Shown: piece after piece, positions 1 to 64,000 of the stretch
How the letters are laid out: every line of letters begins with the position of its first letter
Position numbering within the stretch: the first letter of the stretch is position 1
Source: Haliclona indistincta
Lineage: Eukaryota > Porifera > Demospongiae > Haplosclerida > Chalinidae
DNA: 64,000 nt
NCBI GenBank assembly: GCA_964017065.1
Contig: OZ024786.1
Span: forward strand, 1,658,888 to 1,722,887
Direction: 5' to 3'
Made by a program: the position numbers and the translations under genes
Notes under the pieces: generated by a model
Databases searched by the model: none
The model's input: only the letters and a program-made list of their open reading frames with translations
Told to the model about the DNA's origin: nothing

Positions 1-256
1 GTTGGTTTGCCAGTCTTATCTGTGACATGCTCTTTAACGCATCAATCACTTTCTCCCAGGATGCATTGACATCTTTCTCCATCCATTTGTTCAGCATTAC
101 TAATCTCCTGCGAGCAGTATCATGGTGGTCACGCTCAATGACTTGAATTTCTCCCTCACTGAGTTCAAGATATGTTCCCAGTATGTCCCATTGAGGGACT
201 TGACCAAGCTCTCGAACAAGAAGATCATGAGTGACTGTCTTTACGCGATCCGACAT
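1..256 (-). CDS. Death-domain protein, partial (runs off the left edge)
   Basis: Reverse-strand reading starts at an ATG at 256, preceded in frame by TAG, and stays open to position 1. The ~85 residues show a typical death-domain pattern: an amphipathic start, W in 'VPQWDILGTYLELSEGEI', then 'IERDHHDTARRRLVMLNKW' and 'NASWEKVIDALKSM', ending in 'RLANQ'. Death domains are protein-interaction modules in apoptosis and NF-kB signalling. The rest of the protein lies outside the window, so its full architecture is unknown. A decayed copy follows at 434-690. Confidence is good for the fold and lower for this being a functional gene rather than a duplicated exon. Confidence 0.68.
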   Translation of the reverse strand, partial: MSDRVKTVTHDLLVRELGQVPQWDILGTYLELSEGEIQVIERDHHDTARRRLVMLNKWMEKDVNASWEKVIDALKSMSQIRLANQ

Positions 257-433
257 TCTCAACTAAAGCTCAAGCATAGCAAGGGCCAATGTTATTATAA
301 GGAAGCTGTTATGTGGAGGAGTAGTTTGTGGAATGTGAGCACTTACTATGGTTTGAAGTATCTTGATACTGTACAATAGTCAGTCCAGCAGTATCAGGTA
401 AAGTTGACTCAGAGGCGCATTACTTTTCCTTCA

Positions 434-690
434 GTTGGTTTGCTAGTCTTATCTGTGACATGCTATTCACTTTCTCCCAGGATGCATTGACATCTTTCTC
501 CATCCATTTGTTCAGCATCACTAGTCTCCTGCGAGCAGTATCATGGTGGTCACGCTCAATGACTTGAATTTCCACTCACTGCATGTGTCCAAGATATGTC
601 CGATCCTTGTATATCCCATCAGTTGAGGGACTTGACCGAGCTCTTGAACAAGATCATGAGTGACTGCCTTACGTGACCAGACGTTCTGGA
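434..690 (-). pseudogene. Decayed tandem copy of the death-domain exon
   Basis: This stretch repeats 1-260 in the same orientation with high identity. The start ATG is ACG, one base is lost just after it so the frame shifts, extra bases interrupt the middle, and 12 bases are missing near the end of the domain. The core 'IERDHHDTARRRLVMLNKW' is still readable in another frame. It is a non-functional duplicate. Confidence 0.7.
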
Positions 691-765
691 AACAAAGACG
701 GCTCAGTGCATGCATGATATTGAACTGCACTTCACTAAAAAAAGAAAAAAAGACACAAACAAGAA

Positions 766-1035
766 AATTAAAAAGATTTCTTTCGAAATCAAAGCGATGT
801 AGGGTTGTGAAATCTACCACTGGTCCACAATGTAAACTAACAAGGAACAAGCATGGAATTAGCTGAACTAGCTATAGTCGACCAAAGCAGCCACTGTTGT
901 AGGGATCTATATAGTCTGTTAGCAAGTCAATCGTGTTGCCATTCCATGCTTGTTCCTTGTTAGTTTACATTGTGGACTAGTGGTAGATTTCACAACCCTA
1001 CATCCTTTTGATTTAAATAGAAATCTTTTAAATTT
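766..1035. repeat. Inverted repeat, arms about 95 bp
   Basis: The stretch at about 766-860 is the near-perfect reverse complement of about 937-1035 (core 'CATGCTTGTTCCTTGTTAG' on the right arm), separated by a ~75-bp loop. The arm is shared with 26013-26105, so it belongs to a dispersed family, probably a MITE. Confidence 0.65.
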
Positions 1036-1060
1036 TATTTTTCGTAAGATATTATTATAG

Positions 1061-1250
1061 TGCACTTTTATAGAACAATGCCTAGTTTTACAAGCCAATA
1101 AACAAATCCGTAGTGGTTGTATGAATGTATCAACCTGAAAAGTTTGAGAAAACAGATTAGATGATGAAAACTGTAAATTTTTTCTTTTTCTTAGTAAATT
1201 CCAACATTGAGACTATGGTACATCCACCACCAACTGAACTGTCATAATTA
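1061..1250 (+). repeat. Direct duplicate of 34688-34868
   Basis: The sequence beginning 'GCACTTTTATAGAACAATGC' matches 34688-34868 closely in the same orientation. It is the first piece of a duplication that resumes at 3988. The 2.7 kb between (1251-3987) is later insertion material: a Harbinger-like MITE, a TTAA element and a foldback. The remaining stretches of that block show no coding features I recognise. Confidence 0.75.
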
Positions 1251-2016
1251 TCATTGCCGATAGGCAATGATATGTAGGGATGACCTCGAATTAAGATGGC
1301 GGCTACTCATGTGTGAAAATGAGTTTTCGCACATATCTCTACTATTATACATCTATACTGCATTTTAACTATCTCTGAGTGACTCTGAAGTGTAAGCGCT
1401 TGTAGGACGTCTATGAAAGTCGCCGGGACTGCTTGTTTGACGACGAAAATCAAGACAGAGAGCATTTGCAGATCTTCGCTGTTATAGCGTTTCTCGAGAT
1501 TCTAGATATCTAGGATTGATCAGGCGATTGTTCTGAGCAAGAAAATACCTTTGGCGAAGCTGGCAGACGTTTCTAAAGTGGTAAACTGAAATCGCCGCCC
1601 ACGCGAATTGTTCACCTTCTTTCTTCTTCTTCTTCTTCTTCTTCTTTGACAAGCATAGCGCTGTCATGAGTGAACGAATCACTACCAAACCTGCACCATC
1701 GCATGTGTATATATCAGGGTTAGTGCACTTACTTCTTATTTAGGCATCAAACACTACCAGAAGCGAGTAATCCTTGAAAAACATGGTTTTTGGACCGTTT
1801 TGGACTAGCGACTTCATTAATTAACCCTCTTGTCGCTTCTTATCATTAACTCCGCCCACATCGGTTTTGCAGCTATCTCGCTACTGCGTTTTGTCTCTGC
1901 TCTGGACGCTTCAGCGCGCAAGCCAGAGGTATGAAAATGTGTCTAAACCAGTACTATACCCTAAATAACACTGATCTGTTCGTTAACGCTTCAGATGGCA
2001 GGTTAAAGCTGACTTA

Positions 2017-2342
2017 TGCGCGTATCAATGAAATGCCCCACTCCCCCCCACCCGGGGTAGGGTGGGGATTTGTCAAAATTCGTGTGTCAAAAGCCCCACC
2101 CCTTGGGCAGTGTAACTACGAAGCCGGTTCACAGTTTGCCTAAACGATGACACACTACGCAAGTTTGTTGCTGGCAACAGTTGCGCAAAACAAATTTGCC
2201 TAGTGAATCATCATTTATGGCAAACTGTAGACAGGCTTCGAATTTACTCTGCCCCAGGGGTGGGGCTTTTGACACACGAATTTTGACAAATCCCCCACCC
2301 TACCCGGGAGGGGGGGAGTGGGGCATTTCATTGATACGCGCA
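2017..2342. mobile_element. Palindromic MITE with TTA target duplication (PIF/Harbinger-like)
   Basis: Both ends are long inverted repeats running 'TGCGCGTATCAATGAAATGC' inward and meeting near 2175. TTA flanks both sides (2014-2016 and 2343-2345), the 3-bp TSD typical of PIF/Harbinger. G-runs and C-runs lie inside each arm. It has no coding capacity; the open frames across it are side effects of the palindrome. Confidence 0.7.
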
Positions 2343-2639
2343 TTACACAGACGTGAACAACTTGAGTGTCTAGCCTGCTTACTGGCAGCAAGATTCTACG
2401 CACAGTAAGGTTCCTACACCACGCAGCGTAAGTTGCAAAGGACTAGAAGCCTCTGTGAGTGTGATATTGACTTCAACAAGATTCTACTAGGCGTGCTCCT
2501 ACTATTTAGGCTCGCAGCATCATGAATTGTCAGTACTAGTGCTAGTCTCTTCTTCATCCATTACAATACTTACAAGTATCATGTTGTCAAATCATACCTG
2601 GACTTGACATTATGCTGTCTGCGTCCTCAACCTCTTTAA

Positions 2640-3285
2640 GGGTGCAGGCCCTAACTACCATTAACTTATGCAGGAATGCACACAGGGTGGTGCTATGTTA
2701 TCATAAACAAGCCCACAATGACCACAGATAACATTATTCATAACATCGTGGTAACAAGTGCGTATTCAGCTAGACTGGCACAGTAAATTCCAACAGCTAG
2801 ATCAAAGATTCTTTTGCATAACTCGATAAAAGTCGATCTGTGTTCATCAAAATCTATTCAAATTTGGAATACAGCTTCTACAACACGTGCTCTAGACCGT
2901 AACAGAGAGATTTTTCAAATAATCCGCATACAACATGTCAAACAGTATTACTTCGATATGAAAAATCGAATTTCTTAGCTCTGCATATTGCGCATCTAAA
3001 AAAGCTCTCTGTTGCTGTCTTGCCCTGGCCAAGATGCACATAATAGTGTGAACTCGGTTTCTACAAACAATTCAACGGTGAGTTTTATCGAGTAGAAGGT
3101 GTTATGTTTCTACACGGCGCGGTTATTTAGCCGTACTGCTTCTAGCGTTCTGTGTTGCATAATAGACTACGCTCGTAGTAGCCTTTACACTAGCGCTTGT
3201 TTTATTGCAACAACTATCATAGTTTCAGAGATATGAGTCCTTAGCAACCAAGCAAAAATTCGTGCGTGGGCGTGAGCCTGCACCC
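2640..3285. mobile_element. TTAA-flanked non-autonomous element
   Basis: TIR 'GGGTGCAGGC' at 2640 is mirrored by 'GCCTGCACCC' ending at 3285. TTAA is present on both flanks (2636-2639 and 3286-3289). The TTAA duplication fits piggyBac- or Kolobok-type MITEs. No protein is visible in the 646 bp. Confidence 0.65.
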
Positions 3286-3503
3286 TTAACTATTTTAAAC
3301 CTTTCAATGAATGATTATTCTTGTGATTGGTAATATTAAACATTTAAACCACACTCCTTACTCTCAAGAGGCTGTGCACATTCACATCTCTGCTAGACTA
3401 GTATCTATATACTGCTCACAGAGTTGTAAAAATGAAATAACATCTAACATAGAATACTACTAATAAGTTCAAACTGATAGTGATCAAAAAAAGTAACAGG
3501 AAC

Positions 3504-3972
3504 AAGTAAAGTAAAAAAATTTTAATAAAAAACTGAAAAGTGTAGGGGTGACTCTTAAAAAAGGAAAGGAACAAGATGGGATGATGCTTGCAAAAGTAAA
3601 GGAACAAGATGGAATAATGCTTGCAAATGTAAAAGTCCCAAGTATCCCTACATCAGCGGCTTGAAGGAGGACGCAGTCCGATGGAGTAATTGACGGTTGT
3701 GAATAACTAGAGGTATCTGTGTTTGGAGGACACAGTTCGATGAAGTATTTGACGGTTATAAAAGGTATAGGAAGAGGATTCCGCATTTGTCACTTTTAGC
3801 ACGTCGTCGCAGCAAGCCGCTGATGTAGGGATACTTGGGACTTTTACATTTGCAAGCATTATTCCATCTTGTTCCTTTACTTTTGCAAGCATCATCCCAT
3901 CTTGTTCCTTTCCTTTTTTAAGAGTCATCCCTACACTTTTCAGTTTTTTATTAAAATTTTTTTACCTTACTT
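3504..3972. mobile_element. Foldback element with repeated arms
   Basis: The left arm (about 3504-3665) is the inverse of about 3815-3972. Each arm contains two copies of a ~30-bp unit around 'GGAACAAGATGG', and the arms meet around 'GATGTAGGGATAC'. ORFs in this stretch are artefacts of the palindrome. Confidence 0.7.
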
Positions 3973-4052
3973 TTTATTATTAAGGATAACTGATAATTTA
4001 TTATTAAGGATAATTGAATAATAACAGAAGCCCAACCCTGATAATAATATTG

Positions 4053-5650
4053 TTAAGGAAAGTTCATATAATATGAAGGAACAGATTGCTGGTGTACTAG
4101 CGGAGCATGTGGTGGATGCGGAATCATCATGCCTCCTCTCTCCTCATGAGTAACACCTTGTTGCTGCTGTCTCACCAGATGAGGAAGATAATCCATTAGT
4201 TGTGCTCTATGATGCCGAGATCGATTTGCTATTTCAACATGATGCTATGCACAGATAAATAAAAACCAGTCATGCAGTGCTTGTCATCTCTTACCTGAAT
4301 TGAATTTTTCAGTTTTTGTTTTTTTAACGACAAAAAGATACTCAATAGCACTAGACTAATATTAAGAGTATCATTAAATAAAGGAAGAGTGAGTGGTAAT
4401 GTGCGAGAAAAATAAAATAAATAAAATAAAAGATAAACAAAAAAAAACAAAAAAAAAACAAGAAAAGAAAAAAAAAAACAAAAAAAAACAAACGAACTAA
4501 AAAAGAAAAAAAAAGAAAAAACACAGAGACAAAAGTTATGTCATAGTAGATTTAATTTGTTTTTTAAAGTAATAGAGAGTAGAAAGAGCTTTGGTGGAGT
4601 GAGGGAGAGAGTTCCAGAGGCGGGAGGCAGAAGGGACAAATGAGTGGAAGGAAGCAGATGAACGAGAGAAGGGAACAGAAATGTTTAGTGGGTCAAAGTG
4701 GCGGGAGAGTCTAGAGGAAGGATTGACAAAAGAGAAGATAGAAGGGGGGAAATAGTGAAGATCATTAATAAATTTGAAAGTAAGAATTAGTTTAGCCTGA
4801 GTGCGGCGAGAGGAGAGGGTAGGTAAGTTAGTGGAATTGAGAAGAGAGGAATAATTAGAGTACCAATTTTTAGAGCAGAGTTTGAGGGCGAAGAATTGAA
4901 CTTTTTCAAGTGAGCGAGAATCACCAGAAGGAACAGGAGGAGACTAGACAGAGGAACAATAGGATAAGTGGGGAAGAACAAGAGCTCGGTATAGACAGAG
5001 AAGAGTTTTTGGGGAAGAGAACTGATAAAAGTGACGGAAAATCGTACCTAACACTTTTCTGGATTTTGAACAAACAGACTTAATGTGCGGAGACCAGGAG
5101 AGGTTAGAGCACAGAAGCACACCTAAATATTTGTAGAAAGACACACACTCTAAACGGTTGAGGCACACTCTAAACGGTTGAAACACTCTAAACGGTTGAA
5201 GCACACCTAAATATTTGTAGGAAGACACACACTCTAAACGGTTCAGTTGAGCATTCTCTCTCTTAAGTTCTATTTTCTGAGCTGCCAAAACCCTTAGTTC
5301 TTGCTTAAATTGGTCAGCTCTATTCATCTGCATTTGGCAGTTGCTAGCACTTCTCTTTAGTTGTTCTTTCTAACATAAAAAGGAAATGCCCCATAGTGGG
5401 CTGTGTTTGTTTACAACAAAATAAATCTTTATCTCATTGGAAAGAGTTTCCAGCTGCTTTTGCAGATCGCTCACTTGTTCCTGTAGTACTAGACTCCTAT
5501 CTCTCTCCTCAGCTAGACCTCAGCCAGTTCTTTCCTACAAGTACTAGTGTCAAGTTCCTCCTGACTGCAGTGATCTTGATCTATAGCTGCTGCATGCACC
5601 ACAGTACGGGTACGAGTTCTAGTTTCCTTCTGCATATAGTAAGCAACTAA
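4053..5650 (-). pseudogene. Duplicate of the last three exons of kinase gene K3, broken by a LINE
   Basis: Reverse-strand exon copies match the K3 3' end at 34918-35533. The last-exon copy is 4053-4244 and is still open (His/Pro-rich tail ending NFP-stop). The coiled-coil exon copy is cut by a LINE insertion between about 4316 and 5240, then resumes to about 5362. The next exon copy (about 5412-5635) carries small insertions that break its frame. No kinase domain is attached. It arose by duplication in the same orientation as the parent. Confidence 0.75.
4316..5240 (-). mobile_element. 5'-truncated LINE (reverse-transcriptase C-terminal part)
   Basis: The reverse-strand translation gives the typical post-RT region of jockey/CR1/L2-like non-LTR elements: 'YKYLGVLLCSNLSWSPHIKS', then 'LCLYRALVLPHLSYCSSV', a stop, and further down 'SFVPSASRLWNSLP'. 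The 3' end is A-rich on the reverse strand (T-rich near 4315-4325). The 5' end is truncated, and 5133-5235 holds a small tandem repetition of the 'CTCTAAACGGTT' segment. The copy is dead. It sits inside the duplicated K3 coiled-coil exon, with TTCAG at both borders as a likely short target duplication. Confidence 0.7.
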
Positions 5651-7280
5651 GGTTAACTCACTGTCGGTAAAATTATGGAGCCATAATCATAAAGCTTAGC
5701 TTGACATGCAACCTGATAATATAGCTAAGCAGAATTTATTGTGAGTGGCTGAGATGAGAATTTCTCATGTTTTTACTTAATGCTCTCACTCGTCAATATT
5801 CCGAAACTGATTAAGCTAAAGAATAAAATAACCGTTAAAAATTCAGTAGTTTACGGCACATCCCTGCACTAAACGTATTGGCACCGGCATTTATATGGCT
5901 TCAGTGCAAATTTCGCAATATTTCAAGAAAACAAAATGGCTGCCTAGTAATTACATTTTATGGCTTGAGGACGCTCCGAAAAAAAAGCATTTATCCACAT
6001 TCTTCATGATCTTGGCTACATTTTGCACTCACCAAAGTAACTGCTACTTTTCAGTAGCCAGGCCCAAAGTACTGACTTTGAGCAAAATTTGACGAGGTAG
6101 CTGCACTTTATTGGCTTCACTTCCGAAGTGGGGGGAGCATCGTGATCGACTTGAGTGTGAACATTTGCAGCTACTCGTTGGCGAAAAAAAGAACGCAAAT
6201 CTGAGACCAATAGCGCAAAGGACACATGAGATAATTATTTACGAGAGAATTGGTCAGCATTTATGTAAACTTAGAGCTGTGGTTTAAGTATGGTTAGCCG
6301 CTCCTCGCAGTTCCCGTTGCAGCCTAGTCGCTCAGAGCGAACGAAGACTGCCGCTGAGTAATACATAGTAAACCTACACTTAGTGGGTGGAGCCTAGTTA
6401 GGGTGATACCTCGTGCTTCTTGCATATGCGCAGTGGTCCGAGTTAGAGCGGTATCATTATCAGCAACTACTAGCGCACGGTCTAGCTATCTCGCTTCCCC
6501 ACCGTCCCCCTCTAACGCAACGTCCTACATGTAGTTATAGTGATTTCCGCTGGGAGTAGCCTGGCGTGATCGTGTCGTCGGTCGGCACGCTCTGACTCCG
6601 CCCCGGTTGCCGCCCCTTCATGGGTTACGCCCAGAAGGCTAGTCAATCGGTGGGCGGGGTCAAGGGCGGGGCGACACGCCCTCGTATACCCCTCACGTTG
6701 CGGGGTGTGCTTCCTGGTGTCATCCATTGGACCGTTAGCGGCACAGGTCTGCCGCTAACCTTAGGTAAGGCTCAGCGAGGTAAGCGGTTAACGAGGTTAA
6801 AATTCCAGCCTACGACGCTACGTAAACAATGGCCGTTGCGCGAACGACAAATTTACTGTGTCTTACGCATTATTTCAACGATTACTGCAGCCAACAATCA
6901 CAAGAAATCTCGACCCTACAAGCAATAAATTCGATCTTAATAGTTTCCAAGTCGCCTAAACTCTCGTGTAAGCAATAAAGCCACGAAAACTGCTTCGCGC
7001 AAATTTGTGCGCCGTAATTTCGTGGACAACTTTATTTATAGTTTGTCTCATTTGCTGAGAAGGCTGCTGTTGACTTCAAAATCGCGCTGCATATACAACA
7101 CAGCATTCTCTTAGACCTTAAGCCTGTATCCGGTTTGCAAAATTCAATGATCGCCGATCGAGCTGCCATTGCTCGGCGATAGTTGTATCTAGCTCACTTA
7201 CATTCCTAGAGTTTAGTTAGCCAATAGTACGGGCGATGTTTTACTTTACTTCGAATATTCTTCATCTAGAATACGACGCT
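5651..7280. other. Intergenic stretch, no recognised gene
   Basis: The first ~150 bp (to about 5800) still match the K3 intron copy near 35600-35700. The rest has no family I recognise. A GC-rich patch at about 6540-6830 holds short open frames on both strands without domain signal. Confidence 0.5.
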
Positions 7281-7449
7281 AACTGCTTGTAGTCTGGTCC
7301 CCAGCCTCTTCCAAGATATGGGGGATGAGGAAGAGTCTGGTGAACAGGCTTCACACTACCTGGAACATTGGAATGTGATAGGCGTGACTTGTGGTGTTGT
7401 AATTGAACAAATTATTGTGTAAACTTGTGTAAAATTTTGATCCATTATT

Positions 7450-7454
7450 AGCGC
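7450..7454. repeat. Copia target-site duplication, left copy
   Basis: AGCGC immediately left of the left LTR; the second copy is at 12007-12011. The element is therefore a simple complete insertion. Confidence 0.85.
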
Positions 7455-7774
7455 TGTTGCAGTGATATTTCAACGCAGCAATGGATTTACCAAGAAGATA
7501 ACTCAATCGAATTTATTAGAACAAGAGCAATAGTATGAAGGCAGCAGAAAAGGAACAGTAAGTAGTGAACAGAAGTGAACTACTTATATAGAGAAAATCA
7601 TGCTGACATAAAGTGATACATAACCTAACAAAAGAACAAAGACATGAATGGAAACTGCTGACGTACAATAGACTAAAAGAAGTGATAAATGCTGACAGTA
7701 CAACACTGAAAAGAAAGGGGTAACACAACACTTTAGCTACACACAATTGTTCTGTCAAGTGTCATTTCTCAACA
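7455..7774 (-). repeat. Copia 3' LTR
   Basis: 320 bp, TGTTG...CAACA. Just inside it (7775-7790) the minus strand is purine-rich, 'GAAAAGTGAGAAGGAG', as expected for the polypurine tract. Confidence 0.9.
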
Positions 7775-7781
7775 CTCCTTC

Positions 7782-10700
7782 TCACTTTTCAGAACAATGT
7801 TCAGTTACTCCTGACATGAGTCTCAATTTCTCAAAACGATCTCCACTCAGTCCTTTAGTCAAAAAATCAGCAATCATTTCTTTCGTATTGCAGTATCTCA
7901 CATCGATCTTCCCTTTGGCGACTTGTTCTCTGATGAAGTGATACTTAATAGCAATATGCTTCGATCGTCCATGAAACTTGGGAGTTCGTGCCATACTTAT
8001 TGCAGCCTGATTGTCCTCATAGATCACCATTGCTTTCTCTGCTTCATTCTTCAGTAGGCCTGCAAGAAGTTGGTTTAACCACAATGACTCTTGAGCAGCA
8101 CTAGAAAGAGCAACATACTCTGCTTCAGCAGTTGAGAGTGCTACACAGGCTTGCTTTTTGCTCCTCCAGCTTACAGCTGTTCCTCCCACTTGAAAGATGT
8201 AACCAGACGTTGACTTGCGGTCGTCCTGGTCACCTCCCCAATCTGCATCTGAGAATCCCATACACTCACTGCTGTTACGGTTGTAGAGAAGTCCGTACTT
8301 CTGTGTTCCTCTCAAATAGCGAAAGATACGTTTCACGGCTGTCCAATGTTGTTTCGTCGGTTTAGCACAAAATTTAGCCACGTTACCCACAGCATACGCG
8401 ATGTCAGGTCTTGTAGCAACTGAGAGATACAGAAGGCAACCAACAGCTGATTGGTAGAGTTGTTGATCCACACACACATCACCTTCTCCTCCTTTCACCA
8501 ATTTTGTACTAGCATCCACTGGAGTTCGAATAGTCTTAGCTTCTTCCATTCCAAATCTCCTGAGGATATCTTCTGTGTATGCCTCTTGACCAATCCAGGT
8601 TGTCTCAGATTTGTGATCTTGAATCACCTTTATACCAAGGAAGTAGCTTAGCTCCCCCATGTCTTTCATTTCAAACTTCTTGGAGAAAGCTTGCTTCACA
8701 GCATTCAACTTCTTGCTGCTTGCTCCAGCCAAGAGAATATCATCCACATAAACGGCAATTATGAGCTTTTCACCTTCAGATGAAACATAGAGACATGGAT
8801 CTCCAGATACTTGCGAGAATCCCAATTCCTTCAGGTAGTTATCCAGAGCTGAGTTCCAACACCTTGGGCTCTGCTTCAATCCGTAGATGCTTTTCTTCAA
8901 TTTGCAAACAAGATCTTCTTTGCCTTTAGCAGCGAAGCCTTCGGGTTGTCTCATGTATACTTCCTCCTTGAGCTCTCCATTCAGAAATGCTGTTGTCACA
9001 TCCATTTGGTGCAATTCTAAACCATGCTGCATGGACTGCGAAAGCGATGACTGTTCTGAGAGACTCAAATCTGACGACAGGAGAGAATGTTTCATCATAG
9101 TCCTGTCCGTATTGCTGTGAATATCCTTGTGCTACTAGTCGAGCTTTGTGTCTTTCAACTGCTCCATTAGCACCTCTCTTGGTTTTGAATACCCACTTAC
9201 TACCAACAGCTTTTCTGTCCTTAGGTAGTTCGACAAGATCCCACACTTCATTTACAAGTAGAGATTCCATCTCTTTCTCCATTGCGTTCACCCATTCAGA
9301 GCTACTTCCACTGTCCAATGCTTCTTTCCGAGATAACGGATCTCTAATATCTGCGACAGTACATGTAGCTCCAGGTGTGTAGAAGTTGGTTTGTCTCCGT
9401 TCTCTTGTTGAACGTCTCAATCCAGGTTCTTGCTCTTGTGGTACTTGCTCTTGTGGTATTTGCTCTCCTTCTTGTGCTAGATCATCTACTCCAGCACTGT
9501 CAAGCTGAACATATCTTGTGCTGTCCTGAGTTGATTGGCTGCTCGCTGGCTCCTTCTCAATTCCATTCTTGGCTTCATTAAACACAACGTCTCGACTGAA
9601 AACAACCTTACTGCGCTCAACATCATAGAGACGGTAAGCCTTGGTCTCAGTACCATAGCCAAGCATGATGCACTTTCTTGCCTTGACATCAAGTTTCTGT
9701 CGTTCATCTTTAGGTATGTGAGCATAACAAAGACAGCCAAACACTCTCAGGTGTCCGACATCAGGCTTGACATTATTCCATGCTTCAAATGGTGTCATAC
9801 CATCAACTGCTCTAGTAGGGCTGCGGTTACGAAGATACACAGCAGTAGAGAGAGCTTCTGCCCAGAATCTCTTTGGTAGCTTGGAATCAGACAACATTGA
9901 ACGTACTGTTTCAACGAGTGTCCTGTTCATTCTCTCCGCTACTCCATTTTGCTGCGGTGTCTTTGCCACGGTCAGCTCATGGCGTACTCCTTCTTTCTTG
10001 AGGTAGGTTTCAAATTCAGTTGAGGTATATTCTCCCCCATTGTCAGTGCGAAATGTTTTCACCTTTCGTCCACTGCCATTCTCAACAAGAGCTTTCCACT
10101 CAAGAAATTTCTGAAAGACTTGATCTTTGGTCTTCAAAATGTACACCCACACAAACCGAGTGTAGTCATCAATGAAGCTGAGAAAATAGAGACCTCCACT
10201 TAGTGACTGTGTTGACATTTTCCCACAGACATCACTGTGAACGAGTGCAAGTGGTTTCTTGGCTCTTTTTCCTCTGTCTGGAAATGGACTCTTGTGTAGT
10301 TTACCTTCAACACATGGTTGACAGAACCCGATCTCTCGCGACTTGTCATAATCAAACGCGTTGACTAGTTCCTCTCGAGCAAGTTTCTGTAGGTTTCGGA
10401 CCCCTAAATGTCCGAATCTCCGATGCCACAACTCTTCATTAGTTGTTCGGGTCTCAGCTGCATTGACACTGGCACCGTTCCATCGACACTTCAAGTAGTA
10501 GAGTTCACCTACTTTAACAGCAATTGCTATGAGGTTATTTTTGTCAAGAATTCGACAACTAACCTTCCCGAACTTAACTGTTTTGTCACGTTCTGTAGCT
10601 GCTGACACACTGAACAAATTGTAAGCCAATCTTGGCACATGTAGAACGTTGTGTAACTTGATACTTCTACTTCTGCCACTGGGTAGCACACTGTTCAGTA

Positions 10701-11652
10701 GAACGACACCTCGACCAACTCCATCAACTTCGTTGCCATCACCCACAGTTACTTTCAGTGGTGAATTCAGACTCTCGTATTCTGCAAACATGTTCTTGTC
10801 GTGACACATGTGACAAGTTGCACCGGAGTCAACTAGCCAGGTCGTGTTTGTCGAGTGGCTCAATAACGTGTGCTGCATAACTAGTCCCACACTCTCACCG
10901 TCAGAGCTCTCACTTTGTTTAGCTCCTGCTGCATTAGCTTGGTGCTTGGAACTTTTGTCTGCTCCACTCTTACAGTCCCTTTTGATGTGGCCATGTTTTC
11001 CACACTTGTAGCACTTGGGACCTTTCTTCTTGTACTTGTGTCCTGCTACCATGACTTTCTCGTCAACATCTGCTTTACCCTTCAGCTTGCGTTCCTCGTG
11101 AAGCAGCCTCTCAGTCACAAGCTCCATCTTCGGCACATCAGCATTCGACTCTAGTGCTGTTACAAGCATATTGTAGGAGTCGGGGAGACTTGCAAGCAGG
11201 TAAACGACACGATCGTCTTCGGAGACAGCATCGCCAATCACAGATAAGTTGTTGAAGATTTCTGTCATTTCCTTGATATGCGACTGTACTGAGTCACCAT
11301 TGTTCATTCTCAATGAGTACAGCTTGCGTCTGAGTTCTAGCTTGTTTGCCCATGTTTTCTTCTGGAATTGATCCGTTAGTTTCTTCCAAACATTCACCGG
11401 ATCTTTAGGATCATCAAGTAGGTATAGCAGAGACGGATCCAGAGACAACACTATCGTTGCGAGTGCACGATCTCTCCTGCCAATAAACTTGGCGTATTTC
11501 TCTGCTTGTCCTGCGTCTGGAGCGGTTTCAGTATCGTTCACAATGCTCCACAATCCTTCCTTCATCAATGCCATCTGACACTGAACTTTCCAGGTAGCAA
11601 AGTTAGAACCATCAAGGGGACGAACAGTAACAGTAGACTTTTCGATAGACAT
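7782..11652 (-). pseudogene. gag-pol: Copia Gag-Pol polyprotein, one frameshift
   Basis: The likely start is ATG 11652 (MSIEKSTVTVRPLDG); the frame is open upstream into the LTR. Order: Gag (UBN2-type), zinc knuckle 'CYKCGKHGHIKRDC', aspartic protease 'LVDSGATCHM', pre-integrase 'LWHRRFGHLG', integrase core with 'HSDVCG', 'FRTDNGGEYTS' and 'TPQQNGVAERMNRTL', then RT start 'KARLVAQGYSQQYGQDY'. Near 9050 the reading shifts frame. The second frame carries 'HQMDVTTAFLNGEL', the RT catalytic box 'AVYVDDILLAG', and RNase H 'DADWGGDQDDRKSTSGY', ending at 7782 just before the 3' LTR. Apart from that shift both frames are uninterrupted. The shift could be a real mutation or an assembly error. Confidence 0.92.
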
Positions 11653-11673
11653 CCTCTTTGGCAAGTTAGTTGA

Positions 11674-11687
11674 CTGGGCGCATAACC
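11674..11687 (-). other. Copia primer-binding site (half-tRNA initiator-Met type)
   Basis: Directly inside the 5' LTR the minus strand reads GGTTATGCGCCCAG. This is complementary, with one mismatch, to the anticodon stem-loop region CTGGGCCCATAACC of initiator tRNA-Met. Drosophila copia and relatives prime from such an internal tRNA fragment rather than the tRNA 3' end. Confidence 0.75.
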
Positions 11688-12006
11688 TGTTGCAGTGATA
11701 TTTCAACGCAGCAATGGATTAACAAGAAGATAACTCAATCGAATTTATTAGAACAAGAGCAATAGTATGAAGGCAGCAGAAAAGGAACAGTAAGTAGTGA
11801 ACAGAAGTGAACTACTTATATAGAGAAAATCATGCTGACATAAAGTGATACATAACCTAACAAAAGAACAAAGACATGAATGGAAACTGCTGACGTACAA
11901 TAGACTAAAAGAAGTGATAAATGCTGACAGTACAACACTGAAAAGAAAGGGGTAACACAACACTTTAGCTACACACAATTGTTCTGTCAAGTGTCATTTC
12001 TCAACA
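11688..12006 (-). repeat. Copia 5' LTR
   Basis: 319 bp, nearly identical to 7455-7774. It is followed by the TSD copy AGCGC at 12007-12011. Confidence 0.9.
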
Positions 12007-12336
12007 AGCGCAACCAGTGGAGACACGCAAAGTACAATAGAAGTAGAAGGTTGAAGACCACGAACACTATCAAAAACCAATGGCAGCATGGCATAGTGAC
12101 TTCCCGAAACCGGTAGGTAGCGCGACAAAAACATCCCTTCCATTCACAAGACCTCTTACTGCTTCTCTTTGTTCTGGTTTCACCTCTTCATACCCTAGCC
12201 GGGCTGCTGCCGCGTCAATAGCACTGTCTAGAATACTATAGCTACATGTAGCTGCCATGATTATCGATTTAACCGCAGCTATGCAAGTTAGTGTAATTAT
12301 GAGTGCGCCGGAATGTTGGCGCACTGTTCCAATGAA

Positions 12337-13054
12337 TGAAGCACCTAAGGTGCAGATGCCTCGGTGGAATGACACATTATCCACAAACACAACTATCCAC
12401 CATTCCACAAACAAAGCAACTGCAGATGTATGTATGCAGGATTTCTGTACAGCAATCACAAAGCAGTGCTTTAGTTATGCAATCAGAAGCCAATCAGTGC
12501 TAACCACAATTCAACTGGGCGTGTCTACAGTGTTTAGCACAGCAGTTACACGCATACCACGAGCGAGATAGCTCCATAGCTTGCTTACATAATTTCTCTG
12601 GACCTGCGCTGCTATCCTGTAGTAAATTCTAACCTATCAGCTTCTAGGCAGTCAACTGTGGACAGCAAGTTTGCCTCCAGTGAAGAAGTCCAGATCGCCA
12701 GCAACGGTGAACAAATAGCGCCATAACTCACGAACTAAGCTTCGTATAAAGTTTTCACATGTTCGAAAGCGAGATAATACCATGTTCTACTTGAATTGCT
12801 AGTTTCAGAGCTTAACTTTCAGCGTGCGCTACAAAACCTAACCAGCCGTGAGCAATTCACGAGGTAACTTACGCACTAAGCTTTAAAATCAAGCTTCTGA
12901 AAATTCAAATCCGAGCAAGTATCGATTTCTACCCGTGTTGCTTGTTTCAGCGATTAGTTTTCAGCGAGCTACGAGAAATCGTTGCGACAGACTGACAGAA
13001 TGACTGACTGACACCACGATTACTGTATGCCTCGTGGCTCCGCCCACCGAGGCA
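12337..13054. mobile_element. MITE of the TGCCTCGGTGG family, copy 1
   Basis: Ends carry 'GATGCCTCGGTGG' on the left and 'CCACCGAGGCATAA' on the right. The left border has the small palindrome 'GCACCTAAGGTGC', also present at other copies. The internal sequence matches copies at 23.3-24.6 kb and 24.6-25.2 kb. It has no coding capacity and is inserted in the 5' region of the R' helicase. Confidence 0.75.
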
Positions 13055-13139
13055 TAACTACGGTCAACCCCAGGGGGGGTCGGACATGCAAAATCAATTA
13101 ACATTCCAAGCATTCTTGTTATTGCACGTGTTCAACTGA

Positions 13140-14092
13140 ATGGAGCGATCAACTCTTTCTTCTGTCTCTTTCGTTCCTGCATCGTCGCGTCCAGGTTACG
13201 ATCCTAGCTTGCCTGAAGACCAGGTTTGTTTGCTGTCGGTTGGGCCTACTTTCAAGTACGTTATACCGTCGTTTGAGGTACTGCAAGTAGATCTACAGCA
13301 AGCAAGAGTCAAGGGGTACGACAGCTATGGAAAGGAGATCCATTATGACTTTTTTATTCGTAGTGACATCGATCTGAACCGTAGCTATCCAGCTTGGCTA
13401 GTTATTAAGGAAGCAGTGTGTGTCCAGGTATGCATTTATCAGTATAATTTTTATAGTACTAGTAGTTAATACATTGTGTTTTATACATGAAGGTTGAAGA
13501 GTTTAACAGATCTGCTAGTACAACAGGACTGATTTTACCTTCCCAGGGTGTGATAATTGTTTGGAAATGGTCTTGGGATGACAACGAAAGTGATGCGGTT
13601 GAATCTGATTCATCAATTACTAGTGATGTACCAGAACATTATAATCCTGATCTCCAGAGTGATATATCTGATTCTGAAAATGACAACTCATCATCCTGTA
13701 TTGGTATCTCTGACACAGTCACCTTTAAATGTATAGGAACTGTTCATGATCATCATGCTCAAGAGACACTGAGTAAAGTTGTACAGCTACAGAAAACAGG
13801 AGTTGTCTCTGTTAGACTAAAACCTGAGCCCGAAAATACACATGATTCTAAAGCCATTGCTATTCAGTGCTTAGTAGATGAAGAATGGCATCGGATAGGA
13901 TATATTGTTAGAGAAGCATTGGATGAAGTACACAACGCATTAAATCAAGAAAAAATTGTGAATGTATCATTTTCTTGGGTAAAGTACTTGGTGGTGTGGC
14001 AACGTTCTGGACCTGGATTCTATGCCGGAGTAGATATTACTATCAACGGAAAATGGTGTTCTGTAATACATAAATCTGCTAGTACACGATAA
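13140..14092 (+). CDS. HIRAN-domain protein of element A
   Basis: Two exons, 13140-13427 and 13493-14092, with a 65-bp GT-AG intron; 295 aa. The N-terminal ~95 residues have no family I know. Residues ~115-165 are acidic and Ser-rich. Residues ~173-279 look like a HIRAN domain: 'FKCIGTVHDHH', 'VSVRLKPEPENTHDSKAIAI' and 'HRIGYIVREALDEV'. HIRAN domains bind DNA ends, as in HLTF, and often accompany helicases or nucleases. Here the domain stands alone, next to and convergent with the large element A gene, so it may help handle transposon DNA ends (inference). Start choice: first ATG after the left TIR. Confidence 0.72.
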
Positions 14093-14177
14093 CAACAATG
14101 TCAGTATCATATCATTATAATCAATGAACAAGTTCAATAATAATTTGTTAACCCAATATTAATCAATTAACATTATG

Positions 14178-17100
14178 TCACTGTTGAGCATAACTATGGT
14201 CAAAAACATGAACATGTTCATTAGGAAGAGGTGGCAACTCTATTGGCTTGTTGTGAAATTCTGCCCTGACACTTAAAGTACCTCTGACGGGCATTGTAGC
14301 CCGTCTAGGTGCGAATGCTGCTGGCTGTTCCCTTCTTGGAACCCGTCTGCATTTTCTTTTGTCAGTAGATCTCTGCTCATTGAAGTCAGGCATTGGTCCT
14401 TCATAAAATCGTGTGTGACTCGAAGTGTGATAGTAAAATGGTAGATCTGGATCAAGACGTTTTGTTAGTTCAACACAGGCTTTTCGAAAACCGAACTTGA
14501 CCTCTTTTGTAGTGAAATTTTGCCCAACGCTGTCTCTTAAAACACTAAAAAAACACTCTACGTCATCAGTGCTACTCGCTCTTGGGTGTTCTGGCTTTCT
14601 GCCACTGTTAACATTTTCTTGACGACGCCATTCTCTTGTTTCGATATTTGCAAGTACAGCCACAAGTGTCTCTCTAGAGAATCCCAGTATACCATCAATT
14701 CTCCTATCACATGGACAACATAACTAAAAATAATAGCATTCATTTTCTTACTAACCTGTTCACTTCCAAAGTGCTAAAATCATACATGTAGGTATGCCAT
14801 GGCATAAGCTCGTCCAAGATGAAATTTAGAAAGTGATAGTTGAATCTGCAGCGCTGAATTTCAGAGAGACCGCGTTCATCACATGCCCGTCTCCAATTCC
14901 AGATAGTTTCTATGAAAGTAGCCTCAAAAGTGTAACCTTTTCTTGCCATAAACTTCTGAAGGTCTGGATTGAAAAGTCGCTCTGCATCAATCACTGATTG
15001 CTTTCGTGCCCCAGTCAGTGCAGGATATGTTAAACTAGATGTTGGATCAGACAAGGCTTCCACATACCGCTGCAATTGAAGTCGATTTGGTCCACCTCCT
15101 CTAGTTTGTGAAGCAATTCTCTGTAATAGAATAAATTGTAATTGTATACATGTACATACTTAGATAATGGCTCGCACCTTAAAAACATGAGCCTCATCCT
15201 CTCGTTCACAAAATGTAGTGTGCGTAAGAGAATGTATCTCAGGAACGTGCAAGTGGACTCTGAAATTGACACCTTGCTGTTCCAGTTGTAGTATTTGATA
15301 GGAATAATCTAACTGTGCCAGAATAGACCGCATCATGTCTGTAAAGTCTTCTTCTTGACCTACAAAATAAAGTCAATCATCATGATAAAATAATAATGAT
15401 CATCGGCTACCTGCTTTCCATGTGTTGCATATATAACCAGGAGGTACGGTCATTGGCCGAAGTTGTACAACAATTTGCTCTATTGACAACCCTCTTTTTC
15501 TCATATTTTGGATTTCACAAAGAAATGTAGCAGATACAGCTGGGTTCACCTTGCTAGCAACTACGGTACCATCCGGCAATGCTGCATTATGAGTCATGCA
15601 ATAAATTATTTGCCATCAAGTTACTTACATATCGGTGTGAGCATGGCCAGTAGTGTGTCTTTGTTCAGTCTGCCATATTTATTTCTCACATTGGTTCGAA
15701 TTTGTAGCACAGACAGTGCACGTGAGTATCCCTTAGTCCGCAAGTAATTAAACTCGCCATTGCTAACAAAACCTGTAAATAACTATGTTAAACAGATATT
15801 CATTACATTATGCTTTCTGCTTACCTGCAACCTTCATCCCCAACTTCATCATTTCATTGATAAGACAATTCACAATTCTTCTGATATCCTGTTCTTTCAG
15901 GCCTGCATAAGGAATGCACTGAACTGGAATTGCGTAGGGTTTTTGATCACGCAGCTCAGAGCTTATCATGACCACGAAAATATGTGTTGCTGGCTTGCGT
16001 CGAAATTGTGTTGTTCTTTTGATGACATCTACTCGTGCCTTTCGAATCTGTCCTAACTTTCTTGGTAGGTTAACTTCTTCGTAGTCAGCATGAGGATCAC
16101 AGGCAATGTCTTGTGCAGCCTTCACATCAACCCGTAGAGTTCGAGTGCTTGCAAGTAGCTTAGAAAGCTCCTCTATATCCCAAGTCAATGCAAACATAAC
16201 TTTTTCAGTAGCATTTCCGGCCTTTAATTTCTCTTCATATGTTTTCTGTGAATTCTGTAGTGCTATACATAGAAATTTATAAATTTATGGTGTTTATAAT
16301 CATTAGCACGCCTACTTTCTTTGAGGAACTTCAAATCCAAGTCAATACTCTTCAATATAGTTGCTAAATCTTGTTTTACTTGACCAGGGGTTGATCTTGA
16401 AGTTAAGCCAACACTTTCAGTGAAACGAACTTGCTCTTGATAGTTCTTGTATAGTTGCTCCAGTTTCCCATTGTTAAGATCAACATCACCTGACCACTTT
16501 CCAGTAGTTGATTCCCATGTTCCTTTAACGACATCGCATCCATCAGCCTTTATCCACCACCATGTTTTAATAGAGGCAACCTTTTGTAAGGCTGCTGTCT
16601 GCCAATAATAGAACATTAAAATTAATGTTAACAGCTTAAATAAGGCAAGTGCACCTGAATCTCTGGGCCAGTAGTAAAGCCACTTTTCTCTATGTCTCTT
16701 CGAAGCGTTCGCTCAGAGACAGCGGGGACATTAACTAGAGCCTATAAAAATTTTACTATGATTCTTAAAACATGAGAGCAAATTCAATAAACTTACATCA
16801 AGTGGATTAATTGATGAGTTCGTATTAAAATCTGCTTGCATAATTGGAACATAACTCCACATTGGTCCACAAAACAGCTTCGACCATTTGGTACCAAAAA
16901 GAACATACATACTCTGCAACCATTGTCTGTAATCAGATGGACAGGTCACCTACATGCAAAGTGTTAATTCAAGATGAGTGGAGTCACATAGCACCTGGTG
17001 CAAGTGCTAATACTCACCTGTCTGATAGATGAAGCTGTGTAGAAACACACAATGTGCTCTAGTAGTCCCATAGGCATTCTAGACACGGGAATAAGCGGGC

Positions 17101-17978
17101 CAGAAGCATCAGGTCGTGTTGTGCCTAATGCCTTTGCCAACTTATATATGAGATTTGGGCGACCAGCCTCTTTCAAGCACTCCATGCCTGCCACTGCTAA
17201 CTGCAGAAAATCTTGTGGAACTGCAGGAATTGACTTAGCTTGCAAGTATGATACGAACAGATCTGACAACAATCGTAGCTGATCCTCTGAGTCACTAAGC
17301 TGTGCCATTATCCTTTGACATGAATCAACGGCTTCAGTTAGTGTCAATTGGTTATCAACATCTGTCACTGTGCTGGTTATATCAGCAGCAGGATGTGTAG
17401 ATCTCATGTAGTGCTTTTCTGCTTCCAGTGGGGAAGCAAACTTTGATGATAGATATCTTGAAACCTTTGATCGACAAGCAATTCCTGTATGAAATATGAT
17501 TGTTGTTTACAAACAATGATGATAAATACCATACTATCTCACCAGAACGGCAGTGAGAAGTCTTTGCATATGATTGAACAAATGTGGCAGCTTTATTCCA
17601 AAAATAAATACTCTTTCGGAAAGACCAGGACTTTCCATCAGTGGAAATTAGAATAAATTGTATCAAACCAGCTGTTTCCTCACTCGACCAGCTTCCAGCA
17701 GCAGGCTCGAGCTTGAGCTCACTACTTCCACTGCTTTCCTCGTCAAATAAAACTTTCTTGACTCCAACAGCACTAGCATTCTGAGAGCCTTCGATCAACG
17801 AGCGAAGCCCTGGTCTCTTGGGTGTTTCCAATAGGCTGAGCTCTGCAACTGATGCAGCCAAGTCTAGATCGTTTGTTTGAGTTGCCGGTGCCGTGCATCT
17901 CTCAGGGGTGACGGGAGCTGTGTTGCCATCATGTTCGACGTCTTGTTCAAGCCTGCGTTTCTTCTGTCGTCGTTGCAT
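14178..17978 (-). CDS. 1083-aa putative transposase of element A (11 exons)
   Basis: Exons on the minus strand: 17978-17543, 17484-17018, 16949-16797, 16741-16655, 16598-16316, 16262-15825, 15772-15629, 15581-15411, 15359-15178, 15120-14756, 14703-14178. All junctions are GT-AG and all phases agree, giving 3252 nt with no internal stop. Introns are about 46-73 nt. Visible parts: Lys/Arg-rich N-terminus ('RRQKKRRL', possible nuclear signal); a Trp-rich block at ~95-165 that may be Myb/SANT-like ('WSSEETAGLIQFI'); 'KTWWWIKADGCDVVKG' (~393-408); 'GFVSNGEFNYLRTKGYSR' (~621); 'ACDERGLSEIQRCRFNYHFL'; and 'SSTDDVECFFSVLRDSVGQN' (~951-970). The last resembles the acidic helix near the end of several DDE-type transposases. 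I cannot name the family; catalytic residues are guesses. Confidence 0.75.
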
Positions 17979-18351
17979 GCTCGCAAATCAATTCACTGAC
18001 TTCTTTCGCTCGTAGCAGATTCGGAGTGCAGGGGATCGCTGAGGATCGCAACTTTAATCGAAAGAACACATTAAACTCTATCGGTTTCACTTCACTTCAG
18101 TTGAAAATCTGTTGCATTTCGTGCAATAAACGTGTAAAAGTATTTCGCCATATATTTTCATTGACAGTCGGCTCGCTCAGGCTCGCTCATGTGACATCCT
18201 GTCCGACCCCCCCTGGGTCAACCCCATTCACCACGATTCACCCGGCCCTACCATTTTTCTTCCGGTCTTCGCCACTCCCCTCGTTACGCCCCTTAAATTG
18301 CGCTCTCTCCAACGTTTCCAGTAGGGCCTGGGGACGAGGCTAAACTGCTTG

Positions 18352-18533
18352 GCTGTGGTGTGCTGCAACCTTCTGTCTGATCGCGATCCGGGGTCTCAGC
18401 ACTAGCACTCTCCGTTTGTATACTGGTCATGGTACTGCGTTCACCACCACTGGCAGACGCTGGTCCGACCACGTGCGGTCGCCTCCTTATATGGTAACTG
18501 CTATTTTTATAACACCCGTCATCTTCGGATGTT
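18352..18533 (+). promoter_or_regulatory. Possible original promoter of kinase gene K1, now split off by element B
   Basis: This short unique stretch lies between R' and element B. It contains CCTTATATGG (18485-18494), a perfect CArG/SRE match, and CTATTTTTATAAC (18501-18513), which fits a MEF2 site or TATA box. Before element B inserted, this would have been about 100 bp upstream of the K1 ATG. Function is inferred from motifs only. Confidence 0.35.
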
Positions 18534-18589
18534 GTTTACGGCGAGGGGTCCGACACAGGCTGATTTTGCGTACGAGATTTCAAATTCGC

Positions 18590-18775
18590 GGTGATTTCAA
18601 GATTTCGCACGTGATTTCAGAGATTTCATGATTTCGCTCGTGATTTCAGATTTCGCACGTGATTTCAGATTTCGCACGTGATTTCAGAGATTTCATGATT
18701 TTGCTCGTGATTTCTGAGATTTCATGGATTTCGCTCGTGATTTCAGGATTTCTTTGTGATTTCAGGATTTCAGTG
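18590..18775. repeat. Left subterminal repeat array of element B
   Basis: About ten degenerate copies of a ~17-bp unit containing 'CGTGATTTCAG' and 'AGATTTC'. A matching array lies at the other end. Confidence 0.7.
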
Positions 18776-19162
18776 GCAGTAAAACGAGACTTTGAGAACT
18801 GAATACTAGGTGCAGGAAGGCTTATTCTGGTAATAATTAACTGCTAGACGCCTAGAGTAGCGTTCGTAGTAAGCTTTCGATCTATAATGTAGCCATAGAT
18901 AATAATTATTTTCTATTATCGTCTATTATGTAGCTAATTCAAAATTGGTGTGTGATTGGGAGCTTGACTGAATTTATTATACTTATTCTTCACTGTCACT
19001 GTACATTGGCTTTCCTTTCTAAAACTCTGAATGGGCTAGATGTTAATACTAGAGTATAATTGAGATAATATAATCTGAAATGTTCAAACAAAAACTTATA
19101 GTTGTGACCATGCTTTATTTGGCACAATTTTTTATGTAAATAAAAATTATGATGCAACAAAA

Positions 19163-21585
19163 CTATTCATCATTGTACTCTTCTGTCTTCAGCACTCTAT
19201 TGGAAACTCTTCGTCTCTTGAGCACTGGAAAAGGTTCTACCACACCAGTTTTAAGCACCTTCAAAAAGTGATCACGTAACTCTTGTTGATTAAATATTAC
19301 TGTTAAGGGGTCTCTTCCAAGTGCCAAGCATGTGGCTATTGCAGTCGCATAAAGCCCACAATCTGTACTGCCAGTTTGTCTTGCAATATTCATTAAATTG
19401 ATCATCAGGGGATTACTCTTGCAATGAACAAGTTGCGCAATAGTTTTCAGTGTTCCCTTATTAAGAGATGTGAACGAAGTATCATAAACTTCTATGATGC
19501 CGCATTTAATTTGAAGTGTCGCCCAGTGACATCCTCTAATATGCAGAATTTGCAGTGTCTGACCTCTTGGATCATAATTAAGGGGTGTTGTGTTTTGCAA
19601 TAGCGTGTTCTGCAAGCCACTAATTGTTGGACAAGTGGTCTTTAAAAGACTCTGATATGCATTAATATGCAAGTCTGTCAGTTCTTTACCATTCATAACG
19701 ATATTGTAGTCTCTCTTTGTCAGCGTTATGTTGCCATGTCTTACCCATTTTTGTTCTTCAACCTTTTGTGTCTGTTTACCTGCAGGTCTATGTTTAGTCA
19801 TTGCCTCTTGGTTGTGTTTCTTTTGAGTAGCGAGAGAGTGTGTCGAGAGAGTCGAGAGAGTGTGTCTATCCACAGGTGAGTTGACTGAGGGAGTATCGGT
19901 CGAGAGAGTGTGTCTATCCACAGGTGAGTTGACCAAGTAAGCATCAGTCGAGAGAGTGTGTCTATCCACAGGTGAGTTGACTGAGAGAGTATCGGTCGAG
20001 AGAGTGTGTCTATCCACAGGTGAGTTGACCAAGTGAGCATCAGTCGAGAGAGTGTGTCTATCCACAGGTGAGTTGACTGAGGGAGTATCGGTCAAGAGAG
20101 TGTGTCTATCCACAGGTGAGTTGACCAAGTGAGCATCAGTCGAGAGAGTGTGTCTATCCACAGGTGAGTTGACCAAGTAAGCATCAGTCGAGAGAGTGTG
20201 TCTATCCACAGGTGAGTTGACTGAGAGAGTATCGGTCGAGAGAGTGTGTCTATCCACAGGTGAGTTGACCAAGTGAGCATCAGTCGAGAGAGTGTGTCTA
20301 TCCACAGGTGAGTTGACTGAGGGAGTATCGGTCAAGAGAGTGTGTCTATCCACAGGTGAGTTGACCAAGTGAGCATCAGTCGAGAGAGTATGTCTATCCA
20401 CAGGTGAGTTGACCAAGTAACCATCGATCGAGAGAGTGTGTCTATCCACAGGTAAGTCTGTGGGAGTATCGGTCGAGTGAGTGTGTGGAAAATTGTCATC
20501 TACAGGTGAGAGATCATCGATCGAGCAAGTGTGTTTACTCGCTGGTGTTTTAATTGAGAGAGTGTGAGGTGAGTTGACCAGGTGAGAATTTGGATAAATA
20601 CTATCATTGTTAGCCACAATGATAGAGTTTGTTGAGGAACGTTGAGCAACAGGTGAGAACTCAGATGGAGAATCTTCAGGTGAGAGACTAGATGCATATC
20701 CCCCTCCCTGTTTTAGGGAGGGGTTAGCCGAAAATGGTGATCGTTTTCAACTGATTCAAAGCTACTTGATTGCCTACTTTGAGCACAAAGTGCCAATTCA
20801 AAGCCTGTTTGTGTAGTCGAATCTGTCTGATCAGCAATGTCTATGTTAGATTGCTGGTGTTCTACACTAGAAGAAAGCTCAATGGGCTTTGCTAGATAGT
20901 TATCAAGTGTTGCATGACTCGAATCCGACTTTTTGCACTTAACGGCATGCCTGGTCCAGTTCGAAATCATTGGCTTGTTAGTTTTCATGTTAATGCCCAA
21001 TCTTATCTGGATTGAGCAGAGGCAACATTGAATTCTAGCTGTGCATGAGGTGTCGTTCACTTCCAACTTCACTTCATAATCCTTGTTTTCGGCTAAATTT
21101 TTCATTGATTGGCTAACCTTTTTACTCCGCTGCCAGCTGGCTATTTGCTGGCGTATGTAACTGTATATTTTATCAAGGCATGGTTTATTTTCTGAAATTT
21201 CTGCAGTTTGGCAGACCCTTTTACTGGTTGGAGCCATTGAAGATAATTCAGATTGTCGTTTTCGACTATCTTGCTGTAACTGTCTTTTAACATCGACTAT
21301 GAAACTGCTGATAAGATGGCGATGGCCTGGCAAAAACTTGCATCGAGAGCTACTAATTGAAGGCACAAACGTTTTGTCACCAGGGTGTTCACTATTGATG
21401 TACTCTTCAATTTCATGTAACGTATTTCCTGGACTTGTGTAGTCTGTGTTAATACCAGCAATCACCTGTAATGTATCGTATCCAGCGGCTAAAAAACTCT
21501 TGGTTATGTAGTCAGGTAACCTTGCAGCCATTAGTGCTCTGACCTGTTCTACTTGCTCTGAATATGTTACATTTTCACTGGCCAT
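19163..21585 (-). CDS. Zinc-finger plus Ulp1/C48-like protease protein of element B (frameshifted)
   Basis: ATG at 21585 (MASENVTYSEQVEQV). The first 290 codons (to 20713) include a helical N-terminus, 'CKFLPGHRHLISSFIVDVK' and a C2-HC finger-like segment (C-C-L-C ... H-A-V-K-C) with BED flavour. A stop at 20713 falls in a small palindrome. A second frame, open from about 20755, continues 'SANPSLKQGGGYASSLSPED' into ~15 tandem 16-aa units ('SPVDRHTLSTDAHLVN') and then a C-terminal Ulp1/SENP-type domain: 'RGCHWATLQI' (His), 'EVYDTSF' (Asp), 'QTGSTDCGLYATAIATCLAL' (Gln and Cys). All catalytic residues are present. Ulp1-like domains occur in several transposon families, e.g. KDZ. The frame change could be an intron, a lesion or an assembly error. 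Confidence 0.7.
19835..20470 (-). repeat. 48-bp tandem repeat inside the element B gene
   Basis: About 13 copies of a 48-bp unit containing 'TGTGTCTATCCACAGGTGAG'. The units fall into two or three alternating types, suggesting higher-order duplication. The length keeps the reading frame and encodes a 16-residue Asp/Ser/Thr-rich unit. Confidence 0.9.
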
Positions 21586-21949
21586 TGTATCTGTAAATTA
21601 TGACATCATGATAGTTTAAAATCTGTATGGTATAGCTACCTGCAAGTGCAAGATGTACTCAAATTTAAGATGTAGTCTTCAGTGATATTTGGACCAGCAA
21701 CTACATGTGTAATAATAGTGGCTGCTTTGCTATGTAACAAGAAATATGACTTACAAGTGTTTTGATTGCACAGGAAATGTTGAAGCCAAATAAAACTAAC
21801 AGTGGATTGCAGTGGACACAAAGAAACCACAATCAGAGCCAGACGGAGCCAGATCAAAGCAGAAGCACCACGTTTTATTTCCCGTTATGATTATGATTAC
21901 GGATAGTATACAGATATGTTTATAGTATACGGACATAAGTATACGGTGA

Positions 21950-22125
21950 TTTCGAGATTTCATTCGTGATTTCGAGATTTCAACGTGATTTCATGATTTC
22001 AACGTGGATTTCAAGATTTCGACGTGATTTACAGATTTCAACGTGATTTACAGATTTCACTAGAGATTTACAGATTTCATTATGATTTCATGATTTCAAC
22101 TGCGATTTCACCAGTAGGCGTACGA
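21950..22125. repeat. Right subterminal repeat array of element B
   Basis: Repeated 'CGTGATTTC'/'GATTTCAACGTGATTTACAG' motifs matching the left-end array. Confidence 0.7.
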
Positions 22126-22209
22126 GATTTCGTCTGTGTCGGACCCCTCGGTTTACGGGGTTACATGCTTCCTTGTTTACTGTAACTATAAAGAGTGCCT
22201 GAACTAGAA

Positions 22210-25200
22210 ATGGCAACTTTTTCCGCTGACATAGAGCAGTTTATTGTCTCGAGTGTGGAAGGACTGGATGAAGAGAAAGAGAAGGGACGTGGTTGTTTTG
22301 GTGCGGTGTACGAAGTACGACTACATGGACTGCCCTGCATTGCCAAGCGCCTCCATAATATTCTGGTGGGGAGAGGGAGAGAAGAACAAGTGAGTGATGA
22401 GCAAAGAAGAATAGTGATTGGTCGTTTTCGTGAGGAGTGTAAGCTATTGAGTGGTCTCCGTCATCCTAACGTGGTCCAGTTCATGGGAGTCCATTATGGT
22501 GGCCGTGACGAGGCAGACATCAGTCTCATCATGGAGTACATGCACATGGACATTGATCAGTGCATGAAGACATACCCCAACATCCCTCTCCCTTACAAGA
22601 CCAGCATCCTCAGAGATGTGGCCTATGGTCTGGCTTACCTCCACTCCATTCCCATCATACATCGTGACCTCAATGCTGGCAACGTGCTACTCACTGAGTC
22701 TTTTAGAGCGAAGATTGCTGACCTCGGGGTAGCCAAGCTTTTTGAAATGGACACACTGTTGCACAGTACAAAATCTACTTGTCCTGGAGCTTCTGGCTAT
22801 ATGCCACCTGAAAGCTTTAAGAAAAGGCCTAACTATGGTGTCAAGCTAGATGTATTCTCATTCGGTCATCTTACCATCTACGTGTCCAATCAGCAGTATC
22901 CTGTTCCAATTGACTATGATATCACTCAACAAGATCTCCAAAATAGGCAAATGCAAGTAGCCAAGCGTCGAGAGGCTCTCGATCAGATGGGTGGCCCTGG
23001 TCATTCCCTCTACTCCATTGCTGTTCAGTGTCTGAATGACTCTCCTGACCAGCGACCCACCAGTAGAGGCCTGGTGAGGAGGATGGAAGAGCTGTGTGAG
23101 AAACACCCACTGCCTCGCAAGAACGTTCTAGATTTAACAAGGATGTTTGAGAGAGAAGCGTCTACACTTGACCAAAACTTGTCTGACATGAGGAACCATG
23201 CCGAGGTATAAATAAAAATAATTATAGAGCCCACTATACAACCATTATTATTATGCCTCGGTGGGCGGAGCCACGAGGCATACAGTAGTTCGTCGGTTTG
23301 TCATTCATTCATTCATTATGCCTCGGTGGGCGGAGCCACGAGGCATACTGTAATCGGGCTGTCTGTCGTTCTGTCTGTCTGTTACATCATTTTTGCGGCG
23401 CACGTTGAAAGGTAAGCTCTGAAACTTGCAATGCAGGTAGAAATCGATATTATCTCGAATGTGAACTAGCGAAATTTAGATACAAAGCTTTGTTCTAGAG
23501 TTATGGCGTGATTTGCTTACTTTGTTTGCCGTTGCTGGCGATCTGGACTTCTCCGAAGGCAAGGCTGTCCACAGTTGACTGCCTAGAAGCTGATAGGTTA
23601 GAATTTTACTACAGGATAGCAGCGCAGGTCCAGAGAAATCGTGTAAGCAAGCTATGGAAGCTAGCTCGCTCGTGGTATGCTGAACACTATAGACACGCCC
23701 AGTTAAATTGTGGTCAGCACTGATTGGCTTCTGATTGCATAACTACAGCAGTACTGTACAGAAATCCTGTATACATGCATCTGCAGTTGCTGTGTTTGTA
23801 GAATGGTGGATAGTTGTGTTTGTTGATATTTGTAGCAGTATTCTCACAGCAATGAGTGCCGTAGTCTTGTTGCAGTATACTTTAACTTGCTTCTACCAAG
23901 AGTAAATAATAGAAGAGAGAGTATCCAACTCCAATATACCCGTCAGGGACACTCTCGGGAAATTAACGTGACCAGCACGCGAGCAAATTGACGTAATCTG
24001 ACGTACATGTGGCAGTGGAAATCTTGCCTTCGTAGCGCCCCGCCTACATCTTGAAGCTATATATTTGTAAACAGCTCGATAAACTGCAAGCGACTCCGCT
24101 CCACAGGCAAAGCGAGCAGCCACTCGTTCACCAGATAGTTTTATTTCTGCCTTAAATTTCGTGTGGGACGCACCGTGACCAAATAAGATAGCCATCTTCT
24201 GGTGGACTTCAAACTGTGGTACTGGCATCCACCTGCAGGCTCTATATCACGAATCTGACTTGAAAATGCTAGCCTCGACTTTCAAGTGCTGTTGCAATCG
24301 TGATCGCGGGCGCGCATACTAAGTCGAACTAGTCATGACGTTACACGATGAATAATTAATACCGATAAACGTCATCTGCTCGCGTGCTGGTCACGTTACT
24401 TTCCCGAGAGTGTCCTTGACGGGTATATTGGAGTTGGATACTCTCTCTTCTATTATTTACTCTTGCTTCTACTGCAGCATGCTTTCATGTTACTGTTTTG
24501 ATCCTTCCGTGCATCTACTGCATGCATATATACGTGCTGTCATATAATTATTCATCTGCTAATTGAGTGCCATACATGCTACATGTACTGCACCGAGGCA
24601 TCTGCACCTTTGGTGCTTCATTATGCCTCGGTGGGCGGAGCCACGAGGCATACTGTAATCGCGTTGTCTGTCTGTCTGTCGTTCTGTCTGTTACACCATT
24701 TTTGCGGCGCACGCTGAACGGTGAGCTCTGAAACTTGCAATGCAGGTATAACTCGACATTATCTCGGTTGTGTATTAGCGAAAGTTCGATGCAAAGCTTT
24801 GTTCTAGAGTTATGGCGCGGTTTGCTTACTTTGTTTACCGTTGCTGACGATCTGGACTTCTCCAAAGGCAAAGCTGTCCACAGTTGACTGCCTAGAAGCT
24901 GATAGGTTAGAATTTTACTACAGGATAGCAGCGCAGGTCCAGAGAAATCGTGTAAGCAAGCTATGGAAGCTATCTCGCTCGTGGTATGCGTGTGCTGCTG
25001 TGGACACGCCCAGTTGAATTGTGGTTAGCACTGATTGGCTTCTGTTTGCAAGCACTGCATTGTCAGTGATTGCTGTACAGAAATTCTGTATACGTGCATC
25101 TGCAGTTGCTGTGTTTGTGGAATGGTGGATAGTTGTGTTTGTGTATGAAGTGTCACTCCACCGAGGCATCTGCACCTTAGGTGCTTCATTCATTCTGTCC

Positions 25201-28200
25201 GCAGGCAGAACTCCGCGTCGGCTGAAAACTAAGCGCTGATACTTGCAATACATGTTCAACTCGGTGTTGCCTCGGAACTGAATTGATAGACTTTTGGTTT
25301 CAAAGCTTCGTTACCTTGAATAGCATTGCTGGACTCGCTCAGCATTGTGGGACTTCGCTGAAGATAAAGCTGTCTACTATAGTCTTCTTCACAGCTTGTA
25401 AGACAATTCTTTACTCAAGGTAGTACAGTGAGTGCTGAGAAATCAATCGTGCTATCGCTAAGCAGCGCCAGCTCCAGCAAGCTAGCAACCAGCGCTCACG
25501 TGCTGTGTTGATTATAGGCACGCCCAACTGAATTCCATGTGGTTAGCACTGCTAGGCTTCTGATTGCATAGTTGCAACCCACTAGCTTATTCTGCAAACA
25601 GTGCTGTATTGCAGCTTGTTGCAACGCTAATTTCATCATACAGGAATTGCATTGCATAACTATTATACTGCATTGTGATTGCTGTACAGCAAGGTATAAC
25701 AGCTGCAGTTTGTTGCTGTGTATGTTTTAGTTCAGCGTATTTTTGTTATAACTTTTAGTTTTATGACTGCACCGAGGCATCAGCACCTTGGTGCTTTCAT
25801 TCATAATATTTTTTTAGGAAATGACACACAAGCTTGAGGAAAAAAGTGAACTACTGGAAAATGAGAAATATAAAAACTGTTCATTGAGTCAAGATAAGAG
25901 TGATCTAATTGAGCAGTTGCAGGTATATGAATCAAACTTCTCAATCAATTACTATGATTCATCAATAATTATATGAGAGCCATAACAATTTAAGAGAAAA
26001 GAAGGCTCATGTTGGTTACATTGTGGACCATGCAGTGGTAGACATCCCTACATCCTTTTGATTTTGATAGAAATCTGTTTAATTTTCTTGTTTGTGTCCT
26101 TTTTCTTTTTCAGCAAAGTTTCAATTTTGTGCTGCTAAAGATCATGCATGCACTGCATGGGCCTCTTTGTTTCCACCATCAGTTAGTTTTCATGTTGTTG
26201 ATGGCTTTTTAACTTTCAGCTCATAGTATGTTGTACATATCAGCTTACCTATGCATGCATGCAGTGCATACGAGCCTCGGCCACACTTGTTTGTTATAAT
26301 TATCTGGCAACCACACCTACACAAGCTTACTCACTGAGCTGTTCTTCAAAACTTCAGACTCCAATAATTGTGTTCTCCATGATCCATGCGGCAATACTCT
26401 AGCTAGCGCTTGGTCAGGTGCGTTTTCGAGTGCTTGGTCACGTGCGTATTGTGCAATCACAATAATGCCATCTAAAACTTAGCTGAAAATGAATCACAAT
26501 CGAGAAATAGTGGAATTTATTTCGCCGTTTCGCTAAAAAAAAGTTCAAAAGGCACCTGCCAAGAGAATTTCATGATTTTTCATGGATCTAGTCGCTGTGG
26601 TCGCGTAATGGCGTGCTGAAGAAAGAAAGAAGAAAGAGAAGATGTCGAAACTCAATTTTCCGTTTCCAGGTTCGTCGTTTTAGTATAAATTTTGAGCAAT
26701 CTCATTGCTACTGTAAAGATGGGCAACGCCAGAGAGCAGATCTAAGCGTCTTTGGACGTACAAAATTAGAAATATCATTTGAACGCTAATACATTGTGTT
26801 GTAGTCGCCATCTTATTTTCCGTTCATCCCTACATAGGGACACACGGTAATGCGTCCCTAATAGTGTGTTAAAAACTTTACTTTGTTCCAACTTGAAGGA
26901 AGTACAACTGACACAGAATTCAATAGGTTTCAGCATTAGTGCAGTTCTGGTTGTTGTTTTTTCTTTGCATCAGTGAAAGCATTTGGGGTTTTAATGCATG
27001 CCAAACCGTATGGCTTCTTGTGTTGTTTGTACAGAATACATTTTTGTAGCAATGTTAGTCAAATTAGTGTTGATTTTTTAGATTAAGACTGCGAAAATTG
27101 AAGAACTCACAGAAAGGATTCATAGACAAGAAGCTAGTTATACTGATTTGTCTGCTGAGTTCAACAGTCTGCAACGTTTGCATACTCGTGAAGCAGAACT
27201 ACACAGAGAAGTGAGTGAGAGACTTAATATCAAGCAATGCAGAATTGATGAGCTTGAAGAGAAGATAACTGTTGCCGAAAAACAGGTATTTTCATGCATT
27301 CGTTTACAATGGACTTTCAGGGGCTAATTAACAATCGTTTCATTGGTATTGTATGTTGTGTGTGTGTATGCGTGCATTGTGTGTGTGTTAGTGCCTGTAT
27401 GTACGTGTGTGTAGGTTTGTGCGTGTGACAATGTGTGCATTGATTACCTAATCTATAGCTATCAGCCGCTTCCAATGTGCAGTTTGCTATTAGTTTTGTG
27501 TGTGCATGCTATGATAATCAATTCTAAATCACTATAGGCCGAAACCTTCAAAGAGGACTTCGAACAAGAGAGAGCAGACAGAGAGAGAAAGCATACTGAA
27601 TATTATGAAATCAAAGAAGAGTCTTCAGTGAGAATCAAACAACTTGAAAAGCAGCTAATCACATGCAGAAGAGAACTTGAAGAAGAGAGAAGAAAGCGCA
27701 CGAGTTGTCACTACTCACAAGATCAGGTCAGACAGAATCAAATAATTAGCTATTGTTGTAATACTGTACATGTAGAAGTAGAATTAAGTTTTCATGATGT
27801 CATAAATTTTGCGATCAAATAGCACTCACGAAATTGTATGTTTACAGTACATTAATTTTAATGATAATAAATTATGTAGGGATGACCATTATTTTTAGCT
27901 AGCTACTAAAAGCTGCCCAGCCTGCTAGAGCTGCATGGAGATCCAAATAGGCTAGATAACATTTATGCCTCGGTGGGTGCATGGAGACAAAGCATGCTGT
28001 AATCGTGTTGTCTGTCCGGCATTCCATCTGTCGCAAGCATTTTTCATGCTCGCTAAAACCCAAGCTATGAACTAGCAACACAGGTGGTACCTTGATTGCT
28101 GTTGCTGGCGATCTGGACTTCCCTGGAGACAAAACTGTTCACAGTTGGCTGCCTCCAGGCCTATACTATCGATTTGTACTGCAGGATAGCGCGGTGGGTC

Positions 28201-30018
28201 CGAATAATGAATCCTACACTTTGGGCTTCTGATTGCATAACTCAAACACATGTTGAAACTACGTACATAGATAGATGCTTGAATATTTCACTATGCACTG
28301 TCAGAACCATATGCATGTAGTTATTTTATTATGCTAATAATCCACCGAGGCATCAGCACCTGTTATTATTTGCAAAGCAATACTATTTACACCCTTGCTT
28401 ATAATGTTATTGGGGCGAGCCTGAGCGAGCCCCACATTGATTGGCACAATGGCCCACGCGGCGGGGAATGTATCAATCTATCTATCTGTCACGGGGTAGC
28501 GTTTGTCCTTTTCAATGTTCCCGAGAAGTAGGAAACGCCCTTTTTAGCATGTGCGCACATAATTTCAAACAAGATACCTGGCATTCTGGCAGTGATGCAG
28601 ATGACTCAGGGACGACAACAACAGAGATCAGAGACACCTGAAAAGCAACAACTTTTACACGACAAGGCCGCTACCAGAAAGCGACGACGAGAGGCAGAGT
28701 CACCCGCGATCAACGTGGAAGCGGACTACTGGAGCGACAAAAGGAATATCAAAGGGCCTACCGGAGACGCCGGCGGAAAGCAGTAGCTGCAACAGAGCAA
28801 ACAGTAACTTTGGTACGTCTAATGAGCTCGTGTGTGATAGCAGTAGAGCCTGCAGTGAGTGAGGAGACCGAGGAACCCTACTCATCACACTGATCTTCCA
28901 GGTACATTGTTCCCATGACGCCTAGGCAAGGAACACACTCAGCAAGAGATAGTTGGAGAAAGTGCACCATATCTGAACATAACCAAACTATCGAATCGAT
29001 TCTATTCACCATCAACAAACCCATTAGCGCTGTTAAATATTAACATTATAGTACAAAAATCTGTCTGATGTTCATATAATACAGACTTAATAATCTACTA
29101 AAACCTGGACTCACCACATAACCTGGTGCAAATAATAATTATAATTATGTTACACACAACTATACACTAACGAGGCTAAATTATATCAATGCTCAGGCTC
29201 GCCCCTGCCATTCCATGAATGTACTAGTTTACTTTGTACGCGCGGCAACATCAAACAGTACATGTGTAGTCTCTACATGTAATAGATAATTTATATTGAA
29301 TACATAACAATAATATAATATTGAATGTCCATTAAGGTTTATATACCATAGGGAGTACATGTACCACTTCACAAGCTTGATTTCATCTTTGAGACACAAT
29401 AAACCAGTTAAAGTCCTCGACATTAAATAATGCTGTGCCATATATGGACCAGATTATTAGATGAAAAGCAAATCACTAGATGCATAACAGTACCACTGGA
29501 TTTACTCTTTGTATGCCAAGTTGCAGCGAACTAGTTTCCTGGGAAAGATAGCCAGAGGTGTGACAAAAACCATAACTGCTCGTCGAAATGCAGATTATGC
29601 CAGGTATCTGAAACCACGCTTCTGTAGCTATCTCAACACAAGTAATCCGGTAATGGAGACCTTTTGGCAGTTGACCAGTACTTGCGTAGTTTAATTTTGG
29701 CTGTTGAGTAGGCAAAAAAGCTCTCCGTTACAGTGTTGAGCCTATGTGTAGTTGTTGATCGGTATTCCCCATGCAAGGCTGTTGTGCACATTATAGCATA
29801 CAACAAAGTTCATAATGATATTCATTATTGTATAACAATATTTACAACTCTATAATCATATTCAGAAATGCAGTCCACCCTATGAATTGTGTAATTTATT
29901 CATACAGCGACCAACAGGAAGACTTGAATTGCATCAAGTAGCCTCAGGCAGTGTTCAAGGGACAAGAAGAAGAAGAAGGCAACTTGAACTAACAAGCTCA
30001 TCGAAACCAGAAAAATAG
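22210..30018 (+). CDS. K1: TKL-type kinase with coiled coil and UBAN-like motif (534 aa)
   Basis: Exons 22210-23205, 25818-25922, 27082-27285, 27538-27726, 29908-30018; all GT-AG, all phase 0. The kinase domain (about 20-310) has the Gly loop 'GRGCFGAVYEV', Lys46 in 'CIAKRL', 'HRDLNAGN' (Asp153, Asn158), DLG instead of DFG (171-173) and 'MPPES'. It resembles RIPK/TKL kinases. Residues ~315-500 are coiled coil. Exon 4 opens with 'AETFKEDFEQERADRERK' (436-453), which matches the DFxxER core of the UBAN motif that binds linear ubiquitin in NEMO, optineurin and ABIN. A short basic tail follows ('GTRRRRRQLEL'). The gene could link kinase activity to ubiquitin signals (inference). Introns 1, 2 and 4 are full of MITEs. 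Element B ends 60 bp before the ATG. Confidence 0.82.
23254..23290. repeat. Stray terminus of the TGCCTCGGTGG MITE family
   Basis: A lone copy of the family end ('TTATGCCTCGGTGGGCGGAG') sits just before a full copy, separated by CATT repeats. Confidence 0.65.
23327..24622. mobile_element. TGCCTCGGTGG-family MITE, copy 2, split by another MITE
   Basis: It begins 'ATGCCTCGGTGGGCGG' and ends 'CACCGAGGCATCTGCACC'. The element at 23897-24465 is inserted in it. It lies in K1 intron 1. Confidence 0.75.
23897..24465. mobile_element. MITE with ~95-bp TIRs and CTTCTAC target duplication
   Basis: The left arm from 23897 ('CAAGAGTAAATAATAGAAG') is inverted at the right end to 24465 with few mismatches over about 95 bp. 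CTTCTAC flanks both sides (23890-23896 and 24466-24472). A 111-codon minus-strand frame inside has no domain I recognise. Confidence 0.78.
24624..25193. mobile_element. TGCCTCGGTGG-family MITE, copy 3
   Basis: Complete copy, same orientation as copy 2 and directly abutting it, with both family ends. It lies in K1 intron 1. Confidence 0.78.
25195..25800. mobile_element. TGCCTCGGTGG-family MITE, copy 4 (diverged)
   Basis: It lacks the left terminus but keeps the right end 'CACCGAGGCATCAGCACC' and scattered internal similarity. It directly follows copy 3, so copies 2-4 form a head-to-tail run filling K1 intron 1. Confidence 0.6.
26013..26834. repeat. Dispersed repeat related to 690-1310, in K1 intron 2
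   Basis: The left part ('TTACATTGTGGACCATGCAG') matches the arms at 766-1035. The right end ('GTCGCCATCTTA...CATCCCTACAT') is the inverse of 1273-1305. Both ends therefore belong to one repeat family. The middle is unidentified. Confidence 0.5.
27964..28355. mobile_element. TGCCTCGGTGG-family MITE, copy 5 (short)
   Basis: It starts 'TTATGCCTCGGTGGGTGCAT' and ends 'CCACCGAGGCATCAGCACC', with a reduced interior. It lies in K1 intron 4. Confidence 0.65.
28412..29205. mobile_element. Element with 15-bp TIR GGGGCGAGCCTGAGC
   Basis: Perfect 15-bp inverted ends at 28412-28426 and 29191-29205, ~794 bp apart. No clear target duplication is visible. Inside is a basic, Gln-rich frame (28592-28786) that may be a remnant of a coding region. 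It lies in K1 intron 4. Confidence 0.5.
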
Positions 30019-30417
30019 TAAGTATGCTAATTGAATTTCTTCAATATTTCTCTGTTTTCGCTTCCACAGATACCGACTGCTCACTGTGCAAAGCGATGGC
30101 TTTGCGATAGTATTATTTCATATCACAACAGCTGGAACCGCTGATGACACTTGTGATATGATGTTGATATTGTACATTACATTTTGTATACTGTTTTCAA
30201 GCCTTCTGATGAGGCTATTGGGGCGGTAAAAGCCAGAAGATCACTAGCTATGGTTCAGTGTTCAAAGTGCAGCATTGCCAATTGCAAGCGTCTGCATAGT
30301 AAACTATTGTAGTGGGAACTGTTTTCACGAGGAGGAGTATGTGCGATCTACTAAACTAGTACTGAGTCTACATCTTATTTTATTATTGGTCTCTCCAGTT
30401 CATGAGACTATTGGTGA

Positions 30418-30545
30418 TGACATCAGTCTCATCATGGAGTACATGCACATGGACCTTGATCACTGCATGAAGACATACCCTGACATCCCTCAGCCTTACA
30501 AGACCAGCATCCTCAGAGATGTGGCCTATATGGTCTGGCCTACTA
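30418..30545 (+). pseudogene. Kinase-domain fragment
   Basis: ~125 bp nearly identical to the hinge/alpha-E part of K1-K4: 'DISLIMEYMHMDLDHCMKTY' to 'SILRDVAY', then the match ends at an extra base. There is no Gly loop, catalytic loop or DFG. It is a partial duplication just downstream of K1. Confidence 0.8.
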
Positions 30546-30869
30546 GAACAGTCACTTTCTAAACCCAAATAGGGTCAAACCCAGGAGTAATTGCAACATA
30601 AAATTGTTTTATGTTTTTCTATAGTACAGAATTGCTTGCTCTGTAACAAAATAAAAGTATCGAGAAATCCTATGAGGGAACTACTAAAAATAGCATTATT
30701 TGTCATTTTTAATTGCATATCTCATTCCAAAACAATGTGTAACAAAGTTCTTGAATGCTGCATTACATAATTATTAATAAGTGTATTCTTCTATATGCTA
30801 GTCATTGAGACTTAATTACTGATATCGTGTGCACACTTCTAAACAAACAATTTCTCTCGTAACTACAGT

Positions 30870-32265
30870 GGACCACACGAAGAGACTGTAAAACTATGTT
30901 TTTGACATTTTGTTTCATATCTCAGGAACCAAGTGTCCTATGATCATGTTGCAGGTACCATTATGATCCCCTATCCTTACTGAACACCCTCATTCATATG
31001 GCTTTGTGTCACGTGACGTGGGAGTGTCACAACATGGCAGCGTATCACACCCACTGGAACGACAGTTTTTAGTTAGGATTTCCAGAACTACTGGTAGTTA
31101 AGATTTCTTAACGCTGCATTACAACCTTCACCTAGAGCGCTAACCAGTGGGAAAGTGTCCGTCTTTAACTAGCGTTAGTTCGGCGAAGGGGAGGAAAAGA
31201 TGGGTTTCGCGACAAGCCAAAACTTTAGGTGCGGGAAATCCGATTCCGTGGGAGTTAAGCTCCAACACTAGGAGACTGCACAGCCAATACATACATCCAC
31301 ACTTTGCCACACACTACGCGTCCCTAGAAATGTTCACAGCGACAAACGAGACTCTTTCCTGCTCGAGTGCCGTTTTCTTGCCGCCATCTTGCTAATTAAT
31401 TTTAATGGATTTTTGTGATGTCACACGTTGGTTATTAGCATGTGTTGCATCATAACTATTACACTGATTCAATGTGTTTTCATTAGTTATGACGTTTTAC
31501 ACAGCCAATAGTTATTACGTGTGACATCACAAAAATCCATTAAATTAGCAAGATGGCGGCAAGAAAACGGCACTCGAGCAGGAAAGAGTCTCGTTTGTCG
31601 CTGTGAACATTTCTAGGGACGCGTAGTGTGTGGCAAAGTGTGGATGTATGTATTGGCTGTGCAGTCTCCTAGTGTTGGAGCTTAACTCNNNNNNNNNNNN
31701 NNNNNNNNNNNNNNNNNNNNNNNNNNNNNNNNNNNNNNNNNNNNNNNNNNNNNNNNNNNNNNNNNNNNNNNNNNNNNNNNNNNNNNNNNNNNNNNNNNNN
31801 NNNNNNNNNNNNNNNNNNNNNNNNNNNNNNNNNNNNNNNNNNNNNNNNNNNNNNNNNNNNNNNNNNNNNNNNNNNNNNNNNNNNNNNNGAATCGGATTTC
31901 CCGCACCTAAAGTTTTGGCTTGTCGCGAAACCCATCTTTTCCTCCCCTTCGCCGAACTAACGCTAGTTAAAGACGGACACTTTCCCACTGGTTAGCGCTC
32001 TAGGTGAAGGTTGTAATGCAGCGTTAAGAAATCTTAACTACCAGTAGTTCTGGAAATCCTAACTAAAAACTGTCGTTCCAGTGGGTGTGATACGCTGCCA
32101 TGTTGTGACACTCCCACGTCACGTGACACAAAGCCATATGAATGAGGGTGTCCATTAAGGATAGAGGATCATAATGGTACCTGCAACATGATCATAGGAC
32201 ACTTGGTTCCTGAGATATGAAACAAAATGTCAAAAAAATAGTTTTACAGTCTCTTCGTGTGGTCC
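30870..32265. repeat. 1.4-kb foldback (inverted repeat) containing the assembly gap
   Basis: The left arm from 30870 ('GGACCACACGAAGAGACTG') is mirrored by the right arm ending 32265, with a short loop near 31430-31515. Identity is high over about 600 bp. The ends lie upstream of K2. The frames on both strands here are palindrome artefacts. Confidence 0.85.
31689..31888. other. Assembly gap (200 N)
   Basis: The gap lies in the right arm of the foldback. The intact left arm predicts only about five missing bases here, so 200 is a placeholder size. Confidence 0.9.
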
Positions 32266-32501
32266 ATGGATACAGTGTTCTACTCACCGGCTAAAATGTA
32301 TATAAAAATAATGCTGAATTGATACATGCTAAAAAAATTAATGATAATAAAACGCGTAAATTACAAAATTTAATGTTGTAATTATGTTGACCAGTGTCAA
32401 GATTCAAATCATTAATTGCCTCCTAGTTTATACAGCACATAATATGCAGTGCTATATGTGAAGGCGGGGCTCACACGAGCTTGGTCTGCACTTCCTGCAA
32501 A

Positions 32502-34149
32502 ATGGCGCTACAAGTACAAACTTTAGAGCAGTATACAGTCACGTCTGTAGAAGGACTAGAGGAACAGAAGGAGATGGGACGAGGCTGCTATGGTGCAGTG
32601 TACGAGGTACGACTACATGGACTGCCCTGCATTGCCAAGCGCCTCCATGATATTCTTGTTGGGAGAGGTAAAGAGGAACGAGTGAGTGAAGAGCAAAGAA
32701 GAGCAGTTATTGAACGTTTTCGTGAAGAGTGTGAGCTATTGAGTGGTCTCCGTCATCCCAACGTGGTCCAGTTCATGGGAGTCCATTATAATGGTCATGA
32801 CGATTCAGACATCAGTCTTATCATGGAGTACATGCACATGGACCTTGATCAGTGCATGAAGACATACCCCGACATCCCTCTCCCTTACAAGACCAGCATC
32901 CTCAGAGATGTGGCCTATGGTCTGGCCTACCTCCACTCCATCCCCATCATACATCGTGACCTCAATGCTGGCAACTTGCTACTCACTGAGTCTCTTAGAG
33001 CAAAGATTGCTGACCTTGGAGTAGCCAAGCTCTTTGACAAAGAAACAGCCATGACGCACATAAGAACGGTTTGTCCCGGAGCACTGGACTTTATGCCTCC
33101 AGAATCACTCACACAATCACCAAAATATGTTGATTTGCTCGATGTGTTCTCGTTCGGTCATCTTATCATCTATTTGATCAACCAAGAGCCTCCTCAAGTT
33201 AATGGTATGGACATTTCTCTGTTTGATGTAATTAGAGGACAGAGACAGGTTGGTATGCGTCGAAAAGCTCTCGATCAGATGGGTGGTCCTGATCATCCCC
33301 TCTATTCTATTGCTGTGCAGTGTCTAAGCGACTCAGCCGTGCATCGACCCACCAGTAGAGACCTTGTCAGGATGATGGAAGAGCTATGCAAGAAGCATCC
33401 ACTGCCTTGTACAGATGCTCTTCAGATACTTGCTCAGAAACAAATGGTTGAAAATGAACTGATTGAGAAGCTCAAAGTTGAAGAGGCAGAGGGCAAAAGT
33501 ATTGCTGCAAAGCTTGATGCTGACCTGCGGGACAGCCAGCATACCACAACTGAGTTGACCAAGGAGACTATGCAACTAAAGGCAGAGATACAGGTATTAA
33601 TTATTTTTTTCACAGCTCTTTTAATCTCAAATCCATGAACCCATTGCAGACATTGCAAGAGAGTCATGAAAAGGAAAAGCAAGAACTCGAAGTCAAGCTG
33701 CTATTACAGTTGCAGGAAAACAGTGAATTGCTTGATCAGTTTAATTCACTCAAGACCCAACATTTGCATCTGGTGCAGGAACAATCATTGAGCTATGACA
33801 ATATCAATGTAAAGCAACGCCAGCTCGAACAGAAAGATCGTGAGATAAAGGATAGGGATCTTGTGATTAAAGAAAAAGAAAAGCTACTAGCAGAGAAAGA
33901 ACTTGAGTTAGTTGAAATATCTCACCAGCTTATGATAGCACAAAAACAAAATCTGGTGAGCTTTAACACTGTTAAATTTTACTGCTCAATGACTCCTGTA
34001 TTATTTATATTTTTTTTTAATTGACATGCTTATAGGCATGCGGGAAGGAGATTGCAGAGCTTCAAGAAGAAAAGATTGACAATCAGGAGATCTTTTTTAG
34101 TACACGTACAGTATTGGAAGATGTCAAGAAATTGGAACTTCAAGGCTGA
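32502..34149 (+). CDS. K2: TKL-type kinase with long coiled-coil tail (503 aa)
   Basis: Exons 32502-33593, 33650-33955, 34036-34149, all phase 0 with GT-AG introns of 56 and 80 bp. Kinase motifs: 'GRGCYGAVYEV', 'CIAKRL', 'HRDLNAGN', 'DLG' and 'MPPES'. After ~310 the protein is a heptad-rich coiled coil ('KQRQLEQKDREIKDRD'). Unlike K1 and K4 it lacks the DFxxER motif. It ends 'KLELQG'. Closest relatives are its neighbours K1, K3 and K4. The ATG is the first in frame after an in-frame upstream region lacking another ATG. Confidence 0.85.
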
Positions 34150-34687
34150 CAACTTGAATAGACTGCATGTCGTAACTATGTATGACTATTCATAACAGGT
34201 ATCGATCACCTTCAAATGGCAGTATTGATCATGAAATCAGCTAGTGGATCTCCAATAGCTACAACCTCAAATACTTGATAGTGACATAATTATTATAAAT
34301 ATTAATTCTGTTGTCTGTGTAATGAATTATACGTCAAGAGTAAACCAAAAAAAATTCAATCAATTTGCTTTACATTGGTTGTGATTTTCTTAGCGTAATG
34401 CTACTTGCAAGAATAGTCTATAAAATAGTCAATGCATAGTCTATATTACAATATTCTATTAAAACAGACTATATACAATAGTCTATACAATAGTCACCAC
34501 TAACCATCACTAATAATATATATATAATCAACCATGTGATCTGTTCGCATATTATGTATAATGCGTGTAAATGTACATAATTATACTGGCATATTCAAAA
34601 TGTTTATAATTATGACAGTTTTAATCATTGCATTATAAACAGCAACACCTGTTCAATTGGACTGTATGGTTCATTATTTCATAGGAT

Positions 34688-35700
34688 TTGCACTTTTATA
34701 GAACAATGCCTAGTTTTACAAGCCAATAAACAAATACATAGTGGTTGTATGAATGTATCAACTTGAAAAGTTTGAGAAAACACCGTTGGAAACTGTAAAG
34801 GTTTTCTTTTTCCTAAATTCCAACATTGAGACTATGGTACATGCACCACCAACTGAACTGTCATAATTTATTATTAAGGATAATTGATGAATAACAGAAG
34901 CCCAACCCTGATAATTGTTAAGGAAAGTTCATATAATATGAAGGAACAGATTGCTGGTGTACTAGCGGAGCATGTGGTGGATGCGGAATCATCATGCCTC
35001 CTCTCTCCTCATGAGTAACACCTTGTTGCTGTTGTCTCACCAGATGAGGAGGATAATCCATTAGTTGTGCTCTATGATGCCGAGATCTATTTGCTATTTC
35101 AACATGATGCTATGTACAGATAAAATAATAGAAAAAATGCAGTGCTTGTCATCTCTTACTTGAATTGAATTTTTCAGTTGAGCATTCTCTCTCTCAAGTT
35201 CTATTTTCTGAGCTGCCAAAACCCTCAGTTCTTGCTCAAATCGGTCAGCTCTATTTGTCTGCATTTGGCAGTTGCTAGCACTTCTCTTTAGTTGTTCTTT
35301 ATAACATAAAAATAAAATGCTCCATGGTTGTTTACAACGAAATTAATCATTACCTCATTGGAAAGTGTTTCCAGCTGCTTTTGCAGATCGCCCACCCGTT
35401 CCTGTAGTTCAAGACTCCTTTCTCTCTCCTCAGCCAGTTCTTTCTTACAAGCATCAAGTTCCTCCTGACTGAAGTGATCCTGTTCTATAGCTGCTGCATG
35501 CGCCACAGTATGGGCACGAGCTCTAGAGTCCTTCTGCATAATTAATAAGCAACTAAGATTAGCTCACTGTCGGTAAAATTATGCAGACATAGTCATAAAG
35601 CTAGACAAGCAGCCTGATAATATAAGCAGAATTTATTGCGAGCGACTGAGATGAGAATTTCTCATGTCTTTACTTAATGCTCTCACTCGCTCGTCTCTCG
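34688..35700. repeat. Parent segment of the duplication at 1061-5800
   Basis: The K3 3' end and flank here are copied in pieces at 1061-1250, 3988-4316 and 5240-5800, in the same orientation. Confidence 0.75.
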
Positions 35701-37376
35701 ATAATCTTATATCTCTCACTTGACTCCACTATCTTGATCTCTCGCTAACCTTTCTCTCTTTGGAATCTTCTCTCTTCAACTCTGACATCTCCTGCTTCAT
35801 TGAATCTATCTTTTGCTGCTTTTCGTTGATGATGTCGCTATTCTCAGCCATTGCCTGCATCTGTCTAACATGCTGTTCCTCAAGTAATGTCTTCCAATTC
35901 AGCAAATCACCATTCTCCTTGGATTTTTGAAGCAACTTTTCTTGAAGTATTGTTACCAGTTTTTCTTTCTCTTCCAGACAAGCATTAGCTTCCTTCAATC
36001 TGTGAGCTACTTCCTTCTCAAATCTTTCTCTGATCTCTTGCTGTACAAATGTGAGATAAAATACAGTTTTGACAGTTATAATGATATTCATGCATGTACA
36101 GCATCAGCTGATTGTGTGTACTATTTCAAATTTCAAAGCTGCACCTGTGTATGAGTCAGCATACACAGTACAGTATACAGTATACATGCACAGTCTTACA
36201 CAAAGACATTTTGGCAAATAATATAATATGTGCACGTTCAGTATGCTAACACTCCTTCACTCAGACAGTACTTAACATAATGTACATGTATCACTGCCAT
36301 GTCATTGCAAAAACTTCCTCTACAATAGCTATAAATTCCTGTCTATACAAACAAACATATCTAACCTCTTGTGAGGTATGCCTCATAGCTATCTCATTGT
36401 CCTTCTCTGCTAGTCTCACTCTAAGTTTCATTTCTTGATCAATCTGTAGGTGTAAAGTGTTCTTGTAGGACAGTGGCTGAGTCTCACCCAGCTCTTCCAT
36501 CCTCCTCACCAGGTCTCTACTGGTGGGTCGCTGGTCAGGGGTGTCATTCAGACACTGCACAGTAATGGAGTAGAGTGGGTGCTTGGTACCCATCTGATCT
36601 AGTGACTTATGGCGCTTAAGAACCTGCTCTCGTTTGTTCAAAATGTCTGCTCTCGTAAGGCACCCGTAATCCTCAACATCAGGTTCCTGTTGGTTGACCA
36701 GATGAATGGTGAGATGACCGAACGAGAACACATCAAGCTTGTGATTGTATCTTGGGTTAGGGCCCAAACACTCTGGAGGCATGGAGTGATGGGCTCCTGG
36801 GCATATTGTTATTGTCTGCTTCAAGTTATTCACTGGAGTTCTTTTGTCAAATAGCTTGGCTACCCCAAGGTCAGCAATCTTCGCCCTGAGAGACTCAGTG
36901 AGTAGCACATTGCCAGCATTGAGGTCACGATGTATGATTGGGATGGAGTGGAGGTAGGCCAGACCATAGGCCACATCTCTGAGAATGCTGATCTTGTAAG
37001 GCAGAGGGATGTCAGGGTATGTCTTCATGCACTGATCAAGGTCCATGTGCATGTACTCCATGATGAGACTGATGTCTGCCTCGTCACGACCATAATGGAC
37101 TCCCAAGAACTGAACCACGTTCGGATGACGGAGACCGCTCAGTAGCTTACACTCCTCACGAAAACGATCGGTTACTGCTCTCCGTTCCTCTCTGCTCACT
37201 CGTTCCTCTCTCCCTCTCCCAACAAGAATATCGTGGAGGCGCTTGGCAATGCAGGGCATTCCATGTAGTCGTACCTCGTACACTGCACCATAGCAGCCTC
37301 GTCCCACTAATTCCCTCTCTTCTGCTAGTCCATCCAGGGACGAGACTCTGAATGCTTCAAGATGAGAAGTTGCCAT
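34918..37376 (-). CDS. K3: TKL-type kinase with coiled coil and His/Pro-rich tail (599 aa)
   Basis: Exons on the minus strand: 37376-36366, 36040-35750, 35533-35354, 35285-35160, 35109-34918; all phase 0. The start of the fourth exon is uncertain by a few bases. Kinase motifs: 'GRGCYGAVYEV', 'CIAKRL', 'HRDLNAGN', 'DLG', 'MPPEC'. Then coiled coil ('KEANACLEEKEKLVTILQEK', 'QLKNSIQ'), and a tail rich in His, Pro and Gln ('HPPHAPLVHQQSVPSYYM'). It is convergent with K2. No UBAN core was found. Confidence 0.82.
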
Positions 37377-37729
37377 TGTGGCAACAATTATGCTGAGTCA
37401 GTCACCGTTTACCATAAATAATAGACTGTTACTCTTCGGCTATCATGATAACAGCGCCTTCAGTCTGCGTGACAAGTTCAATATTCATGCATTCTTGTCT
37501 GTAACACTGACCGCTGATCCGACACACACGATCTAGTTGTGAGTTCCTTTTTGAAGCTTGTTTCACTACGAAGTTCCAATGTCGAAATGTAGTCTAATTG
37601 CCTAGCTATGTACCTAGTAGCTTGTAGCCTTGTAAAGTCAGCTGATCAACAGCTGTCTAGCTATTACATTTGAAAATTAAATATGATAATAATGTAATGA
37701 AGTAACTTCTAAGTACCATAGAAAGCATT

Positions 37730-37960
37730 TAAGGTGCAGATGCCTCGGTGGAACTATTATACCTTACTGTAGAATCTTATCACAATGTGTTGTCATGCAA
37801 TCAGAAGCCAATCGGCAATCGCCCGGTGCTGATCTCTAGTTCAACTGGTCGTGTCTATCGCTTCGTATCGCAAGCGTGTGTGTGTGTATTTGTTTCTCAG
37901 TGCTCTTTTTCAGCACTTGCAACTAAGTAATTTAGAGATGATTAATGACTGCACTCTTGA
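37730..37960. mobile_element. TGCCTCGGTGG-family MITE fragment, copy 6 (inverted)
   Basis: It starts 'AAGGTGCAGATGCCTCGGTGG' and shares internal sequence ('GCAATCAGAAGCCAAT') with other copies. The distal end is not found. Confidence 0.55.
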
Positions 37961-39264
37961 TGGATATATTGACAGTGCTTGCTTATTGCCAGTGAGGACT
38001 CTACTATAAATACATGTACTATTCGCTATGATTGCAGTCTTTAATCAGCGCTAAACTACTTTGCAAGTGCAGACAAGGAGGCACTTGCAGGTGAAATCAG
38101 TGTTCGTTGTTTTACCGGTACCACAGGTTTACAAATACTCTTCTAGAGCCCCGCCCACTAAGCTTACTTTGGCTGTTTGCAGCTTGCGAGATAAAGAGGC
38201 GAACACAGGGTGATCAAACAGGAGATGGATCTACTCTACCAACGTGTTCTTATATTGCTGCATGTTTTGGGGCACAATTTCATGGGTCGCCGAACATTAT
38301 TAATAATAGCGATGTGCATTGAAAAGTTTAAACTGTCTGAATCAATTACTTATTGTTTTAGGTGTCTTCTGCTAACCTTTAGCAGCACACAAATCTAAAT
38401 TTCGTTAGAATCGGTGCTAAAATGGCTGAGTTACAACGGGTTTTGTGGCGGTTACTGTGTGATTTTGTTCTCCACTAAATTTACATTACAAAGCCGGCTT
38501 CCTGGTTACAGCGGCGCTGTTGCGCACTTCGTAGCATAGGTGCAAAACAGTAATCTTGAGTATGACACGACAGCCTGGGGTACGCTGACCTGTTCGGCAT
38601 ACTTATTGAAGCAAACTACGACCAGCCAGATCCACAACAATGGCTATAACGGACACTCGACCAGCTATTTGCCTGTTACAGTACATGGCGAACAGGTCAG
38701 TTAGCAAGACACTCCATCTGTGCGCGACTATGGAGCACGTTTGCACTTACCTAAACTGTCACTGATATCTTTGTAAGTGCTGGTCGGAGGTATTCTCCAA
38801 GTTTAACTAACATTGCAGACTGTTTGACTACGAAAATAATTTTTTGATTACCAAATTGCTGGGGTTTTTTTTATCTAGCACTGATTGATCATAGCAAAAT
38901 AGCAATGTTTCCAAGAATTGTCCGTTTAAATTTCATAATTAGTTGGAATCAGCGTATCTGAAAACCTTTGGGTGGTTTTTAGCCACATAAACGGCACTCA
39001 GACGTCGCGCAACACAATTTCCACTTTTTGAATTGAAAAAGGTGGAGACATTTCCGGCCGCATGACCATGCCCACGCACGTCGCTATAATAATAATTATT
39101 GCCGAGCCTTTGGAAAAGAAACTACCCGGACGCCGGCATGCGCAAGACGAGCGCTTTTCATTTGTAGCTCGTTGTAATGCTGATGGATGAAGGTGCAGTA
39201 CTGGCCAACCTATTCGTCTAGTGGTCACTAGGGCGGCTGTCCAAAATTCGATGCCTTTTGCCGA
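37961..39264. other. Spacer between K3 and K4, nothing recognised
   Basis: No coding family, RNA gene or clear repeat was recognised; only short random frames are present. Confidence 0.4.
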
Positions 39265-39266
39265 TA

Positions 39267-39751
39267 CAGTCAACCGGGGCTATTCCGACGCGTTTTGGCG
39301 TTACAGTGTTTAGTTCTCGTTTATACAGTTGTAACTTTGTTCACGAACATTGGATCGACCTGGAACTTTTACCGATCGATTCTAGCGCCTATTTTACACC
39401 TAGATCTTCAGAATTTGAATCAGTAAGTTTAACAATTTTGCCAAATCGACCTTTTTAGTTCCTGAACCTTCGCGGGGCTATTTCGACGGCTGAATTCTGC
39501 CGCCGTTTCTCGATCTCTACAGCGACGCACTTACTCGTGGATTCTCAAGACTAGTACTGTTGTAAAGGAAATTGTCTGCTGAACACGTTGATTCTTGTTT
39601 TAATCATGTGCGCGCTACCATTTTTATGCTATAAGCGAAAAGAGAAAGAAGGCTAGCGGGGCTATTTCGACGATCAAAATCACGTTCCAATTGGATTTGT
39701 ACGTGGAGTCGGAATACAGTAGCCCCGCGTCGGAATAGCCCCGGTTGACTG
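39267..39751. mobile_element. Tc1/mariner-type MITE (TA target)
   Basis: 26-bp TIRs starting 'CAGTCAACCGGGGCTATTCC', with TA on both flanks (39265-39266 and 39752-39753). Internal repeats of 'GGGGCTATTTCGACG' occur at ~39476 and ~39658. Length 485 bp, no transposase. It lies upstream of K4. Confidence 0.85.
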
Positions 39752-40042
39752 TAATAAGTTTTTTCGGCAACCCGTTTCTTCGTCTTCACAGTAGACAAAG
39801 AAGCAGTTAAGAGCTGCAGATTTGCAATGCTGCAGATTTGCAGTAGAAGTGTGTGTCCACACGTCGGTCAAGTTTGATCAGAGTAGCTTGTTTGCTACGT
39901 GCGAGTGTCTGTTTATTGATGGTGGTTTGCAGCGACAAAATTAAATTCTCAAAATCCGGTGTATGACGTTATTGACTAAGGGTGGAGTATATCACATGTA
40001 GCCAGATTAAGGGTGGAGCTGCATTAATGCTGGCACTGCACA

Positions 40043-43000
40043 ATGGCGCAACAAAAAGACACTCTGTCAGTTACGGTGGAAGGGCTAGATGAAACGAAGG
40101 AAATAAACCGAGGTTGCTATGGTGCAGTGTACGAGGTACGACTACATGGACTGCCCTGCATTGCCAAGCGCCTCCACGATATTCTGGTGGGGAGGGGGAG
40201 AGAGGAACGAGTGAGCGAAGAAGATAAAAGAACTGTTACTAGTCGCTTTCGTGTGGAGTGCGAACTACTGAGTGGTCTCCGTCATCCCAACGTGGTTCAG
40301 TTCGTGGGAGTCCATTATGGTCGTGACGAGGCAGACATCAGTCTCATCATGGAGTACATGCACATGGACCTTGATCAGTGCATGAAGACATACCCTGACA
40401 TTCCCCTCTTTTGCAAGACCAGCATCCTCAGAGATGTGGCCTATGGTCTGGCCTACCTCCACTCCAAGAACATCATACATTGTGACCTCAATGCTGGTAA
40501 CGTGCTGCTCACTGAGTCTCTGAGAGCAAAGATTGCTGACTTTGGAGTAGCCAAGCTGTTTGACAAAAAGCTTAAGGACACAGCAACTCATCTTACAGCA
40601 TGCCCTGGAGCTCCTAGTTTCATGGCTCCTGAATGCCTTGAAGAGAATGCAAAATACGACAACAAACTCGACTGCTTCTCTTTTGGTCATCTGGTAGTTT
40701 ACGTCGCCAATCAGCAATTCCCTTCTTCTGTTGATTCTGACATCACCAAGGAAGATGTCAAACACAAACAAATGCAGGTTGCTAAGAGACGTTCCTCGCT
40801 AAAACAGATGGCTGGTGGTTCAGATCATCCTCTCTACTCCATTGCTGTGCAGTGCCTGAGTGACACTCCTGACCAGCGACCCACCAGTAGAGACCTGGTG
40901 ATGAGGATGGAAGAACTGTGTAAGAAACAACCACCGCCTTACAAAAACGTTATGGAAGCAGTAAAGGAAAATTCTCAATATGCAAAGGTACATAGCACTA
41001 TTAAAGCCCAGTATAGTTGTGTGTATAATGTATAGTTGTCTACATTGTATCTAAGTTTATGCATCACTGTGCTGTGGTCTAGCTATGATGTGCACACATA
41101 TACCAATTGCCAACTTGACGAGCATGAACTCATTAAATAACAGCTAAATGCTATAACTAGTATACCAGTATGCTAAATGTCTTTAATCGCAAAACACTAA
41201 AGTAAGTGAATGCTAATAATACTAGTTTATGGTATATTACTTTCTATACGAACTACATTTGGAAACACTGACTACATGGTATGACATTCTAAATACTGCA
41301 TGACTACTCTTACTAGAATTACTGACAATAATAATTTCAATATAATGATACTAGAATTCACTACTCTGACGTCATTTGTGTATACATGCAGGGATTTGAT
41401 AAAGTGCTTAGTTGAATAAGCATTAGATTTGTTATCGATAACATTTTATAAAGTTTGACAATTGGTGAATGTTTTGGTACAATCACCAATAGTGACCCAA
41501 TGTCTGTATAATTATAGCATAGATACACATGACATTGCCGTCAATGTTTTTTATAATACAGAAACCTTCCTATTCTTTAGCACTTAATGGGTAGACTTGA
41601 GGAAAAGAGCTTGGAACTAAAGAGAGCAGAACAAAGAATAAAATCATTAGATGACGACAAAGCTGATCTTATTCAACAGATACAGGTACGATAAACTCTG
41701 GTGTCACCTTTTTAAGTTTGTCAATAAAATTGAGGATTATCCCGGCTCATCTATATATATTTCGGCACTATAGACATTCTCACCCTTAGTATCTTAATCC
41801 TATATTCTTTCTCATTCGTCTCAGTTTTGATATTCCTTTTTCCTCATTCTATCTCTTTTTGAAACTCTCTTAGTTATGATATTGTCAGCTCATCCTCCAA
41901 TTGACCTTTTCAAACTTAGTTTAATTTCGGTAACGTACACTCGTATTACCTAGGCCTTCTGCTATTTTTGTTGTTTTACAATGGCAATTGTTATAGATAA
42001 AATGCATTAAATTTTGAGGTCACCTCAATTAATTATACTGAGCTATAGTTACTAAAATTAAAAATTTAAATGATTGTGTTACTGCAGGTTAAAAATGATA
42101 AGATTGATGAACAAATGGAGCAAATGGCCGAGAAGCAAAGTGAAGTTGACAAGCTTAAAGAGGAATTGTCTATTTTTCAAGCACAGGTCAGGACCAGCTT
42201 ATTCTTGCATTCCAGGCTGGTTTGTATAAGTTTGTGAAATGACCAGAAGTCATTGTGTCTTCACATAGGCTTCTATGATATTAATGATATTTATCGTCCT
42301 TGTAGGCCCAAACTTACAAGGAGGACTTTGAGCAAGAGAGGAGAGACAGAGAGGAGAAGCATTCCGAATATTATGAATTAAAACGAACTTCTACGATCAA
42401 AATCAAGCAACTTGAGACTCAGATAGAAACATTACAGAACAAAGAGAAGGTGAAGAAGCAGTTATTATTATTGCTAGCGATGTCAGAAACGTTATTATTA
42501 TTGAAAATATTTTCAATAATTATTGGCTAAAATTTAGGAAAAAAACGTTATGCCTAAATTTAGCCAAGTTTCTTTTTGTTAAACTTGGTAAATATTTTGT
42601 CACTTTTAGTTTAGTTTGCATGCATCGTACGTCGGACAAGCAAGCTGTTAGTTCTTCTGTTGCGGTAGAACAAGCTGTTAGTTCTTCTGTTGCGGTAGAA
42701 CAAGCTGTTCTTCTGTCTTTTTCTGCTAAAAGAGTATACCAGTTTTTATATAGCTCTTTTAGCAGGCTGCCTGCTTATTTAGTGCAGCAAAAGTTATCAA
42801 CAAAAGGGCCATAAATGCAATTAATTGAATGGGCATACCATGACATCACATTGATTTATACAGGAAGTTATGAAGATCATTGACCCATTGTTCGCGTGAT
42901 TTATTCTATGTACAACTATGCATCATCGTATATCATTTTAAAGCTCTGAACTAGTTCTTTCACACATACATAATGTTATCTAGTGAAAATAAAATTTCTC

Positions 43001-43261
43001 TAACATCGTATACTGCGTTCATGTCAACAGTGCCATGTAAGTAATCACTATCATGCTGAACATGCCTGCATCCCATGATCTTTTAAGTGGCCTGCAACAC
43101 GCACATTATTTATTATTATTATAATATTATTATTAATGATCTCACAGGCTCAGCAACCAGGACAAAGCGATGCTTGCACGGCATCATATGAAGGAGGAGC
43201 TACACAGCGACGAAATTCTCTCAAAAATTTTCTTAGTCTTAAACGTAAACCTAAAAATTAA
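40043..43261 (+). CDS. K4: TKL-type kinase with UBAN-like coiled coil (468 aa)
   Basis: Exons 40043-40987, 41581-41685, 42088-42186, 42306-42449, 43148-43261; all GT-AG and phase 0. The exon layout parallels K1 (second exon 105 bp in both). Kinase motifs: 'NRGCYGAVYEV', 'CIAKRL', 'HCDLNAGN' (Arg of HRD replaced by Cys), 'DFG' and 'MAPEC'. The coiled coil leads into 'AQTYKEDFEQERRDREEK' (384-401), preceded by 'FQAQ'. This follows the NEMO-type UBAN pattern QAQ..Y..DF..ER..RE very closely. The C-terminus is basic ('LKNFLSLKRKPKN'). It may sense ubiquitin chains and phosphorylate partners (inference). K4 differs from K1-K3 in being non-RD with a normal DFG. Confidence 0.84.
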
Positions 43262-43940
43262 ACATTAATTTTAATAACAGCTTTAATAATTACATTTTTA
43301 TTATTGAGACATAATGTTTACTGGGCTTCCTTGAGGACATGTAGCCATAATATTGTACCATGGCAGCAATATTAATGTATCACGGCAGCAATAATGTATC
43401 ACGGCAGCAACTATATATATAGACAGCAATATTGTATCACTTATTAGCGTTGTCTTGGGGTTTGGCATGCAATTTCCTTTGTTATTATAGTCACATTTAA
43501 TTTTGTAATTGTCAAGAATAACAACAATAATTGAAGAAAAGAGCTTCTTACACAATGAAGCAATGAAGTGATCGATACTAATACAACAATAATGTGGTGG
43601 ACTGCATCACTAAAACAAGGTCCAATGCAGAGAAAGACAAGACGGAGAACTTCAGCAGAGAGAGAAGTTACAATAATTAAATAGCAAAAATAATAGTAAC
43701 TACAGGCCGATGAAGGCGACATCTGATTGGTCAAAAATACGAATCTGAGACACACTACAAAAATTGACAGTTTAATGAAAAATAAACGTTACTTCTATTT
43801 TATACAAAACAAAAAAATTAATGGTCCAAGAAAAATGTGAGAAAACTCAGTTTATCAGTCAAAGGCACGGACAGGTCGTGACGTGCTCTGCTGTGACAAA
43901 TGAACATAATATCACTACTAGTCAATTATTGTCGACAGCA

Positions 43941-45826
43941 TCAAGATGAAGTAATGCTATCTTGCTGGTCAATGTGGACGTTCCCTTGTGACCGATCTGA
44001 GTACACCGGTGACCGGTCCGAGTACATGGGAGACGAAGTGACAAGCGAAGTTGGTGTTTGAAGGTGGGCCCTGTTTCTGCGGAGGGTGGGACTGATGTTG
44101 CCTGAGGTGAGACGCTTTTTCATCGGCGGGTCGCTCTTACGAGGGATCTTGTCTCCGGGGCCGAGTGGAGAAGGTGAGGAGGTGTAGGTGGGTGTGGTTT
44201 GTGAGAGAGGGAGAGACATGGGAGAGGTAGCGACAGAGGGGATTTGAGGATAGCTGAGTTGTGGTGCGGCAGAGGTAGACTGAGAGGCAAGGAGGGATTC
44301 ATATTCCGTGATGTCGCCGACTGAAGTCAGTCTGAGAGCTTTCTCTTCTTCGCGTCTCTTCAAACAGGCAGCCTTTGGGTTGAGATTACGATCTGCAGAA
44401 AAAACAGCAGTGAAAGTCATTTGTTAAAAAATGATAAAATTGTAATTTTACAGGTTTCTGTCTTTTTGCGATGCTAAAGTTAAAAGTGGAGAGTGTCACC
44501 TTCATGCACTAATGTCGCTGTAGCCACACGATATTTACACTGTGCATCTTTACACTTTTCATTTTAGTACATGTATCGCGAAAAGGTTATATACACCATG
44601 CCCGAAAAAGAATAACTTTTTACTGTTATTTGCATACCTCGAACTTGCACTTCCAGCGTGTTGATGACAGACACTGCTTGATGGAGGATCATTAGCTTGG
44701 TCTGCGCTCGTTCTGTCTGTAGATAGGTGTGACAGATATCACCGAGTTCCTTGAATGCTTCATTGATGTCACGCACACGTACTCTGAGATAGTGAGAGAA
44801 GAGAGTGAGTGAATGAGTGTGTTGGAGAGTGTGTGGGTGAGTAAGTGAGTGAGTGTGTGGGTGAGTGAATGAGTGAGTAAGTGAGTGAGTGAGTGAGTGA
44901 GTGAGTAAGTGAGTGAGTGAGTGAGTGTGTGAGTGTGTGAGTGTGTTAGAGAGTGAGTGTGTTGGAGAGTGAGTGAGTGAGTGATGCTAAGCTCACCTCT
45001 CTCGCTGGTTGTTTGCGCTTCTCCTCTCTTTGTCTTTCACTAATCTCTGTTCTTCAGAAACCGAGGACTTCTTGCCTGGTCTGTTAGCCTTGTTGGGAAG
45101 TGGTTTCTTGTCCTTCAAATCCTTTGATTTGGTGTCTGTCTCTGTCTGCTGTTGTTGAGTGCTGGAAGCTATTGAACTAGCCGCCTCTGGAGAAAGACCA
45201 TGTAGAGCGTCTACTATTCCTGAAAGAAAAAGAGAAATTTATAATTTCGCATTCCTGAACAAGATTTTGTGTGTGTGTGTCACTTCTGTGTGTGAGTGCT
45301 GCTATTGTACCATTGTCATACACACCTTGATTTGCAACAAGTTCATGAGTCTGTAAAGAAGAAAAGGAGAAAAAGAAAGAAAAATTATAGTTTAACAGTT
45401 TGCCCGTTTTCTCACTCACTCACTCACTCACTCACTCACTCCTCATTCACTCACTCACTCACTCACTCTCTCACTCACTCACTCCCTCACACACTCACTT
45501 ACTCACTCCCTCACACACTCACTCACTCACTCCCTCACACACTCACTAACTCACCGGTATTCCTGCATAGTAAGGTGGTGATGAAGGAGGCAAATATCCA
45601 TCTCCGTCCTCGAATTGCGATGGCTGAATCTGGTTACTTGATTGTGACCAAGGCCCGGAAAGAGAATCGTCAGCAGGATAGACAGGCGGCATGGGCGTGT
45701 CCAAGTGGGAAGAAGAAGGCGTATCCTGTGGATCGATGGGCGTGGTCATGTTGGGATGGTGGTAGTGAGGGGGCGGGAGCTCAGAAGTGTGGAAGTCAGG
45801 ATGAGGAAGAGGATGATGATCGTAAA

Positions 45827-45880
<54 letters not shown>

Positions 45881-46133
45881 ATCAGCATCTTATCATTTAC
45901 TTTTTTACTCACTGTTTCTGGTGCTGGTAGTATAGGCTGTTGTGGGTGTGATGTGTGAGTGGGCGTGGTCGGTGATCTGTGTGGGAACATGGCGTGTGAG
46001 GATGGGTAGGAGGGAGGAGGCCCGAGGTGATAGGGAGGAGGATAGGCGGGGCTGACCATCACCATGTTGCCGGTGGGTGTGTGAGGAGAAGGGTGAGCTT
46101 GTGCTTGAGATACGGGCCAGTGATGACCATCTG

Positions 46134-46181
<48 letters not shown>

Positions 46182-49026
46182 AGACATCATTAAATGCACT
46201 ATACAAAGGCTGTAATGCTACCATAAGCTATTGGTATCAAGCACACATGATCATTTACCATACATGTAAGCTACAGGAATCACGCCACATGCATCAATGT
46301 TTAACACGCGAGTTATTCGATAATGCAGTGTCTAAGTACACTATCACTTATCGGCAAACGCATGCATGCATTGTACAATGTAATCCAATATACACACAAA
46401 CACAAATGCTCCAAATTGCTGTAATTTCCGACCAGTGAGGACCTTCCATGCTAGTCCACTAAGGCACATATTCGGTGAATTGTTTTCATTGTCATGGAAG
46501 ATCATAGGAAATTAATCTGCTTAGAAACCAGCAACAACAGGAAATGATCAAATCTCGGGTTTATGATCGCAATCCACTTGAAACACAATGAAATGACTCA
46601 CAAAGCCACAGAGGCATTTAGCTATTCTTTAAAATAATACAACAGACCAATGAACATTCGAGGAAGGTCACAAAATTAAAAAAAATGATGACTGATATAA
46701 AGCAACTACATGCTGTAATTTTTTTCAAGAAACTAAACCAATGTGAAGTTACAATTATTTTGAAAGTGATTTATTGTGATTATCAGGTTCCAAACAAAAG
46801 ATGCATTTTAATGAACACATTGAAATACACACATATGCATGTACGGCAGATGCATTCTTTAAAGCAGATGTACATAGCTGAAAACAGTCCTAATTCAGTC
46901 GCGTTAAGCTATTCGATTGAATAACAAAGTTAATGATGATCAAAGCCCTTCAAGATACGGCCCATTGCTATGCTACATGGCTCGATCGATCATTAATGCT
47001 TGTGAAATAATTATGATAAACACACGCCAAATTACATTTCTGAGATTAATCGTGTTAGACTAATTATCAGTACAAACAACGATTACGATGTACACATATC
47101 CAATCCCACTTTGGTATACATGTAGCTTGAAAAATAGGGAAAATTCACAGAAATTTCAACTAAATATAAATACACACATCACGTACTTATGAGCAGGTAT
47201 ATAAGTGACACAGAATTATTTCCACAAAAACAATGAAGGCGACAATTATAATACAGTACATTTACAACAAGAGAATAGAACTGCTACACAGTAACACACA
47301 CACACACTCTCTCACACACTCACCCATTATGCTAGGTGGTAGGTGAGAGTGGGTGGAGTCACAATGATAGGAGGAGTTTGGTAGGCACTCTGGATGCTGA
47401 GGCAGGACGACTGAATGGTAGGGTAATGAGGGGGAGTGGTTTAGAGGCGGGAAATCAAATCTACTGTTGCTAGTCGAACAAGATGGTTGGCTCTAAATAG
47501 AGTGAGAAGAAAATATAAGTGAGTGAGTGTGTGAATGAGTGAGTGAGTGAGTGAGTGAGTGAGTGAGTGAGTGTGTGAGTGAGTGAGTGAGTGAGTGAGT
47601 GAGTGAGTGAGAGAGTGTGTGAGTGAGTGTGTGTGTGTGTGTGAGTGAGAGAGTGTGTGAGTGAGTGAGTGATCGTGAGTGAGTGAGTTAGTGAGTGAGT
47701 GGGTGAGGTCTCACATTAATCAATAGTGATGGAGGATGGTTGTTAGTAGATGATGTTAGAGTCTCCTGCTTGCGAACTGGAGACAAAGAAGAAATTAAAA
47801 ACAATAATTATAATGCTCATTATAATACTGTATAATTACTACATATTATAGCCAATTACATGCAGTACAATGCTAAGGCTATCACTTTTCCAGTGGTGGG
47901 AAATCCTGACCAATCAGATCACTCGGTGGTAGTCCAGTCCTGGTAGTAGAGGCAGCACAGACTGATTGGTGAGTGCTACTCACGGCCTTTTATACCGCCA
48001 CAGACACTGTTTATCAACCAGCAATGTAAAATATTCGAAGCACTCTTGTTAACCGTGATACACAGATAGCTCGACCAAGTAGTACATTGTAACCTTATAA
48101 GGTAGAAATCCCGAGGCAATCGTGAATATCGTTATAGAACAGAGCTCAATTACGTACACACATCGAAGTAGACTGCATAGCGAAGATTTTTTTGGTTGGT
48201 AATAGCCCGCCAAGGATTCCTGGGTATTCATCCGCCACATGCTACCATATCATTAAGCGAGCACATGATCAATAGTCTAAGACCTAATCAGCTCACTGGA
48301 ATGTTTGCTATTCGCTTGGTTGACATAGAAACAAGCAATGCACTCGTGGTAAACATACGCCTGGAGATTAGTGCTGTGCCGTACGTCATTGCAAGAATCA
48401 AACGATGCGGCAATCCGATTAGCTACTTAAAAGGTAAGGTAAGGCACAGTATAAACATACCAATTAAAATACTCATCTCAACTTAGAATATGTAGAGTGT
48501 TCAGCTAGCTATCTAAACTGCATTGAGACCAGGTTTTTATTAAAATACACATTTTTTGTAAAAGGCTTCTTTCCAATCTTTTTAAAACTGTAGAGATTTT
48601 TTTTTACAAAATTGCTTTATCAACAGATTTTGGGTCAAAAATTGAAATTTTAAATTGCTTTGAAGGTTGAATTTGTAGCAAAATAATGTTTTGAAAACAA
48701 GATTTTTAAAGAGCTGATAAATTGGGTCGTGTTTTCTTACAAGCACTTTATTATCAAGTACAAGTTGGGTACAAGTAACTTTGCTATTTAGAGGCTGCGT
48801 TTAAAGTAGGGCTCACTTTTGTTCGGCGAAGGGCAAGCGTTCTCTCGTTCCTTGTGAGTTTGTTCAGTCAGTGCAAGTGGGAGGGGCCTCTTGCCGTCTG
48901 AACCACGCCCACTAGCGAGCCACATCCCCGTGGAAGTGGATGAGGTGGTGGGCAAGAGAGGAGGAGGGCGGATTGGATGAGCAGGAATGGAAGGGTCTTC
49001 CATAGGGAACAAGCTTGAGCTTTGAC

Positions 49027-49105
<79 letters not shown>

Positions 49106-52100
49106 GAGGAGAGAGAGAGTGAGTGATTGAATGGATGAGTGAGTGAGTGAGTGAGTGATTGAATGGATGAGTGAGCGAGTGAGTGGATGAGTAATAAATG
49201 AGGGAGTGAGTGATCGAGTGCTTGGAAAACAGTTATTCCCAAACTAAAGCCAAAAGGATGAGTGGGAGGCTGAAGATTATTGCACTGTTAGTGGACAATT
49301 ATCATCAAAAAGATACAACTGAAAATACTTACCCACTCACTCACACACAAAGAAACGTGTCTACAGAAGCTAGAGAGAGAGCTACTGGTAGAGACAGGAC
49401 ACCTCTGCACTAAGCAGGTTTTGAAAGCTATACAATGCACTCTGGCTAGGAACCCAATGGAGTACTGACTGTGCCTCCCACTGCAAGTGTGGGCAGTCCC
49501 ACCTGAACCTCTAGCGGTCAATGAGGCACAGCCCAGCACAACCCAAGCCTCACACAATCTCCAAGACACATGAAGGTACATACTACATTAACTCACAGTA
49601 TGACATAGCCAGGATCATGAACACATCAACTATACAGGAGGCGTGCTCAGACACGTAGACACGACCTCTATCAGTCTGACCAATACACTAAACAGCCCTG
49701 GTCACCGCTTATATACCCTCTCACTCAACCCATACAAATGCCCGTCCAATCAGGTCAATTGGCAGGAATATAAACAGCCAACCACATCACTGGAGGCATA
49801 CCCACCTATAACCACTGTCCCAAAGAGGCTATTCCGCTCAATAAAAACACTTGTTAACCAAAAACAAGCAAATGAACTTGAGACCCAAAATAGAAAATAG
49901 TCACTGATTCTTATTAATAGCATAAAAATTAAATTATAGTGTTTGTGTGGGCACATTTCTCAATCATGTGGTGACAAGATTGCACAGAAAACATGGATGA
50001 AACTTATGATCAAGGCTTTCTGAATTAAAAAGTATTAGACCCAAATATACATTCATTTTTATCTTCTAAAGAAATATCCCACTCAGGAAAATGGTATTTC
50101 TGTATGCCATCTTGCAATGGTGAAATGTAGAACAGGGTGTCACCTTCATGCACTAATGTGTTCAGTCTCTGTAGTCACTGTTGTCTTTATTCACACGATG
50201 GAGGATGATCAGAGACTGAACACATTAGTGCATGAAGGTGACACTCTACACTTTCACATGAGCTTTGCAAGAAGACAGCAAACCCTGATTAGTCTAAAGA
50301 CACATTAACACATGCAGGACTGTGTAAACATGTCTATCGGTTGCTGCGGCAACATGAGCCCGCTCTGAGGCCGTGAACAGGCTGCATATTGTTCTCGGGC
50401 ACCACACCAATGGGGAGACCAGCTGGTCTGATTCATAAAACACTAAGCAAACAGCATCTAACATGTAATGCTGATGGCAGAGCACAAGAATACATGATAA
50501 TCCGAGAGGTCAAAGATTTTTTAACCCTTTATAGGCCTGGATTTGCGTATACAAGATCAAAACAATGATAAAATATATTAACCCCGTGCATACCATAAAC
50601 CAGCAATGCACATGTACATTAGATTTTGCACATGTCATGCAAAAGCACAATCAAAATAATGTGCACTCATTCACTAGCTCGCTCACTCACTCACTCATTC
50701 ACTCACTCACACACACACTCACTCACTCACTCACTCACTCACGCATGGACATTGCAACCACACGCTATGTAATAATTATGACGTAATATTACTCAAAAAT
50801 TAATATTTAAATCGTGTTTTCAACGATAATCAATCATACCGAGTGATTACACGGACACAAGCATAAACATTATCGCCTATCGTTGTTTTATTTAACCCTC
50901 GACCAACTAATAAAAACACCAGCGTCAGAAAACGAGCTATGTCTGGTGTGACCACAAAAAACACACCTTATCATTATTGAGCAATAAAGGGAGGATAGTA
51001 TAGTTAAAACAATCGTCAATGTTAGATATCAACATTATACAGTTGACGAGACATAACATACCAATTGCTTATAATTGTATTTTTAGGGCGCAAGCCTTAT
51101 TGAGAAACATGTCTTTGAACTGAACACCTTTGACCCAAACATGTTTGGAAGAAGAGTTTAGTTAGGCAGACGGCTCAGGGGATTGGAGCCATGCCTCCCA
51201 ACCCCTTGCGTCCTAGTGAGTGTGGGTTCAACTCCTCTAGACTGCATACTCAGACTCTATCCCAACTTGAAAAAAAATGACTGGAATCTCTTTAGTGGTT
51301 TGTTAATCGCTGGGCTTGTCTATCATAGACTACGACTAATGAGAGTCTTAGACAGAGGCAGGTCTCTGGGACTGACGGCTTTACATCCCTCTGAAGGATG
51401 CAGTGATGAACACCTACTCCTTATTGTAAGCTGGAGAAAAGGCTGAGTATGCACTCTAGAGGAGTTGAACCCACACTCACTAGGGTTGAGTTGAACAATT
51501 CCACTTAAAATGCAGATTTTTATTATTTTATGTTGCTAGGCAATCTGATGTGATCTTTATTGTGGTCAGATCGGCAAACACGACAATTGGTCCCGCACAC
51601 GCTGAGATATGATTGGACAAAGCGATCGAGCCACTAGCTCAAATTACCAACCAATCAAAAGATCAAACAAAATGATAATATCATCGCAAGAGAAATGGAT
51701 TTTTAACACTCACACTCAGCAAAAGATTTAGCTGTCTTGTACAAAGGTCACTAGCTAAGCAAGGGCATTACTTTTGAGCTCTAAGAGTCTAGTTGCCTCA
51801 CGGTGGGAGCTAGGACACCTTAACAAAATCGTGCAATGCAACTCCTGGAACCCAGGCTAGGAGCTCATAGGAGTACTGACTGTGCCTCCCACTGCAGGTG
51901 TGGGCAGTCCCACCTTAACCTCTAGTGGTCAGTGAGACACAGCCAGAGTGTCAAGAGCAGGCAAACAGGCTCACTCACACACTGACCGGAAATGTAGTCA
52001 GGCTAAAATCTAGTGGAATTCACTGATTACATTCTTAAAATGCCTCTCGCAAAACACTCGCGAAAACAGGAAAAGAAAACCATTCCACAGCTAGACACTA

Positions 52101-55100
52101 TAACCAGTACACTAGCATAATGATATTCATACACCCACTGAGGTCGTGAATATCATTAATGATCATGAAGCCTCACAGGTACTAGTCTCGTCCCCAGACC
52201 ACGCCTTCTTCCGCTAAGCTCGAAGTAGGGTCTGGTTGCACGAAGGCCAAATCTTGGGTCAATGACGTTTCATTCTCTGAATCTGGGAATACCAATCAGA
52301 TTACAGTATTTTAATAAATTCACATGACTTGCACGCGCGGCCGCGCCTACCTTCACTACTACCTCCCACTAAACATGGCTTACTCCAAGAGTGTTATTCT
52401 ATCGTCCATAGTCAAGAGCGCTGAACAGCTAGGCTACTCATGTTTGTCGCCCGAACAGCAAGAAGTGGTTGTCAATTTTGTGTCTGGGCGTGATGTGTTT
52501 GTCTCTCTCCCGACGGGTGCCGGAAAGTCTCTCTGTTATCTTCTTCTACCTTTCACCTTTAATCTTCTTCGTAACAGTAATTCTAGTATAGTTATAGTCG
52601 TTTCGCCTTTAAAGAGTTTAATGGAGGATCAAGTAGCCAAGGCATCTGGGCTTGGCCTTAAATGCGTGTACCTCAGCCAAGGGGATAGATGCAATGATGA
52701 GTTAGTACAGGCTGTGCTTGCTGGTGAATACCAGATCATTTTTCTTAGCCCAGAAGTTCTCTTAACTGAGCTGAGGTGGAGAGAAATGCTTAGGAAGGAA
52801 GTTTATCAGAATAACTTAGTTGGGGTCATAGTAGATGAAGCGCATTGTGTTGAAACATGGTAACTATAATAGATTTTGCACATGTAATGTTACACATTAC
52901 GCATATACTCACAGGGGAGAAAGGTTTTGTGTTGAGTTTGCTAACATAAGTGAAGTTCGTTCCCTTATTCCTAAATCCACCAGGATAATGGCTCTGACAG
53001 CAACAGCTACGGTAACAATGAGGCGAGTTATATTATCTACCCTTGATATGAATGGCTGCTACTTAGTGATACGAGATCCTAACAAAATTAATATCAAGTA
53101 TAGTGTACTCAAGCAGGGATGCTTTGATGATATAATTCTACCAATAGTCGATGACCTAAGTTCAAATGGTATTAGAACGATCATATTTTGTAGAACTTAT
53201 GTGGATACTCTAGAAGTATTTAAGGGTCTTGTATGCTGTCTCGGTAGACGGGATGCCTTATATGCTCCTCCATCAGATTGCATCCCCATGAATAAACTTA
53301 GAATGTGTGAAAAATATGATGGCTCTACAGCAACTGACAATCAACAACATATTTTTAAGTCATTTACTCAAGTTGATGGTGTAGTGAGAGTTGTTGTTGC
53401 CACCATCGCTTTTGGGATGGGCCTAGATAGCCCAAATGTGCGCAAGATTATTCATTGGGGTGCACCAGACAAGATTGTGATGTATGTTCAGGAAACAGGA
53501 AGAGGAGGAAGAGATGGAAAGCTATGCAATGCTGAATTATATTACAAAAGGCTAACGTGCAGTGGTACAATGAAAGATTATTGTAAGAATTCATCTAAAT
53601 GTAGAAGGGAAGTGCTTATGGCAGTTTTCACCGACAATTCGGAGATTGCCAAGCCATCACCTCTCCATGCGTGTTGTGATATCTGTGCCAACCAATGTAC
53701 TTGTGTTGATTGCAAGACAACAGAGAGTATTCCTGAAGAGCTTGTCCCTGAACTTGTCAGTTTTGATGCTGACCATGACACTAGTATTCTACATGTTCAA
53801 CACAGGCTTCACAAGCAGCTTCTAAATATGTCCCGATGAAACTTCCAGGCGAAGAAAACTCTTTAGCTGATCGCTCATCACTCTTCTACCACTATTAGGA
53901 AGCAGAGATTCTCCACAGACATAGCAAGACTCTGCCATACTCAATATTTCGCGCAGCTTTCCCGCGGAGAAATTAGAATTCACATGTGATTGTGCGCGTG
54001 ACAATTACGTCATTGACCCAAGATTTGGCCTTCGTGCAACCAGACCCTACTTCGAGCTTAGCGGAAGAAGGCGTGGTCTGGGGACGAGACTACACAGGTA
54101 CGTGCTTTATGTTGAGGCGGGTCAATCATCATGAATAATCAATTAACTCATGTGTGACAAGTAGGCTGAGCATCTGTACTTCAAACGCACTATGAATATC
54201 ATTAACATAGCCTGCTATGGGCATACAGAGAAGTCAGGACAAACAACCCAAGTGTCTAGCTGCCTCACAAAGATGCAAAAACTGCCTCACAGAGGCTAGG
54301 AGGACTTGTGCACTAAGCAGTGTCTAGCAGCCTCACAGAGGGTCACTGGTAGAGCCAGGACACCTGTGCACTAAACAGTGTCTTACACACGGTGCAATGC
54401 AAGTCCGCACACAGGAGTACTGACTGTGCCTCCCACAGCAAGTGTGGGCAGTCCCACCTGAACCTCTAGTGGTCAGTGAGACACAGCCAGTAGAAACCTC
54501 CCACCACCGAAGCGGACGCTCGCACTCACTCGAGCCAGACACCATCAGCCATACCTCACATACCATTTCAATAAATGTTTGCAGTTATCAACATTAGATC
54601 ATCCATTGCACTTCCTACTGGCCGTGCAACACTAGAACACATCTTAATATGGGCATAGTCTAAGGCCTCTTCTAAATCAATTTCGTCTCAAACCAAAATT
54701 AGACTCGAAATCCTTTTATGTGGAGCTTCACTAATAATGCATTGACCTCGGAACTCATTAAAAATCAAAATAGAAAACTGTTGGTTCTACTGAGGGGGGC
54801 ATTTCATGGTCTTCATAGCAACAAGTCAACAAATCAAGGTGACATTTTAATGAAAAGGTGGAGCATTACGTAAAACAGGTTTCAAAAGGTCGGTTCACTA
54901 AAAACCTCAAGGGCTGAAAGATACAATATGTACATGTACATCTAACCACTTAAAGTAAATACATGGTCATGGAGTAAGACTAGGGCTGTGTGCTCAGGGT
55001 TAAAAATTAACGTGAGTGAGTGAGTGTGAGTGAGTGGATGAGAGAGTGAGTGAGTGAGCGAGTGGATGAGTGAGTGAGTGAGTGAGTGAGTGAGCGAGTG

Positions 55101-58100
55101 GATGAGAGAGTGAGTGATTGAGTGATTAGATGAGTGAGTGAGTGATTGAGTGTGGGTGGTACCTGAGTGGGCAAGCAGAGTCTGAAGCATGGGGGACAAG
55201 TTCGTCGGTACCCTAACCGTCTCCCTGGATATGGGGGCAACCTGTACGAAGAAAAAAAAAGAGAAAAATTAACTGCAAAAATGCAAAAAAATATCATATC
55301 ACACATGAATCAAAGACAGTTCTGGTCTATAGTTAGATCCAAGACTTCTACATGTTTGTCGTCGTTTAAGAGGTCTAAATGTGCAGTTACAAAGCATTGT
55401 AGAGCGATAAACAAGTTCCTTTGACTACAAAAGTACAGAGTGGTCATTATCAGTGACTTCGCACATGTCTAAGGCTCTCAGTAGTAGAATAAGGTCAGTG
55501 TGTGCACATGGAGCATTAAACATTTCTTTGATGTACTCTTGACCCAGCCATAATACATTTGTAGTCGTATAACGTCCGACAGGTGTTGAACTATTCCCGG
55601 CTTATTATCCAGTTACCTCGTCGTCAGTACTATAATTAGTAACATAGCCAAGTCATGTGATTAGAGACCAAAGAGCGAGGTGATTAGTGAGTTTTCAATG
55701 GATTCAGCTGAGCTGGCTGGCTGATTACTAATAGAGCCATAGCAATGTGCACAGCTGGAAGGGAAACCAGGTTGTCAAAGGTTTGTCTTGAAAATCAAAT
55801 ACAAGAGGTAAGCCAGACTCAAAGGCTTGGTCAGCTGGTTGCTAGGCGATAAAATGGTTTATAAATGCTTTCTAATGAGGTCATTGGTATCTTGGGACCA
55901 GCACAGCACAGATATTGACCCCTGGAGTGAGTGAAAGGGTCTTATGAGGCTTTGAAGTAGCCAGCTAGCAGAGTTGAAGCATAACATCCTCCCTTGTACA
56001 CACAGAGTAAGTACTGTATCTAGCTGTTATACTACTGACGGAGCTGAGACACCTGTGCACTTTGACTGCCTCACAGAGGGTCACTGGAAGAACCAGGACA
56101 CCTGTGCATCAAGCACTGTCTAGATGCCCCAGGATAAAGCATATTTCTAGGAAAGTGTGCAACTCGTGGAACCCAGGCTAGTAGCTCACAGGAGTACTGA
56201 CTGTGCCTCCCACTGCAGGTGTGGGCAGTCCCACCTGAACGTCTAGTGGTCAGCGAAAGCGCATTAGTTCAGTGTATCCCAATTAGCCTCTTGGATGCTA
56301 CAAGCAGCTAGCTGCATCTTACAGTGCCTCTATCAACAAGATGAGTGACAAAGACATCAACACGCAGGCTGCTATGATCTGTTGAATAATCTTAACCTGC
56401 TGTTCCATTCTTCCAATATCAACACCAACATTGCCCCAAATAACTATACTAAGGAAATCCACACAGCAAGACCACATCCAAGGATAAGATCCACGAGAAA
56501 CTCTATTCCATTAATCATACACGATACCGATGCACAAGCAAAGCTTTAACATCAAGCATGTCAAGCAGCATCAAGCATTGTTACCGTAGTTGCAAATATT
56601 CGGCATATCAAGACTGCCTTACATTCTACAAAGCTTATGTACTCATAGAGAAGGCCTAGTGTTTGAACAGGCATTCTTCAACAAATTGCCCATTGTCTGC
56701 AATACATGTAGTCAGTCGATACCAACACACGTAGAATGCAGTGTGTAATCATAATTCATATTAGCATTAGTATTCAGACAATGCAAGAAACTTAATTCTT
56801 AAACAAATCGTCCATTGCATGATTCATATGTACAGTGTGTATTAGCCTTATATACTTGGACGCTCTAATACACAACCTACTTACAATACATCCACAATAC
56901 ATTGAGCACTGTGCATTAGGGTGAGTATTGCGGCACTGTACACTTACTATGATATTGGTAATACAATGATGTTCGCAAACAATAATCGAATCACAAACCC
57001 ACAACCACAAATGCATGTACATGTGTATCGCTACTCCATCACGAGCTGGAGAGCTTGACCTCACTCTCTGACATACAGAGCACTCTTACTAAAAGGGCAT
57101 GACCTCCTTTTAAAAGACCAAGTCACATGACAGTTCGACCTTTGATAAAAAGGGCAATGGAAGACTGTCCAGATACACATGAGGAACACTGCTTTTATTG
57201 TACATCTCTCTCTCGGAACAAACTTGCTGTAAAACAGCAAATATGGGTCCCACCAGTCTTTTATCAAAATCATGTTTTAAAAAGTGCACCTCTTTTAGAA
57301 GCACAAATCGAATATCTGGGCCTGACGACCACTGCGAAAAGAGTTTGTCCTTTATTCAGAGACTGAGTGACATATCGGATGTCCTACTTGAAACCAAAAC
57401 GAGACAAGGAGGCAGAGAGACGTGCACACAAGAGTGTGGGTGTGTGTGAGTGAGAAAGAAGCTTTAGTAGATTTACTATCAGTGCTGAAGCAGCAGACAG
57501 ACAGACTTACTGACTTTACCAATTACAACTCTCTTCCATTGGAGGATACTTTAATCTCATTAACACACATTGGAGACCATTACCAGTCAACAGTAATCAC
57601 TTAATGCGAAGACATACAACAGCCTCATCAACACTGTAACTGATAAATTCACTGCACCAGAAATTGCAGTTACAATCATTGTTTTGCTAATGAGGCAGAG
57701 AAGCAAGTCTTAGCCAAGCTGACAAATAGTTGGAGACGAAACGATAACAAGCAAAGGAGCTTTTGAGAGAGACACTCAGAATTGCGGAGACACAGCACAA
57801 CTATCAAGACCAGCACAATGTGAATACCTAGGCCTCACAACATACAATGCACAGCTATGCATAAGCTTGCAATTACCCAAATTCGGGTATCAGCAAACCT
57901 ATCATTCCTTCTCTATTATCCATTAATTATTTACCTCGACCAAGAATCCACCATGGAAGTATCAAATATTACTCCAGAACTCACAAGAAATTGAAATTTG
58001 TAAGTTATCTAATGATTTGTAACTCGAGAGAGCTTAAATACCTCAGCTACTAGGAAACAATACGAAACCACACACGATAAACAGACGCCTCTAGAGAGAG

Positions 58101-61100
58101 CCACAAAGTTCTGATTAAAAGCAAAAAAACAAGTTCTGAAACTCTATAGCAGACACTCAATCAAAGAAGGAACTACATTGTACTGTACTAAGGAATCACG
58201 AGTTTCAACAGTGCTGCAACAGTGTCCATTCAAAGGAATTACAGTCTCAAGCGTGTGCACAAATATCAACTTAAGACAATGTCTAAAGTGAGGTTGATTC
58301 AAATGAACAGCTATAGCTAACACAAGTGGTTTCACTGATCTGGGCACCATCGAGACAGTAAAATTCGTCGTGATTAAAAGTGATTTTTATAGCTCCTGTT
58401 TACATAGTAAGGTCTATCATAGATAGTCAGTGGATTCAGAAAAAGACAGTTGAGCATCAACTCCCACAAGAGATGTTACCACTTCACACGTAACAATTAG
58501 AAAGTGTAACGGAGCCACTGTTTACAATATCCACCGCCCACCTGGGAGTATATTAAAATGGATCAGTCTCTTGATTTTGAAAACTCTGCTCTTGTTCTCT
58601 TTTGTGGAGAGACAAGTTGAGGGATTTGGCACGACTTGAAGCAAGCAGGTGTTCCAGCTTTGGTTTCGTGATTCCCCTATTTTGTACACAGTCGGGTGGC
58701 TTGGGAATTAGCGAGAAAAGGATATAGGTGGGCGGTGGAATGCTGACGTTACCATAGCAACGTGGAGAAAATAATGGGAGGGAATTTACAGCATGGTTAT
58801 CCAATTAGAGTCCATCAAAAGTTAATCGAGTTAGACAAGTGCTGCTGGCTCAGTAAAAAAGGATGAGAATTAAGTGTTGGCAAGCATCTTGTCCGAAGTC
58901 ATGTTAGAACGGTTTAATTTTTCACTGGAAAGTGCTAACTTGCATAATAGTTGCGTAGCATGCTTGAGTCAAGAAGCACTTTACGTGTAATGGAGCCAAA
59001 AGCTGAAAACACTCTGGTCTTTTGAAAAGAATACTCGAGTGTATCGTACAAGCTTGGTAAGTCAAGTTGAACTAAGCTAAGAAGTATGAAAAAGTGATCA
59101 ACGAGTTAGAAACTCACCTGAAATGCTAAAGTATTGTATTAAGTTCTAAGCAACTAGGATGCACTAAAACTAGTCCTTTTGTCTAAATCAGGCATTGTGT
59201 ATAGCTCTTTGTATAATATGGTTTCCATGAAGCTAAAAAGTGTCAGCATCATCATGGGTCCTCCTGTTGAACTTGTCCTTGGTTTACCAGTGGTTAATGA
59301 CACTGTTCACCAGAGGAAGAGCTGTAATAATTAAGAGTAGGGACTTTAGGAAGTGGTAGCCATGTTGTTCTCCAGAAATCTTACGTCAGTTATTGTGAAA
59401 TTCTTTGTTGTCAAATGACATCAAATTCTCTTATCTATTCTCACTTTGTTCTTCACCCACTCTTCTCCAAAGCTTATCTTAGCTATGCTGCAATATCCAT
59501 GGTCACAGAGACCAAAGGGTCTTACGAAAGGTCACCTATACACAGAGACAGGACACCTGTACAAGTCTTAAAAGTTGTGCAATGCAACTTCTGGAATCCA
59601 GGCTTGGAGCTGAAAAGGCTATGCTCCCACTGTAGGAGTGGGCAGTCCCACCTTAACCTCTAGTGGTCAGTGAGACACAGCCAGTCTCCCCAACACAAAA
59701 CTAGCTCACAGGAGAACCAACTGTGCCTCCCACAGCAAGAGTGGGCAGTCCTAGCTAAACCTTGAGTGGTCAGTGAGACACAGCCAGCATAACCAGACAG
59801 CAAGGTTTCATCTTTGTAAACAAAGTCAGACAGAGGATCTTTCAAGTACTGGAGTTTCACAGACAGCCAGTACATCCAATCAACACTCACCAGTTGATTC
59901 AACCTCCTCTACAAGCCCACATAAAACGAGAGCAGGTAAGCAACAGGAAGGGAAGCCATTGCTCTCATCAAGGCAGAAAGAGGTAAGCACAGTATCAAGT
60001 TACCAGTCTCACACTAACTCTTGTCAGAGAACATACTATCCCATTTAGTGTTTATATTCCAAGTGGTTTTAGTGAAGCATTTTTCAAATATTTGTTGGAG
60101 ATTATTGCCTCTAGAATCAGCCAAAAAATGTCATTAATGCTGGCATCCATATGGAACTATTTGTGTACATGCATCTCTCAGATGGTTTACTGCCACCAGA
60201 TCCGATTGGTCGGATGCAGTTTCTGTGGTAACACAGCAGAGGACTCCTATGCAACCGAGCAAAGGCAAGCTTCCTTCTGACTTTCCTTTGAGAAGTCTGC
60301 TTTCTGCTTGGCTGGGCAGCCAAACCAGATAGGTGAGCTAATAGTATTATAGACCTGTAGAGCAGTAGGAAGTGAAGAGAGCAACCTGTTGAGCGAGCAC
60401 GATCGAAGGAGAAGCAAGGATGAAAAATGTGATCGAGCAAGATAGAGAAAAAGAACACTACGACTGGTCATGAGCACATGTACGAGAGTTATTAATAGAA
60501 AATGGAAATGCACAAGTAAGAAAAGATAGAGAAAGGTTAGAGAGTTGAAGATTAGGTGGACCATTGGAAAGCAAGCAGGCTAATTAGGAAAGACGTAGTT
60601 TAATGCTTTGATTGAAAGTTGAGGAAAAACGTTGAAAGACGATACAATAGCTGTGTAAACTAAAGATGAAGTAGAGTCCAAAGAGCTACTCGAGCGGCGC
60701 TTATACCAGACAATACGAGTTCAACTTTGTCGGCTTTATCAAAGCGGTCGTTACCAGAAGGTCGATTCTGTCAGTTGACCGAACGACAACAAGACTGGCT
60801 ATTCATGCGGACATGCTCACCTGCAACGCATCATTCAACGATGACCAAACACATATGACGCAAGACAGACAGACAGACAGAGTGAGTGAAGAGACTACTT
60901 ACTAATTTGTTTATCATATGCAACCTACCAAACAACAACTTATCAAATTGAGCATTTGTTTACGGACCAAATCAAAAACAACACGCAGCGAAACAAAATC
61001 AATTTTGCCTCTAAACGAAATCACGCTTTCGTAAAAATATGCGACTAATTGTGAATCTTTAAAATGAATCTTCCCTGGACGCAAACTTTCACTACAGCGA

Positions 61101-61332
61101 GAATAATCAAGCGTGTGACTAGCCCAAAGACAACAGAATTCCAAGCACAAACAAAATTGCTTTACACAACATTACCAGCAGAAAGAACAACAATAACAAC
61201 GTTGGTACAATTATACATTTGAAACAGCCTACAGCTACAGCTCCCTCTCTCAAATAGAACATTTTCACTCACCTTTGACGAAGAACGTGTGGTAGTCTTG
61301 CTGTTGTTGTCCTCGACAGAGTTACCAGGCAT
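43941..61332 (-). CDS. E12/E47-like: E-protein bHLH transcription factor (E12/E47, TCF4/TCF12, daughterless type)
   Basis: Modelled exons (minus): 61332-61273, 55241-55163, 49026-48817, 47776-47715, 47492-47324, 46130-45913, 45827-45555, 45350-45326, 45219-44997, 44783-44638, 44392-43941. Phases agree throughout, giving 638 aa. The bHLH is unmistakable: basic region '[20 protein letters not shown]', helix 2 '[19 protein letters not shown]' and the E-protein signature after it, '[18 protein letters not shown]'. Long Pro/Ser/His-rich activation regions precede it and a Ser/Thr/Pro tail follows. E-proteins bind E-boxes as homodimers or partners of tissue bHLH factors. The first exon ([10 protein letters not shown]) is tentative; extra 5' exons are possible in the 18 kb of large introns. 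A 25-bp microexon is used. Confidence 0.85.
44489..44540. repeat. Fragment of a hairpin MITE
   Basis: It contains 'GTGTCACCTTCATGCACTAA', the arm of the complete hairpin at 50137-50244. Confidence 0.6.
44793..44990. repeat. (GAGT)n microsatellite in an E-protein intron
   Basis: Imperfect GTGA/GAGT repeats fill most of the intron between the two bHLH-encoding exons. Confidence 0.9.
45411..45556. repeat. (CACT)n microsatellite reaching a 5' splice site
   Basis: On the coding strand the array reads GTGAGT repeats and runs directly into the donor at 45554. Confidence 0.9.
45831..45877. repeat. (AG)n microsatellite acting as polypyrimidine tract
   Basis: On the coding strand this is (CT)n ending in CAG at the 3' splice site of exon 45827-45555. 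Confidence 0.9.
46137..46178. repeat. (AG)n microsatellite at a 3' splice site
   Basis: On the coding strand this is (CT)n followed by CCCCAG at the start of exon 46130-45913. Confidence 0.9.
46200..47310. other. E-protein intron, no other feature seen
   Basis: About 1.1 kb of AT-rich intron without recognised repeats or genes. Confidence 0.5.
47517..47706. repeat. (GAGT)n microsatellite filling an intron
   Basis: It occupies nearly the whole intron between exons 47776-47715 and 47492-47324. Confidence 0.9.
49028..49102. repeat. (AG)n microsatellite at a 3' splice site
   Basis: About 35 units; (CT)n on the coding strand, ending at the acceptor of exon 49026-48817. It is followed to 49225 by GAGT-type repeats. 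Confidence 0.9.
49372..49530. repeat. SINE-like dispersed repeat (GTGCCTCCCACTGC family), copy 1
   Basis: Shares 'GACTGTGCCTCCCACTGCAA' and 'GTGGGCAGTCCCACCTGAAC' with copies at 51780-51952, 54300-54490, 56060-56255, 59515-59690 and 59700-59787. Confidence 0.75.
50137..50244. mobile_element. Perfect-hairpin MITE, ~108 bp
   Basis: 'GTGTCACCTTCATGCACTAA' and 'TGTTCAGTCTCTG' are mirrored exactly in the second half around a short loop. Related copies are at 44489-44540 and 61886-62005. Confidence 0.8.
50676..50745. repeat. (CACT)n microsatellite
   Basis: Tetranucleotide repeat within the large E-protein intron. Confidence 0.9.
51146..51490. repeat. tRNA-like SINE candidate
   Basis: 'GGCTCAGGGGATTGGAGC' (51172-51189) fits a pol III A box region. 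'GGTTCAACTCC' (51225-51235) fits a B box at the usual distance. The far end (to 51490) repeats the B-box segment in inverted orientation. Related sequence lies at 63510-63765. Confidence 0.6.
51780..51952. repeat. SINE-like dispersed repeat, copy 2
   Basis: Same family as 49372-49530, with the longer left part 'GTGCAATGCAACTCCTGGAA'. Confidence 0.75.
52183..52268 (+). repeat. Element R left TIR
   Basis: 86 bp, a perfect inverse of 54007-54092. Confidence 0.93.
52375..53839 (+). CDS. RecQ-like SF2 DNA helicase, intact (469 aa)
   Basis: Exons 52375-52859 and 52915-53839 with a 55-bp GT-AG intron inside motif II/RecQ signature ('[13 protein letters not shown]'). The ATG at 52375 (MAYSKSV) is chosen because the R' relic starts at the equivalent point; an upstream ATG at 52324 would add 17 residues. 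Motifs: 'SPEQQ' (~25-29), Walker A 'PTGAGKS' (46-52), Ia '[11 protein letters not shown]', II 'DEAH' (154-157), III 'LTATAT' (~189-194), IV 'TIIFCRTY', V '[16 protein letters not shown]', VI '[10 protein letters not shown]' (354-363), then a Cys cluster like the RecQ zinc site (C385, C391, C415/416, C419). No HRDC domain. Such enzymes unwind DNA 3' to 5'. All key residues are intact, so it is probably functional. Confidence 0.92.
54007..54092 (-). repeat. Element R right TIR
   Basis: Perfect inverse of 52183-52268. Confidence 0.93.
54300..54490. repeat. SINE-like dispersed repeat, copy 3
   Basis: Full-length copy including 'GGACACCTGTGCACTAA' and 'GTGGGCAGTCCCACCTGAAC'. Confidence 0.75.
55013..55155. 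repeat. (GAGT)n microsatellite beside E-protein exon 2
   Basis: It starts a few bases inside the intron after the donor at 55162. Confidence 0.9.
56060..56255. repeat. SINE-like dispersed repeat, copy 4
   Basis: Same family, full-length. Confidence 0.75.
56256..59514. other. Large E-protein intron, no gene recognised
   Basis: Only short frames are present. 57061-57370 is open on both strands but shows no family; the frames may be remnants of a repeat. Confidence 0.45.
59515..59787. repeat. Two adjacent SINE-like repeats, copies 5 and 6
   Basis: Full copy at ~59515-59690 and a shorter copy at ~59700-59787 in the same orientation. Confidence 0.7.
59788..61272. other. 5' part of the large E-protein intron, nothing else seen
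   Basis: No recognised domain or repeat apart from a short ACAG tract near 60865-60880. Additional E-protein 5' exons could be hidden here. Confidence 0.4.
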
Positions 61333-61885
61333 ACCACGAGTAGTAGTAAAGTACAACAAACACTACGAGCCCTCTGAACACGACAAGATGTCCTTGTAAA
61401 AATTCGGTTGATTGCAGGCTAGCTGGATTGGGCGGTCACTTGTAAAACAAGACAGGAAAAGTCTGATGTTCCCGGTAATGTCGAATTTGTGAGCAAGACG
61501 TCTTCAACGAGTTGGTGGCGACCTTTCTGGGTCCGGAATACACAGCCCCGGCGTGTTGTAGAAGATTCGAGTCGAGTAGCACGCGGTAGTGGCGCGGTAG
61601 AGCGAGTGGTCGTGAGCGAAGAGGCTTCCTTGTGCGTTCTGGGTCTTCCGCGGTAGCCCAATGGCGACAGAGTGGCTGACCGAGATCAGGCTGGACTAGA
61701 GGTTTCTGCAGTTGTGGGCAAGGAGCGGGCTAATTAAACCCGCAGACATCATTAACTATGGACAATATTCATAGTGCACATCAAAGAAGTTAAGTGTTCT
61801 GCGGTCGAGTGACGACATTTTATTGCACGTGACCTGTTTCTGGAATTCTTCATTTTTTATTCTCTGAAGCGAAAAGCGTAACGTT

Positions 61886-62005
61886 CTTCACCTTTATGCA
61901 CTAATGTGTTCTGTCATGGTTCAGTCTCTGTAGTCATGCACTGTAAGTCTTTGTTCACAAGATGGAGGATGATCAGAGACTGAACAGTCAACACTGTTTT
62001 ACACA
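61886..62005. repeat. Diverged hairpin MITE copy
   Basis: It shares 'TGCACTAATGTGTTC' and 'GATGATCAGAGACTGAAC' with 50137-50244, but the palindrome is imperfect. Confidence 0.65.
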
Positions 62006-62267
62006 TTATAGTGCAGACCGGACCCTTTGCTTCAGCCTTGCATTGCACAATTGTTGCAAGAAGATAGAAAATCTAGCAAAGAATTAGTATTTCAGTAGTC
62101 ATGTAAAAGCATACACATGTATAAAGACAAGACATTTTTTATCTCGATTTTTATGTTTGTGACTCAAGCTCCACCTATATGACGTCATAATAATCCACGT
62201 GACCTTGTCAACAACAGCATAGCAGCACGATCGAGCTGTAGGAGCCCAGGCTCACTCACTGGACGCC

Positions 62268-62365
62268 ATGGCGGCCAAGCAGGGACCATTACACCTAGCT
62301 AAGAGCATGAAGGAACTCAATGCTAAAGTGTCCGCTCAAAAACTGACCGGAAATAGCGTCAAAAT
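62268..62365 (+). CDS. First exon of an unidentified gene (continues downstream)
   Basis: The ATG at 62268 has strong context (GACGCCATGG) and opens 32 codons 'MAAKQGPLHLAKSMKELNAK...' to a good donor (AAAAT|GTAAGT) at 62366. I do not recognise the protein. No later exon fits in phase within the window; the frame at 62404-62628 lacks a usable acceptor in the right phase. It is divergent from the E-protein start about 0.9 kb away, so the two may share a promoter region. Confidence 0.45.
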
Positions 62366-62628
62366 GTAAGTGGTCTTGGCAACCCTGTCAATGTCATGAT
62401 CTGGTGTCGTGGGACGCAGCCCGCGACGCCTGTGGGCAGTTCTGGGAGGACAATCCGGTATATCTGGGTGATTTTATAGATAAAGGGAACTTTGTTGCTT
62501 CCTTGAAACCTTGTAAACAGGTCTATCATATTTCTCCCTCACCACCATCAATTTCTAATGATGACTCCCTTTCCTGGGAAAGACTGGGCCTACTAGCCTT
62601 GAAGTGTTTTCTCAGCTCTGTCACATAA

Positions 62629-63509
62629 CTCCTTTTGTTCATGGGATGGGCAAAACCTATCTAAACTGTCGATTCTAGCCAATAAATCTAGTACATTGCT
62701 GCCCATAATGTTAAAACCCGAAATACCAGCACGAAAGCACATAATTTTGCGATAGAGCCTTGTTAATTAATTCAGATATAAGTATAACTCACCGCAATTC
62801 CTAAAGGCCCCTTACCAAGATTCAAGGTATACCAGAACAGCCATCACAAGGGGGGAGTGTGTGGGTGGGTATCTCAATGTATTATCGATAGGAAGTAATA
62901 ATTATTGTTCATGTGTCCATTACAATAATAGTGATCCATCCACTTCAATCTATATTTCTGACCAGCCATTTCTGATCACTAGTGACACTTGTAATGTCAC
63001 TAGGCCTCTAGTTTCGTGCATATTTGTGCTTTCGTCATAGGTTTGCGAATTGCAATGTAGCTTACGCTATTTTGGCTTTCAATTCTTAACCCGCTCATTC
63101 GCCACTAACATGTCCTATCACCGTGGATACCCCTCAAAATAAGGACAGCAATTGCAATGTAGGCACCACATGTAGATCCCTACTTTAATTTTAATAACCC
63201 AGGGAATCTCTCTGATCACGCACTACCTGTGGGTCCCGAGGGCACGGGTTAGAGGGCTACACCGTATAATGATTACTAAACTAATACCGTTGACCCAGTC
63301 TTGACCCACTTAAATATTTTGAGCAAGACCCACTTTAGTAGTGTTTGTATTCGGCTTGCCTGCTCTCCTGAGACTTCTTGAAATTACGGCCCAGAGTTTG
63401 TTAACGGAAAGTAAAGCAAGCTCAGAATATTATTATTAGCCCCTGAAATGTTATTGGTAGTAATTGGTCTGTGTGGGTATGCTTTATGCCTGGTCGACGA
63501 AGCATATCA
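62629..63509. other. No feature recognised
   Basis: AT-rich sequence, probably the first intron of the gene starting at 62268. Confidence 0.4.
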
Positions 63510-63765
63510 AACTAACACGCACGCTGCGATGACTTAGGGAGTTGGACCCATTTTCTCACCCCAGCGAGTGTGGGTTCAACTCCTCTGAGGGCATTCTTAG
63601 CCTCTGCCCCACCTCACAAGAAAGCTAGGTAGAGCATCCGGTAATTTTCTCAACCTCTTGTATCCCAGTGAGTGTGGGTTCAACTCCTCTAGAGTGCATA
63701 CTCAGCCTTTTCTCCAGCTTACAATAAGGAATAGGTGTTTATCGCTGCATCCTTCAGAGAGCAAT
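63510..63765. repeat. tRNA-like SINE candidate, two partial copies
   Basis: 'GTGGGTTCAACTCCTCT' (B box) occurs twice, at ~63569 and ~63677. The second part matches 51400-51490 in inverted orientation. Confidence 0.55.
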
Positions 63766-63885
63766 GACCTGACTTGATTAGTTTCTGAATAGTTCAATTT
63801 GATAATGAAATGTCGTGTTGAGCACATTATTGTAGATCTAACCATTATTTCGAGGAAGTGGTTTGAAGCGATCTTGCTACGCCAC

Positions 63886-64000
63886 AGTCAAAGCGGAAGT
63901 AATATGTCGATCAATCAAACACGCCTGGTCACGTGCGGACCTGCATCAGAGAATTGAAGCGTTGGTCAACGTAAGAATACGTGTTACTTCCGCTTTGACT
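63886..64000. repeat. Short inverted-repeat element at the right edge
   Basis: 'AGTCAAAGCGGAAGTAA' at 63886 is exactly inverted in the last 17 bases. It is a ~115-bp hairpin or MITE whose outer flank is cut by the window end. Confidence 0.65.

Follow-up and report, generated by a model that had tools for sequence, protein, structure and literature searches.

A helicase-bearing element of the sponge Haliclona indistincta as a probable deletion derivative of an AcademH-like DNA transposon

The window element and its helicase gene

The window is a stretch of 64,000 nucleotides of Haliclona indistincta (contig OZ024786.1, positions 1,658,888 to 1,722,887), and positions without a contig label are those of the window. 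At 52183-54092 lies an element of 1910 bp with terminal inverted repeats (TIRs) of 86 bp. The left TIR (52183-52268, plus strand, helicase side) starts with TAGTCTCGTCCCC, and the right TIR (54007-54092, minus strand, transposase side) is its 100% complement. The element is flanked by the 9-bp direct repeat CACAGGTAC at 52174-52182 and 54093-54101, which is its target site duplication (TSD). Both the perfect TIRs and the 9-bp TSD of the preliminary description were thus borne out. In addition, the TIRs are identical to those of two full-length, two-gene copies of the same genome, L012 and L017.

The gene within the element is on the plus strand and has two exons, 52375-52859 and 52915-53839 (stop included), separated by a GT-AG intron at 52860-52914. 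It encodes 469 aa. Pfam matched DEAD (3.7e-24) and Helicase_C (4e-14), with a RecQ_Zn_bind match below the cut-off, and the NCBIfam model recQ_fam (TIGR00614) scored 233.7 against a cut-off of 219.8. Exon 1 contains motif I (TGAGKS) and the DEAH box. The preliminary description had called this helicase intact. The spliced RecQ-family frame stands, but its completeness does not: in the gene model of L012, the same intron yields a two-exon frame of 539 aa. Exon 2 of the window copy is homologous to the full-length helicase up to residue 465, the last four residues (NMSR) come from past a deletion junction, and the deletion removes the last 68 of the 539 residues.

This junction lies at 53823-53824, where L012 positions 1662 and 5104 are joined with a 2-bp TA overlap and 3.4 kb are removed. 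Judging by the gene model of L012 and the junction map, 53823-53938 on the minus strand is a putative remnant of exon 1 of the transposase gene (DUF6589), with about 116 coding bp and the start codon at 53938. The window copy therefore lacks the C-terminal part of the helicase and all but a fragment of the transposase gene.

Copies, full-length elements and the partner gene

To estimate copy number, the genome that contains the window (144 Mb, 46 contigs) was searched with a 108-base query and with a 30-base TIR pattern; in the first TIR search, 40 of 200 candidates were scored. The 30-base pattern found 47 TIR ends with at most two mismatches, and 40 of the 47 belong to 20 two-ended copies (L009-L017, L020-L027, L047, L048 and the window element). 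The count leaves out the other seven of these 47 matches (one L037 end, the outer end of a composite and five single ends), together with 14 of all 61 pattern matches that have three mismatches and were taken as related families. All 20 copies start with TAGTCTC and end with GAGACTA. An exact TSD of 9 bp flanks 11 copies and one of 8 bp flanks seven; two have none. Since the ends are common to 20 two-ended copies, 18 of them with an exact 8- or 9-bp TSD, the combination of TIRs, TSD and a spliced RecQ-family helicase in the window is confirmed as real and far above chance. Four of the copies (the window element, L009, L015 and L016) are identical, with the helicase as their sole intact gene. 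It is a real multi-copy TIR/TSD element, and to judge by the four identical copies at different sites, it was recently active.

When the two flanks of L017 are joined with a single copy of the TSD, the sequence aligns unbroken across the junction with further copies of the host repeat in which L017 lies; five of these matches are at 100% over 131 bases, of which only 21 lie left of the junction. This is a paralogous empty site. A search for the empty site of the window insertion with its own flanks returned just these two flanks.

Some observations concern sites of insertion. L017 and L025 are inserted at the identical place in one host repeat. L013 and L017 lie directly next to, and L016 close to, an end of a different element whose TIR starts similarly. 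The positions of these four insertions may reflect a target preference. Furthermore, two MITE-like elements of 564 bp, L053 (C3:11560422-11560985) and L054 (C4:7004089-7004652), have related ends (TAGTCTCGTCCCCAGACCA), and L053 has a 9-bp TSD, TCAAATAAC. Positions about 47-60 of the TIR carry insertions in L020, L047, L048, L027, L037, L024, L025 and L026. Among them are short elements of at least three kinds as well as three small insertions that resemble footprints; all fall within about 13 bases, in eight of 21 copies. Apart from these, the 41 TIRs compared (21 copies, one L037 end being missing) had neither insertions nor deletions. This part of the transposon end may be a hot spot for insertions.

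Longer versions with a transposase, which the preliminary description had proposed to look for, were found. Two of the 20 copies, L012 (5373 bp) and L017, are full-length at 5.37 kb and share the ends of the window element. By the gene model, they have two convergent genes, one for the helicase of 539 aa and one for a DUF6589 protein of 962 aa (seven exons). DUF6589 (PF20231) is listed by Pfam as a family of unknown function, and a word search of papers found no mention of it by name. Among four frames of this gene searched against Pfam at E up to 1, two matched DUF6589 and the others gave sub-threshold matches. A search with one transposase sequence returned two homologous proteins, and an alignment search returned 136, of which 120 were listed. 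One homologue, P0121, is 59-60% identical to the protein of the full-length copies and matched only DUF6589 in Pfam at E up to 0.01. The MULE transposase domain was matched neither by the four frames (E up to 1) nor by P0121 (E up to 0.01).

The structure of P0121 was predicted with an alignment of 52 rows, drawn from 52 of the 120 listed proteins; without an alignment, the pLDDT was 34. The predicted fold is most like those of the Hermes and P-element DDE transposases. A sequence-profile search of solved structures gave two matches (best E 0.093) and nothing useful. The partner gene of the full-length copies thus has a 59-60%-identical homologue whose predicted fold is transposase-like, and this supports the view that their DUF6589 protein is a DDE-type transposase. 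It also lends structural support to DUF6589 as a DDE-type transposase family.

The preliminary description had seen in the window element a transposon type with a helicase alone. Such an element would be self-sufficient and moved by its helicase without a DDE transposase, and the four identical, recent copies do encode nothing else intact. However, the same ends bound the 5.37-kb copies, which also contain a gene with a homologue predicted to fold like a DDE transposase, and copies with a broken helicase frame are found at several sites too. Furthermore, TIRs together with TSDs of 8-9 bp usually point to a DDE transposase. We consider helicase-driven movement very improbable, and the claim of a helicase-only transposon type does not hold.

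Deletion derivatives and change in the helicase

The junction of the window element (1662|5104 in L012 positions) is the same in 12 of the 20 copies. Five further junctions were found in six copies: 1530|4915 (L011), 1684|4989 (L014), 1443|4930 (L020 and L047), 1521|5172 (L025) and 2167|5121 (L048). The derivative junctions have short overlaps or a few filler bases. Because the ends of the window copy are identical to those of a two-gene copy and the inner genes are removed, we regard it with high confidence as non-autonomous, derived by internal deletion from a cut-and-paste DNA transposon of AcademH type, and as a dependent passenger. This reading has behind it the common ends and the TSDs, the deletion by which exon 2 of the helicase abuts exon 1 of the transposase, the transposase-like predicted fold of the 59-60%-identical homologue, the presence at several sites and the neutral change described below.

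The derivative would move as follows. The transposase, with the helicase, from full-length copies would act in trans on the intact TIRs of the derivative. The derivative would then be excised and joined to a target cut with a stagger of 8-9 bp, which host repair would convert into the TSD. In DNA transposons, short overlaps and filler at deletion junctions are expected from faulty gap repair, and such repair, following an excision, is the most likely source of the 3.4-kb deletion. In the autonomous element, the helicase probably has an auxiliary part in transposition or repair, perhaps when ends are processed or gaps are filled. It would not be needed in cis, and in the derivative it would be a passenger.

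To see how the helicase has changed among the copies, the coding changes of 19 copies were compared with L012. There were 62 distinct changes, 44 missense, three nonsense and 15 silent, over element positions up to 1640 and fewer where the homologous part is shorter. The neutral expectation with the observed transition bias is 43.2 missense, 2.0 nonsense and 16.8 silent (fractions of 0.697, 0.032 and 0.271). The frame is kept in seven of the 20 copies, at 469 aa in the four identical copies and at 539 aa in L012, L017 and L048. It is broken in 12. The remaining copy, L025, lacks the splice-acceptor motif, for want of which its frame was not read or counted among the 12; five bases are inserted in its exon 1. 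In pairwise alignments, L013, L024 and L026 have a 2-base insertion in common, and L010 and L022 have two frameshifts in common. The copies that share a lesion lie at different sites with different TSDs, and thus frame-broken copies were mobilised. Two in-frame 9-bp deletions had suggested that the frame is being kept. This idea was rejected, since other copies have frame-breaking indels.

The selection on the helicase proposed in the preliminary description was therefore not upheld among these copies: the changes are neutral, only seven frames are kept, and broken versions are at several sites with different TSDs. The situation differs between families, where four loci compared with L012 gave pS of 0.78-0.81 (silent sites are saturated) and pN of 0.40-0.48. 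These values indicate, at the level of sequence comparison, that the helicase has been under long-term constraint in the full-length lineages, and so the apparent conservation of motifs in the window copy is inherited. That the frame of this copy is intact would be owed to recent amplification, seen in the four identical copies, and not to selection.

All six junction types keep 1443-2167 bp on the helicase side and 202-459 bp on the other side. With uniform breakpoints, such retention has a probability of 0.0975 per event, 9e-4 for three events and 9e-7 for six, where the bounds were chosen after the data had been seen and the nesting of the junctions leaves maybe just three independent events. 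It is conceivable that the derivatives retain the helicase side much more often than expected at random because its DNA, or the helicase before its decay, aids mobilisation, with functions split between elements. We consider this unlikely, since the neutral substitutions argue against a benefit from the helicase protein.

A related explanation is that the derivatives keep the helicase because it is useful, either as a protein fed back to the system or as a long helicase-side sequence needed in cis, in which case derivatives with this side would have spread better. It would account for the one-sided junctions, with their 0.0975 per event and 9e-4 for three, and for L048 (C10:493995-497258, 8-bp TSD), which retains the complete 539-aa helicase frame and has no transposase. 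However, the substitutions in the helicase are neutral, and broken versions were amplified. The 12 broken frames, with L025 as a thirteenth copy, the possible reduction of the nested junctions to three events and the related L053, which has a 9-bp TSD and at 564 bp is too short for a helicase, also argue against it. A useful helicase therefore seems quite unlikely to us, and we keep to the reading of a dependent deletion derivative.

In addition, a composite of 13.3 kb (L019 and L047, C5:13673099-13686363) is bounded by TIRs and has an 8-bp TSD, AGAATCAG. It contains a relative of the derivative L020, about 55-60 bases of filler, a short transposase-side end and 10.26 kb of the DNA adjacent to L020. 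This DNA is 99.9-100% identical to its source, 1 Mb away and inverted, and includes an LTR-retrotransposon-like frame; the source region compared was that of L020, L055 and L056 (C5:12694413-12706985). It looks as if flanking DNA was captured and then transposed as a single unit.

Placement among known transposons and origin of the helicase

Helitrons are also helicase-bearing eukaryotic transposons. They have a rolling-circle Rep/Pif1-type protein and neither TIRs nor TSDs, whereas the present element has 86-bp TIRs, a TSD and a RecQ-family helicase. A Helitron is ruled out by the TIRs and TSDs.

AcademH, of the Academ superfamily, was reportedly described from animals and fungi, to go by the title of Kojima's work of 2020 (Mob DNA 11:15, cited in PMC10045372). 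Its defining features include TIRs and, in the autonomous element, a DDE-type transposase. The present family is like it in having a helicase gene (DEAD, Helicase_C and recQ_fam; 539 aa when full-length), TIRs of 86 bp that are perfect in the window copy, and a putative DDE-type transposase gene in the full-length copies. The window copy differs in having lost the transposase. According to the passages of PMC10045372 that concern these groups, the TSD is 9 or 10 bp in AcademH and 3 or 4 bp in AcademX, a member of the same superfamily with a nuclease in place of the helicase, and the difference in TSD is linked to helicase versus nuclease. On this description, the TSDs found here (9 bp in 11 copies, 8 bp in seven, none in two) agree in part with those of AcademH, and AcademX was rejected, as the TSDs here are 8-9 bp and not 3-4 bp.

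KolobokH, a RecQ-bearing lineage of Kolobok, also has a RecQ helicase beside a DDE transposase. In the part of PMC9587614 that deals with it, KolobokH is reported from fungi only, and the Kolobok TSD is given as TTAA. It does not fit the present family, in which 18 of the 20 copies have varied TSDs of 8-9 bp.

Compared by description, the full-length element thus resembles AcademH, with mixed TSDs of 9 and 8 bp, and may be called AcademH-like. The window element is an ordinary copy in a new family of a known transposon kind, not a new type. A claimed new transposon type is thereby removed and placed in an AcademH-like family that includes full-length copies as well as near-identical derivatives and for which there is an empty site. 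Furthermore, full-length copies with a helicase-plus-transposase pair could be used to ask what role the helicase has in AcademH transposition.

The preliminary description had itself named few copies, or a host gene captured once by a MITE, as what would speak against a helicase transposon. There are 20 copies. A RecQ gene of the host captured in this way could explain a lone, intron-bearing helicase as the only coding capacity, and the helicase tree was built without a RecQ gene of the sponge's own genome. Its 29 rows are 27 of the 120 listed homologues, the window helicase and that of L012. However, the tree splits 15 transposon-type helicases, including the latter two, with 100/100 support from 14 rows to which the label canonical RecQ/BLM was assigned in this analysis, which makes a captured host gene unlikely. 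The helicase-transposase pair is also found in other families of the same genome. We consider capture by a MITE extremely improbable, and a single-copy host gene was rejected by the copy number and the tree. At C6:11.366 Mb, an open frame of 2031 aa that surrounds the helicase had looked like a host fusion, but it is a run of N.

The sponge's own genome gave 109 matches to a 377-aa helicase query and 129 to a 401-aa transposase query, many of them convergent neighbours. In one family, each of the 15 helicase matches that cover residues 3-270 at 31% identity lies no more than 0.4 kb from a match to the transposase. One locus of this family, L045, has TIRs of 54 bp starting with TAGCCTCG and a 9-bp TSD, TGAAGCGAT. 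By these sequence comparisons, we assign the helicase to a transposon lineage that carries both genes, rather than to capture from the host.

The named relatives of the helicase and of its partner protein include sponge proteins, from Ephydatia and Amphimedon for both and from Halichondria for the partner as well. In addition, five helicase/DUF6589 pairs have equal longest-contig sizes, namely P0002/P0121 (5616), P0007/P0204 (1977707), P0012/P0191 (5239), P0020/P0193 (4080) and P0037/P0190 (592997). This suggests that, in other genomes and metagenomes, the two members of a pair share a contig.
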